A stretch of DNA of 64,000 nt. It comes from Sipunculus nudus (taxonomy: Eukaryota; Annelida; Sipuncula; Golfingiida; Sipunculidae). Shown here in pieces: positions 1 to 64,000 of the stretch. The stretch is from positions 74,151,642-74,215,641 of the forward strand of contig CM049306.1 of assembly GCA_026874595.1 (NCBI GenBank), in the 5' to 3' direction. The position numbers and the translations under genes are program-made. Under the pieces are notes generated by a model, which saw nothing but the letters and a program-made list of their open reading frames with translations, was not told the origin of the DNA and searched no databases. Position 1 is the first letter of the stretch; every line of letters starts with the position of its first letter.

Positions 1-354
1 CCTTTTAAAAATCCTGGATTGATTGTTACTTGTATCAAAATCCCGTAATAACTTATTTATAATGTTGCTAACAAACAAGCAGTCAAACAAACTAACGCGG
101 GCTTAGCATAACTTCCTTAGCAGAGGTAATTATTGACGCCATAAGGCATAAGCATTGTAAATTGGGCAACTATGTATGTGCTGTCCTGCTTAAACCATGA
201 TTTAGACTAGCCCCTTACCAGGTTTAATTTTTCGGGAGTTAAACTTTGATTTAAACTAAGTTTAACTCAAAACTTTTGTTCTGCATACAGTTTAACCTTA
301 AACCGATCATTAAACTGAGTTTAACGCTTAAACCACGTATATGCATATTACTGC
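1..354. other. Non-coding; TTTAAAC-rich stretch
   Basis: No gene is seen. Between about 218 and 345 the words AGTTTAAC, TTTAAACT and TTAAACC recur in both orientations, as in the ends of small DNA transposons, but I cannot set element boundaries. At 105-135 there is a partial match to the end of the TACCTCCGC element described at 7,544. Confidence 0.4.
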
Positions 355-1130
355 ATATGGCCCTTAGAGTTTATGCTAGGCCTCCAATGTACGACTATGA
401 GGTGGCCTACAAGATAGAAGAATTGATGTATATGGCAGATACCCTTGGCAGAGCGGGATTTATTGAGAAAAAGAGAGATCAAAGTGCAAAAAAGAGATTA
501 TGAAACTGTGCACATGATTATGTACCAATTTCAAAAGAAGGACAAGCTAGAATCAGACATGGCACTCAAGAAAGATCCAGATGTGTACACTCGGAGATAC
601 GATCAAGAATGCGTAGCCAGAGAACAAAGACAAACTTTCATTCACATAAGAATTGTATTTAAATTTCATATATGCAGAATTTTTAGGAGTCGCGCCTAGT
701 TGTTCCGAAAGCTGGTCGTGTGGATAGTATTGATAAAGTTCATAAAAGTCTTATACAGGAATAAAAAGGATGTCACAGAAGAGCCCGAGAAATGTATTGG
801 CTTGGGATGAATGGACAGATTTCAAAAAGGATTCAGAGATGTGAGACATTCAGAGCAAAGCCAATGAAATAATACAAAGACCTATTAAGGCTCCATGAGC
901 TTCCTACCTTGGAGAGAAAAGAACATGGCTTATCTTAGTGCATGTGATAACCACAGCTATGTGTGGATTATTGATAAGATTTCATTGAAATAGATCTGCT
1001 GAAAGACAAAAGGGCATGAGAAGTGATCGGAAAGTTAACAACACATTGTGCATTACATTGTTTCCCATCGAAAGTGGTGAGTGAGAATGGACCACCATTT
1101 GATTTTCAGGGAATTTGCTACATAGCATAT
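355..1130 (+). mobile_element. Gypsy-type LTR retroelement fossil (RNase H to integrase)
   Basis: This is a decayed piece of the pol region of a Ty3/Gypsy-type LTR retroelement on the plus strand. Short translated stretches resemble the end of RNase H (a YDYEVAYK stretch followed by MADTL, near 395-445) and then the integrase zinc-binding and core regions (about 690-1,110, with words such as ENGPP). No LTRs, gag or protease can be recognised in the window, so this is an internal fragment. It is broken by many interruptions and looks old. The family call rests on order and local resemblance of motifs and not on a database search. Confidence 0.65.
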
Positions 1131-1289
1131 GCTATACAGTAAAAGCATATAAATAGCTCTCCGTAAATATCTGCTGCTGAGATTGCTATGTAATAAAATT
1201 TCACATAAAAACGTGCCGTTACAAAGGAGATACAAAGAAGATAAACGAACACTCCGTTGATCTATGTGACAAATTAATTCAGAATGTTA

Positions 1290-2450
1290 AATAGAATTGA
1301 GGCTGTTGATTCGGATGCCAGCGTAGACATTAATAAACTTTGGGCTTTTTTAAAACAAAATCGCCATGGTGGTTCTCAGAGGACTACATAATTTTTAAAG
1401 GTGTATGTAAAATGTCCCCGTATGACATAGCCGAATCTTTAGGGAATTCATTAAAAGGTTTATGCTCGTCGGGTTTTAGTCTTTTGATTCGCATCCCTAT
1501 AGCTGTGTAAATGAGTGTAGAGCTGTTGCAAAAAGAATCGTTAAATCAATATAACCATGTGCTAGATCACTGTCATAACACAATAAGCGGTAAAGCTGCG
1601 GTTGAGAAGCTTTATCGTAGGAAATGCAGAGCTCTGGCTACTTTTAACACTTCTTTTTAATTTGATATTGCAGCAAGCGTGGTTTACTATTGATTTGAAA
1701 AAGGGGATTATAATAATTCTTTTAAATTCCCAGAAGCGTCATAACAGTCCTGACAGTTATAGAGGTATTACGCATCTACTTGTGCTGCACACGTTTTTTT
1801 TTAAGTTTTGTATAATAGAATACCCAGATGGAGTGTTCCCACAAGTTTACCAAATGTACTCATATTTGTGATGACGTTTATTGTGCACACCAGCCGCAAT
1901 TGAATGTATGTCATATGCTGCAAGAGTGTATTTTTAATAATTTAGAAAGGCATTCGAGAGTATTTGTCTGCTTCCTAGACGCCAGGAAGGCCTTTGATGT
2001 TGTGTTGTACGAGGGATTACTACACAAAGGATACCCTACAGGTAGATAAGGAAAATTACTGAGAGTAATCTTGGACCTTATTCTGATATGAAGAGTTCCG
2101 TCATGTTTAAAGGTTGTTTTAGTGAAGGGTTTAGGGTAGAACGGTCTGTAGGGCAAAGAGGGGTTTTGTCACCATGGTTGTACAAACTCTTCATAAATAA
2201 ACTTTTTTGGACCTGGGAAGTGTGGTTATGGTGCTCTAGTAAGAAATATCAACACTGACTCTCCTGCGGAGGCAGATGATATTGCCTTAATATCTCTGTC
2301 AACTTCGGGTCCGCATCGAATGATTATAACCTGTATGTTATGAATATAGTCGGAAGTGGAGGTTCGACCGTAATGTTGCTGAAACTGTGATAATGGTTTT
2401 GATAAAAGATGGTTAGTTTTCAAACAAGGAATACCTTTTATATTTTGCAG
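1290..2450 (+). mobile_element. LINE (non-LTR retrotransposon) reverse-transcriptase relic
   Basis: Plus-strand remnants of a LINE reverse transcriptase appear in the expected order. DLKKGIII followed by SYRGIT lies at about 1,690-1,775. The catalytic-region word FLDARKAFD lies at about 1,970-1,998, GVLSPW at 2,160-2,177 and ADDIALIS (the YADD-like box) at 2,272-2,295. The pieces sit in different frames: the 1,690 block and GVLSPW share one frame, while FLDARKAFD and ADDIALIS share another, so at least three frame changes plus stops have accumulated. The 5' endonuclease domain and a 3' tail are not seen. The wording is that of LINEs common in mollusc genomes; the clade is not assigned. Confidence 0.8.
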
Positions 2451-2840
2451 ACCGTAAATCAATATTGTTAACTGTCACACTCAAGTAGGCATGCAAAATA
2501 TTACACAGCAAATATACAGTTCAGAGGAGTGTAAAGACCTTATATAGGCGTGAAACTCAGAATAGTAACAAAATTTTCAACGTGTTCATTACTCAGTATA
2601 TATATATATATATATATATGCATTTTTTACTATTTCTTCTGTTAAAATGTTATGTTTAAATATATCATCTCTCCCGCAGAATAACAACCGTAGGAATATC
2701 TAAAATCACTTCGTCTCAAACAGTGATGATAAATTGGTGAAGTCTCGCTGGCATGTCACACCCAAGGTCTCCCTGCACTGCGATTTCCAATACAACTCGG
2801 CCTTGATACCGGCCTTGTTGTCTGACTTGTTTCGTCCTTT
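2451..2840. repeat. Non-coding, with a (TA)n tract at 2,597-2,619
   Basis: A 23-bp TA microsatellite lies at 2,597-2,619. Nothing else is recognised in this gap before the putative promoter of the peptide gene. Confidence 0.6.
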
Positions 2841-3033
2841 TATAAAGACCATTAGTTTGTATATCTTGAATCACCTGATGAATGTGCCCATATTACCGTG
2901 ACAGCATTCCTCGCCCATCCGTGCACATACCCGCCACAGTTACTACCGTGTTGTGAGACCACTTCTGATAAGCTTACGAACAGCAATATCTATTAAAACG
3001 CAGACATCATCAACTTGTGCGTAAACTTATGAG
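2841..3033 (+). promoter_or_regulatory. Possible TATA box and non-coding first exon of the peptide gene
   Basis: TATAAA at 2,841-2,846 is followed by about 190 bp ending in GAG at 3,033 and a good donor, GTACGT, at 3,034. A clear acceptor (pyrimidine-rich, ending TTTTCAG at 3,620) lies 587 bp downstream, ten bases before the ATG of the peptide precursor. The simplest reading is a non-coding first exon from roughly 2,870 to 3,033 spliced to 3,621. The acceptor is seen; the promoter and first exon are inferred. Confidence 0.35.
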
Positions 3034-3630
3034 GTACGTGTTTAAAAAATGATTCTTAATGATAATTTAACATTTCTTCAGGTTTGATGACCACCAAGTA
3101 TATCAGAGAAATAAATATAAAAATTACAACAATATAATTCTATGTATAAAGTTACATTAATACTCTTTGACAAAAATTTGAAAATTCTTTAATCAATGAA
3201 ATGTTACATCATTATATGAAATGCCCAATTTAATATAGCTTAATTCTATGAGCAGCCGATGTAATACACTAAATTTTAAAGGCGACTTTATTACCATACA
3301 TGCTATTGAACTCCAAGTAAAGATATTAAAATCTTTTTGTACACAATTGACTTTGTCGTTATCACTTGAAAGATCTTTAGTTGGTGCTTAAAACAATAAG
3401 ACCTTCATTTTACTAAGTTCCTCAAATATCAGTGCATTACATTCTTCTAGATATGATCAATCATTTGGAGTCAGTTGAATGTACCAGGGGGAAAATACTA
3501 ATTCCTCGTTTCTGGCTAATATTTTAAGCAAGATAGGGAGAGTATTGGGATGTGAAGCCGCTTTAGGTTTACTTTTATTCGGGACACCCGTTTTATCCAA
3601 TTTTCAATTTTAATTTTCAGACCATTTACC

Positions 3631-3951
3631 ATGAAAGTTGCGGGTGTCCTTTTCCTGGCCCTGGTCATTCTTACTTGTGGACACGTTCAGGCTAGGCCGC
3701 CAACCGCTAAAGTACAAGGGCAGGCTGGGTTTCTGATCGGCAGGATTACATCACATGGTATCTATGGTGACGTCATTCATTCGCGTCGTCGTAGGAGCGA
3801 ATCATCCGGTAAAGCACAAGGGCAGGCTGGGTTTCTAATCGGCAGGATTACATCAGATGGTATCTATGGTGACGTCATTCATTCGCGTCGTCGTAGGAGC
3901 GAATCATCCGGTAAAGCACAGGGCCAAGCTGGGATTATCTTCGGCAATTAA
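3631..3951 (+). CDS. Secreted repeat-peptide precursor with tetra-arginine cleavage sites
   Basis: A 106-residue precursor. Residues 1-21 form a typical signal peptide: Lys2, a hydrophobic core of V, L, I, A and F, and a likely cut after Ala21. Residues 22-26 are a short RPPTA linker. Then come two 34-residue units (27-60, 61-94) and a truncated third (95-106, ending GIIFGN). Each full unit reads K-A/V-QGQAGFLIGRITS-D/H-GIYGDVIHS, then RRRR, then SESSG. Cutting at RRRR (52-55, 86-89) would release two 30-residue peptides (22-51, 56-85) and one of 17 residues (90-106). The only cysteine (Cys16) is in the signal peptide. No glycine precedes RRRR, so C-terminal amidation is not predicted. An acceptor at 3,620 lies just upstream, so the whole protein sits in one exon. 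The layout fits a neuropeptide or antimicrobial-peptide prohormone processed by a furin or PC-type protease. I recognise no family. Confidence 0.75.
   Translation: MKVAGVLFLALVILTCGHVQARPPTAKVQGQAGFLIGRITSHGIYGDVIHSRRRRSESSGKAQGQAGFLIGRITSDGIYGDVIHSRRRRSESSGKAQGQAGIIFGN
3709..3948 (+). repeat. In-frame 102-bp coding tandem repeat (2.35 copies)
   Basis: Units lie at 3,709-3,810, 3,811-3,912 and a partial one at 3,913-3,948. The two full units differ at only three bases out of 102: one Val/Ala change, one His/Asp change and one silent change. This implies recent duplication or homogenisation. The partial third unit is more diverged. Confidence 0.9.
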
Positions 3952-4059
3952 GATATCACATGAAGTGAGGAGGGAGTATGATGAAGGTAAAACAACACAG
4001 CCACTGACGGCGAAGCCCAATATATAGTGGAGCCCTGTAGTAAACTAATATAACTAATA

Positions 4060-4438
4060 CTGTAATCGGCTTCAAATTCTTGGGGTTAAAATTTCGCAAT
4101 TTTCAATTTTTCTTTGTTTCGCGAGGGTTCCATTTTCGCTATCTCACACTACAAAAGACCTTTATACAGAGGATAGTCTTTATTATGTGAAATAATTATA
4201 TCAAATATTATGTGATCATAATCTAATTGTTCCTTAACGGAAGGCAACTGGACAGGTCTGCTACCTTTAAAAAGATCAATCTTTAACAAACGCGATCATT
4301 TTTTATTCGTAATGTCAACCTTTAAATTTTCAACTTTGCCTTCGACGATTGGACCTCTTATTCACGAAATTTTTATTTTCGCGATAATTCCACTTTCGCG
4401 AATATCGTGAACTTGAAAACAAAAAAAAGCAAATACAG
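4060..4438. mobile_element. Small inverted-repeat DNA transposon (CTGT/TTCGCG family)
   Basis: About 379 bp bounded by CTGTA at the left and its complement TACAG at the right, each flanked by TA, which fits a 2-bp TA target duplication. Subterminal TTCGCGAGGGTTCCATTTTCGC on the left and TTCGCGATAATTCCACTTTCGC on the right are characteristic. The left half closely resembles the left end of the 983-bp element at 45,950, so both belong to one non-autonomous family. No transposase is present. TA targets suggest a Tc1/mariner-type mobiliser, by inference. Confidence 0.6.
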
Positions 4439-5383
4439 TATATATGACATTGTGCATAACGAGGGCGCTTTGTCTTGGCAGTAACAATCACAGTATTTGA
4501 AACTGTGCGTATCGAGGGAGCTTTGTCCTAGCGGTAACAAACACAGTATATAACACTATGCGTATCGAGGGCGCTTTGTCCTAGCGGTAATAACCACCGT
4601 ATATGATACTGTGCGTATCGAGGGCGCTTTGTCCTAGCGGTTACAACCACAGTTTATGACTGTGCGTCTCGAGGGCGCTTTGCCCTAGCGGTAACAACCA
4701 CAGTATATGACACTGTGCGTATCAAGGACGCTTTGTCATAACGGTAACAACCACAGTGTATGATACTGTGCGTATCGAGGGCGCTTTGCCCTAGCGGTAA
4801 TAACCACAGTGTATGGTACTATGCGTATCGAGGGCGCTTTGCCCTAGCGGTAACAACCCAATATATGACACTGTGCGTATCAAGGACGCTTTGTCATAAC
4901 GGTAACAACCACAGTGTATGATACTGTGCGTGTCGAGGGCGTTTTGTCCTGGAGGTAACAACCACAGTATATGATACTCTGCGTGTCGAGGGCGCTTTGT
5001 CCTAGCGGTAACAACCACAGTATATGAAACTGTGCGTATCGAGGGCGCTTTGTCTTAGCGGTAACAACCATAGTGTATGGTACTATGCGTATCGAGAGCG
5101 CTTTGTCCTGGAGGTAAAAACCACAGTATTTGGTACTGTGCCTATCGACGACGCTTTTTCCTAGTGGTAACAACCACAGTATATGACACTGTGCGTATCG
5201 AGGGCGCTTTGTCCTAGCGGTAACAACCACAGTATATGATACTATGCGTATCGAGGGCGCTTTGTCCTAGCGGTAACAACCACAGTATATGACACTGTGC
5301 GTATCGAGGGCGCTATGTCCTAGCGGTAACAACCACAGTGTATGATACTGTGCATATCGAGGGCGCTTTGTCCTGGCGGTAAC
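4435..5383. repeat. 53-bp satellite array, about 18 copies
   Basis: A head-to-tail array of a 53-bp unit; the core words are GTATCGAGGGCGCTTTGTCC and TAGCGGTAACAACCACAG. It covers about 949 bp, which is about 17.9 units. Copies differ by scattered substitutions (for example CTAGCGG, CTGGAGG and ATAACGG at the same site). Because 53 is not a multiple of 3, frames shift from unit to unit; the long minus-strand open frames here are an artefact of the repeat. The array begins inside the last bases of the transposon end at 4,438. Confidence 0.95.
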
Positions 5384-6154
5384 CCGTGCGAGCCAAGCTT
5401 GTATTCATGCGGTCAGACATTCAACAAACATGCAGGGATTTACCAGTATGCTGAGTTAATTCGGACAGAGTAGGTCTTGTCAGAAAGTATGCTAATAATA
5501 CTAACGATTGGTTTAGTTTATGTCAATTGACAGCGTACTTGTAGGCCATGAGACGTTGTCAAGGATTATGCCATATATGAATATATATATACATATGTAT
5601 TATTTAAAGACCGCTTGGCCGAAAGTATACTAAATGATATTGCAAATGACCAAAGATATGCTACCAGGGAAAGAAGATGTACTAGTATTTGTCATGGATC
5701 AGAAGTAAATTAGATTTTTTAATGTTGTTCGCAATTTTTATGTGATAATAAAGGGCGAAATGTTGATGCTTTCTTTCTCGCCACTGATCGCATCCGGTGC
5801 AAGTTATATCTACTTTGTTTAGGCCCAAGGAAATGGTTAAAGTACGAAGAAATGTTTTAAACGCGTTTAATTTTTAGGAGAGAACTCTGTATTTCATGTA
5901 AACCTAGTATGCCTAATTCTACTTGCAAATGGCCCCCTTCTCCATACCATTGTGGCCCCGGAAGGACGCTTTGAATGACCATACATAAATGTTTATCATG
6001 AAGCCATTATTCACATGAAAGTTACGTTCATGCAGTTGGTAATCAGTTATTTTCATTTCGTTTCAGCCAAACAGGGGTGACATCAGCCTTCACAGTGATT
6101 AGCCTAAAGAAGACGGCATGATTATCAAACACGGAGCCGCTAATCCTAGGACAG

Positions 6155-6155
<1 letters not shown>
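5384..6155. other. Non-coding, nothing recognised
   Basis: Unique-looking AT-rich sequence without a credible coding exon or element boundary. A short TA-rich patch lies at about 5,575-5,600. Confidence 0.5.

Positions 6156-6202
<47 letters not shown>
6156..6202. repeat. Compound (CA)n(TA)n microsatellite
   Basis: A run of AC/CA followed directly by AT. It creates a meaningless low-complexity open frame on the minus strand. Confidence 0.95.
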
Positions 6203-6839
6203 GCGATATAACCATTATCTGTGAACATAACTTTTAATGAAATATGGAGCATAGTATTTTAACTCGTTTTAACTGACTCGGATTGGTACTAATTGTATCT
6301 GTATATTGTCGTTTTTAACATTTATCTGCAACTAAAAGGAGGAAAATAAAATTCAACAAAACGTGTTTCTGTAGACTTTTTTTTGGTGTTTTTCTTTACT
6401 TCAGTTTGGAGAAAATGCGCAGGCTATCATCAAAATTGCATGTTTCATCATACTCGGTTGTTAAATACAGAAATCAGTTACTTGGATCCGATGCACCGGT
6501 TATACTGCAAAGTTCTTAGTCTCAGCAAGGAGATTAAGGTCTTTTAATAAATAAAGGTAATATCACTTTATCAGAGAGCTTCTTTTGAGCCCATGTGCTG
6601 CTCAGATTCCATACTTGTCACTATTATTGCTGCCTTCTTAAGGCCGAGTATCACATTGTAAAATGTAATACAGTGTTTTGTTGTGGAGCTAATAATGTAG
6701 TGCATATAAAAGCTTTAATAATCGGAATAAAATACCTTTTTTATTGTACAGTGATCTTGCTTGGCATCCCATGTTGAAACAGTCCGAGTAGGGATAGTAT
6801 GGCTGAGCAGTAAATCGAAATATTCTGATGCAAGAGAAC
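6203..6839. other. Non-coding, nothing recognised
   Basis: No exon, RNA gene or repeat boundary is recognised between the CA/TA tract and the 31-bp repeat. Confidence 0.4.
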
Positions 6840-7022
6840 CGGTACGATTTACAACGGTTCTTACAGGAATACTACAATTATCAATGGCCCTGACAAGAAT
6901 AAAAACGATTATCAATTGCCCTGCAAAATCAATACAATTTTCATGGGCCTGACAAGAATCACTTTGATTTTCAATGGCCCTGACAAGAATCAATACGATT
7001 TTTCGATGACTCTGACAAGAAT
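6840..7022. repeat. Degenerate 31-bp minisatellite, 5-6 copies
   Basis: The unit resembles CCCTGACAAGAATC followed by AATACGATTTTCAATGG. Clear starts are at about 6,888, 6,919, 6,949, 6,978 and 7,009, with an eroded copy before the first. Spacing is 30-31 bp. The minus-strand open frame crossing it, with its repeating protein words, is explained by the repeat. Confidence 0.8.
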
Positions 7023-7180
7023 GGGCAAATGAAGAATCGATTAGAGTTTGGTGTAGATCCAACATATGATCCGTATTCAAGAACCTCATCAAGGAACATT
7101 AACTTATGCACTCATGCACGAATGAACCTGATAAAATGGGCCGATCAAGTGAATACAAACACGGTTTTGGGAGCATAAGA

Positions 7181-7212
7181 CCCCCCCCCCCCTACCCCCC
7201 CCCCCCCCCCCA
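7181..7212. repeat. Poly-C tract
   Basis: Thirty-two bases, nearly all C, with single T and A interruptions. Similar C or G runs recur at about 12,854, 15,053, 16,028, 17,942, 18,194, 27,524, 39,294, 41,836, 42,118, 44,238 and 51,050. Several of these are internal to small transposons. Confidence 0.95.
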
Positions 7213-7543
7213 CCATCCTACACACATACACCCGACCGGCGTAGGCAGATTTCTAGTTCATGCTTCTTTGACCTTCGCGTTAGGATATGAGCCGAAAATA
7301 CGTTTATCGAGGCATGGAATTATGTTTTATCATATATAATGTAGTGTTAAGCATTTTACAGACGGCATGGCCTGTCCTTGAGACATAACTTGAAATCGTA
7401 CAATCTTCATCAGCTGGTACAGTTAAACGAACAAGTTTTAAGACTAACTTCAATTTGTATTGGTTGAAAAGCTTTGCATATTGAGACTGTGAGCCTGTCG
7501 GCATGAAAATTGCATTCCACAAACTAGAATTACCTACAGTAAA
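7213..7543. other. Non-coding, nothing recognised
   Basis: No credible exon. The word ATCGAGGCATGGAATTATG (about 7,307) has a diverged relative at about 8,900, suggesting remains of a shared interspersed repeat. Confidence 0.35.
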
Positions 7544-7853
7544 GCGAATACCTCCGCCAGGGGATATACCACTGCATCCACCCACTCCTTTGTCTTGATC
7601 CGCACCAAAGTTATGATCCCTGGCCATGCCAACCCCTACACAAATTGTCCGGAACGGCTCACAGATGGCAGCAGGTGACAGTCTGCAAAAGTTGTTCACT
7701 ATTAACCTGTGAAACCATTCTGTAAACAATCCCTTTATCAGGGTCTACACTCAGATTGAACGTGGAAACTTTCAGTATGGATTTTTTTTTGCATATCAAA
7801 CAAACCAACCTACAAACAGACAGGGGGTCATTAATTCATTAGCGGAGGTAATT
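7544..7853. mobile_element. Small inverted-repeat element (AATACCTCCGC ends)
   Basis: The segment starts with AATACCTCCGCC (7,548) and ends with GCGGAGGTAATT (7,842-7,853), its near-complement, about 310 bp in all. The internal words CTTGATCCGCACCAAA and AACAAACCAACC recur in other members. Relatives begin at about 15,880 and 39,147 (paired by the segmental duplication, with a CATAACCTCC word near their ends), 16,880 and 40,810 (also paired), and 39,800. It is a non-autonomous family with no coding capacity seen; the superfamily is unknown. Confidence 0.5.
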
Positions 7854-8499
7854 AAGTACAGTTGAAGCGTGTAGGTTTTGTGTTTGTCTAAAAAATACGT
7901 CTCCTTTTGTAAGGTTGCCCTATGTGGTAATTTAAAACAGAATGTAAATTAAACATTCATAAATAATTTCGTAATGTTGGATATTAACATATCTACTTTT
8001 TTATCGATACACTTGAAGTTTCCTGAACCCGAGACGATTACCATTATTAAAATTTCTTCCGATTAATCGTTGTCCGATTGACCGAACCAGGCCCAACCAG
8101 TCAATATTAATATTTCTTAGTATAAACCCGTAGGCATTCAGTACTAAGTACGCACTATACCTCGTTTGTGAAGCATTTCTTATAAAATACTTCCTGAATG
8201 CGTTGCACTATAAACCTGCTGTCGGCAGATATACCAATTATGTTAATACTGTGATGAACAGTAGGAAGCCTAAAACAGGAATAATGCGGAGTCATAAAAA
8301 GAAGAATAACTTATTGATTTTATTATTTTTTTTTTAGATTTACTAAACTTTCCACATACATCCCGATCCTAATAAGTACAATTAAGAACTCCGCTTGATA
8401 TAATGAAAGAATAACTTCCTTGTAACTTGTATGATATCAGTACATGAGATAGATCAACATCCTTATACTTGTATGCTTGGATTTTGGATCACTTCCTTA
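7854..8499. other. Non-coding, nothing recognised
   Basis: AT-rich sequence without a supported exon, RNA gene or repeat boundary. Confidence 0.4.
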
Positions 8500-8590
8500 A
8501 ATGGAGTCAGCCTTTCCTGGCTTGGCGTCAAATTTAATTTTCCAGGCATCAGTCTTATCTGGCATGGTGTCAGCTTAATTTTCCTTCCTT
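8500..8590. repeat. 21-bp minisatellite, about 4 copies
   Basis: Four units of about 21 bp, each starting GGAGTCA, GGCGTCA, GGCATCA or GGTGTCA and ending in TTTCC or a related word. Because 21 is divisible by 3, both strands show 7-residue protein repeats (GVSLSWL, GVKFNFP, GISLIWH, GVSLIFL on plus; KLTP-type on minus). No start context, splice sites or continuation supports a gene. Confidence 0.7.
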
Positions 8591-9859
8591 TTCGCTTCGT
8601 TTTTTTGTGGATGATTGCCTGACATAACGTAACTCTGCGTTGTATAACAGAAACAATTTTAAAGTATGCCAATCGACGCTGGCCTAGAGGTAAAGGAGTA
8701 ATAATTGTTGACCGTTATCGAATAAAAGTCTTGTAATTTCTTTGACCGGCCCAGTCCAAGATTTTTATTGTTGCAAAATGACAATACATGTGCCATTAGT
8801 AGGTTCTGCCATCTGGCGGTGAATTGTATTACTAAATTCACAATTTGTCATCATTGGAAAAGTTTTAGCCAGTGCAGAATCTTCCCACTGCGTTAGTTCT
8901 ATCGAGACATGGAGTTACGTTTTATGTCATGTTTTTTTTTAAAACAAATATTATTGCTAACGGCCTGGTAGATCTAAGATTTGCAAAACTTTGTATTGTG
9001 AGCGTAATTATGTATTGACTATTCTGTATTATGGTCTTTCAGAAAGGTTTTAACCATAAACCGTTCGATCATAGCATATGTTTAAGTTTGCTCTTGCAGT
9101 GGGGTAACCTCCTCAGAAAACAATTATGATACATTATCAAAATGAATAGACCATTTGTTTAAAAATTATTCCTGTATGTGGTCAACCATCCTGAACTAAA
9201 ATTCAGGAATCAAATGAAACAGGAAGAAATACGTGAACTCCCAGGCAATACAAACAATGAAACTTGTCCTCTTCTCCATGTGAACTCAATACATGAAAAG
9301 GTAGATTTCCGCCAATGAATAATTCAGAGTTATACACCTTAACCACCAGCATTTTATAGGTTTATTAATAATGGGACGTGGGTTCCCATTTAAGCTGCAG
9401 CGCGCTCAACCTGCATGGGTTGGGGAGTATTGTGAAAAAATCTCACTGATCTACTGTAAACGTGTTTGCCAGATGATAATTTAAAGCATTCCTGCTGGAT
9501 GCGTAAAGACCTTGACTTTCTACACTGGCCTACTAGTCGAATGTTCTGAGGGGACATACAGCCGTAGAAGCATCCCGCGTCAAAAATGATGAACGATGGT
9601 AAGATTATTAGTGAATATACAATAAGTAGGTTACGACCTTTAAAAAATCAGTTTGGGAAATCAGTCCTATTGGCGATCTAGTACAAAGTGGAAATTTTTT
9701 TTTTAATTCGTGTCGATGTTTTGTGTGTCAACCTATCGGGGTAGGAATAATTGATATGATATGACCATATTTTCATACTGCACGACCATTTATAACATCC
9801 CAATGTACTATACACTGCCCTATAGATCATGTCAGTGCATTTATATGACGATGTTCCCC
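8591..9859. other. Non-coding, nothing recognised
   Basis: About 1.3 kb with no supported exon. Poly-T runs lie at about 8,931 and 9,695. Confidence 0.4.
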
Positions 9860-11004
9860 AGGGTCTGAAAGTCAACTGAGGTATAGTTATGGGGCTTTGT
9901 CCGTCGTCCGTCTGGCCGTCCGTTAGCAGAGCAGAAATCGTAACCGATTGACCTAGAAATTTCTAAGTTTACATCCAGAGAGGTAAATAAAAAATCTCCT
10001 TGGAAACCTGAAATGAGGCTTGTAAGTATCCCCCCCCCCGAATAATTTAAAATAATTAACACAAATACTCCAGTATCTCGATAATTAATGCATGGATTGC
10101 CATGAAGCTTGCCATGAATATTGACCATGGCTAGTTTTGTCATTTCCAGGAAACTGATGGCGCTACCTCTATTTTTTCTATTTTTTACGATTTTTTTCTC
10201 TTTTTGTTACTATCAAATGACAGCAATTATATTAGTTTCTCAGCTGTGGTTTCATCAAATGAAACCCGATCTGTTTATTGATTATGATTGGTTTCTTTAG
10301 TACCTGAAGACTGGTGTCGTCGCCTGTATTTTTTTCTATTGATACATTTTTCCCTTTATCTTGAGACTGCCAATTATATTGATACTATCAAATTCGCAAC
10401 TGTGGTTTCATCTGTGTCCTAAAACCTTGTTTTTTTTATTACGGCCCTGCTTGAATAAGCGGATGCCTTATTTCATTAACCCTGTCCGTCTGCTCGTCTT
10501 TCTGTATTTCTGTCAACTTTGTTTCCTGATTATTATTCCAGTTTGGATTCTCATAGGGATTTCAGACTTGAGTTATATATATCCAACCTCTAACGCAAGA
10601 ACTATATTGATTTTCGGGTCATGAGGTCAAAGGTCAAGGTTACAGAACCAACATATTTAGAGAGATTGTGGATACATTTTAAGCCAAATTTTCATCCCAA
10701 ATATTCCGTCTTCCTCGTCGCACACCTGCCAATAGGGAAAGGTTATTTTTGAATTTGGGGTCACTAGGACAAAGGTCAAGTTCACAAGGTACATCCATTC
10801 ACAAATTAGTTAATAGATGATAACTCCAGTTTGGGCAGACAAGTTGGCTTCATACTGATCACAGGACCCATATTTTGGAAAAGCTCATAAACCTATCCTT
10901 ATAGACAAATTCAGCTGAGCGTCGAGACCCATGAGTCTCTTGTTATAATATATTCTCATAATCAATTTCAGCTGAGCGCCGTGACCCAAAGGTCCCTTGC
11001 ATGT
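9860..11004 (-). mobile_element. Interspersed repeat related to the copy B insertion at 42,518
   Basis: Bases 9,866-10,145 are an inverted relative of 43,660-43,978. Both carry the (GTC)CGTC-rich word, a TGCATTAATT stretch and the CTCAGTTGAC or GTCAACTGAG end. Further in, 10,624-10,640 reads AGGTCAAAGGTCAAGGT, the complement of the TGACCTTGACC module repeated in the 42.6-43.4 kb array. Near 10,915-11,000 are two CAGCTGAGCG words, each followed by a short hairpin and CTTG. I read this as a decayed, reverse-oriented member of the same non-autonomous family. The hairpin ends are reminiscent of Helitrons, but that assignment is weak. Confidence 0.5.
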
Positions 11005-11009
11005 AAAGT

Positions 11010-11095
11010 TATGAAATCACGAAAAAGACACCCCTCGCGAAGTTATATCGCGAAATTTTAACCTCGTGAACATGAAAACAACAACGGTACAGACA
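11010..11095. mobile_element. End fragment of the TTCGCG small transposon family
   Basis: The words CCTCGCGAAG, ATCGCGAAATTTTAACC and GTGAACATGAAAACAAC, ending GTACAG, match the end type seen at 4,380-4,438. Only one end is found. Confidence 0.45.
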
Positions 11096-12455
11096 AGAAA
11101 GTTCACATCCCGTACATACACTGTTCCCTTCAATTCCGCGGGCATTCTGCGAACTACAAGGGTCTCGGAATAATAGAGTCGCCTGATGTTATGGATTACC
11201 GCAAACAGACACGATGTCTTATCAGTGTTCTGGATGAAGATAAATGATTAAACCTAACATTTTGACATACTAGTCTGAATACGGATGTTTAGCTGTGTGT
11301 TTTCCTTTCTGTTTTATAAAAGTAAAACTTGTGTTATTTGTAACAGATGATTAATGTTAGCTTAAGGGGTAATAATATGTGAAATTCCTTTGATTTTCTC
11401 ATATATGCTAGACGCGTTTGTGAAAATAATAGTGGTACTATTTATTTGTTCTTAAACTGAACCCAAAATTAGCCCTGTCGCTCATATAAACAATGAAAAT
11501 TATCTTGACAAATACTCTGCAGTTGTCCGTTTGAAACCTGGCAGATTTACAAATTATGGCTCAATGTGTTGTTCTGTAATTTGTTATATCCATAGATCTG
11601 GGATTGTTTTTTTCATTTGAAAGGACATATGCGACCCGTTTTTTTTTTTCTTATTTCATTTACATATTTTCACAGGAATAGCTTCATGGATTGTTATTGA
11701 ATTTTAGGCCTAATTGATCTGGACAGCATTATCAAGGGTCCCAGATTAATGATGCCCCCTCCCCCACATCGTCAAAGGATATGAGTCAAAAGACGGCTGA
11801 CTGTAAAAGAGTGTCTTTCTAAGTTATGGTAATACTTTGGCAGTCCATATCCAAAAACAATGAGTTAAAATATAATTATCTAAATTTTATTATAAAGTTT
11901 ATTATTCTTTATTATTATAATTGAGTTTTTTTAACGTCCTTTCGATTTCATCTAAAAATATAAATCACATTAATATATTTGTTGTAATCCAATAATAGCA
12001 AATAATAATTATTAATGATATTTATAAATTGCAGCAGATATTTAAATCATTATTTTATTTGACTGAACGTTGCTTTTTCACAGATTAAGATGATTACCGG
12101 TAGTGGGACCTGTGATCTCCTTTTCGGCTGTATAATTATGTTAATAACCACGTCATTTTGTTATTATCAATATTGACTTAAAAGATCGCTTATCTGTTTG
12201 TCCATCTATTAACCTGTTAGTAAATAAGCCAGCTGCACATTTGTAATGTTTTCGTAGTTTGGATGTGTGTGTATGCGAGTTGGTGTGTGAGGGAGGCTGC
12301 TGACTATACAATGGGCTGACCAGGTGCCCCATCATGTAAGGGACAAACAATGTTTGTTTGATATAAATGTAATACCTAGCTGGATCATATTTGTGTATGT
12401 GTGTTGATCCCCGGATCTTCAATTAAATTACAATTTAATTCAAAAGAATTTCAAG
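11096..12455. other. Non-coding AT-rich DNA, nothing recognised
   Basis: No supported exon. Very AT-rich between about 11,870 and 12,060. Confidence 0.45.
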
Positions 12456-12456
12456 T

Positions 12457-12499
<43 letters not shown>

Positions 12500-12634
12500 T
12501 ATATATATATTCAATATATATCATAAGCTCGTTTGACGACCACCTCAGTTTAGTGACCTCCTCAAATAGACCACTTGATCACGGTCTCGATTCCTTTTTT
12601 GGCTCCTTATGTAAGTCAACGCCTAGACGACCAA

Positions 12635-12689
<55 letters not shown>
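12456..12689. repeat. Two (TA)n tracts flanking a small repeat fragment
   Basis: A compound (CA)n(TA)n tract (12,456-12,510) and a pure (TA)n tract (12,640-12,689) bracket about 110 bp. Inside, GACCACCTC, GTGACCTCCTC, GACCACTTG and GACGACC recur, the style of a pogo-like or mariner-like transposon end. Boundaries cannot be set. Confidence 0.6.
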
Positions 12690-12693
<4 letters not shown>

Positions 12694-13120
12694 AGTCTGT
12701 GAGACATATTTTCGTAATATATAAATTACAATTTAGTGTGAAAAATTGAACCAAAATCTATATCACTAATTATTAATATATTTCATTTTCAGTATACAAT
12801 ATCCAATAATCTCTCAATGGCAGGGATCATGATTACATTGACCATATCCTTTACCCCCCCCCCCCCCCCCCTGTATTGACATACCTGACAACACCAGGAC
12901 CAATGAATTTTGGATGGCCCTTATCTGGATTACAGCCAGGGACTCCATATAACCTTAGTACAATCAGGGCACAAAGTGATTAATAGTTAAAACCAGGAAG
13001 AATAATCAGTACTTGCACTGCAAACAGAAACAGATTTGCAAGTACCCCCATGGCCTGGGAATGATCATTACAGTGGTAAATGACTCATTCAGTTGAGGAA
13101 CAATCAATCTTTATAATCCC
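12690..13120. other. Non-coding DNA left of the duplication
   Basis: A poly-C run at about 12,854-12,871. No other feature. The duplicated unit begins at about 13,121. Confidence 0.5.
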
Positions 13121-13662
13121 CTCAACAACATACACTGTATGAGGAAAATCGAATTTTAATCAAATATAAATGCTACCCTACTCTCTCGAGTAAACATGCA
13201 TGTATGCGTATATTATATTCAACCACCGTTCGGTTACTGTCCAAGCCCTTTAGTTTCATGCTCCTGACGCAAAAAGGTTTAGCAGACGACAGTAGACCGG
13301 TCTCATATCGCTCGGTAGTATTTGCAGCCGAGCAGCAGTCAATAGACATTGTCCCACTGAAATAAACACGGGGGTTTATTTGGAAATCCCCTTTTGCACG
13401 AACAGCTGGCTGGGTCAACTGACGCATGACCATCGGGCGTCATTGAGGTAATGTTTACTTTAAAATGCTGAAAAAAAATTTACTTTGATGTAATATTTCG
13501 TTTTCTTCTAGCCAGCCATATGATATTGTGCAATATTTTCAAACTTTAAATATTTGATAGTTTTATGCACTACACGGTAACATATATGTATATGTTTTGC
13601 GATTATCACTCACACAGATCATGCATTGTTTATCGTAGTCAACTTAGCATGCAAGTAAGTTT

Positions 13663-13666
<4 letters not shown>

Positions 13667-13718
<52 letters not shown>
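13667..13718. repeat. (TA)n microsatellite, copy A
   Basis: A 52-bp TA tract. Its partner in copy B is 37,109-37,162. Confidence 0.95.
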
Positions 13719-13724
<6 letters not shown>

Positions 13725-14012
13725 AACAAAAGTTACTAACCTTAACAATAGCTTCTATTCCATGCATCTTTTCTAGGTTCTTACGAGGATAAACATGCAT
13801 GCACAAAATGCAAGGTATTTTACGCACAAGAAAACACTGAATGAAATTTAAATACGTGAAGCGGCAAATATGACAGTTTCAGGATAATGCACAACATTTT
13901 TTATGTATAGAACATCGCAAAAACCATGTGTGTTGCTATATGTGTAGAACCTTTGATTGGTTGCACATGCACAGCTGATTTGTAGTGCAACTCCTGAATG
14001 ATTCTGGCAAAG

Positions 14013-14013
<1 letters not shown>

Positions 14014-14070
<57 letters not shown>
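14014..14070. repeat. (TA)n microsatellite, absent from copy B
   Basis: A 57-bp TA tract in copy A. At the homologous place in copy B (about 37,437-37,450) there is only AGGAATATGCATACATG, so the tract expanded in A or was lost from B. Confidence 0.85.
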
Positions 14071-14693
14071 GATTGTCCGTCCGTGCAAGGATGATTAATG
14101 GTTCTTATCTAAATACATGTGCATACTTCCCTGTCTTTATACATCTCTGTAATTTATTCTTGAATGCGAAGATAAAGTTTTAGGTTTACATCCCATTGCT
14201 TTTCCCCCAATTATAAAACTAGATTAGACTAACATTAGATAAACAATCTACGTATTTAAATTGTATATATTTTATGCAACTAAATTAAATTTTTCTAAAA
14301 TGTGTACATAAGATTTTCGGTGAAATTTTAGGGAAGACTGCATTCAGGAAGTCCAAGTTTGCTTCCCGGTTGGTCCATGGTACATAGCTGACCTTTGACC
14401 TGCGTTCCCAGATAACTATACATTCTGAAGCCGCGATACCAAAAAGGTATGTTTATACATAAATGTTCACACAATTTTGTTTGTGCATTGGTTGTTTATT
14501 TTGTAATAAACACCCCACTATGGTTTCTGACGTGAGTTCAACACACCGAAGGTTTCATGAGTACTTTACACATTGCATATAAATTGCATATAAAAAAACG
14601 AAGCCTCGCTAGACAGCTTCTTTTCATTTGTACGCATCGTAGCCGTAGCTTTAAGCCTTAATACATGTGCATGGGCTGTTTTAAATTATATTT

Positions 14694-14694
<1 letters not shown>

Positions 14695-14760
<66 letters not shown>
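14695..14760. repeat. (CT)n(CA)n microsatellite, copy A
   Basis: About 58 bp of CT followed by CA. The copy B partner (about 37,935-37,996) is a CTGT/CTCT mixture followed by CA. Confidence 0.95.
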
Positions 14761-14761
<1 letters not shown>

Positions 14762-14946
14762 TATTGGCATAAAGCACGTGACTCTCAGCGTATTGTACAG
14801 TGAGGTTTTAATGCCCGGTGAGCGGTTGAGATTGAACATTGGTAATCTCCAGTTCCTTTGTTATATTATGTCAAACACTTTATAAAATTACGCATTTTAA
14901 AAATGTGTGCATGGATTTCTTGCCTTACTAGAAATCTATATATGTG

Positions 14947-15095
14947 CAAGGGCGGATCTAGGGTTTTGAAAAGGGGAGGGTCCGACCCAGGAAGTCTCAT
15001 AAGAAAACATAAAAATGGTTTCCAGATCCAGAAAGGGAGCGGTAAATGCAGGACCCCCCCCCCCCCCCCCCCCCCTTCCTCTGGATGCGCCACTG
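14947..15095. mobile_element. CAGGGGCGGATCC-family element, copy A
   Basis: 149 bp with ends CAAGGGCGGATCTAGG and GGATGCGCCACTG (inverted), a poly-C interior, and a 5-bp target duplication ATGTG at 14,942-14,946 and 15,096-15,100. The copy B partner is 38,165-38,368, so insertion predates the segmental duplication. No coding capacity. Confidence 0.75.
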
Positions 15096-18000
15096 ATGTG
15101 AAATATTTCTTTCAGGATAAGTATTTTGTTAACTCAGTTCCACAATCCCGCCTGAGAAAAAGACAAGAAATAAGACATCGCTCTTATTACATAATACGTT
15201 ATATTTCGCTCCCACTTCGTTCCCGCTTCATCGGGAGCGTTTTATGGCCTTAAGGTAGCGCAATGGGTAAAAAAAAACTATAACTAAAATCAGCTCAAAG
15301 GTTTTTTTTTTTAAATACATATTAGGCTTAATAAAGTATACTGTACCATTAATCTAAACCTTGCTCAGTGTTCTTAGTGATGATAAACATATCTTTTAAC
15401 TTTCCATTAATGTTCACAAAACAGTTTAAACATTTAAAAAAAAAATTTTTTTGAAGGAACGCTATGTTAAACATGCAGAAATTGCAAGCCACTTTTCGGT
15501 GGAATAACATTAAACTTTTCTGGACAATATCTCAAAGACCTTTTGTTTGTTTTTCCTTTTCTTTATGTCTTTCTTTTTGAATACTGAAATTATTTACTCA
15601 AAATTTAAAATTGAAGTTTTAAGTTAGAAAGAAACATGATAGATTTTTTATTTATTATGTGTGTGGTGTATCTGCATGGTTCCTGTTAAATGGAGGAAGA
15701 AATTACTTGATTTGTGCAGTAATCTATGTCTTCAACTATGATATATGTGTCCAACCATGTTTTTCTTGGGCCCTTTTTGGCATAAGTAGTTCATCGGCCA
15801 ATAAATATAATATATACTCTTTATCATTTTGATGCCGAAAGGGATACCTGAGGTGACTATAATTAGCATTCAGCAGAGCGCATACCTCCGCCAATTCAAA
15901 GCAATACTAGACTAGGCCCTTTATCTTGATCCACGCCAAAATTTATTGTTGTCTTCCCCATAGCTCATAAATCCCACTCTCCATATATGGATGGAAGTCA
16001 GGTCAGTAGTTTTTTTTTTTGCGAAATCCCCCCCCCCCCCCCCACACACACCACCCTAAAAAACATACACGGATGAAGACATAACCTCCTTGGCTGAACA
16101 ATCAGTACATTTATAACAAGATAAGTCTGGGTACGTTATCTATGTGGGATTAGTCGATGTTTAACTCAAGCTGAAGAAGCCTTGCATAGAGTCTTCCTCG
16201 TCCATTGTTACCCCGTGACGATACGCGAAATTAATCAAGTTATGCTTCGCTCTGTCACCCTTACTGAATAAACTTGAAATACGCCGGGTATATAACAGGT
16301 TATGTGTTGCAGCCTTTATGCTGTATATGACTCCTGTTAAAATTTATATCAATTCATGGTTTAGAGTTCAATGTTAGAGGGGAGTCCAAAGTATACTAAT
16401 TTCATACACACATTTCCTTATAATTCGGCTACTGGATATGCCCAATGTTTATCTGAAATATTTTCCTCGATTCTGATTCCGGATCATGTGCCGGATCAAC
16501 ACAAAAATGTAATAATTTCTTTTTTGGCCCATTCCCGAAATGCCCTGAAAATATCATGAGATCCTGTTAAAAATTTTGTGAGTGATGTAAAAAATAAACA
16601 CATGCACAATCACACACACACACGAACAGGAGAGAAAGAGAAACCAAAAGATCCTTCCACCGTTGACCTATCTAAATCACGCCCTATTATTATATATGCT
16701 CTCAAAAGAGATTCAGTAACAAACCTTATATCACGGCAATCAGTTATTTAACAAAATAACCTTAACATGTAGTACTATGATAACACAAAAGAAGTCAAAA
16801 TTACCTAATAACCATTCTCCACCAGAAAATAGCAAACACACATACACACACACAACTATGAAAGCACTAAGAGAGTGCATACCTCCGCCTAAGTCTTGAC
16901 CCGTACCCACATCCATCCGAAATTAATTTAATCGAGTCATTTTTAACAAAATTAAGTTTATTAATTAAATAGGGAGACATGCGGCTTATGCTTTATATAT
17001 ACGCGGAAACAGGGAAATTATTTTAACGGAAATTATTTTTACGGAAAATGTGTTTGATACAGCACGAGCTGTGACGTATCACCTGTTTCCGCGGGATAAA
17101 ACTAATTATCGTTCGCTTCATTCTAGTCCTTGCCTTTGGACGGAAATCAGGAAATTGTCCATAGTTTTTTTTAATACCATTATCATGTGTATCCGCTGTG
17201 TATTGCTTTAATGACAATAAGTAGACACCTATATTATATGATAACGCCACCGCAAGTCGCTAATGATTAAGATATTTTCAAACGAGGTTGATACATTAAA
17301 TATCAGTATGATTATTTGTATTACTGTCCACAAACATCTGCAGAAGTTAGGTATAAATTTCAATAAAATTTTGTGGGAGAGTAAGACGTTGGGCAAGGAT
17401 TGAATGATTAAATTTTTTGGACTATCGATGAGTTTTGGAGAACTTTATGGACAGAAAGTTGTAATAACAGACAAAAGGGATGAATTTAACTGATCTGCAT
17501 CCAGATTAGCCTTTAAACTTGACTGAACAGTAAACATTGCTGCAATCTCTGCTTGGCCTAGGGGCTGTCGTTCTAAATAATTTCACTAGAGGTAATTGCA
17601 CTTTCGGTTAGGTAAACGTTTTAGCACGTGGGTTTATTATGTGATGGAAGCATTGCACCCAGAACAGAGACTGGTCCCTGATGTGATTGGCTGGTTCAAA
17701 GTGTGACGTCACGGACGCATTAGGAAAGACTTAAATCTAACAATACATGTTGTTTTTATACTTCCCTGAAAATTTATGACTGAAAGAGTCAGATAAATTA
17801 AGCATTTTATGAATTAATAGAAAAAAAATGTTTTTTCTTCCAGGAAATTGGTTCAGTTTATGCAAAATCTATGTTGATAAATTTTGTAGGGCACGTGTGT
17901 TATATGACTTAATATATGAAATCGCTGATCGATCACTGGACCGCCCCCCGCCCCCCCCCCCCCCCGGCCAGGCCCTCAACTGAGCGATAATTTAGAATCG

Positions 18001-19514
18001 GTTGCGAAGTTTACGACCTTGGGAATAAGGTCAAGGTTAAAATTAAATACCAGGTGCAAATAATTGACCTAGGACAAATCTTGTGGCCAATTTCCAGCTG
18101 TTGATAATCAGCCTTATTGGAGATTTATCGTTGTGAGAAAGTAGCAGAAGAAAGAACAAAAATGAAACAAATGAAGTCGATGATTTTGCAGATGGGGGGG
18201 GGGGGGGGGGTCGCACCTTAGTAGGTTTACTCACAAAAGAATGTATCCAAATATGGATATAGAAATGAACTCAACAACCTTTATAAGCCTCCCATTTCCC
18301 ACGGAGGCTTAATAATATAATAAGATATGCAATACGCCTTTTACGTCTGCTTTACCTGAATTCGGCCATATTTTGTTTTCCGTTCTTTAGGGTGTAATCT
18401 TGCCCCTGCATCGAAGTTAGTGTTTTGCAGCCTGACAGAGCGACCTCTGGCGGGGGATATAAGTGCAAGAAAGACTCTTAGGTGGTTATGACACATTAAC
18501 CTTACCTGGTCCTCCCTCTTTGCAGGGTCCATTCCAGGTTCATACCTTTGTTATCTAAGAACTATGAAAAACATCAAAATAGGTTAAATCAAAGCCATGG
18601 TTTTAACATTTATGAAACTGATTCTGTCATAATGTGATCATGTGTTTTACATATTACTTTTTAAATCATCAAACTGACACCAGGTGGAGTAAGATCATCT
18701 TATCCCAGTGAATGCTCGGAAAACCTTCCGGCGGCAAATAACTAAATTATACTACGAGATTATTGAAAGTTCCTTGAAATTGTAAAATATATATTAAATT
18801 GCTTATTATGTGAATCCATCTATATATGGAATCGTATAGTTATTAAAAAAATATAAAAAAAAATTTATTAAATGCATCCCATGCTTGGCGCAATTCATAG
18901 AGGCTGAGAGTCATAAGGATCAGTGTCAAATGAATGAGCCCTTGTGAACTAATGATCTGTAATTCTGTATGCTTCTCCGCTTCAAATGTTTCACTTTTGT
19001 TTGTGTGAACGCTAGGCGATTGGCAATAATATATGAAATACTACGTCAAACACAAAAAAAAAAATGTTTTATCACAGCTGACTCTCTTGATCAGGATCTA
19101 CCTTATGTTCATCCATGTGAGTAAATTTGAAAGCATGGTAGCACGGCATGACTATATGGGGCACACATAAACGCGTGCACAGGCACACACATGTACACAC
19201 ATATACGTACATACACTTTTCCATTCTAAACCTATGAATTGGTAAAAATGTACTTTTATAAATTTTATAACTTAAACATTTAATCTGAATTCAATTTGAA
19301 ATCAATTATTTTACAAATTAAGCCACAATTCTTCGTGTATGTCCATATGTCACATTTAGTGAAGATCCATTCAGAAAGAGAAAGCTTTTTACACACGGAC
19401 CTCTACCACATAAAAAAAACAACACACACACATACATTATATTTGAATGAACACAACTTTTTTGGGTTTCATAAACATTTGATAACCACAGGGAAGTTGT
19501 TTTTGAAATAAACT

Positions 19515-19865
19515 CGGTCAGAGGTGCGCTCCCCACCAATACTAGGTCAAGCCTGAATTTTATTACCACTAAAGGGGCTTCCCATTCAAGTGTTTGTAAA
19601 CAGTTGTGGCTAGTGTCCACCATGTTGCGCCGGGACCAACCAATGTTATTACAAAGAGGGATCAGTTATTAAATAAATCCTGTTATATCTGGAGTCCCAG
19701 TGATTCCTGGTATCAGCTCATAACTGTCTTCCCTGCAAACAGGAAGTGATGGTATAATCCCTCAGATGCAGATAGCAGCTAGGGTCGCTGTGTCCGCCTC
19801 TTCCACAGAAAGCTTGTTTACTTCCCTGATGTGACGCTGGCTGCTCCTTCTGGGAAAGCCACTGG
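19515..19865. other. Highly conserved non-coding block, copy A
   Basis: This roughly 350-bp block stays nearly identical to copy B (44,755-45,107), clearly above the flanking background by eye. It includes GGGGCTTCCCATTCAAGTG, ATCTGGAGTCCCAGTGATTC and GGAAGTGATGGTATAATCCC. No open frame is conserved through it on either strand. It could be a regulatory element or a non-coding RNA exon; the role is unknown. Confidence 0.4.
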
Positions 19866-19884
19866 TCGGTGGTTCCAGTCCTCG

Positions 19885-20400
19885 GTCTAACAGGATAACT
19901 GTTGTCTGTACGTAACTCATATAAACATCACTAATAAAGTTTTCACTGTACTAAATAAGATTAGTTTAAGTGCATAAATCATTGAGCCTATTCAAACAAA
20001 AAATTTGGGAAAACTATCACGTCTGATTACACCAATTATTCACGAAGAAAGCAATCGTATGGGCGGTCAACTTGGTGTAACAATGCTTTTAGGGCAGTCT
20101 GTCTCTCTTTCTGTCTCTGTTTGTCTGTCCGTCCGTCCTGGCGGAAGGCGTGTTCAGGCATTCGTCACCAAGTGGGCGTTGGTGCAGTTGCTCTGCTGGC
20201 TCGTCCGACTTCTCGTCTTGCCTCCGGTTCGGCCAGGGCTGCAGCTCAACTGTCTCTTTCATATTTTACGCTAGATTTAGCATGGCATCTACAGAATTAT
20301 AGCTAAGGCTTTATTTCACGTCCATCATCTAAAAATTTCTACTCAAAACCTCTCAATTACCCACTTACAAGTTGCTTAGAAGCTGACTTGGTCTGGTTTA
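19885..20400. repeat. Block inverted relative to copy B
   Basis: This block aligns to 45,113-45,600 only in reverse complement; for example GAAGGCGTGTTCAGGCATTC at about 20,146 is the complement of the text near 45,350. The flanks on both sides (GGGAAAGCCACTGG to the left, AACAATACAACTCGG-type sequence to the right) stay collinear. It contains a TCTG/TCTC-rich patch. Confidence 0.9.
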
Positions 20401-20459
20401 GGTCCTGTCAGCAATACAACTCGGGCATCGTGTTCCCCCTCTATATAACCTAGCTTCAG

Positions 20460-20460
<1 letters not shown>

Positions 20461-20510
<50 letters not shown>
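20461..20510. repeat. (CT)n microsatellite, copy A
   Basis: A 50-bp CT tract. Its copy B partner is 45,652-45,708. Confidence 0.95.
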
Positions 20511-20512
<2 letters not shown>

Positions 20513-20807
20513 TCTCTGATAGAAAAAATACACCAACATAGTTCATGAAATAAATGGAAGGTTTACAATGCGACTAAGGTCATCGAATTGGATATCTTTG
20601 GGATAGGAACTATATAATCAGATCACATTTTAATCCGTACCAGAGACATTGAAATCAAAGGCGGACGTCTTGGTGTTAAAACAAGGCCTCCCATTAGGCT
20701 TTGGTTTAAAATTTGAATCTGCCTTATCTTTATGACCCCAGTTTATATATTCAGGTGATTTTATATGTTGTTTTAATACTTATTTATCTTCGTGCTATTG
20801 TACTGCT

Positions 20808-20810
<3 letters not shown>

Positions 20811-20892
<82 letters not shown>
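20811..20892. repeat. Expanded (TA)n microsatellite, copy A
   Basis: 82 bp of TA. The homologous tract in copy B (about 46,994-47,009) is only about 16 bp. Confidence 0.95.
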
Positions 20893-20893
<1 letters not shown>

Positions 20894-23800
20894 CCAGCCA
20901 CAAAACACTACAGCGTGTATAATAACGTTTACAAATGCACATGTATGGACCGTTATAAACATATACATAAAACATTATTGGTCAATTGCACAAAAGTGGC
21001 GGGCCGAAGTTTTATTCCTATTTGTGCCAGACTTTGAAATCTTTCTTGTATAATTATAATCATGCGTACTTGCACTAGGTGCATTTAGGTCACCCCGATC
21101 TCTTACATATGGTGCGGGAAGTCTTCCGGATAACACCGAGGTCTTGTACCATCAGGTCTCGTTCGTATACACAGTTCAGTTCTACCTGTATTTTAAAAGC
21201 TTTTTAAGTGCAGATTCTATCACTGCACAATAGTATCGTAATTTTGCAAATGTTTATAATGTAACTCTCAGTTATACTTTGTACGTGCTGGTGCTTGAGA
21301 GTCAAATTTTATTACTACTTTAAGCGTCAGACCGATGCAGCATGCAGCTTCCATGTTATTGATGGTATTTGCTTGTATAGTTTATTTAAAGTTACAGTAC
21401 AATGTACTATTAAATACATGTAGCTTATGGAATCTTTACGAATTTGTAAGAAACACGTATTCAAAGCAACCAGTCCATTAGTAGATATGTTGTTACAATT
21501 CCTGGTATTCAACTATATTACAACATTTTTGGCAGCCCTATACTTCCGTTTCAACAACCTCGTAAATACGCCTCGTTAAAGAACCAGCGTTTATTTGTGT
21601 ATTATATACGCCTAGTGAGAGGGAAAGAGCATCTTATTTAAAGCTCAGATTAATATATTATCTTTCCAGCAAAGAACAAAAGGGAAGTTTACTTTTACTA
21701 TAATTCTTAGAAAAGCCTACATGACTAAAAGTGACAAAACACAAATACTTAATGATCATCATTACATGGAGCTTGCAGTGATATACCATGAAACGAAAAT
21801 GCGATACCCTTGCGGTCCTCCCGAATGGGAATGGGCTTTTACTATGAAACGAGTAACTGTGGACAAAATTAAAGGTAAAATACCAACCATTGTTTAATAG
21901 AGGTTGCGTGTGCGCGGGCAAGAATATAATCCAGATATATGCTTCCTTATATCACGTACAGGCGCTTGAATTGCTATTAGTGTAGATTTCGATTAAATTT
22001 GTTACTTTTCTGGGTCATTTCCTTATATAACTAATACTTATGTGACATTTTCCTAGCGTTTTTCACACTCTTTGGTTATTCTCATTATTATTTACTTTAA
22101 ATATTGAGCAAAATCGAATTAGAATCAAGGCCAAGGCTCTTTATATATTATTCGCCATCTATACATTAAAAAAATATTGGTATACTTGTTATTTTATATT
22201 GTAATTTTAATGCATATATTTTTTAATACATATATTTATATTATATGTTACACATATGTATATATATATAGTGTATATATATATATATATTATATATAAA
22301 TATATATATTTTTTAATGTGTGCATGTACAATATTATATTGTTAGCTTTAAATACTACGATGCAAATGTGATAAAAAAAGAGATAAATTTTAATTTTGCT
22401 ACAACTGATATGAGATTTAACACAGATGATAACTGAAACGAACAGATGCTTTAGATTTTTTATCAAATTTATCGGAACGACGGGAAGGGTGAAAAACCAG
22501 TCACGTGACACCAAAATAGTTATTGAAAAAGTTGTTGAAGTTTTGATTTCATATATGTATGCTGTTAAATATCCTAATATATACAATTTCATTTTTTAAG
22601 TGAAATCTGCAATGCTGGAGAGATTTTTGTAGCTTAACAGGAATACTGTGTGGTTTCTAGAAACAAATGTGTTGGCTGAATGATGATGAATCGCATATTA
22701 CAACATTACAGCGGAGTATATTTATATATATCTTAAATTTAACTAAATGTTATCTTCGGTAGCGAGGTGAAATACATGAAACCTGTGGTTTTCGGAGGAG
22801 AAAAGACTTAAGAAATTTAGATGAAACTTTTCTGCATCAATATACTAATTAAAGGTGGCCCTATAAAACAGATGGCTATATATACTGTTGCCAAAATTTC
22901 CAATTTCCTTAACCTTTCCTTTACCTTACGGATCATGTTTACACATGTGAGAAGATTTTAACAGATTGTCGTCGTTGTTTGTTCATTTCTTGTTCTCCAA
23001 CATACACTTCCTCTATTTATTTTAATTATTTTTATTATTTATTAGTATTAATATTTTTAATATCAGTAATATTTCTTCTTCTTCTTTTTCCCTCTTCCCT
23101 CTTCTTTTTCTTATTATTTTACTCGCCAAAATTACAACTCTTTAATTCAAGCAAACACTTTCATGCCACACCGAAATAACCCCACGGCATTTGTTGACAA
23201 CCCGTGTCTTGTTACGCGTGGACCGAATTTATGGTTCAAAAGAACTTCACGGTACCAGGCTTGGCAGCGGTTATAGGGGAATCCCCTTTTCTTCCCCTAT
23301 ATACATGCAATATGTAAGTTGACTTGGTAATAAGACGATTAAATAATGTGTGGGTTTCAGCGGAAGGGCGGGGACGGGTTGTTGTGGTTTAGAAAACTGA
23401 CCTCCTTTGCACACGTGCATGTGGCGAACAAACATATTTTGTTTAGATGTGTATATTTGAATGGCGTCAGGGCGTTCACGAATGGATTTTGCCTTTAAGA
23501 TATTGTTGGTTGAAAGGAGTTCCCGGAAGAATTAAGGAAGATCTTCTTATTTACAATAAACATACAAAGAAGCAAACTCGGAAAAACAAACATGCAAAAA
23601 AAATAAGTTGGTTGCTTCTTTGGGAAATGAGGTTTACCACTCGGTACACTTGGGCCATACGGTGTACCACACAGTCCTGCTATATAACAATGCATGCATG
23701 TGTATATTGTAATGTTAATATTCTCATTTTTATATTCATAACACCTCCGCTAGGTCATGAGATATATTATATTTTACCCTCGGTGTGTCTGTCAGCAAAT

Positions 23801-23950
23801 TTACGCGACAAGTTCTCAACAGATTTTTTTTTTTCAGGAGAGTTAGGAAAACATCCATGAAACCATCTTTTAAATTTTGCAAGTATAATATGATATCAAC
23901 TTATTTATTTTTTACATGGGTTGTACAGCTATTTATAAAGACTAATGCAA

Positions 23951-24090
23951 GACAGTCCCCATGACTCAGATGGTTGCGATCGGTAATCTGCAGCGCTAGA
24001 GGAAACCGGAGAACCCGGAGAAAACCACCGATCTTGGCCGGGCAACTATACAACCTACTCATGCCCGGGATCGAACCCGAAAGAGCGCCA
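23951..24090 (+). mobile_element. SINE-like repeat, copy A
   Basis: The segment carries a degraded A-box-like word (ATGACTCAGATGG), the common words ACCGGAGAACCCGGAG and AAAACCACCGATC, and a B-box-like GATCGAACCC. The copy B partner at 50,481 is better preserved. It probably predates the duplication. Confidence 0.45.
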
Positions 24091-24752
24091 TTAGAAATTT
24101 AATTCAAAGGATTCTGTTCCGTGGTCAAGGAATTTGTATATAATAGAGCTGCATGTTGCCCGGGTACTATAGCGGGTATCTTGAGGATCATGCTGTCTCT
24201 GACAATGTTTTGCTAATTATATACTTTTAAGTTTAGTATGCACAGATTTTATTTTTATTATACACATACATATTTACATATTTACACACTCATATATTTA
24301 TAAACTAACCTCGGCGTGTTTCAAGTATATTGAACGCACACATCCATTATCATGTCTTAGAGACAGCATCTGCAACATTAATTGCTTATTAATTGCTTCG
24401 AAATGAGTAAACGGGTGTAATTGATCATGATTGTTAATTAGTAATATATAATGTATATAAGCATGATTAATAATCAGATGAATTTTCATAGTTTATGTGA
24501 TCGTATATACAAGTAGTTGTTCTGCACCATGTTCTACAATATCTGTTAAATATTTGCAACATTGAATTTTTTGTAATAACACTAATTGCAGTGTTATTCT
24601 AGATTATCATGTACTTGAGATTATCGGGTCTTTAATTACATAATGAAGGTTCTATTAAATTCATAATCGCCGATGACACCTTTTTATCTGTATCAGATTA
24701 ACTTTGATCATTGTCTTATCATAAATTTGAATACAAAACCTGTTACTGAAAC

Positions 24753-24753
<1 letters not shown>

Positions 24754-24819
<66 letters not shown>
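24754..24819. repeat. (TA)n microsatellite, copy A
   Basis: About 66 bp of TA with one T interruption, followed by a purine-pyrimidine alternating ACGTAC-rich patch to about 24,925. The B partner region is at 51,672-51,890. Confidence 0.95.
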
Positions 24820-26539
24820 CGTATACATACGTATACATAGACAAGTATACATACATACGTGCGTATACGTGCGAACCCACATACGTAGGTACGTACGCAG
24901 CAACGTACGTACGCACGCACACACATAGATACACGTATACATATAAACATGTCTGCACATGCATGTCTTAATTGAAATAACTGTGTGAAGCTAAAAATAT
25001 GATGAGTTGTATATAAGTTCTGCATAATATCTTCTATGTTGCTGATCAACTCATACTAGGCCAATTGTTCACATATGCTACTGGGTGCATTTAACAAACA
25101 TATACATTGTTATATTGGACACGTTCTTGAAGGGCGCTTATCAATGTATACACTTTAAGATCCCATCTTTAAAGAAGCTGGAGTTTATTTACAAATATGC
25201 AGGCGTGCAGAAAGAAGTACTTTTGATTTTTTTGCCAGAACAGTGCATTTCAAAAGTTGCGTGACTCGGATGTGAGCTTTAACTGAAAACATGTTCTCTA
25301 GAATAGTGCGTTAAATCCGTGACAGGTATAGGGGGTCACCTAAACGTGACGCACCACTGCATGCGCTTTTGACGGCTTCGTTCGGGGTTTTTGCCGATTC
25401 ACATAGAGTTCTATCACGGCTTTTGCTACACATGTCTTTAATTTGTAGGTTTCAATGCTGGACTGGTGATATTATTGTGCAGTAGTTCTTCATGTCTCAT
25501 CGCCTGTTAGGTTTAAATCTCACGATCTCAGTGACTATAGTACTTCTCCGGTATAAGTACTCATCACTGTGATGGTTTTAAATTATAAAAAAAAAAGATG
25601 TCAGTAGCTGGTGCGTCACTGGTAAAAGTATTCATCACAGTGACTAATGTCAATTCTAAATAATAATATAAAGGCTATATATATTTATACACACGAATAG
25701 AGCACGCTATTTGATATTTATAAGATACTCCGATAAGATAAATTCAGTTAAATAGCTCACCTTTCTTAGATTACCCCAACCAAACATTAATTCGAACTGT
25801 TCCTTCTCTTATACTTCGTCTTCTCTTTTTCTCCTTTTTTTTCTCCTACATACACATAATACTTTATTTCATTAATAAAGACCATTTAATATACCAACAT
25901 TTTGTCAGATAAACGGTTGTTAGACAAGTAATGCCTTTTGAAATATCCAAATAAATGGCCGTCCTGGTTGATAGGGGTGGGGTGGTGGTGTTAAATTGTT
26001 GTTTTAATGATACTGTTTGCACCAACTCACTTTTTTTTACAAATCTATTCTATATATTATCTGTGTGCATGTGTACTGAAAATTTGGGCAACTTGAAAAT
26101 TTATATATAATACCCAGCTCTGACGCAAAATCCTATATATTTACATTTTGTATACGATTACAATGTTAGAAATTTGTTTTCAAATATTTTTAATATCATT
26201 TTGTGGGAGAGGTGTAACTACTCCCTTTAAGAGGGACTTCCTTATAGTCAAAACACACAGACGTGAGATTTCACGGTGTATTCGCATTTCTTAGGATTAT
26301 ATATACATGTATTAACACATATAAATGAACGATTGTCATGGTAACCACAAAATACGTGTGTCATGTAATTTTCACTGAAGAGAGTAGATATACAGTCACT
26401 GTTGCTAGTATCGTTTGTGGTGTTGTTGTGTAAGAAAAAACAACAAATAATGCCGTTTTTTTATATTATACATGTGTGTGTGTTATTCATGTAACATATC
26501 ACATGTTTATTTAAAAAACGGCTTACTTTTTATTTCTTT

Positions 26540-26985
26540 TTTATAATAACCCCACAAATAACGATACGAGCAACCGTGATATAATCAGCCACTCAGATAA
26601 CTGGCTTATCTTTTTTAATCTAGATTCAATACACAAGTCAGCCATACCCATGGTTTGAGAGCGGTCATTCAGTGCGATTTGTCGTCTCCAGTCATCGAAG
26701 TTTTTGGCATGGAGCCGGAATGCGGATGCGTATAACAATTCAGTCTTAGCCGGATCAAAAGGCAGCCAACCGATTTATTATAAAGGAACCCGTCACATTA
26801 GCCTGGCAGGCAGCACGAAACCGTAAACACTCTCTCACGTGGCATCGAAAGCGAACGTATGCGCACTGGATAACGTATACGTGTACTGACGTCAAAGTGA
26901 AATAGCTGCCGTGTAAAGGGCCGAGTGCTGTGATAAACGCCCTAATTTACACACTGTTCCTCAGAACGGAGTTAAAACGAGATAC
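26540..26985 (+). promoter_or_regulatory. Probable promoter and non-coding first exon of ankyrin gene A
   Basis: Conserved with 53,940-54,409. A TATA box TATAAA (26,779-26,784) sits in ATTATAAAGGAACCCGTC. The likely start is about 30 bp downstream. A perfect CRE-type palindrome TGACGTCA lies at 26,887-26,894. The presumed exon ends in AACGAGATAC at 26,985 with a good donor, GTGAGT, at 26,986. The first coding exon's acceptor (CAG at 29,257) lies 2.27 kb downstream and has no ATG before it in the same exon, so a 5' UTR intron is expected. The splice signals and conservation are seen; the promoter role is inferred. Confidence 0.5.
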
Positions 26986-27231
26986 GTGAGTATATTACTT
27001 AATCAAATTAAAATTTGAATAGGAATTTCTGTTTTGGCGCCTAAATTAATTAACTGTGCAAGTACAATTTGTTTGCAATCCCTGGCTTGTATTATATGTA
27101 GAGTCAATGATTCCACTGTTATATATGTGAAGATGGTTATGATAATGGCGATGATAATAATAATAATAATTAACTACCAACGCAAACACACACACATCAT
27201 GGTTTAATATTATATATATTATATATATAAT

Positions 27232-27263
<32 letters not shown>

Positions 27264-27478
27264 TGTATATACAATACAGTTTGACTTACCTCTACATTAA
27301 ATGTTCATAACAATAAATGTGTTGGATGGTTGAACTATAAAGAATTATACTGATTTAAATGCTCCTAATTATCATATACAGAACTGTAGACGCTGAATAC
27401 ATGCATGTACATTACGGGTCCTTATGTCAAACAGTCCAAGGCCTTATCTACATAGATTTAAACGATATCGTATCTTAA

Positions 27479-27707
27479 CAGGGACTCCTGGTTTCAGGAT
27501 AATTTGCATAATAGGAACGACTCGGGGGGGGGGGGGCTGACCCCTTCTTCAACCCCACCCCCCTTTTTTCATAACCCGGCGGCGGTACTTCTTAATTTAA
27601 TATTTAACATCTATCAGCCCACCTTTCCGGACCTGAAGAATTTTTTAAGCTTTTATAGACTTTGTTGGACCCCCGCCCCCTCTTTCAAAACCCTAGATCC
27701 GCCCCTG
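27479..27707. mobile_element. CAGGGGCGGATCC-family element in the 5' intron, copy A
   Basis: 229 bp from CAGGGACTCCTGG to GATCCGCCCCTG, flanked by a perfect 5-bp duplication CTTAA (27,474-27,478 and 27,708-27,712). It has a G-run near the left end and C-runs inside. The copy B partner is 54,881-55,104, so insertion predates the duplication. It lies within the predicted 5' UTR intron. Confidence 0.8.
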
Positions 27708-27859
27708 CTTAACACCCCCTGAGATCTGCATGCTTTTAGTGTATGTCTGTCTCTCACGCAAATGATGGGTCGAGTCCACTTCAGTATAAATGGTGCGTAC
27801 ACGTCTGTGTTACCCTTCATGGCTGGCTTAAAAAAAGCATTGTTGGCTAGTGTAGTCAT

Positions 27860-27863
<4 letters not shown>

Positions 27864-27927
<64 letters not shown>
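27864..27927. repeat. (TA)n microsatellite, copy A
   Basis: A 64-bp TA tract. The copy B partner is 55,263-55,320. Open frames reading Tyr-Ile repeats here are artefacts. Confidence 0.95.
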
Positions 27928-27931
<4 letters not shown>

Positions 27932-28765
27932 GTTGTACATGGACACACATTAACCAGCATATATATATTTGAATATTTGTATACATATGTATATGTATGG
28001 TCGTATGCGCTCCATCTGTTTTATGCGTGCATGTAGATGGATTATAATTACTACCAGAGCATGTTTTCAGTGAACTTTCAGTCCGATTTAAAATTAAGTT
28101 GATATAATTTGTCTTCAGCATCAGTAATGCTGAGGTTAGCGGCGTCACTTTCATCATTTCTATAGTCACGAAATCGATTATCAACGTGCAAATCTGTCAG
28201 CTGGCTTACGTGTCCACACCAAACACATACAACACGCTAACGGCAGTTTGCCATCCAAGGGGCGACATATGTATTGACGCTCCCATCCGTAAAAAAGAAA
28301 AAAAAAACACGTTTTATAGCTAAACAACTCATATATATGCTTCCAATTTGTAACTGCTTTTACGGTCACGTTTATGTCGGTAATCTATATTTAATATACA
28401 CTTGTGGGTGTAATTTTTTTGGCACCCATACCAGATATACAGAGTTATTGTGTCTGAAGCATAGGGCTTAAACGTTTTTAAATAAATCCCCCAAATATTG
28501 GTCAAAACATTAAAACAGACTGTTTGCTCCTGATACATTTTTTGCCTCAGACCAATATATTATTAAAAATTGAAACCATTTAACTTTTAAAAATATTTCT
28601 CGTTTACATGACACGGTAAACCTTGAATTATATTCCGTTAAGTTTCTGTGTATGCACTACTAACCATGTTTTCTAATCCATCTTATTCCATGAAGATATA
28701 CACAGATAACCGCGCGACCCCTTATGAATGGTCTTCGTTCTCACATGTTATTGTGGTCGGCGTTA

Positions 28766-29172
28766 TGACCGCGACGGTTTTTTAAATTTCGCGATATTCG
28801 CGAAAGAAAATTATCCCGAAAATGAAACATTTTGTGCATAAGACTCGTTCAGTACAGTAGAACAGTGAATTATACCATTTATACTCTACCTTTATTGGGA
28901 TCCTATATGTATACATTATTACGTTATCCATGCATTAAGCGTCGAAAATTATGAGACAAAAGGTTATAAATGATAACCTTTTTTGTGTATAACCCGTAAA
29001 ACCAACACTGGAACCATAAATAAAATCTAGATGTTTCATAATGTCGGTCAAAAATGAATATCCAGTTTTTTTCCAGCCTGCGACAAAACGATTAGTGTTT
29101 ATTATACTCTGTGTATGTTTCTGAAAAAGAAAATCGCGAAAATGAAAATCTCGCGAAAGAATGAAAATGGAG
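28766..29172. mobile_element. Remnant of TTCGCG-type transposon before coding exon 1, copy A
   Basis: TTCGCGATATTCGCGAAAG near 28,785 and ATCGCGAAAATGAAAATC near 29,135 resemble the two inner ends of the TTCGCG family. Matching words occur in copy B at about 56,525 and 56,830. Outer ends are not clear, so the boundaries are approximate. Confidence 0.35.
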
Positions 29173-29261
29173 AAATGAAATACTATACAGAAGAACTTTT
29201 ATTTTTTTTTTATATTTTAGTATTTGTTTTATTTATTTGTATCATTATTACTTGCAGCCCT

Positions 29262-32200
29262 ATGATTGGTTCCAAGCGCACGCAGGATGGAAGACCCGCG
29301 GGAATTCTTGAGGCCATTAAACGTTGTGATGAAAAAGAGACCCATCAGTTGTTAGATCTCAGTAAAGATTTTGACCTCGAACGCCAGGGGCACAGGTGCG
29401 ACGGTACCGCCCTCTACTGGGCGTCGTGCCGTGGGTGGCTGGATGTGGTTGGGTTGCTGCTTGCTCTTGGGGCGGATGTCTCAAGTCAGACCATGTGGGG
29501 AGGTACACCCCTACACGCCGCCGCAGATAACAATCAACTTAATGTTGCAAGGTAAATATTGTCTCACTGGGCTCATGCTGAAAGAGTATTGAGTCCGAGT
29601 AAATCTAACCGATTACTCAAGTCTTCATTTCAGATTTAGTACCCTCGTATACGTCATCAAGGAATCTTCACAAATGTGCAGTCATTTATACCCGAATGAA
29701 CATGGGGAAAGTGGGCCGAATAAGTGAATGCAAACACGAGTTAGTGAGCATCTCACAAAAAGGAAACCCCACACATGGCGGAGGCTTCCATTCCTCAGAA
29801 TGTAGATGTCTACATTTCTACTTTTGCCACCTTTTCTTTAAAAGAGTTACTTTTTCCTACTCCTTTTTTTCCTGTTGATTGTTGTGAAAGTTTGCTAGTT
29901 TTGTTATATGTAGACCATATATATATCCAAAATGGAACACTATATGATCTCATCACAGTCAATATAACACGTTAAAAAAAAGGTCATCAATTTTTAACTG
30001 TTTAGCTTTCAAAACATACAACAGTAGCGTTCCATTATGCCAATCAGAGTCCGCTGTTGCATTCAAAATTTTCAACCAGTTTCATCCCTAGCGACTGCAA
30101 ACATAACATAAACGCCGGGTCCATTATATACCGCTACCTTTAAACCCATCAAGAGCAAATTTCAGTGCGGCAGTCAGGTAGATATATAACCTAATACACG
30201 TATGACTTGTCAGTATATATTTATGTAGTTTCTTTTTCCATCAACCCATTTAGAATTTTAAGGATAAAATGCGAGTTTATTTATTGGCTTAGATAGATGC
30301 TGATCAGGTCCACATAATGTTAAAATGATAAAAATCACGTACCATACAACCTACGCCAATTAATGTGTAAGCACCATCCGTCTTTTTAACTCAGCATTTC
30401 CTGTACAGATATAATTATAATCTGCGACTGATTTTACAGGCATCATTATATGATTGCGCACAAAAATAACTCGTGAGAAACTCTTCCTTGTATAATATGT
30501 GATGTTGAAGCATCAATGAATTTTCTGTGTTTATATCTCAATTCATTTCATACTTTTTTAAACGTATGAAAAGCTATATGAATATAAAACAGAATATCAT
30601 TTTACCGCAATACTGAAATTTCACCAATTTGTTCCTTTTTAGCTGAGAATGATGAAATGAGCATGATAATAATAACATATCAGGGCTGTAAATAAATAGG
30701 TTAACTACAGAAACGTATATAGTGTATATTTCATATATTATTGGTTTTATTTGTTATCACACGCATTTGATAAAAAGTTATGAATGACAGTGTTGGCACT
30801 CTATACTTTTTTAAAGTAACATACTTGGTTTCAGGCAAGACTTCTTTTTATACTTTTTCATACTTCACGGGGGTTAATATATAATTTTTATAATTTCTTT
30901 TTAGCTAAGCTCAGCGAGTTACGCACGTTTTTGTGTTTTAAGCGCTTAGTAAATCAGACTTGTGTCATTATTCTGGGCCTCAAAACAGAATTTTTGCACT
31001 CAACCCAAAACTAAAACACTGTGCATCCGCTGTACATTTCACATTGTATAAACCATGCAAAATATGAAGAAATTCGACCCAGCCAGTCCTTCAAAACTGT
31101 TGCGGACACAAGTGCAAAATGGTCGCTTTTCCTGCTGTCGATGTATGAAATACATACTCTATAGTAAAGATTGCATAGATCTTTTTGATATTCGACAGAC
31201 CTATTGATCATGGATAGCTCTTTCTGCTGTGGCAGACTAGTGGTGCCCTCTACACTTTATTCATTTTTTTTTCATTTCTTTTTTTGTACTTTCTAATGGT
31301 TTGCCATTTGTTACCACGGCACAAATCGTAACCATTGACCTTAAAACTTCTTACATATTATTCAAGCCGGTCCTTTGTAAATCTCCTTCCATAAAAAAAA
31401 TAGATCAGTATGACCTATATTTTGCAAGTAACGCGTATTTTTGGCACTTAGAAAAACAGGCTTGTGTAAGTGTTCAGGGCTGCGAAACAAAATGTTCACT
31501 CGACCCTAAACGAAAACATTGTGCATTAACTGCACATATAACTTTGTTACCATGGAAAAAATGAAAATCGGGCCAGCCAGTTATCAGAACTGTTGCGGAC
31601 ACAATTGATTTTTTTTTTTCCATTTTCAGCTGTTGATTTATGAAATCCATACTTTAGATAAAATATTGTTACAGGTGCTATTTTTATTGTGTGACACGGG
31701 CGTAACTCGTGTTGTTGTTACATTTTATGTTTAATCCGTACTGGTTGAACTCTCGGTGTCATGTGAGCCTTGGGTTTTCACGCCTGGTCTAGGGTCACGT
31801 GATGGCCCTGGTATGTGTAGATACACAGCGATGTCTTTCTAGAGAATTCCTGAAACGCGTGTTTACTGTCCTTATAGACTATTCGAGAAGTGGAAAATTC
31901 CCGGCTTGGGGTGTGAAGGTATATAAAAGGGCTGTTTTCTAGAACCAGAGGGCAGACAGCAGAGTAGATACCAGCGGACGCAGAAGCGTGTGTCAGGACC
32001 TTATCCGACGAATGCGGCAATTATAGATTTTCAAGAACTTTCTCCTGGATTTTATACATTTGGGCTTCAGTTTATTTACTATATTGTTGCAAGAACTTTC
32101 CACTGGACTGTCATTCTCCGAAAGTTTACATTCAAAGGACTTATCGTAGTGATGGTGTTGGTATCGAGGTACTGTACCATTATCTTGTGTGATTGTATTG

Positions 32201-34497
32201 ACTTGTTGCTATAACGCTGTTTTACTGTATAATTGTATTGATTTAGTGTATTGTATTGTTAGGGTTGTTTTAAGAATAAATTACAGTTATTTGTTAACAA
32301 AAAAAACACTGACTTCTTTATTCATTCCCCTAGACATTTCCCGCTGCACAGTGTTACAGAATCTGATTTTTTTATCTCCATTACAAAATTTGTGTTCATC
32401 ACGCGTGCGTGATCTGTTTATATTAGATTCCGTAACAATATATCAGAGTAATGATTGGTTCTTTCTTAAATTTGGTAAAAATATCGATCATGGATAGCCC
32501 CTTCCGCTTTGCAAGACCCATGAGACATATGAGACATCTACATTTTATTTATTTTTGCGCATTTTTTATTTTATTTTAATATGTTCAGGGCTGGAAATTA
32601 AAACATTTGCACTCACCATGGAAATTTTGAAGAAATTCAATAAACGAAAAGTTTACACAACTACCACAGACACAATACAAACAATACGAAAATGATAGCA
32701 GTTTAAGTTGATAAACTGGTGATTATATAGGCACTTTACCTGAACAAGTTGAGTGCAGTAGACATGATCTGTCAATGTTTTATAATAGTAACATTTTATT
32801 AGCAATGATTTGCTTATGCGATCTTGCCAATGTTTTACAAAGTCACCTTATAATGGAATACTGGAATATATATACTTTCTTACCTGAAGTTTGTTTGGAA
32901 TTATCGCACACTGTAAAATTATACATATATTGCGCTATTTGGCATCGATTCTTACTTTATAAAAATACTTTTTTTTCAGACAATTTTATACTTTTTTTTC
33001 TTGTAAGATTTTATACTTTTATTCCATGAAATGAAGATTGGCAGCAAAAAAGTGAAGAATCTTGCTTTACATATACTTGAGATATCATCTTTCTTGTAGA
33101 AGAATCTACATGTATGTATAGAAGATCAGAAGAAATATACAGATAATGTAGTTTTATAAATTTAAAGAGCGAGGGTTTTATTTCAGATTACTTCTACGGT
33201 GGGGAGCCAATCCCAACCACCAGACCAAGCAAGGAGACACGCCCTGCCACCTAGCGGCGTTCCGCGGTCACGTGAAGATGGTTATATTATTGGTAGAAGG
33301 AGGCGCTGACGTCACCATTACAAATCGACGCAGAAATGATGTCATGAGGGAGGCATTGAGTCGGAATCATTGTAACATATTACACGAGATTTGGAAGTTA
33401 AAAGGTTAGTAAGCTGGTACTATAGACATTATTTGTTATCATTAATTGTCAGTCACGTGTGAGGAACTTAAATTTTTGATTAAACCTAAAGAAAGACGCT
33501 TGTTCATAAACTTGACTTAGTTATGGAGGGGTTTGCCTTGCTTTTATATCTATGAATATTTAAAATAACCATCTTTAAAATTCTAATTCCTTTAAATGTT
33601 ACAAATGACAAATCGATACAACTTCGTTTTACAAGGTGAAGAAGCTAATTCGTTTGTTTCTTAATTATCATGTTATATGTAAAATTCCAAAGCCAAAATA
33701 GAGAAAACGGATTGAGCAATATATATAGTTATCTCTGAAAGCACGTAAGCTATAATACCTCGAAGATACTTCCCAGTGTAAATAGGTTAACATTACAATG
33801 ATATTAGTCATACAGAGAGTTTAACACAATGATCATAATGACGCCATCATCATTAGTTATCTCACACAAATCAAATCCTCATCCACTTTTTTTACACTAG
33901 TGTTTATCTAAATCACCTTTTCATAAAACACCAACAGTTAGTCATCGCACCTGAATTCCCTTTCACTTTTAATAAGTTTTATGTTATTTAGAAGTTTGAT
34001 ACTGTCTCGTCAGTAGCAGCTGATATGAGGCGCCAGTGATGTTTCAAACTAGCCAGTCAGTTAAAAATATAAATTTTAACATGTGGAGAGCTTTGATGTT
34101 TAGGGTTTCTCTATATAGATAAATAAACAACTGAAAACATAGTATCTCCGCAAAACTCTGCTTTGGTGGATACAATTATTCACAATATTATAAACATTGC
34201 ATTATTACCCTTTTATATACCATAAATCAATGAAAGACTTCTGTTTCAGAAAAATTAGGACTACGGCAGACGACACGGCATACGACATCAAAATCACATG
34301 GTTCCGGTGAACTTGACCTTCGTCGCAAAGCTTCTTCCGTCTCTGGATTTTCATCATTGCAGGAAAAAGAGAAAGAGACATCGGATACCCTCGGTCTTCT
34401 CCGTACAGACGACAACCACTTAAGTTCACTGTCAGGTGACAGGACCCGTGGCCGGTCCGTGCTGCGACGCCAACATACGTTTCCTGGTCATAGTTAA
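29262..34497 (+). CDS. Short ankyrin-repeat protein, copy A (three coding exons)
   Basis: Coding exons are 29,262-29,551 (the exon itself starts at 29,258 after TTGCAG), 33,187-33,404 and 34,250-34,497. Junctions are GT/AG with phases 2 and 1. The spliced frame is 756 bases, 251 residues. Ankyrin repeats: a weak one at about 14-45, clear ones at 47-78 (DGTALYWASCRGWLDVV), 80-111 (GGTPLHAAADNNQLNVA) and 113-144 (GDTPCHLAAFRGHVKMV), then a degenerate one to about 168. Residues 171-251 are a Ser/Arg/Lys-rich, probably disordered tail with RRKASS and the C-terminal RQHTFPGHS. Ankyrin stacks bind other proteins; the partner is unknown. There is no signal peptide or membrane segment, so it is probably cytosolic or nuclear. 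ATG at 29,262 is chosen because it is the first after the acceptor and opens the conserved frame. The exon 2 donor is GTTAGT, weaker than in copy B. I do not recognise the orthologue. Confidence 0.85.
29552..33186 (+). other. Intron 1 of ankyrin gene A
   Basis: 3.6 kb, GTAAAT to TTTCAG. It contains local degenerate repeats of a roughly 300-490-bp unit (the words CAGGGCTG or CTGGGCC, GCACTC, CAGCCAG, GCGGACACAA at about 30,975-31,180, 31,470-31,640 and 32,585) and a solo LTR (31,667-32,437). The copy B intron is 2.45 kb because it lacks the LTR and one local repeat. Confidence 0.75.
31667..32437 (+). mobile_element. Solo LTR (LTR-retroelement fossil), copy A only
   Basis: 771 bp starting TGTTAC and ending GTAACA (perfect 6-bp inverted ends of TG...CA type), flanked by a 4-bp direct duplication ATAT. 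Inside are a TATA-like GGTATATAAAAGGG (about 31,918) and AATAAA (about 32,275), as expected for LTR promoter and polyadenylation parts. No internal region or second LTR is present, so it is a solo LTR left by recombination. The homologous site in copy B (about 58,897) is empty. Family not assigned; Gypsy-like by size of target duplication. It postdates the segmental duplication. Confidence 0.75.
33405..34249 (+). other. Intron 2 of ankyrin gene A
   Basis: 845 bp, GTTAGT to TTTCAG. It aligns with copy B intron 2 (59,908-60,767, 860 bp). Nothing else recognised. Confidence 0.75.
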
Positions 34498-34869
34498 ATA
34501 GCGAGTGCAATGCTGTCTCTGTTTAAAGGATTATACGCTTTTTTTTATTAAGAATACTACTTCTTTTAACTTTTTTCATACTTTTGATCAGTTGTTCAAA
34601 ATCTTTTTTATTTTATTTTTTGCTCAAATCGCGATTTTGAAGATGGTGCTTTAAGGCTGCTTACAGAGTGACACATTCACAACTTGGTTAGTGACAGTTA
34701 TGCTCTGCCAATGTGTCATAATTAAGTGGCATTTGATCGAAAATGATTTGCTGTGATCTCACCAAAGTTCGCTAAAACAACTGGAAATAGTATAATTACT
34801 TCAGATTCGTGTGTTATAACTCGATTCATTCTCATGTATTTGAAGTTTGTTCAGAAGCGTCAAATATAC

Positions 34870-34875
34870 AATAAA
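34870..34875 (+). terminator. Candidate poly(A) signal of ankyrin gene A
   Basis: AATAAA 373 bp after the stop codon at the end of a region conserved with copy B. In copy B the same site reads ATTAAA (61,385-61,390), the common alternative signal. Cleavage position not determined. Confidence 0.45.
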
Positions 34876-35087
34876 ATTGGTTTCGGAGGTTGAGGCACTG
34901 ATTTATAATTGTTTTCACATTTTCTCAAACCTTTCTAGTTATTCTCGTAAGATTTAGTTTTTTTTTTATAAAATATGTGGTGGAAGCACGACTGTGAGCA
35001 TTCGAAACTTAACAAATCTCGATATGTTACGGCTCTTACACTATATATAATGGCCAGAGTTTAGGTACGCTACTTAAGCAGTTATAC

Positions 35088-35416
35088 ACTACAGTTGTCC
35101 CAGTCTCCTTTTGTTTTTAACCGCTGCTTTGTATAGCAGTGTTCCCTGTGTTACACCACCAGGGCGGACACAGAGCAAAGAAATGTAATAAGACCAATGA
35201 GCGCGTGGTATCACGCTGTGGGTCCAGCTTAAATTTTCAGTGGTTTTTATTTGTCTTACGCCGAGACATTCGCTTTAGTTGGTCTGATTCATGGCCTTGT
35301 GCCAGAACCGGTGAAATATGATCTACGAGAGTGGTCTACCCTGTTGGTGTAACCCAGAGAACCTTTCTATACAATGCAGCGGTTAAAAACAAAAGGAGAC
35401 CTGGGCCGACTGCAGT
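35088..35416. mobile_element. Long-inverted-repeat MITE, copy A
   Basis: 329 bp with arms of about 75 bp. The left arm contains TCTCCTTTTGTTTTTAACCG and GTTACACCACCAGGG. The right arm contains the complements CGGTTAAAAACAAAAGGAGA and CCCTGTTGGTGTAAC. Ends read ACTACAGTTG and CGACTGCAGT. The loop of about 175 bp has no gene. The partner in copy B is 61,614-61,935, so insertion predates the duplication. Confidence 0.75.
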
Positions 35417-36584
35417 ATATAAACACTGCGCGAGGAGTTAAGGTAAACGCACAAAATCTGTTCGTCTCATGCATTAAGTGGTAAACTCTAGTCCAATTGG
35501 ACCATCTCGTCTACGTATGGCTGTAACTGGTTCTCTCTGGTTGAAACAAGCAGAGTTAGCAAATGTACATAACTATCATATATTGACTTCCCAATGGATT
35601 GCACTATTGTACTGTATCTGCTGACATTTACCTGACCTCAGAGCGTTGGACTGAGTTTGAGAGACTGGTTGATTTTACTTTGACAATAAGATTATTATTT
35701 TTTCCGTGGTAATCGAAATGTGTAAATATTGGATGGTTAAATACCTTGAAAGCACGAATTAAGGCACTGTTAGTCTTATAACTATACTTTTTTTTCCAGA
35801 TATAGTGTGAATGGATAATTGATCCTTTGATCAATGCTCTAATAATATGAACTATCAGTCCTTACGCAGTGTTACGCAAAACGCATTCACAGACATTGTT
35901 TCCCTCTGGTATGTCTCTCTGGGCTCTATTTCATGAATGTTCGGATCGAAATTACAAATGTCAATCCAACAGAACCAACAGAATGTAAGCAATACACTGT
36001 TCACACGCCGTCTTAACCAGAATACATGTACCACGAACTGTACAGGCTAATTTGACTGGTTTGATTCTCGATGTCTTCCCAGCAGTGCTAAAATTTTAAT
36101 CAAAACATCGCACCAGATGTCCGCGTAGAACAAGTGTACGCGAGCCATTTGACTGGCTCAATTGGCTTATAGATGCATTATTCATGAAATGAACGGCAGA
36201 GAGGCTCGAGAAATGTACGTGAAATGCGTGGTCATGTCAAACTTGGTTATGTGAAGATGGTGGCGATACCATGAAAAAATTTCTCTAGAATGAATGTATG
36301 GGTAGTTAGTTACGTATTGAGTGTGGTAGCTGTCATAATCTGAAGATTCAATGTTAACTGTGGTTCTAGGACGGAGGGTTTTTCGAGTAAGTACAATGCC
36401 ATCTGAATATTGAACTATAGGCTTGTCCAACGCTAATAAAACGTTTTATCCTTGTACATGTATGTAGGACAGATTTTGAATTTTTCAGAGAATGTGTGTG
36501 AGTAACAGTATATGTGGTCAGTGTTCCCTTACCACATAAAATACATAATTTAGAGAATATTTTCCTGTGATAACATTTTGCCGG
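35417..36584. other. Non-coding end of copy A
   Basis: Aligns with 61,936-63,247. No supported exon. Ends at the duplication junction at 36,584/36,588. Confidence 0.55.
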
Positions 36585-37106
36585 AGTCTCAACACCATAC
36601 ACTGTATGAGGAAAATCGAATTTTAATCGAATATAAATGCCACGCTACTCTCTCGAGTACACATGCATGCGTATATTTTATTCAACCACCCTTTAGTTTC
36701 ATGCTCCTCACGTAAACAGGCTGAGCAGACGACAGTAGACCAGTCTCATATCGTTCGATATAGCTTTTGCAGCCGAGCAGCAGTCAAAAAAGACATTGTC
36801 CCACAGAAATAAACACGGGGGTTTATTTGGAAATCCCCTTTTGCAAAAACAGCTGGCTGGGTCAATTGACGCATGACCATCGGGCGTCATTCAGGTAATG
36901 TTTACTTTAAAAAACTGAAAAAAAATTTACTTTGATGTAATATTTCGTTTTCTTCTAGTCAGCCATATGATATTGTGCAATATTTTCAAACTTTATATTT
37001 TTGATAATTTTTTGCACTATACGGTTACATATATATGCATGTTTTGCGATAATCGCTCACACAGATCATGCATTGTTTATCGTAGTCAACTGAGCATGCA
37101 AGTAAG

Positions 37107-37108
<2 letters not shown>

Positions 37109-37162
<54 letters not shown>
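37109..37162. repeat. (TA)n microsatellite, copy B
   Basis: Partner of 13,667-13,718. Confidence 0.95.
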
Positions 37163-37165
<3 letters not shown>

Positions 37166-38164
37166 AATAAAAGATATTTACCTTAACAATAGCTTCTATC
37201 CATCTTTTCTTGGTTCTTACGAGGACAAACATGCATGCACAAAATGCAAGGTATTTTACGCACAAGAAAACACTGAATGAAATTTAAACACGTGAAGCAG
37301 CAAGTTTCAGGATAATGCACAACATTTTTTATGAATAGAACATTGCAAAAACCATGTGTGTTACTATATGTGTAGATCCTTTGATTGGTTGCACATGCAC
37401 AGCTGATAAGGTTTGTATCGCAACTCCTGTATGAATAGGAATATGCATACATGTGCATACATCCCTGTCTTTATACATCACTGTAATTTATTCTTGAATG
37501 CGAAGATAAATTTCTAGGTATACAACCCATTGCCCCTCCACAAATTATGAAAATCGATACAACTAACACTAGATAAACCATCCATGCATGTATTTAAATT
37601 GTATATATTTTATGTAACTAAATTAAAATTTTCCAAAATGTGTACATAAGATTTTCGGTAAAATTTTAGGGAAGACTGCATTCTGTAAGTCCAAGTTTGC
37701 TTCCCGGTTGGTCCTTGGTACATAGCTGACCTTTGCGTTCCCAGATAACTATACATTCTGAAGTTGCGATACCAAAAAGGTATGTCTATAAATAAATGTT
37801 CACACAATTTTGTTTGTGCTATGGTTGTTGTATTATAATAAACACGAGGCCCCGCTGGCCAGCTTCTCTTTGATATGAGCCCATCGATGCCCGTAGTTTT
37901 ATACATGTGCATGGGCTGTTTTAAATTATATTTTACTCTTTCTGTCTGTCTGTCTGTCTGTCTCTCTGTCTCTCTCACTCACACACACACACACACATAG
38001 GCATAAAGCACGTGACTCAGCGTATTGTACAGTGAGGTTTTAATACCCGATGAGCGGTTAAGATGGTACATTGGTGATCAAACACGTTATAAAAGTTACA
38101 CATCGTAAAAATGTGTGCATGGATTTTTTGCCTTACCAGCCTTCTGTAAAAATCTATTTATGTG

Positions 38165-38368
38165 CAAGGGCGGATCCAGGATTTTGGAAAGGGGAGGGTT
38201 CAATCCGTGAAGTCTCTTAAGAAAACATATATAAAAACGGTTTCCAGATCCAGAAAGGGAGGGGTCCATGCAGGCCGGAAAAAAATGGTTTAAATCACAC
38301 AAAAAATTGTTGCGGCACAAAAGGAGGGAGTGTGGACCCCCTGGACCCCCCCCCTGGATCCGCCATTG
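38165..38368. mobile_element. CAGGGGCGGATCC-family element, copy B
   Basis: 204 bp, ends CAAGGGCGGATCCAGG and CCTGGATCCGCCATTG. It preserves the terminal inverted repeat better than its copy A partner (14,947-15,095) and has about 55 bp more interior. The right target duplication has decayed (the left is ATGTG). Confidence 0.75.
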
Positions 38369-40181
38369 AATTTATATATTCCTTTCAGGATAAGGATTTT
38401 ATAAAATCATTTCGAGGATCCCGCCTGAAAAAGACAAGACATATGTATGTATATAAGACATTGCTCTTTTTGAATGATGCGTTATATTTCGCCCCCACTT
38501 TGCTCCCGCTTCATCGGGAGCGTAATATTTAACTTAAAGTAGCACAATGGGTAAAAAATCCCTATAACTTAAATCAATCCAAAAGTTGATTTAATTACAT
38601 ATTAGACTCAATAAAGAATACTGTACCATTAATCTAAACCTTGGACAGTGTTCTTAGAGATGATAAACATATTTTTTAACTTTTCATCAATGTTCATAAG
38701 GCAGTTTAACATTTTGAAAAAAAAATTAAAGGAACGCTTTTTTAAACACGCAGTAATAGCAAGCCACATTTTATTTGAATAACATTAAACTTTATGACAA
38801 TATCATAAAGACCTTTGAATTGTTTTTCCTTTTTTTGCGTGTTTCCTTTTGTATACTGAAATTATTTACTTAAATTCAAAATTGAAGTTTTAAGTTAGAT
38901 AGGAACATGATCGATTTTTATTTATTATATTTCTGGTGTATCTGCATGGTTCCTGTTAAATGGAGGAAGAAATTACTTGATTTGTGCAGTAATCTATGTC
39001 TTCAACCATGATATGTGTCCAACGATGTTTTTCATGGGCCTTTTTTGGCAAAAGTAGATCGTCGATCAATATATATAATATATAAACTTTATTATATTGA
39101 GGCCGAAAGGGATACCTGAGGTGAGTATAATTAGCATTTAGCAGAGCGCATACCTCCGCTAAGTCAAAGCAATCCTACAGGACTAGGCCCTTTATCTTGA
39201 TCAACGCCAAAAATTATAGTTGTCTTCCCTATAGCTCATAAATCCCAGTCTATACATTGTTGGATGTATGTCAGGTGAGTAGTTTTTTTTTTTTGGGGGG
39301 GGGGGGGATCCCGATAAAAAAACAAACACACACGGGTGAAGACATAACCTCCTTAGCTGAGACAATCAGTACATTCATAACAGGACAAGTCTGGGTACTT
39401 TGTCTGTGTGTCATTAGTCGATGTGTAACCCCGGCTGAAGAAGCCTTGTAGAATCTTCCTCGCTCATTGTGACCACGTGATGATGCACACAATTAATCAA
39501 GTTATGCTTCGCTCTGTCACCCTTACTGGATAAACTTGAAATACGCTGGGTATAGAACATGTTTTGTGTTGCAGCCTTTATGTTGTATATGACTTCTTGT
39601 ACAAATGAATATAAATTTCACGTTGCAGAGTTCAGTGTTAGAGGGGAGTCCAAAGTACACTAATTTCATGCACACATTACCTTTTTATTGGGCTACTAGA
39701 TATGCCATATGCTTATCTGAAACATTTTTACTCCTGAGTACACTTATTTAAATGAGCAAAAATAATTAAACTAGAAATTTGCATTATAAGGAATGCAAAC
39801 CTCCGCCATATGGGGTTTGCATTTGCTTATTCGGCCCATATCCCCAGGTTTATCGTGCATACGTGACTTTACATTTGTGATTATTCCTTGATGACGCTTC
39901 TGAATCCGGATCATATTCCGGATCTACACCAAAATGTAATCATTTCTTATTTGGCCCATTCCCGAAAAGGCATGAAAATATCGAGATTTCGTTCAAAATT
40001 TCGTGAGTGATGTAAAAAAAACACATGCACAAACACACACACACGAACGGGAGAGAAAGAGAAACCAAAAGATCCTTCGACCGTTGACCAATCTACATCA
40101 TGCCCTATCATTTGCTATCAAAAGATATTCAGTAACAAACCTTATATCACGGCAATCAGTTATTTACAAAATAACATTTAA

Positions 40182-40690
40182 GGGGCAAAATCAGGAGCAA
40201 TTTTATTCCTATTCTTTCACACTATCAGTTTAGTTTTGCTTTTATACATAAGTTTCCCAGCAGGACCATCCCTGCACACAATCTAATTTCCTCGCATACG
40301 GCTGTTTAACACCTTATTATGGCTCTGCGTGTTGGTAAGGAAAGTCCACGTGCATGTGTCTGTTTACCATAACAAGGCCGCATGACCGGAGGTCCGATTA
40401 AAAGGGGCAATACGCGGTGTTTCAGCCAGCGGGAACATGTATTATATTTTTGGGAAAAGTTAGTCAGGGCATCTCCTGATTGACATGTGTTGTGGCTCCG
40501 CGCTGCATACGGCCCCAGACACTGTTTATATTGACACCTGCGATCGCGCTCGGTTCATTGTTTTTAACACTCATGTACAGAAGTGAGCAAACGGTTTCAA
40601 GGCAACATTTTGGCAGGTAATGAATGATTTTATAGTGAAGTAGCTATTTTTCGTGTTAACTCTACATGCTTTATAGGTGATTAGGCCCCA
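40182..40690. mobile_element. TTAA-target inverted-repeat element, copy B only
   Basis: 509 bp flanked by TTAA on both sides (40,178-40,181 and 40,691-40,694). Ends GGGGCAAAATC and GATTAGGCCCC are imperfect inverted repeats. Copy A has a single TTAA at the homologous place (16,762-16,765, in ATAACCTTAACATG), an exact empty site. TTAA duplication is the signature of piggyBac and Kolobok transposons, so this is a non-autonomous derivative of one of these. No transposase. Confidence 0.75.
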
Positions 40691-42517
40691 TTAACATATA
40701 GTACTATATGGGTTGCAATGATAACACAAAAAGTCAAAAATACCTAATAACCATTCTCAACCAGAAAATTGCAAACGTTCACATACATACACAACTATGA
40801 AAGAGAGTATACACCTCCGCCAAAGTCTGGACCCATATCTACAGCCATCCGAAATTAAAACGAGTCAATTTTACCAAATATAAGTTTATTAATAAAATAG
40901 GAAGACATGCGGCTTATGCTTTACGCGGAAACAGAGAAATTACTTTTACGGAAATTAGTTTTACGGAAAATGTGTTTGATACAACACGAGCTGTGACGTA
41001 TCCCCTGTTTCCTCGAAATAAAACTAATATCGTTCGCTTCATTCTAGTCCTTGCTTTTGGACGGAAATCAGAAAATAGTCCATAGTTTTTTAATACTATT
41101 ATCATGTGTATCCGCTGTGTATTGCTTTAATGACAATACGTAGACACCTATATTATATAACGCCACCGCAAGTTGCTAATGATTAAGATATTTTCAGACG
41201 AGGTTGATACATTAAGTAAACACCTGCAGAATTTAGTTTTCAATAAGATTTTGCGGGAGAGTGAGACGTTGGATAAGGAATGAATGAGTAAATTGTGTGG
41301 CCAATCGATGAACTTTGGAGAACTTTATAGACAGACAGTAGGAACAACAGACAAAAAGGGGCGAATTGAGCTGATCCGCATCCAGATCAGCCTCTTAATT
41401 TGACAGAATAGTCAAACATTAATTGATAGCAATTGTTCCTCGGCCTAGAGACTGTCTTTCTTAATAATTTCACTGTATGTCACTGAGCACTTTCGGTTAG
41501 GTAATGTTTAGCACGTGGTTTTATTATTTGATGGAAGCATATTGCACCCACATCAGAGACTTGTCCCTTATATGATTGGCTGGTTAAAAGTGTGACGTCA
41601 CAGACGAATTAAGAAAGACTTTAATCTACCAAAACATGTTGTTTTTATTCTTCCCAGAAAATATGGGACTGACAGGGTCATATATATATTTAGCATTTGA
41701 TGAATAAATAGAGAAAAAAAATGTTTTCATCCAAGAATTTGGTTCAGTTTATGCAAAATCTATGTTAATACATTATGTAGGGCACGTGTGTTATATGACT
41801 AAATATAAGCAGTCGCTGAGCGTTCACTGACACGCCCCCCCCCCCCCCTTTGCCAGGTCCTCAACTGAGCGATGATTTAGAATTTGCTGCGGAGTGTACG
41901 ACCTTGGGAATAAGGTGAAGGTTAAAATTAGATATCAGGTGCAAATTGGCTTCCCCCTTTTCATACGGAGGCTTGGTAATATAACAAGATATAACAAAAG
42001 TACGTTTGCTTGACCCGAATTTGGTCGGTTCTCCACACAGAAATTTTATTTAGGATACGGGTAAATCCTGCCCCTGCGTCGAAGTTGGTATTATGCAGCC
42101 TGACAGAGCGACCTCATGGGGGGGGGGGGGGGATATAATTGCATGAGAGACTTTAGCACGTTAACATTACCCGCACCTCCGTGTGTGCAGGGTCCATTCC
42201 AGGTTCATACCTTTGCTGTCTAAGAACTATGAAAAACATTAAAATAGGTTATATCGAAGCTTTGGTTTCGACATTTTTAAATCTGATTCTGTCATAATGT
42301 GATCAAGTGTTTTACATATTACTTTTTAAATCATCAAACTGACACCAGGTGGAGTAAGATCATCTTATCCCAATGAATACTCGGAAAACCTTCAGGTGGC
42401 AAATTACTAAATTATACTCGGAGATTATTGATTGAAATAATAAAATATATATTCAGTTGCTAAATATGTGAACTATTTATGTATGGAATTGTACAGGTAT
42501 TAAAATATTTTTAAAAA

Positions 42518-43998
42518 ATCTGAATGAAAGTGCTGTGACATTAACGAATCTAAGAATTTATTATCCTTGAACTTGCAGCATTTAGATAATTGTAACAATC
42601 TTTTAAAAAGTGACCTTGACCTCTGACCAGGTAACCTCAAAATCTACAGATTTCCTTACTTTGGGCAAGTAAGCTATGATGGAAAGTTCGGGATGAAAAG
42701 TTTGATTTACAGTGCAGCCACGATGGCTCTTGTGACCTTCAACTTTGATCTCTGGCCCCTGAAAATCAAAATGATTTTTCTTAAGTACTCATTATTAAAT
42801 CAAGTTTGAAGCCAATCCGTCTATCCAAAGCAGAATTTTCATCCAAAAATTAATTTGTGAATGATGGGCCCTGTGACCTTGACCTTTGACCCTATGACCT
42901 CAAAATCGAACAGAATCTTCCCTTATTGGCAGGTTAGAAATATCTAAAAGATGGAAGGTTTGCGATGAAAAGTTTGGCTTTAAATGCATATGCATTCTTT
43001 TTTTAAAAGAAATGGGTCCTGTGACCTTGACCTTTGACCATTGGACCCCAAAATCAACATGGTTCTTAGTTTAATGTTGAGCCATATATAAGTTAAGTTT
43101 GAAATCAATATGTCATATTAAACTGGAGTTATCATCTGTAAACTAATTTGTGAACAGATGGCCCCTGTGACCTTGACCTTTGACCTTGTGACCCCGAATT
43201 CTTTAATGCTCTCCCCATACTGCCTAGTCAGCTAAATGCGTAAAATGGAAAGTTATGGATGTAAAGCTTAGCTTGAAATGCAGCCAAAATCTTTTTAAAT
43301 ATGTCAGTCATGTGACCTTGACTTTTGAACTCATGACTCAAAAATCATACAGGTTCTTGCTTTAGTGGTGGGCCATATTTAAGTCAAGTTTAAAATCTAT
43401 GTGTCAATCCAACCTGGAGTTATCATCTCGAAACAATTTGTATGAATGGACGGATAGACAGACAGACAGACAAACAGGCAGACAGACAGACAAGGTGATT
43501 ACTATAGGGCATCCACTTGTGATCAATAAACACACCTGGTTTAGGGACACTACATGTAATCACAGCTGAGAAACTGACATGATTGTTGTCATTTTATAGT
43601 TTAAAAAAATAGAAAAATATTGGATAAAATAAGAAAAAATACAGTTGGCACCACCACTTTTCGGGAACTGACAAAACTAGTCATGGTTAATATTCAAGGC
43701 CAAATTCATGACAATCCATGCATTAATTTTCAAGATATTGGAGGTTTGTATAACTTTTTTTTATTATTCTGGGGAGTACTTTCAAGCCCCATAGCTCGGA
43801 GGATATAGGTCGCAGTGACCTAATTTCAGGTTTCCAAGTAGACTTTTATTGACCTCCCTGGATGATCACTAAGAAGTTTCTAGGACCAGCAGTTACAATT
43901 TGTGCCCTGCTAACGGACGCCCGGACGACAGGACGTACGACGGACAAAGCGCCATTCCTATACCTCAGTTGACTTACAGTCAGCTGAGCTAAAAATGG
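42518..43998 (+). mobile_element. 1.5-kb repeat-array element, copy B only
   Basis: Absent from copy A, where the flanks meet near 18,850-18,885. It consists of six tandem modules of about 145 bp (starts near 42,610, 42,731, 42,873, 43,021, 43,167, 43,312), each opening with a version of GTGACCTTGACCTTTGACC. Alternate modules resemble each other, giving a higher-order period of about 290 bp. Then come (CAGA)n near 43,450, a poly-T/CCGGACGAC-rich part related to 9,866-10,145, and an end hairpin with arms CTCAGTTGAC and GTCAGCTGAG (43,966-43,990) just before CTAA. The hairpin plus CTAA recalls Helitron 3' ends, but no target duplication or host AT dinucleotide could be fixed. Confidence 0.65.
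42610..43185. promoter_or_regulatory. Cluster of nuclear-receptor-type half-sites
   Basis: At 42,610, 42,873, 43,021 and 43,167 the sequence on the minus strand reads GGTCAAAGGTCAAGGTCAC or, at 42,610, a one-base variant of it. This is a DR1-type pair (two AGGTCA-like half-sites one base apart) followed directly by TCAAGGTCA, the ERR/FTZ-F1-type monomer site. Two further modules carry decayed versions. The match to receptor consensus is seen; any regulatory activity is inference. Confidence 0.35.
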
Positions 43999-44162
43999 CA
44001 TAAAATGGATCTACTGCTAGGTGATATTCATAGAGGCTGGGAGTCTTAAGGCTCATGAGCCCTTGTGAACTAATGATTTCCCAAAAAAATAATTGTGTCT
44101 GTTATCCTGTATGCTGCTCCGCTTCAAATGTTTCACTTTTGTTTCTGTGAACGCTATATCAG

Positions 44163-44187
44163 TAATTAGCATGTGTCATGCTAATTA
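44163..44187. repeat. Short perfect hairpin
   Basis: TAATTAGCATG and its exact complement CATGCTAATTA are separated by TGT, inside about 120 bp present in copy B but absent from copy A. A (GT)n and G-run follow at 44,218-44,248. Confidence 0.85.
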
Positions 44188-44754
44188 ATGATTGGATCCA
44201 TGCACGGGCAGGGGTCAGTGTGAGTGTGTGTGTGTGTGGGGGGGGGGGTGTAAAATGAAGATAGGCAGCTACGCGTTGCATACAGGGAAATACTACGTCA
44301 AACATAAGAAATGCTTTATCATATCTGAGGGGACTATCCTGATCAGGATCTTCATTATGTTTACTGTTCATGTGAGTAAATTTGCGAGTATGGTAGCAAG
44401 GCACGACTATATGGGGCACACATACACGCGTGCACACGCACACACATGTACACACATATACGTACATACGCTTTTCCATTTTAAACCTATGAATTGGTAA
44501 AATGAACTTTTAAAACGTTAAAATTTAAACATTAAATCTGAATTTAATTTGACATAAAGCTATTTTACATATTTAAGCCACAATTCGTGTATGTCCATAT
44601 GCCAAATTTAGGTAAGATCTAGTCAGAAAGAGAAAGCTTTTTACACACGGACGTCTACCACAGAAAAACATACACATACATTATATTTGAATGAACACAA
44701 ATTTTTGGGTATCATAAACATTTGATAACCACAGGGAAGTTGTTTTTAACATGA

Positions 44755-45107
44755 ACTCGGTCAGAGGTGCGCTCCCCACCAATACTAGGTCAAGCATGAA
44801 TTATATCACCACTAAAGGGGCTTCCCATTCAAGTGTTTGTAAACAGTTGTGGCTAGTGTCCACCACGTTGCGCCCGGACCAACCAATGTTATTACAAAGA
44901 AAGATCAGTTATTAAATAAAATCTGTTATATCTGGAGTCCCAGTGATTCCTGGTATCAGCTCATAACTGTCTTCCCTGCAAAAAGGAAGTGATGGTATAA
45001 TCCCTCAGATGCAGATAGCAGCTAGGGTCGCTTCGCCCGCCTTTCACAGAATTCTAGTTTACTTCCCTGATGTGACGCTGGCTGCTCCTGCTGGGAAAGC
45101 CACTGGA
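44755..45107. other. Highly conserved non-coding block, copy B
   Basis: Partner of 19,515-19,865. Nearly identical, without a conserved open frame. It ends just before the inverted block. Confidence 0.4.
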
Positions 45108-45112
45108 CGGTG

Positions 45113-45600
45113 TTTACCAGTCAGCTTCTCAGCAACGTGTAAGTGAATAATTGAGAGGTTTTGAGTAAAAATTTTTGAGATAATGGACGTGAGATAAAGC
45201 CTTAGCTATAGTTCTGTAGATGCCATCCTAAATCTATAGCGTAAAAATATCAAAGAGACAGTTGAGCTGCAGCCCCGGCCGAACCGGAGGCAAGACGAGA
45301 AGTCGGACGAGCCAGCAGAGCAACTGCACCAACGCCCACTTGGTGACGAATGCCTGAACACCCCTTCCGCCAGCATAAAGACAGGATGGCATTTTCCTGA
45401 GTAATTCATGCAACAAGTGACTGAGAGCCAAATTTAGCTTCCACCGTTAACAAGGGGGGGGGGGAGACAGACGGACGGACGGACAGACAGACAGACAGAC
45501 AGAGACAGAAAGAGAGACAGACTGTCCTATTAGCATTGTTACGCATTTATGCGCTTAAACTTATCTTATTTAGTGCAACGAATAATTGTTATTGTCCAGT
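45113..45600. repeat. Block inverted relative to copy A
   Basis: Reverse-complement partner of 19,885-20,400. Contains (ACAG/ACGG)n near 45,470-45,520 and a G-run. Confidence 0.9.
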
Positions 45601-45651
45601 TAACAATACAACTCGGTCGCCGTGTTCCCCCTGTAGAGCTTATAGCTTCAA

Positions 45652-45670
45652 CTCTCTCTCTCTCTCTCTC

Positions 45671-45708
<38 letters not shown>
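45652..45708. repeat. (CT)n microsatellite, copy B
   Basis: Partner of 20,461-20,510, interrupted once by CTA. Confidence 0.95.
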
Positions 45709-45709
<1 letters not shown>

Positions 45710-45949
45710 TACATACACTAGTGATAGAAAAAATACACCAACATAGTTCATGAAATATATGGAAGGTTTAAACAATGCGACTAAGGTCACTGAATTTGAT
45801 ATCTTTGGGATATGAACTATTTTATCAGATCTCATTTTAATCCGTACCAGAGACATAGAAATCAAAGGCGGACGTCTTAGTGTGGCCCCCTCCCATTAGG
45901 CTTTGGCTTAACATTTGAATCTGCCTTATCTTTATGACCAAAGTTTATA

Positions 45950-46932
45950 CTGTGGTTGCCTTTATATCCGCGGGGCTGAATTTTCGCGGTTTTTGTATTT
46001 TTTAAAGTTTCACGGGGTTCCATTTTCGCGCTCTCATTAGTTTAGTAAGTATAATTTAATATCAGATATGAACTATGAACTGTAATTACCAAATTATTTC
46101 ATAAACCGCGGATTTCACTATTATCTAGGTCTCCTAATTCTCTGTCCGGAACTCCGGATATCGCATGCTCGAACAGTCACGGATGGCTGAGCCGACACGT
46201 GCGGGGAGCATTAACCCAGCTGGATGTAATTAGTTCAGGGCCAAGGCTCATTCGAAACAACTCTTTCTCCACTGTTTTACGGCAATTTGGCCCCAAAATG
46301 ATATATATTCAAAATTCACGTCATCACTAGCCAATCAAACATCGTTTGGCGCGTCATGATTTCGGTAGTGACAAAATTAGTCCTTTATACAGTTACAAGG
46401 TGGCGCTTTCCTAACGACTACGTTCACTAATTTAGTGGCAAATTTTATTCATTAACAATAACTAAATACGGCACAATTTGAAAGAGTACCTTCTACTCTA
46501 TTCTTTTAAGCGGCGCTGGATTTCATCTGGCTTGGCACACATACACGTAATTTTTAAATATTACTGCCCGGCGGACATTGACACTTTCCAAGCTCCAGCC
46601 ATGTGCCGGGGGCAGGAAAAACTGCCAGGCGCGCCCAACCGGTCAGCACATCCCTGCAAAGGGTCACGGTTTTTGCATCTAAGCCAACCGATATTATTTT
46701 GAGACCCTGTTATTCTCCCTGATTCACGTTATTTATATGCACCATGCTCGAAAGACATCACTTCGTAACTGAAGATTAATTTCAACTGTCACCAACTATC
46801 GGCAGCTTCTGAAATTAACGATAATGGCCTGGTATATGTGCATTCAAAACTGCGTGGTTTCAATTTCGCGGTCAGAGAGCGACCGTGAATATCGCGAATT
46901 TGAAACCACCGCGAATAAGAAGACAACCACAG
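45950..46932. mobile_element. 983-bp inverted-repeat DNA transposon, copy B only
   Basis: Starts CTGTGGTTGCCTTTATATCC and ends with the complement of CTGTGGTTGTCTTCTTATTC; TA flanks both ends (45,948-45,949 and 46,933-46,934). Subterminal TTCGCGG and ATATCGCGAATTTG match the family at 4,060. In copy A the target (GTTTATATATTCAGG at 20,741-20,755) is uninterrupted. The interior (about 46,130-46,800) is more GC-rich than its surroundings and not shared with the 379-bp member, so it may be captured DNA. No transposase frame. Confidence 0.8.
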
Positions 46933-49900
46933 TATTCAGGTGATTATATATGTTGTTTTAATACTTATTTATCTTCGTGCTATTGTACTGCTACATATAT
47001 ATATATATAGCCAGCCACAAAACACTTCAGCGTGTATAATAACGTTTACAAATGCACATGCATTGACCGTTATAAACATGTTCATAAAACATTATTGGTC
47101 AATTGCATATAAGTGGCGGGCCGAAGTTTTATTTCTTTTTGTGCCAGACGTTAAAATCTTCCTGGTATAATTATAATTAAGCTTTCTTGCACTAGGTGTA
47201 TTTAGGTCACCCCGATCTCTTACATATGGTGCGGCAAGTCTTCCGGATAACACCGATGTCTTGTACCATCTGGTGTCGTTCGTACACAGTTCAGTTCTAC
47301 CTGTATTTAAAAAGCTATTTAAGTGCAGATTCTATCACTGCACAATAGTATCATAATTTGGCAAATGTTGATAATGTAACTCTCAGTTATACTTTGCACG
47401 TGCTGGTGCCTGAAAGTCAAATTATATAACTATAGTTTAAACGACAGACCGATGCAGCATGCAGCTTCCTGGTTCTAGACGGTTTTTGCTGGTAGTTCAT
47501 CTAAAGTGACTGTACAATGTACTGTAAAATACATGTAGCTTATGGAATCTTTACGAATTTGTAAGAAAGGCGTTTTCAAATCCACCAGTCCATTAGTAGA
47601 TGTGTTGTTACAATTCCTGGTATTCAACTATATTACAACATTTTTGGCAGTCCTATACTTCCGTTTCAACAACCTCGTAAATAGGCCTCATTAAAGAACA
47701 AGCGTTTATTTGTGTATTATATACGCCTAGTGAGAGGGAAAGAGCATCTTGTTAAAAGCTCAGTTTAATATATGATGTTTCCAGCAAAGAACAAAAGGGA
47801 AGTTTACTTTCACTATAATTCTTAGAAAAGCCTACATGACGAAAAATGACAAAACACAAATACCATAAATGATCATCATTACATTAAAGCGTGCAGTGAT
47901 ATATGAAACGAAAATGCGATACCCTTGCGGTCTGTCCGAGTAGGAATGAGCTTTAACTATGAAACGAGTCACTGTGGACAAAATAAAAGGTAAAATACCA
48001 ACTATTGTTTCAGAGAGGTGGCGTGTGCGCGGGCAAGAATATAATCCAGATATGTAGTTGCTTCCTTATATGACAGGCGCTTGAATTGCTATTAGTGTAG
48101 TTTTCGGTTAAATTTTTTACTTTTCTGGGTCATTTCCTTATAACTAACTTGGCATTTCTCCTAACGTTTTTTCACACTATATGGTCCTTCTCATCATTAC
48201 TAACTTAATATTTGAAATGGGCTTTGATTTTAAAAGGAGTATACAAAAGGAACCCCGATACACCCTGAACCGGCACACGATGCGATTGCCAATATTTGAA
48301 TATCGTTGTATATCTCGAATATTCCTTAATGGAGCGAAATATATTGTGAAGCAGGCATCGCTCATCTTTAAATCATAGTGTTAATTGTATTGATTACCAA
48401 TTAAGCGTACCTTCATCCATAATAAAAAATCAATGACATGTGACCAAGGATTGGGCCTACAAATAAACCATGATATAGACTCCAATTAAATTTTACAAGT
48501 ATAGTTTGCAATAAGTACAGATACACGTATTTAAAAAAAATCCACGAGATATACCGTTATACCGGATGTTGTATCGTTCAGATTCAAGACAAAGGCTCTT
48601 TATACATAATACGCCATCTATACATAAGAAAATATTGCTATACTTGTAATATTATATTGTAATTTTAATGTATATATTTGTATATACATATATTTGTAAT
48701 ATATGTAATACATATGTTATATATATATATATGTATGTATAATATATATATGTTTTTCTGTATATGTATGTGCATGCATAATGATATATTGTATGCCTTT
48801 ATTACTGCGATGCAAATGAGATAAAAAAAATATAAACTTTATTTTTGCTACAACTTCCACGATATGAGTAACTGAAACGAGTATATGCTTTATGACCAAA
48901 TCTACAGAAACAACAGGAAGGGAACCCACCAGTCACGTGACGCTAAATAGTTATTGAAAAAGTTGATTGTTGAAGTTTTGGTTTCATATATGTATTGCTG
49001 TAAAATAGCCTTATATATAAATTTCATTTTTTAAGTGAGATCTGCCATAAAATAAATTTAACTAAATGTTATCTTCGGTAGCAAAGTGAAATACATGAAA
49101 CCTGTGGGTCTGTTAGGGAGAACAGTCTAAAATAATTAGATGAGACATTTCTGTATCAATATACCAATAAAGGGTGGCCTTCAAAAACAGATGGCTATAC
49201 TGATGACAAATTTCCAATTTCCTTACCTTACCACGAATCTTGTTTACAAATGTGAGTAGATTTTAACAGGTTGTCGTCATTGTTGATGTTATTGTTGTTA
49301 TTTTTTAATTTTCTTCTTCTTTTCAAACTTTTCTTCTTCTTCTTCTAATTTTTTTTATTATTTTTAATTATTATGTATTATTTATGTATATAATTATAAA
49401 AATTATTATTTTTATTATTATTATTACTATTATTATTATTTCTCCGACATCTTCTTCTTCTACATATTTTATTATTATTATTATTATTATTTATTAGTAT
49501 TAATATTAATAATATTTCTTCTTCTTCTTTTTCCCTCTTCCCTCTTCTTTTTATTATTATTTTACTCGCCAAAAATACAACTCTTTAATTCAAGCCAACA
49601 CTTTAATGCCACACCGAAATAACCCCACGCTACTTGTTGACAACCCGTGTTTTGTTACGTGTGGATCCAATTTATGGTTCAAAAGAACCTCACGGTACCA
49701 GGCTTGGCAGCGCTTAGGGGAATCCCCTTTTCTTCCCCTATATACGCGCTTCTTTTGTCCTTGACCTAACTACGTGATGTCAGTGTTCCATGTCTGACGT
49801 ATAGGGATTGTTAACAAATACATAAAACCAATGCAATATGTAAGTTGACTTGGTAATAAGACGATTAAATAATGTGTGGGTTTCAGCGGAAGGGCGGGGA

Positions 49901-50480
49901 CGGGTTGCTGTGGTTTAGAAAATGGCCTCTTTTTCACACACGTGTACATGTGGCGAACAAACATATTTTGTTTAGATGTGTATATTTGAATGACGTCAGG
50001 GCGTTCACGAATGGATTTTGCCTTTAAGATATTGTTGGTTGAAAGGAGTTCCCGTAAGAATTAAGGAAGATCTTCTTATTTACAATAAACATACAAGAAG
50101 CAAACTCGGAAAAACAAACATGCAAAAAAAATAAGTTGGTTGCTTCTTTGGGAAGTGAGGTTTACCACTCGGTACACCTGGGCCATACGGTGTACCACAC
50201 ACCCTGCTTTATAACAATACATGCATGTGTATATTGCAATGTTAATATTCTCATTTTTATATTCATAACACCTCCGCTAGGTCGTGAGATATATTATATT
50301 TTACCCTCAGTGTGTCTGTCAGTAAATTTACGCGACAAGTTCTCAACAAATTTTTTTTTAATTTTCAGGAGAGTTATAGGAAAACACCCATGAAACAATC
50401 TTTTAAATTTTGCAAGTATAAAATGATATCAACTTATTTATTTTACATGGGTTGTACAACTATTCATAAAAACTAATGCA

Positions 50481-50640
50481 AGGCAGTCTTCATGGCTGAG
50501 ATGGTTGCGATCGGTAATTTGCAGCGCTGGAGAAAACCGGAGGACCCGGAGAAAACCACCGATCTTGGCCGGGCATCTATACCCACTCTCATATATGGCC
50601 ATCCCGGAGTTCGAACCCGGGTCGCCAGCGGAGAGCGCCA
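50481..50640 (+). mobile_element. SINE-like repeat with tRNA-type promoter boxes, copy B
   Basis: The A-box-like TGGCTGAGATGG lies at 50,493-50,504 and the B-box-like AGTTCGAACCC at 50,608-50,618. Between them are ACCGGAGGACCCGGAG and AAAACCACCGATC, a word pair common in invertebrate short repeats. The box spacing (about 104 bp) is wide for a plain tRNA head. Partner in copy A at 23,951. Confidence 0.5.
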
Positions 50641-50856
50641 TTAGAAATTTAATTCAAAGGATTCTGTTCCATGGTCAAGGAAATTTGTATATAAAAGAGG
50701 TGCATGTTGACCGGGTACTAGCGGGTATATATTGAGTATCATGCTGTCTCTGACAATGTCTTGCCATTTATATACTTTTATAGGTTTAGTGTGCACAGAT
50801 TTTATTTTTTACACACACACATTTACATATGTACACACTCATATTTTTATATACGT

Positions 50857-51075
50857 CAGGGGCGGATCCAGGATTTAGGAAAAGGGGGGGGGGGGTCCAA
50901 CCCAGGAGGACTAATGAAAATTCTAAAAAAAAAGTCATCAGGTCCGGAAAAGGGAGGGGGTTCAGGCCGCAAAATTTCGTCTAAAACCCTTTAAAAAAAG
51001 GTTGCTTCGGGTGTAAATGGGGGGTTCCGGACCCCCTGCACCCCTGGACCCCCCCCCCCCCCCGATCCGCTTCTG
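50857..51075. mobile_element. CAGGGGCGGATCC-family element, copy B only
   Basis: 219 bp, ends CAGGGGCGGATCCAGG and GATCCGCTTCTG, with a perfect 5-bp duplication TACGT on both sides (50,852-50,856 and 51,076-51,080). G- and C-runs face each other as inverted repeats. Copy A lacks it (about 24,300). This member inserted after the segmental duplication, so the family stayed active later than its two older insertions here. Confidence 0.85.
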
Positions 51076-51490
51076 TACGTTCCTCCATGTTTCAAGTTGA
51101 ACGCACAGATCCATGCAGAATCATGTCTGATAGAGACAGCCATTGCAACATAAATTGCTTTAAAATGAGTGAAACGATGTAATTGGTTATGATTATATAA
51201 GTAATACATGCTATATGAGCATGATTAATAATCAGAAGAATTTTCATAGTTTATGTGATCGTATAGAGTTATACTAATATCTGTTAAATATCTGCAAAAT
51301 TGAATTTTTAATAACTTTAATTGCAGTGTTATTCTAGATGATGAAGTACTTGGGATTAACGGGTCTTTTATTACATAATGAAGGCTATATTAATCGCCGA
51401 TTACACCTTTTTATCTGTATCAAATTATCTTTGATCATCGTCTTAGCGTAAATTTTATTACAAAACCTGATACGTATGTATACATATATA

Positions 51491-51668
51491 CAGTGAAACC
51501 TTGTGTCGAATTCGAAGGGACCCTAAGAAAACTTCGACACATCCGAGGTTCGACACAAGCGGTTATTATTTGGTAATAAATTAACTAGAGATATCCCGAA
51601 TATCGAGTCTGTAACTTCGACATAAGCAGGGTATTCGTCTTAAGCGAGTTCGACACAACGAGGTTTCA

Positions 51669-51671
<3 letters not shown>
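51491..51671. mobile_element. Pogo/Tigger-like MITE, copy B only
   Basis: 181 bp with inverted ends of about 24 bp (CAGTGAAACCT, then GTGTCGAA inward; the right end is AGGTTTCACTG) and TA on both sides. CAGTGAAACC ends with TA targets are typical of pogo/Tigger-type elements. It is absent from copy A at about 24,750. A long TA tract begins immediately at its right end. Confidence 0.75.

Positions 51672-51764
<93 letters not shown>
51672..51764. repeat. (TA)n(GT)n microsatellite, copy B
   Basis: TA to 51,724, then GT to 51,764; followed by ACGTAC-type alternating sequence to about 51,890. Confidence 0.95.
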
Positions 51765-51766
<2 letters not shown>

Positions 51767-52050
51767 ATAAAGTATACATACATACGTATACATATATATT
51801 CATACGTGCGTAAATACGTACTTACGCACGTACGTAATTAAGTATGCACGACCGTACGTATACGCACGCATACACATACATAGTACATACACGTATATAC
51901 ATATATACATGTCTGCACATGCATGTGTCATTACTGAAATAACTGTGTGAAGCTTTAATATGATAAGTTGTATATATTTCTGCATAGTATTTTCTATGTT
52001 GCGGATCAACTCATACTTTTGTTCATATATGCTACTGGGTGCATTTAACA

Positions 52051-52053
<3 letters not shown>

Positions 52054-52096
<43 letters not shown>
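52054..52096. repeat. (TA)n microsatellite, copy B
   Basis: 43 bp of TA. The copy A partner near 25,098 has only a short ATATACATTGTTATA, so the tract expanded in B. Confidence 0.9.
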
Positions 52097-52099
<3 letters not shown>

Positions 52100-52661
52100 T
52101 GGTTTAGTTTATTGGACACGTTCTTGCTTATCAATAAATACACTTTAAGATCCCATTCGCTGAAACGTTAAAGCAGCTGGAGTATATGCGGGCCGCAGGA
52201 AGAAGACATTTTGATTTTTTTTTTTGCCAGGACTGTGCATTTGAAAAAAAAATGCGTGACTCTGATGTAAGCTTTAATTGAAAACATTTTCTCTAGAATA
52301 GTGCGTTCAATCCGTGACAGGTGTAAAGGGTCACCTAAACGTGACACTTGAATAATGTCACACTCGCACCACTGCGCTTTTGACGGCTTCGTTCGCTATA
52401 GATGTTTGCCGGGTTCTATGACAGCTTTACGTACACATGTGTTTCATTTGTAGGATTCATTGCTGGACTGGTGATATTATCGTGCATTAGTTCTTCATGT
52501 TTCATCGCCTGTTAGGCTTAAATCTCACGAACTCAGTGACTATAGTTCATCACCGGTATTAGTACTCATCACTGTGATGGTTTTAAATTATAAAAAAAAA
52601 AGATGTCAGTAGCTGGTGCGTCACTGGTAAAAGTATTCATCACAGTGACTAGTCGATTCTA

Positions 52662-52719
<58 letters not shown>

Positions 52720-52747
52720 TATGCGTGTGTGTGTGTGTGTGTGTGTG
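52662..52747. repeat. (AAT)n and (GT)n microsatellites, copy B
   Basis: AAT repeats at 52,662-52,718 and GT at 52,724-52,747. The copy A partner (about 25,658) has only AATAATAATATA, so both expanded in B. Confidence 0.9.
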
Positions 52748-52778
52748 GCTTTCTAGTATTCACAAAATATTCCGATAA

Positions 52779-53113
52779 GGCCAAAAAAAATTAAAGGTAT
52801 GGTTCTCAGGCACCGCCCGCATCAATTTCAAACCCCCGCATAAAAACTTTTTATTTTGATTTTCAACAAAAACTTTCCAATTTTGAGCTGCTGCCGCTCC
52901 CATATTTCTTTCAAGAAGATAAAACCATACAATTTCCAAAGTTTTGTAATACTTTCACTTATTTAGCAAAATGAAACTGTTATTTTCATGCTTTTCCCTT
53001 ATCATTTGACATTTTTATCGAAACATACAAAAAAAATTAAAATAAAAAAGCGCCCGCCCGCATTGATTTCTGAAAAAAGTGCCTGAGAACCATAGCTTTT
53101 TTTTATTTTGGCC
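52779..53113. mobile_element. PIF/Harbinger-like MITE, copy B only
   Basis: 335 bp with inverted ends of about 35 bp (GGCCAAAA at the tip, ATGGTTCTCAGGCAC inward) and a 3-bp duplication TAA on both sides. Copy A reads CCGATAAGATAAATTC, an exact empty site with one TAA (about 25,732). A 3-bp TWA target and GGC tips are PIF/Harbinger features. No transposase. Confidence 0.85.
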
Positions 53114-53939
53114 TAAGATAAATTCAGTTAAATAACTCACCTTTGTGCAGTTACCTCAACCAAACATTAATTCGAACTGTTCATTCTTTCTTACTTCGTC
53201 TTCTCTTTTTCTCATTTTTTTTCTACATACACCCACGACCTTGTTGCATTAATAAAGACTTTTAAATATAACAACATTTGGTCAGATAAACGGCTGTTAG
53301 ACAAGTAATGGTTATTAAAATATCCAAATGAAATTCAACTTGAATATGATGGCCGTTCAGGTTGATCGGGATGGGGGTGTTAAATTGTTGTTATAAATGA
53401 TACTTTTTGCAACACCTCTCTTTTTTACAAATATCATCTATATTATATTATATTATATATATGTGTGTGCTGAAAATATGGACAACTTGAAAATTTATAT
53501 ATATTGCCCAGCTCTGACGCAAAATGCTATATATTTACATATTATATTAAATTACATTGTTAGAAACTTGTTTTCAGTTATTTCATATCATTTTGTGGGA
53601 GAGATGTAACTGCTCTCTTTCAGGGAGACTGACGTATATAGTCAAAACACACAGACGTGAGATTTCAAGGTGCATTCGCCACTCTCAGGATAATAAACAT
53701 GTATTAACACATATTAATGGACGATTGTCATGGTAACCACAAAATCCGTGTGTCATGTATTTTTTCACTGAAGAGAGTAGATAAACAGTCACTGTTGCTA
53801 GTATCGTTTGTGGTGTTGTTGTGTAAGAAAAAACAACAACTAATGCCGTTTTTAATATTATATATGTGTGTGTGTGTGTAATTTATGTAACATATCACAT
53901 GTTTATTAAAAAAAACTTACTTTTTATTTCTGTTTATAA

Positions 53940-54409
53940 TAACCCCTGAAAATAACGAACCGAGAAACAGTGAAATAATCAGCTACTCGGATAACCGGCT
54001 TATCTTGTTAATCTAGGTTCCATATAAACAAGTCAGCCATACCCATGGTTTGAGAGGGGTCATTCAGTGCGGTTTGTCGTCTTCAGTCATCGAAGTTTTT
54101 GGCATGGAGCCGGAATGCGGATACGTATAGTAGTAGGTCAGTCCTTGCCGGATCAAAAGGCAGCCAACCGCTCTATTATAAAGGAACCCGTCACATGAGC
54201 CTGGCAGGCAGAGAGGAAGGAGAGGAAACACCCCACACACGAAACCATAAACACTCTCTCACGTGGCATCGAAAGCGAACGTTTGAACACTGGATATAAC
54301 GTACGTGTACTGACGTCAAAGTGAAATAGCTGCCGTGTAAAGGGCCGAGACCCGTGATAAAAGCCCTCATTTACACAGTGTTGGTCAGAGAGGAGTTAAA
54401 ACGAGATAC
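53940..54409 (+). promoter_or_regulatory. Probable promoter and non-coding first exon of ankyrin gene B
   Basis: Partner of 26,540-26,985. TATAAA at 54,177-54,182, TGACGTCA at 54,311-54,318, exon end AACGAGATAC at 54,409 and donor GTGAGT are all kept. About 27 bp (AGAGGAAGGAGAGGAAAC and following bases, near 54,211) are present here and absent from copy A, inside the presumed 5' UTR. Confidence 0.5.
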
Positions 54410-54634
54410 GTGAGTATTTTTCTTAATCAAATTAAAATTTGAATAGGAATTTCTGATTTGGCGCCTAAATTAACGAACTGTGCAAATACAGTTTGTTTGC
54501 AATCCCTACAGCTTGTATTACAGAGTCAATGATTCCACTGTCATATATGTGTAGTGGTAATAATAATAATAATGATTATAATAATAATAAAAATAATAAT
54601 TAACTGCCAACGTAAACACAAAACCATGGTTTAA

Positions 54635-54638
54635 TATA

Positions 54639-54673
<35 letters not shown>
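54635..54673. repeat. (TA)n microsatellite, copy B
   Basis: Partner of the TA-rich patch at 27,210-27,265. Confidence 0.9.
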
Positions 54674-54675
<2 letters not shown>

Positions 54676-54880
54676 TTTTTAATACATCTTAGCTTGCCTC
54701 TACATTAACTAACAATAAATGTGCTGCATTGTTGAACTATCAAGAATTATCACTTATTGAAATGTTCCTAATTACATATACAGAACTGTAGACGCTGAAT
54801 ACATGCACGTACATTACGGGTCCTTATGTCAAACAGTCCAAGGCCTTATCTACATAGATTTAAACGATATCGTATCTTAA

Positions 54881-55104
54881 CAGGGAATCCTGACTTTAGG
54901 ACAAGCTGCTTAATAGAAAAGGCTCAGGGGTTTGGCTGACCCCCTGCCTCAACCTCCACCCTTTTTTTTATAGACCGGCGGCGGTACTTTTAAATATTTA
55001 ACATCTATCCGCACACCTTTCCGGACCTGAAGAACTTTTTAAGTTTTAATACACTTGCTATATTGGACCCCGCCCCCTTTTCTGAAACCCTTGATCCGCC
55101 TCTG
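54881..55104. mobile_element. CAGGGGCGGATCC-family element in the 5' intron, copy B
   Basis: 224 bp, partner of 27,479-27,707. Left target CTTAA intact, right now ATTAA. Ends CAGGGAATCCTG and GATCCGCCTCTG. Confidence 0.75.
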
Positions 55105-55261
55105 ATTAACACGCGCTGAGATTTGTATGCTTTAGGTATATGTCTGTCTACAACGTAAATGATGGGTCTAGTCCACTATATAGTTGCGTGGTGGCATGGT
55201 GCGTGTAAACACGTCCTTGTTACCCTTCATGGTTGGCGTAACAAAAGCATTGTTGGTGTGG

Positions 55262-55262
<1 letters not shown>

Positions 55263-55320
<58 letters not shown>
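55263..55320. repeat. (TA)n microsatellite, copy B
   Basis: 58-bp TA tract, partner of 27,864-27,927. Confidence 0.95.
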
Positions 55321-55323
<3 letters not shown>

Positions 55324-56072
55324 GCACATTTTACATGGACACACGTTAACCAGCATATATGTATTTTTGAATATCTGTATACATATATTTATATATGTAT
55401 GATCGTATGCTATCCAACTGTCTTATGCGTGCATGTAGATGGATTATAATCACTATACCAGAGTATGTTTTCAGTGAACTTTCAGTTTGATTTAAATTAG
55501 GTTAATATGTCTTCAGCATAAGTCATGCTGAGGTTAGCGGCGTCACTTTCATCCTGCCTATTGTCACGAAATCCATTATCAACGTTCAAATCTTTCAGCT
55601 AGCTTACGTGTCCATATACCAAACACACACACGCTAACGACAGTTTACCATCAATGGGTCGATCGACATATGTGTATCTTACGCCCCCATTCGTAAAAAA
55701 AAGAGAGAGAAATCCTTTGAAGCACGTTTATATAGCTAAACAACACACATATGCTTCCAATTTGTAACTGCTTTTATGTTCACGTTTCAGTCGGAAAAGC
55801 ATATATAATATATACTTGTGAATGTAAAATTGTTTGCACCTATGGCATATATACACAGTTATTAATTGTGTCTGAAGCATGGTGCTTTAACGTATCATTA
55901 AATCCCCAAAATTATGTTCAATAAATTAAGAGTTTTTTTCGAAACCATACAGACAGAGACTGTTAACTCCTGATTCATTTTTGCCTCAGAACTATATAAT
56001 ATTCAAAATTGAAACTATTTAACTTTTATAAATATTTATCGTTTACATGACACTGTATATCTTGAATCATAT

Positions 56073-56361
56073 CGTGATTAACTGTAGTATACATCAACGC
56101 TATGTACTCTAATTATATAGTTTAGTTGAGTGAACGGTTAAGGTTCACTAGCGAATGACGGCTAGTAACTTCTCCTCTCCTTAGTTAGCATATAGTTAAG
56201 TGTTGATTTTCCACATATATATCCAGTGGCGAATATAAAAAAAATATGCATCCTAATAGAAACCAAAAGAACTCACACAGCAGATGATTATAAAGTAGTT
56301 CTGTCTTAGAACAATACCTGCCTTGTGTTGTATGTAAAGTTCTCCTTCGAGATACACAATA
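56073..56361. mobile_element. 289-bp insertion of unknown type, copy B only
   Basis: Flanked by CATAT on both sides (56,068-56,072 and 56,362-56,366); copy A reads GAATTATATTCCG without it (about 28,633). No terminal inverted repeats and no poly-A tail are seen. It could be a short retroposon or a deletion from copy A. Confidence 0.4.
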
Positions 56362-56949
56362 CATATTCGGTTAAGTTTCTGCGTATACACTACTAACAGT
56401 GTCTGTAACCCATCTTATTCTATGAAGATATACACAGATAACCGCGCGATCCCATATGCAGGGTCTTCTTTCTCATATGTTATTGTTATCGGCGTAATGT
56501 TCGCGACGGGTTTTTTTTTTTATTTCACGATATTCGCGAAAGGGAGATTGTTGCGAAATTATCGCGAAAAGAAACCTTTTGTGCATGAAACTGGTTCAGT
56601 ACAGTTGAACAGTGAATTATACCATTTATACTCTACCTTCATTAATACGTTATCCATGCATTAAGCGTCGAAACTTGAGAGACAAAAGGTTAAAAATGAT
56701 AACCCTTTTTGTGCATTTCCCGTAAAACCAACACTAGTACCATAAATAAAATAGATGTTACATGATGTCTGACAAAAATGAATATCTAGTTTTTTTCCAG
56801 CCCGCCACGAAATGATTTGAAATGTAAGATCGCGAAAATGAAAATCTCGAGAGAGAATGAAAATGGAGAAATTAAAAACTATACAGAAGAAATTTTATTT
56901 TATTTTAGTATTTCTTTTATTTAATTGTATCATTTTTACTTGCAGCCCT

Positions 56950-58459
56950 ATGATTGGTTCCAAGCGCACGCAGGATGAAAGACCTGCGGGAATTCTGGAG
57001 GCCATTAAACGTTGTGATGAAATGGAGACTCATCAGTTGTTAGATTTCAGTAAAGACTTTGACCTCGAACGTCAGGGGCACAGGTGCGACGGTACCGCCC
57101 TCTACTGGGCGTCGTGCCGTGGATGGCTAGATGTGGTCGGGTTGCTGCTGGCTCTCGGGGCGGATGTCTCTAGTCAGACCATGTGGGGAGGTACACCTCT
57201 ACACGCCGCCGCAGATAACAATCAACTTAATGTTGCAAGGTAAATATTGTCTCACTGGGCTGATGCTGAAAGAGTACTGAGTCCGAGTAAATCTAACCGA
57301 ATACACAAGTCTTCATTTCAGATCGAGTACCCTTGTATACGTCATCAAGGAATATTCACAAATATGCAGTCATTTATACCCGAAGGAACATGGGGAAAGT
57401 GGGACGAATGCAAACACGAGTTAGGGAGCATCTCACAAAAAGGAACCCCCACACATGGCGGAGGCTTCCATTCCTCAGAATGCAGATGTCTACATTTCTA
57501 CATTTACCACTTTTTCTTTAAAAGAGTTACTTTTTCTTACTCTTTTTTCCTGCCTTGTGATATCCAATTTAAAATGCTGTAAAATGTTGTGAAAGTGTGC
57601 TAGTTTTGTTATATTTAGACCATATATATATATACATATCCAAACTGGAACACTATGTCATCTCAACACAGTCAATAAAACACGTTAAAAAAACGGTTAT
57701 CAATTTTATAACTGTTTGGCTTTTAAAATATACAACAGTATATATATAGCGTTCGAACATGCGATTCAGAGTCGGCTGTTGCATTCAAAATTTTCAACCT
57801 GTTTTATCCATATAGCGACTGCTAACATAACATGAACGCCCCGTCTATTATATTATATACCGCTACCTTTTAACCCACCAAGAGTAAATTTTAGTGCGCC
57901 AGTCAGATAGATATACATGTATATCCTAATACACGTATATTACTGTATTTCATTTATTATCCTTTTCCATCAACCCATCGAGAATTGTAAGGATAAAATG
58001 CGGGGTTTATTTATTGGCTTCGATAGATGCTATTCAGGTCCTCATAATATAAAAATGATAAAAATCACGCACCATACTACCTTGGCCAATTAATGTGTAA
58101 GCACCATCCGTCTTTTTAACTCGGCATCTCCTGTACAGATAATTATAACGTGTGACTGATTTAACCGGCATCGTTGATATGATTGCACCAAAAAATAACT
58201 CGTGAGAAACCACTCCTCCTTGTATAATGTGTGACGCTGAAGCATCAATGAACTTTCTGTGTTCAAATATCAAGTCATTTCATACTTTTGTAAACGTATG
58301 AAAAGCTATATGATTATAAAAAACCGAAAATCATACAAAAATTTCACCAATTTGTTCCTTTTTAGAAGAGAATGATGAAATGAGCATGATAATAATCATA
58401 TATCCGGACAGTAAATAAAGAGGTAAAATACAGAAACGTATAGTATATATAAATGTATA

Positions 58460-58513
<54 letters not shown>

Positions 58514-61027
58514 TGGTTTATTTGTTATCACACCAATTAGATCAAACGTTATGAATGACAGTGCTGGCACTCTATACTTTTTTAAAAGTATCATAATTTG
58601 TTTCAGACAAGACTTATTTTTATACTTTTTCATACATTTCGGGGGTTAACAATTTTTATAATTTTTTAGCTCAGCTCAGCGAATTTACGCACGTTTTTTG
58701 TGTTTTAAGCGCTTAGAAAATAAGACTTGTGTCATTATTCTGGGCCGCAAAACAGAAATTTTCAAATCCAAAATCTAAAACTTTGTGAATCAACCATGCA
58801 AAATGTGAAGAAATACGACCAAGCCAGTTCTTGCACACAAGTGCAAAATGTTCGCTTTTCCAGATGTTGATGTATGAAATACATATACTCTGGATAAAAT
58901 ATCTCAGTAAAGATTGGATTTTTTTTTTAAATTTGGCACACCTATCGATCATGGATATCCCCTTCACTTTTGCAAGACTCATGATAAATCTAAATTTTCT
59001 TGATTGTTTAAGCATTTTAATTTAACTTTAACATTTTATGGGCTTGAAATGGAACCTATGCACTCACCATGGAAATTTTGAAGAAATTCCATTCAGTAAA
59101 TTCTTCACAACTACCACAGACACAATTGCAACAATACTAAAATGATAGACTGGTGTTTATATAGGCTCTTTACCTGAACCAGATGAATGCAATTGACATA
59201 ATCTGTCAATATTTTATAATAATGAAATTTGATTAGCTATGATTTGCCAATGTTATACATAAGCACTTGATAATGGAATACTGGAATATATATACTTTCA
59301 TACCTGAAGATTGTTTCGGAGTATCGCATGCTGTTAAATTATTCAATAATTGCGCTATTTGGCATTGATTTTTACTTTGTACATATTTTTTTCAGATAAT
59401 ATTATACTTTTTTCTTGTAAGATTTTATTGAATTCTTGTAAGATTTTATTGACTATAAATTTTATTTTTTTAGACACTTTTACACTTTTTTCTTGTAAGA
59501 TTTTATACTTTATTTCATGAAATGAAGAGTGGCAGCACTGAAATAAGTAATCTTTCTTTAGATATATACGTTAGATAGCATCCTTACGGTAAAAGAAGAA
59601 TCTACGTGTATGAATATAACTGATGTATCATGGGATACATACAGAAAATGTGTAGTTAAAAAAATTAAAGAGCGAGGGTTTTATTTCAGATTACTTCTAC
59701 GTTGGGGAGCCAATCCCAACCACCAGACCAAGCAGGGAGACACGCCCTGCCACTTAGCGGCGTTCCGCGGTCACGTGAAGATGGTTATATTATTGGTAGA
59801 AGGAGGCGCTGACGTCACCATTACAAATCGACGCAGGAATGATGTCATGAGGGAAGCATTGAGTCGGAATCATTGTAACATATTACACGAGATCTGGAAG
59901 TTAAAAGGTAAGTTAACTAGTAGTATAGACCCTATGTGTTATCATTAAATATCAATCACGTGTGAGGAACTTAAATTTATTGATTATACCTATAGACAGA
60001 CGCTTGTTCATATACTTGACTTATGTATGGAGTAGTTTGCCCGGCTTTTTTATCTATTAATATTTTAAAATAACCAACTTTTAAATTCCATTGCATTTAA
60101 ATATTACAGACAAATTGTTAGAGCTGCGTTTCCCCTGGTGAAGAAGCTATTTAGTTTGTAGCTTTATTATCATGTTACGTAATATAAAATTCCCCATCAG
60201 CCAAAATATAGTAAACGGATTGAGCAATATATATAGTTATCTCTTAATACACGTAAGCTGTCATACCACGAACAAACTTCCCAGTGCAGATATTACGATG
60301 ATGTTAATCACACAGACAGTTTAACATAATGATCATAATGACGCCATCATCATTAGTTATCTCACACAAATCAAATCCTCTTCCACTTCTTTTACGCTAG
60401 TCATTATCCAAATCACCTTTTCATAAAACACCAACAGTTAGTCATCGCACCTGAATTCCCTTTCACTTTTAATAAGTTTTATGTAAATAGAAAACATTAA
60501 AAGCAAGGCAGTGTGATACTGTCTCGTCAGTAGCAGCTAATATGAGGCGCCGGTGATGTTTCATACCAGCTAGTCAGTTTAAAATCTAAAGTTTAACATG
60601 TGGAGAGCATTGATGTTTAGGGTTTCACTATATAAATAAAATAAAACAACTGAAAACATAGTATCTATGCAAAACTCTTTTTTGGTGGATACAATTACTC
60701 TTACTATTATAAATATTGCATTATTACCTTTTATATACCATAAATCAATAAAAGACTTCTGTTTCAGAACACAATCTTAAAAAATTAGGACTAAGGCAGA
60801 CGACACGGCATACGACATCAAAATCACATGGTTCCGGTGAACTCGACCTTCGTCGCAAAGCTTCTTCCGTCTCTGGGTTTTCATCGCTGCAGGAAAAAGA
60901 GAAAGAGACCTCGGATACCCTCGGTCTTCTCCGTACAGACGACAACCACTTAAGTTCACTGTCAGATGACAGGACCCGTGGCCGGTCCGTGCTGCGACGC
61001 CAACATACGTTTCCTGGTCATAGTTAA
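56950..61027 (+). CDS. Short ankyrin-repeat protein, copy B (three coding exons)
   Basis: Coding exons are 56,950-57,239 (the exon starts at 56,946), 59,690-59,907 and 60,768-61,027. Phases are 2 and 1 as in copy A; 768 bases, 255 residues. Domain layout is that of copy A: weak ankyrin repeat about 14-45, clear repeats 47-78, 80-111 and 113-144, degenerate repeat to about 168, then a basic Ser-rich tail ending RQHTFPGHS. Changes from A: Gly10Glu, Lys25Met, Leu33Phe, one Gly to Asp in the tail, and four extra residues at the start of exon 3 (EHNLKKLGL here, EKLGL in A). Exon 2 encodes the same protein in both. The exon 2 donor is consensus GTAAGT. Intact and apparently functional; orthologue not recognised. 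The role is probably protein binding in cytosol or nucleus. Confidence 0.85.
57240..59689 (+). other. Intron 1 of ankyrin gene B
   Basis: 2.45 kb, GTAAAT to TTTCAG. Contains a TA-rich tract (58,443-58,510) and the local CTGGGCC/GCACTC repeats in two copies (about 58,738 and 59,038). Lacks the LTR of copy A. Confidence 0.75.
58443..58510. repeat. (TA)n microsatellite, copy B intron 1
   Basis: About 68 bp TA-rich. The copy A partner (about 30,717-30,740) is only a short AT-rich stretch. Confidence 0.9.
59908..60767 (+). other. Intron 2 of ankyrin gene B
   Basis: 860 bp, GTAAGT to TTTCAG, collinear with copy A. Nothing else recognised. Confidence 0.75.
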
Positions 61028-61384
61028 ATAGCGAATGCAATGCTGTCTCTGTTTAAAGTATTATACTCTTTTTTATGAAGAAAACTACTTCTTTTAACTT
61101 TTTTCATACCTTTGAACAATTGTTCAAAATCTTTTTTCATTTTATTTTTTGCTTAAATCGCGATTTTGAAGATGGTGCTTTAAGGCTGCTTACTGAGTGA
61201 CACATTCAGAACTAGGTGAGTGACAGTTATGCTCTGCCAATGTGTCATGATGGAATAATGATTTGCTGTGATCTCGCTAAAGTTCGCTAAAATTACTGGA
61301 AATAGTAATTACTTCGGATTCGTGTGTTTTAACCCGATACATTTTTGTATGCTTGAAGTTTTGTTTAGAAGCGTCAAATATACA

Positions 61385-61390
61385 ATTAAA
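61385..61390 (+). terminator. Candidate poly(A) signal of ankyrin gene B
   Basis: ATTAAA at the place where copy A has AATAAA, about 358 bp after the stop codon. Confidence 0.4.
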
Positions 61391-61613
61391 TTGTTTTTGG
61401 AGGTTACGCAGTTCGGCACTGATTTATAATTTTTTATAATTGTTTTTCACATTTTCTCAAACAATTCTAGTTTTTCTTGTAAGATTTAGTTTTATACAAT
61501 ATGTAGTGGAAGCACAACTGTGTGCATTCGAAATTTTACAGATCTCGATATATTACGGCTCTTACACTATATGTAATGGTCAGAGTTTAGGTACGCTACT
61601 TAAGCAGTTATAC

Positions 61614-61935
61614 ACTACAGTTGTCTCAGTCTCCTTTTGTTTTACAACCGCTGCTTTGTATAGCAAAGTTCTCTGGGTTACACCACCAGGGCGGACACAG
61701 AGCAAAGAAATGTAATAAGACCAATGAGCGCGTGGTATCACTCTGTGGGTCCAGCTTAAATTTTCAGTGGTTTTTATTTGTCCTACGCCGAGACATTCGC
61801 TTTCGTTGGTCTGAATCTTGGCCTTGTGCCAGAACCGGTAAAATCAGACCTATACGAGAGTTGTCCACCTGGTGGTGTAACCTTTCAATACAAAGCAGTG
61901 GTTAAAAACAAAAGGAAACCTGGGACGACTGCAGT
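61614..61935. mobile_element. Long-inverted-repeat MITE, copy B
   Basis: 322 bp, partner of 35,088-35,416. Arms are kept (GTTACACCACCAGGG on the left, CCTGGTGGTGTAAC on the right). Open frames across the loop are not conserved with copy A. Confidence 0.75.
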
Positions 61936-63247
61936 ATATAAGGGCTACGCAAGGAGCGTATAGTTAAAGTTAACGATTAAAATATGTTCGTGTAATGCAT
62001 AAAGTGTTTAACTCTAGTCAAATTGGACCATCTCGTCTACGAATTGCTGTAACTGGATCTCTCTGGTTGAAACAAGCAGAGTTAGCAAATGTACATAACT
62101 ATCATATATTCACTTCCCAATGGATTGCAATATTGTACTAGTCTGTGTCTGCTGACATTTACCTGACCTCTGAGCGTTGGACTGAGTTTGAGGGACTGGT
62201 TGATTTTTTACTTTGACAATTAGATTATTATTTTTTCCGTGGTAATGGATAAGAGTAAATAAAAGATTGTTAAATATCTTGACAGCACGAATTAGGGCAC
62301 TGTCAGTTTTAAAACTACATCAGATATAGTGTGAATTGAAGATCTCATGATCTTTTCATCAATATTGTTACAGTATAAACTATCAGTCCTCACGCAGTGT
62401 TCATTATATACGTTCGTTCTGTAACTTTATTTATCTGCTTCATACTACCAAGTCTGTGACGTGACCACGCATTCACAGACCTTGATTCATCTTCATACTA
62501 CTAAGTCTGTGGCATGACCACGCATTCACAGACCTTGTTTCCGCGACCCTCTTTGGTATCTATTTCGTAAATGTTCGTGTCGAAATTACAAATGTCAATC
62601 TAACAGAACCAACAGACTGTAAGCAATGCATTGTTCAAACGCCGTCTGATCCAGAATAGGTGTACCACGAACGGGACAGGCTTATGTGACTGGTTCGATT
62701 TTCGATGCCTTCCCAGCAGTGCTAAAATTTTAATCAAAACATCGCACCAGACGTCCGCGTAAAACAAGTGTACACGAGCTGTTTGACTGGTTCAATTTCC
62801 TTGTATGCATTATTCATGAAATAGATGACAGAGAGGCTCACGAAATCAGATCTGTGAATGCGTGGTCATGTCAGACTTGGTTATGTGAAGATGGCGGCGA
62901 TACCATGGAAACAGTTGTATATAACGAATGTACGGGTAGTCGGATACCACAGCGTATTGAGTGTCGTAGCTGTCATAAAATGAAGATTCAATGTTAACTG
63001 TGGTTCCAGGACGGAGGGTTTGTCGAGTGATTACACTGCCATCTGGAGACTGAATATTGAACTATAGGCATGTCCAAAGCTAATAAAACTTGTTATCCTT
63101 GTACATGTATGTGGGGCAGCTTGTTAAATGTTCTTCCAGAGAATGTGTGTGACTGAGTAACAGTTTATGTGATCAAAGTTCCTTTCCTATATAATAATAA
63201 AATATATATGATTAAGAGAAGATTTTCCTGTCATAAAATTTTGCCGG
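61936..63247. other. Non-coding end of copy B
   Basis: Aligns with 35,417-36,584. It includes a B-only tandem duplication of about 53 bp (62,438-62,490 and 62,491-62,537) built on CTTCATACTAC, AAGTCTGTG and CACGCATTCACAGACC. No supported exon. Confidence 0.6.
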
Positions 63248-64000
63248 TCGACTATCAGCTTCATGATCAATGAGGATGCGATGACGTACATACAACATTC
63301 TTGAATTAAAAAAGAAACTATGAAACGAAATATATGAGCTACTTTGTGTGGATACCTTTTGAAAGAACTGGGCTATGCTACTGAGCAGCATGCGGCATGC
63401 ACCGGCGTTTACAAATCAATTAACTGTAGTTAATATTTTATTGTTATACTGTTATGGGTGAAGATTATATACGTGCGTGTGAACGAACGAAATACTGTTT
63501 CATCTGAGACATTTTATGTGATCACAAATTGAAGGGTTAGTCATTTTAACCATATTTCAATATTTGGTAGCTCGCAATGCAACAAGGGAAGATTTACCCC
63601 ATTTTATAGCTTTATTGTTATAATTAATGTCAGGAACTTTTAACATGGACATCAAGTAAAAGAGTTGAAATACTATGAAACAAACTTTAATCTTCGAGAT
63701 GGCGAATCTGATCTGTTTCCAGTGATTCTGATCCGATAGCACCGACAGATTTGAGATTTTCCGTCTCCCTTTCATTCCTGCATAATGTCCGGAACAATCA
63801 GGTAAACATTTTGGCGCTTCACATGGAAATTAGGAGATCTTTGTCAAATTTAGTAGGGTTGTTTATATATATATTTTTTATTTAACACCATTTTCGTTTA
63901 ATAATATGATTCGATAATGTGTAATGATATTATTATTTAAAACTACACTGTAATTGTTAGTTGTCAGCACAGTGTTTACATAATTGAACGTTTTGTGTAA
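63248..64000. other. Unique sequence right of the duplication
   Basis: Similarity to copy A ends at CCGG (63,247). Nothing recognised in the remaining 753 bp. Confidence 0.5.

Follow-up and report, generated by a model that had tools for sequence, protein, structure and literature searches.

A candidate gene for a secreted multi-copy peptide precursor in the peanut worm Sipunculus nudus

In the peanut worm, Sipunculus nudus, a short open reading frame encodes a predicted secreted precursor that holds near-identical peptide units separated by tetra-arginine sites. The layout of the precursor is ordinary; its sequence is new, to the extent that the searched libraries can tell. We tentatively prefer to read the frame as a lineage-restricted S. 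nudus gene for a furin-cut, secreted, multi-copy precursor, most likely of host-defence or mucosal effectors. The frame lies in a stretch of 64,000 nucleotides, the whole of which is called the window here. A first-pass annotation, made from the letters of this DNA, had assumed a molluscan origin, and this was wrong: a mollusc or Mytilus origin is rejected, the source being S. nudus, a member of the Sipuncula within the Annelida (taxid 6446). The genome of this species is reported to comprise 1,427 Mb, with 17 chromosomes and 97.91% anchored (PMC10212961).

Translation of 3631-3951 on the forward strand gives 106 residues and a TAA stop in an uninterrupted reading frame, which is open already from 3556, upstream of the ATG at 3631. 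The precursor reads, in order, MKVAGVLFLALVILTCGHVQA, RPPTAKVQGQAGFLIGRITSHGIYGDVIHS-RRRR, SESSGKAQGQAGFLIGRITSDGIYGDVIHS-RRRR, SESSGKAQGQAGIIFGN and the stop (Table 1); counted with what follows them, unit 1 spans 3694-3795, unit 2 spans 3796-3897 and unit 3 with the stop spans 3898-3951. The features of a secreted multi-copy precursor are present, namely a predicted signal peptide and at least two near-identical units bounded by polybasic sites. The signal peptide was predicted from its hydrophobic core and a simple rule, with A21/R22 as the only cut considered. Its hydropathy peaks at 3.14 (11-residue window) over residues 6-16, and among the ORFs of at least 60 aa in the window, 3631-3951 alone passed the hydrophobic-start rule. 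Stepping 34 residues back from the end of the first RRRR leads to the proposed signal cleavage point. The sole cysteine of the precursor lies within the signal peptide, and the predicted mature part is cysteine-free. Translation bears out what the first-pass annotation had described here: the coordinates, a signal peptide with no cysteine after it, two 34-residue units, RRRR linkers, a truncated third unit and products of 30, 30 and 17 residues. Its label "glycine-rich" is a fair one, as one 30-mer holds five glycines and the other six.

Table 1. Coordinates of the candidate precursor gene and its predicted parts. Masses are those after predicted trimming; charges are computed at pH 7.
Feature	Position	Strand	Details
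TATTAAA, possible TATA-like element of putative first exon	2991..2997	+	pattern match; weak, conjectural
Putative 5'UTR intron	3034..3620	+	GAG/GTACGT ... TTTTCAG/ACC; ends 10 nt before ATG
Signal peptide MKVAGVLFLALVILTCGHVQA	3631..3693	+	translation; proposed cleavage A21/R22; V at -3, A at -1
Unit 1 peptide RPPTAKVQGQAGFLIGRITSHGIYGDVIHS	3694..3783	+	30 aa; pI 9.99; charge +1.93; 3176.6 Da
RRRR, furin-type site 1	3784..3795	+	translation; putative cleavage
Unit 2 peptide SESSGKAQGQAGFLIGRITSDGIYGDVIHS	3796..3885	+	30 aa; pI 5.36; charge -1.45; 3051.3 Da; predicted beta-hairpin
RRRR, furin-type site 2	3886..3897	+	translation; putative cleavage
Unit 3, truncated peptide SESSGKAQGQAGIIFGN	3898..3948	+	17 aa; charge -0.54; 1650.7 Da
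Stop codon TAA	3949..3951	+	translation

There is a fair case that 3631-3951 is a real gene, because it combines a predicted signal peptide, an in-frame 102-nt repeat, a contrast in GC content and a well-scored putative 5'UTR intron. The length of the ORF by itself is not significant: ATG-initiated ORFs of at least 106 aa numbered 1.68 on average in 100 first-order resampled windows, compared with 10 in the real window. The tandem repeat was detected at 3704-3933 with a period of 102 nt, which is in frame, and 2.3 copies. GC content is 51% in the ORF, compared with 29% at 3035-3620 and 34% at 3952-4440. Splice sites were scored on approximate matrices for metazoans; on this scale the donor at 3034 ranks second of the 206 GT sites before 3620, with 1077 scoring higher, and the acceptor at 3620 ranks third of the 355 AG sites in 1-6000. 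The possible intron at 3034-3620, which had been pointed out from the letters alone, is backed by these splice-site scores and is predicted. The motif listed as a possible TATA-like element occurs a second time at 3324, within the putative intron.

The 3' side weighs against a gene, since AATAAA is missing between the stop and 5747; nor does ATTAAA occur before 6500. Only variants of the polyadenylation signal are found there (for example AGTAAA at 4039, AATATA at 4019 and 4047), and the 3' part could hold an intron, given a fair donor at 3965, shortly after the stop. A non-functional origin, either as a chance open frame across a short tandem duplication or as a decayed gene fragment, would accord with this missing signal, with the number of ORFs of such length expected by chance, with the truncation of the third unit, with the failure to find a credible relative and with the predominance of residue-changing differences between units 1 and 2. 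We nevertheless consider it very unlikely, given a signal peptide predicted at the correct end, the contrast in GC content, the in-frame repeat period, full units that both lack stops and frameshifts, and a splice acceptor that scores well and lies 10 nt ahead of the ATG.

Of the 102 nt compared between units 1 and 2, ten are different, and nine of these differences change a residue. Seven fall within codons 1-5 (RPPTA in unit 1, SESSG in unit 2); the remaining three comprise V7A, H21D and one silent change, at codon 14. Over the first 15 nt the two units share eight matches, a number reached by 392 of 20,000 shuffles. The comparison of unit 3 with unit 2 gives nine differences in 51 nt; over all 17 codons, six of these nine are in codons whose residue changes, while in codons 1-12, which were picked post hoc after inspection, all three are silent against a random expectation of 24% silent (p ~0.014). 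Selection on the units is at best hinted at, because 6/9 differences between units 2 and 3 and 9/10 between units 1 and 2 fall in residue-changing codons. A complete third unit hidden by a frameshift was also considered and rejected, since 927 of 1000 shuffles align at least as well as the DNA that follows the stop.

Relatives were sought in the S. nudus assembly (1,426,538,692 bases, 153 contigs, with the window on contig C1), where the protein, 361 nt of DNA, the repeat unit and the signal peptide, each used as a query, match this locus alone; these genome searches score first-pass candidates only, and distant paralogs may escape them. A tblastn search of the window with 40 kb upstream gave no second match with E <0.3. 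K[AV]QGQAG, turned into a degenerate DNA pattern, occurs at four places in the genome, three of them within this gene and one on C11. The last, considered as a paralog, lies outside any open frame of at least 30 aa in the required reading, and it was judged to be chance, as the backwards control also gave one place. In Pfam nothing exceeded the cut-off, the WSK match (E 0.42) falling short of it and being judged chance, and NCBIfam held no match to the precursor. The single PHROGs match (E 0.069) was likewise judged chance. PDB sequences gave no match to either the protein or a three-unit profile. Short-pattern matches were obtained in 84 stretches of prokaryote contigs and five of viral contigs, with no confirmed relative in either set. 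A fold search with the low-confidence model of the whole precursor returned 302 matches up to E 10, of which none reached E <=0.001 (best E 0.39), and no mention of six fragments of the precursor sequence was found in the papers searched. No credible relative thus emerged in the S. nudus genome, Pfam, NCBIfam, PHROGs, PDB, or the prokaryote and viral contigs, and by these sequence comparisons, in which the S. nudus genome was the single eukaryote genome or transcript set covered, the precursor would be an orphan. The first-pass annotation could match the core to no molluscan peptide family, and these libraries likewise yielded no credible family match.

In the mechanism that we infer, 3621 to beyond 3951 would be a coding exon, and the signal peptide would direct the precursor to the secretory pathway and be removed at A21/R22. 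Furin or a PC-type convertase would cut after each RRRR, and a carboxypeptidase would trim the arginines, leaving two cysteine-free peptides of 30 residues and a C-terminal peptide of 17 residues. The furin consensus is R-X-K/R-R, and RRRR followed by S fits it. In each 30-mer the first 11 or so residues would form a loose head, followed by a mostly hydrophobic beta-hairpin whose arms, GFLIGRIT and GIYGDVIH, flank a turn of S-D (or S-H), and the peptides would act extracellularly as host-defence or mucosal effectors. By exclusion and analogy a defence role appears the most likely one; it is favoured because the precursor looks lineage-restricted, would be cut in furin fashion without amidation, and may form hairpins.

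The hairpin is a prediction and not a result. Only the unit 2 peptide was folded in isolation, and in this single-sequence AlphaFold2 prediction (pTM 0.34) it forms a beta-hairpin with strands 12-19 and 22-29 around S20-D21. Mean pLDDT was 81.4 (70.7-81.4 over five models), with block means of 93 for residues 11-20 and 91 for residues 21-30. The model of the whole precursor, with a mean pLDDT of 62.3, places strands at 32-40 and 43-55 in unit 1, at 62-74 and 77-89 in unit 2, and at 96-103 in unit 3, with matching positions of the strand pairs in the two full units. Beta propensity exceeds alpha propensity in the hairpin arms. Repeated strand pairs and arms of this kind would also suit a secreted repeat protein with a structural or matrix role in cuticle, mucus or fibre, in which the hairpins would stack or build fibrils and RRRR would serve as an uncut charged linker. 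Near-identical tandem repeats, units rich in glycine and serine and an orphan sequence are in keeping with such a protein, but it is quite unlikely: the mature part, with just two and a half units, is short, and furin would find an excellent site in RRRR-S.

A precursor of neuropeptides or peptide hormones, in which the near-identical 30-mers would be non-amidated signals of the regulated pathway, is in our view unlikely. Beta-hairpins are unusual among neuropeptides, and this counts against it, as do the length of 30 residues and the absence of a Pfam match over the cut-off. No amidation glycine stands ahead of the basic sites (units 1 and 2 both end HS-RRRR), and an amidated neuropeptide is disfavoured on this ground. 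Neuropeptides nonetheless commonly come from multi-copy precursors with polybasic sites; some repetitive families are not amidated, pedal peptide being an example (PMC4200219), and molluscan FMRFamide precursors are reported to have a tetrabasic furin site, RKRR (PMC5996578). A survey of Platynereis mentions families confined to annelids, although many of the precursors it describes fall in conserved families (PMC3890597); an orphan neuropeptide is therefore conceivable. The prohormone of the first-pass annotation stands as a layout, in which a secreted precursor carries several peptide copies, polybasic sites of furin type and the predicted products. A hormone or neuropeptide identity would be one reading among others, as the missing amidation glycine, the 30 residues and the predicted beta-hairpin fit a secreted effector or structural peptide at least equally.

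The main objection to the preferred host-defence reading is low charge. The unit 2 peptide is slightly acidic, unlike most antimicrobial peptides (AMPs), and the cationic character of the precursor is mainly in RRRR. The cationic and anionic 30-mers differ in the head (RPPTAKV and SESSGKA, respectively) and in the turn residue (H and D). A bolder version, which we hold to be distinctly improbable, would make the precursor the founder of a class, in sipunculans, of beta-hairpin effectors that lack cysteine and are cut from a polyprotein, and whose +1.93 and -1.45 versions may co-assemble in fibrils or pores. If the cationic and anionic 30-mers do co-assemble, activity would require both copies.

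Known systems resemble the precursor in part. Like the predicted peanut-worm precursor, the myticalins, linear AMPs of Mytilus, are secreted, with a cysteine-free mature peptide and a convertase site (PMC5577615). As described there, their genes have a first exon of 5'UTR only and an intron just before the ATG (PMC5577615). The peanut-worm equivalent of this intron is predicted, and a 5'UTR intron next to the ATG is not specific to myticalins. The myticalins differ, however, in having one mature peptide with pI >11 and >10% Arg, a KR site, an anionic C-terminal extension and a second intron inside the coding part, and they are reported as restricted to Mytiloida (PMC5577615). The peanut-worm precursor has repeated units with pI 9.99 and 5.36, RRRR sites, no extension and an uninterrupted frame. 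No Pfam match to the Myticin-prepro domain was found in the precursor, and genome-wide none of nine matches exceeded the cut-off; the haemocyanin beta-sandwich gave no match in the genome. As tests of a mollusc or Mytilus origin both are weak negatives, with none in the 14 control genomes either.

Arenicin, alvinellacin and capitellacin are annelid, come from secreted precursors and are double-stranded beta peptides with disulfide-bonded hairpins (PMC11767717). A hairpin is predicted here as in these BRICHOS-related AMPs, but the predicted mature part lacks cysteine and can form no disulfide, and the hairpin is repeated rather than single at the C-terminus. No Pfam match to the BRICHOS domain was listed at E <=10. 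Precursors of the pedal peptide/orcokinin type share repeated, non-amidated peptides with the one described here (PMC4200219). In the peanut worm, by contrast, the units are of 30 residues, separated by RRRR and devoid of a Pfam match over the cut-off. What we take to be the pedal-peptide core motif is not seen in these units. The apidaecin-like multi-copy AMP precursors of insects and frogs each hold several near-identical mature peptides; apidaecins are proline-rich and are separated by spacers other than RRRR.

A 2025 review of aquatic invertebrate AMPs gives 38 annelid AMPs from 14 species (PMC11767717). As these 14 species are made up of three Clitellata and 11 Polychaeta, Sipuncula are absent from the list in that review (PMC11767717). 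If expressed and processed, the peptides would represent a new orphan family in a lineage that has received little study, and their defined masses could be sought. The predicted hairpin, being free of disulfides, would make it simple to test if a natural hairpin this short can work without a bridge. If the product were a neuropeptide, by contrast, it would act as a lineage-specific signal that falls in none of the annelid families named by PMC3890597 and PMC7737342.

Several other features were seen in the window and upstream. A 53-bp minisatellite occupies 4441-5383, about 490 bp past the stop of the peptide gene, with 17.8 copies and 86% matches, and a degenerate 31-bp tandem array lies at 6843-7022 (5.9 copies, 75% matches). 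By eye, upstream ORFs (1191-2285 and 8381-8947 of L002) resemble retroelement integrase and transposase. Downstream of the peptide gene is a direct tandem duplication, 13121-36584 and 36588-63247, of about 23 and 27 kb, the pieces of which are 77-97% identical among the matches listed (the 50 longest); it contains one inverted piece, 20138-20392 versus 45116-45373. Each duplicate carries an ankyrin-repeat ORF (29058-29552 and 56842-57240) with an N-terminal hydrophobic stretch noted by eye, and a further ankyrin-repeat ORF at 59562-59945 (Pfam Ank, E 2.7e-11) may belong to the second copy as a later exon.
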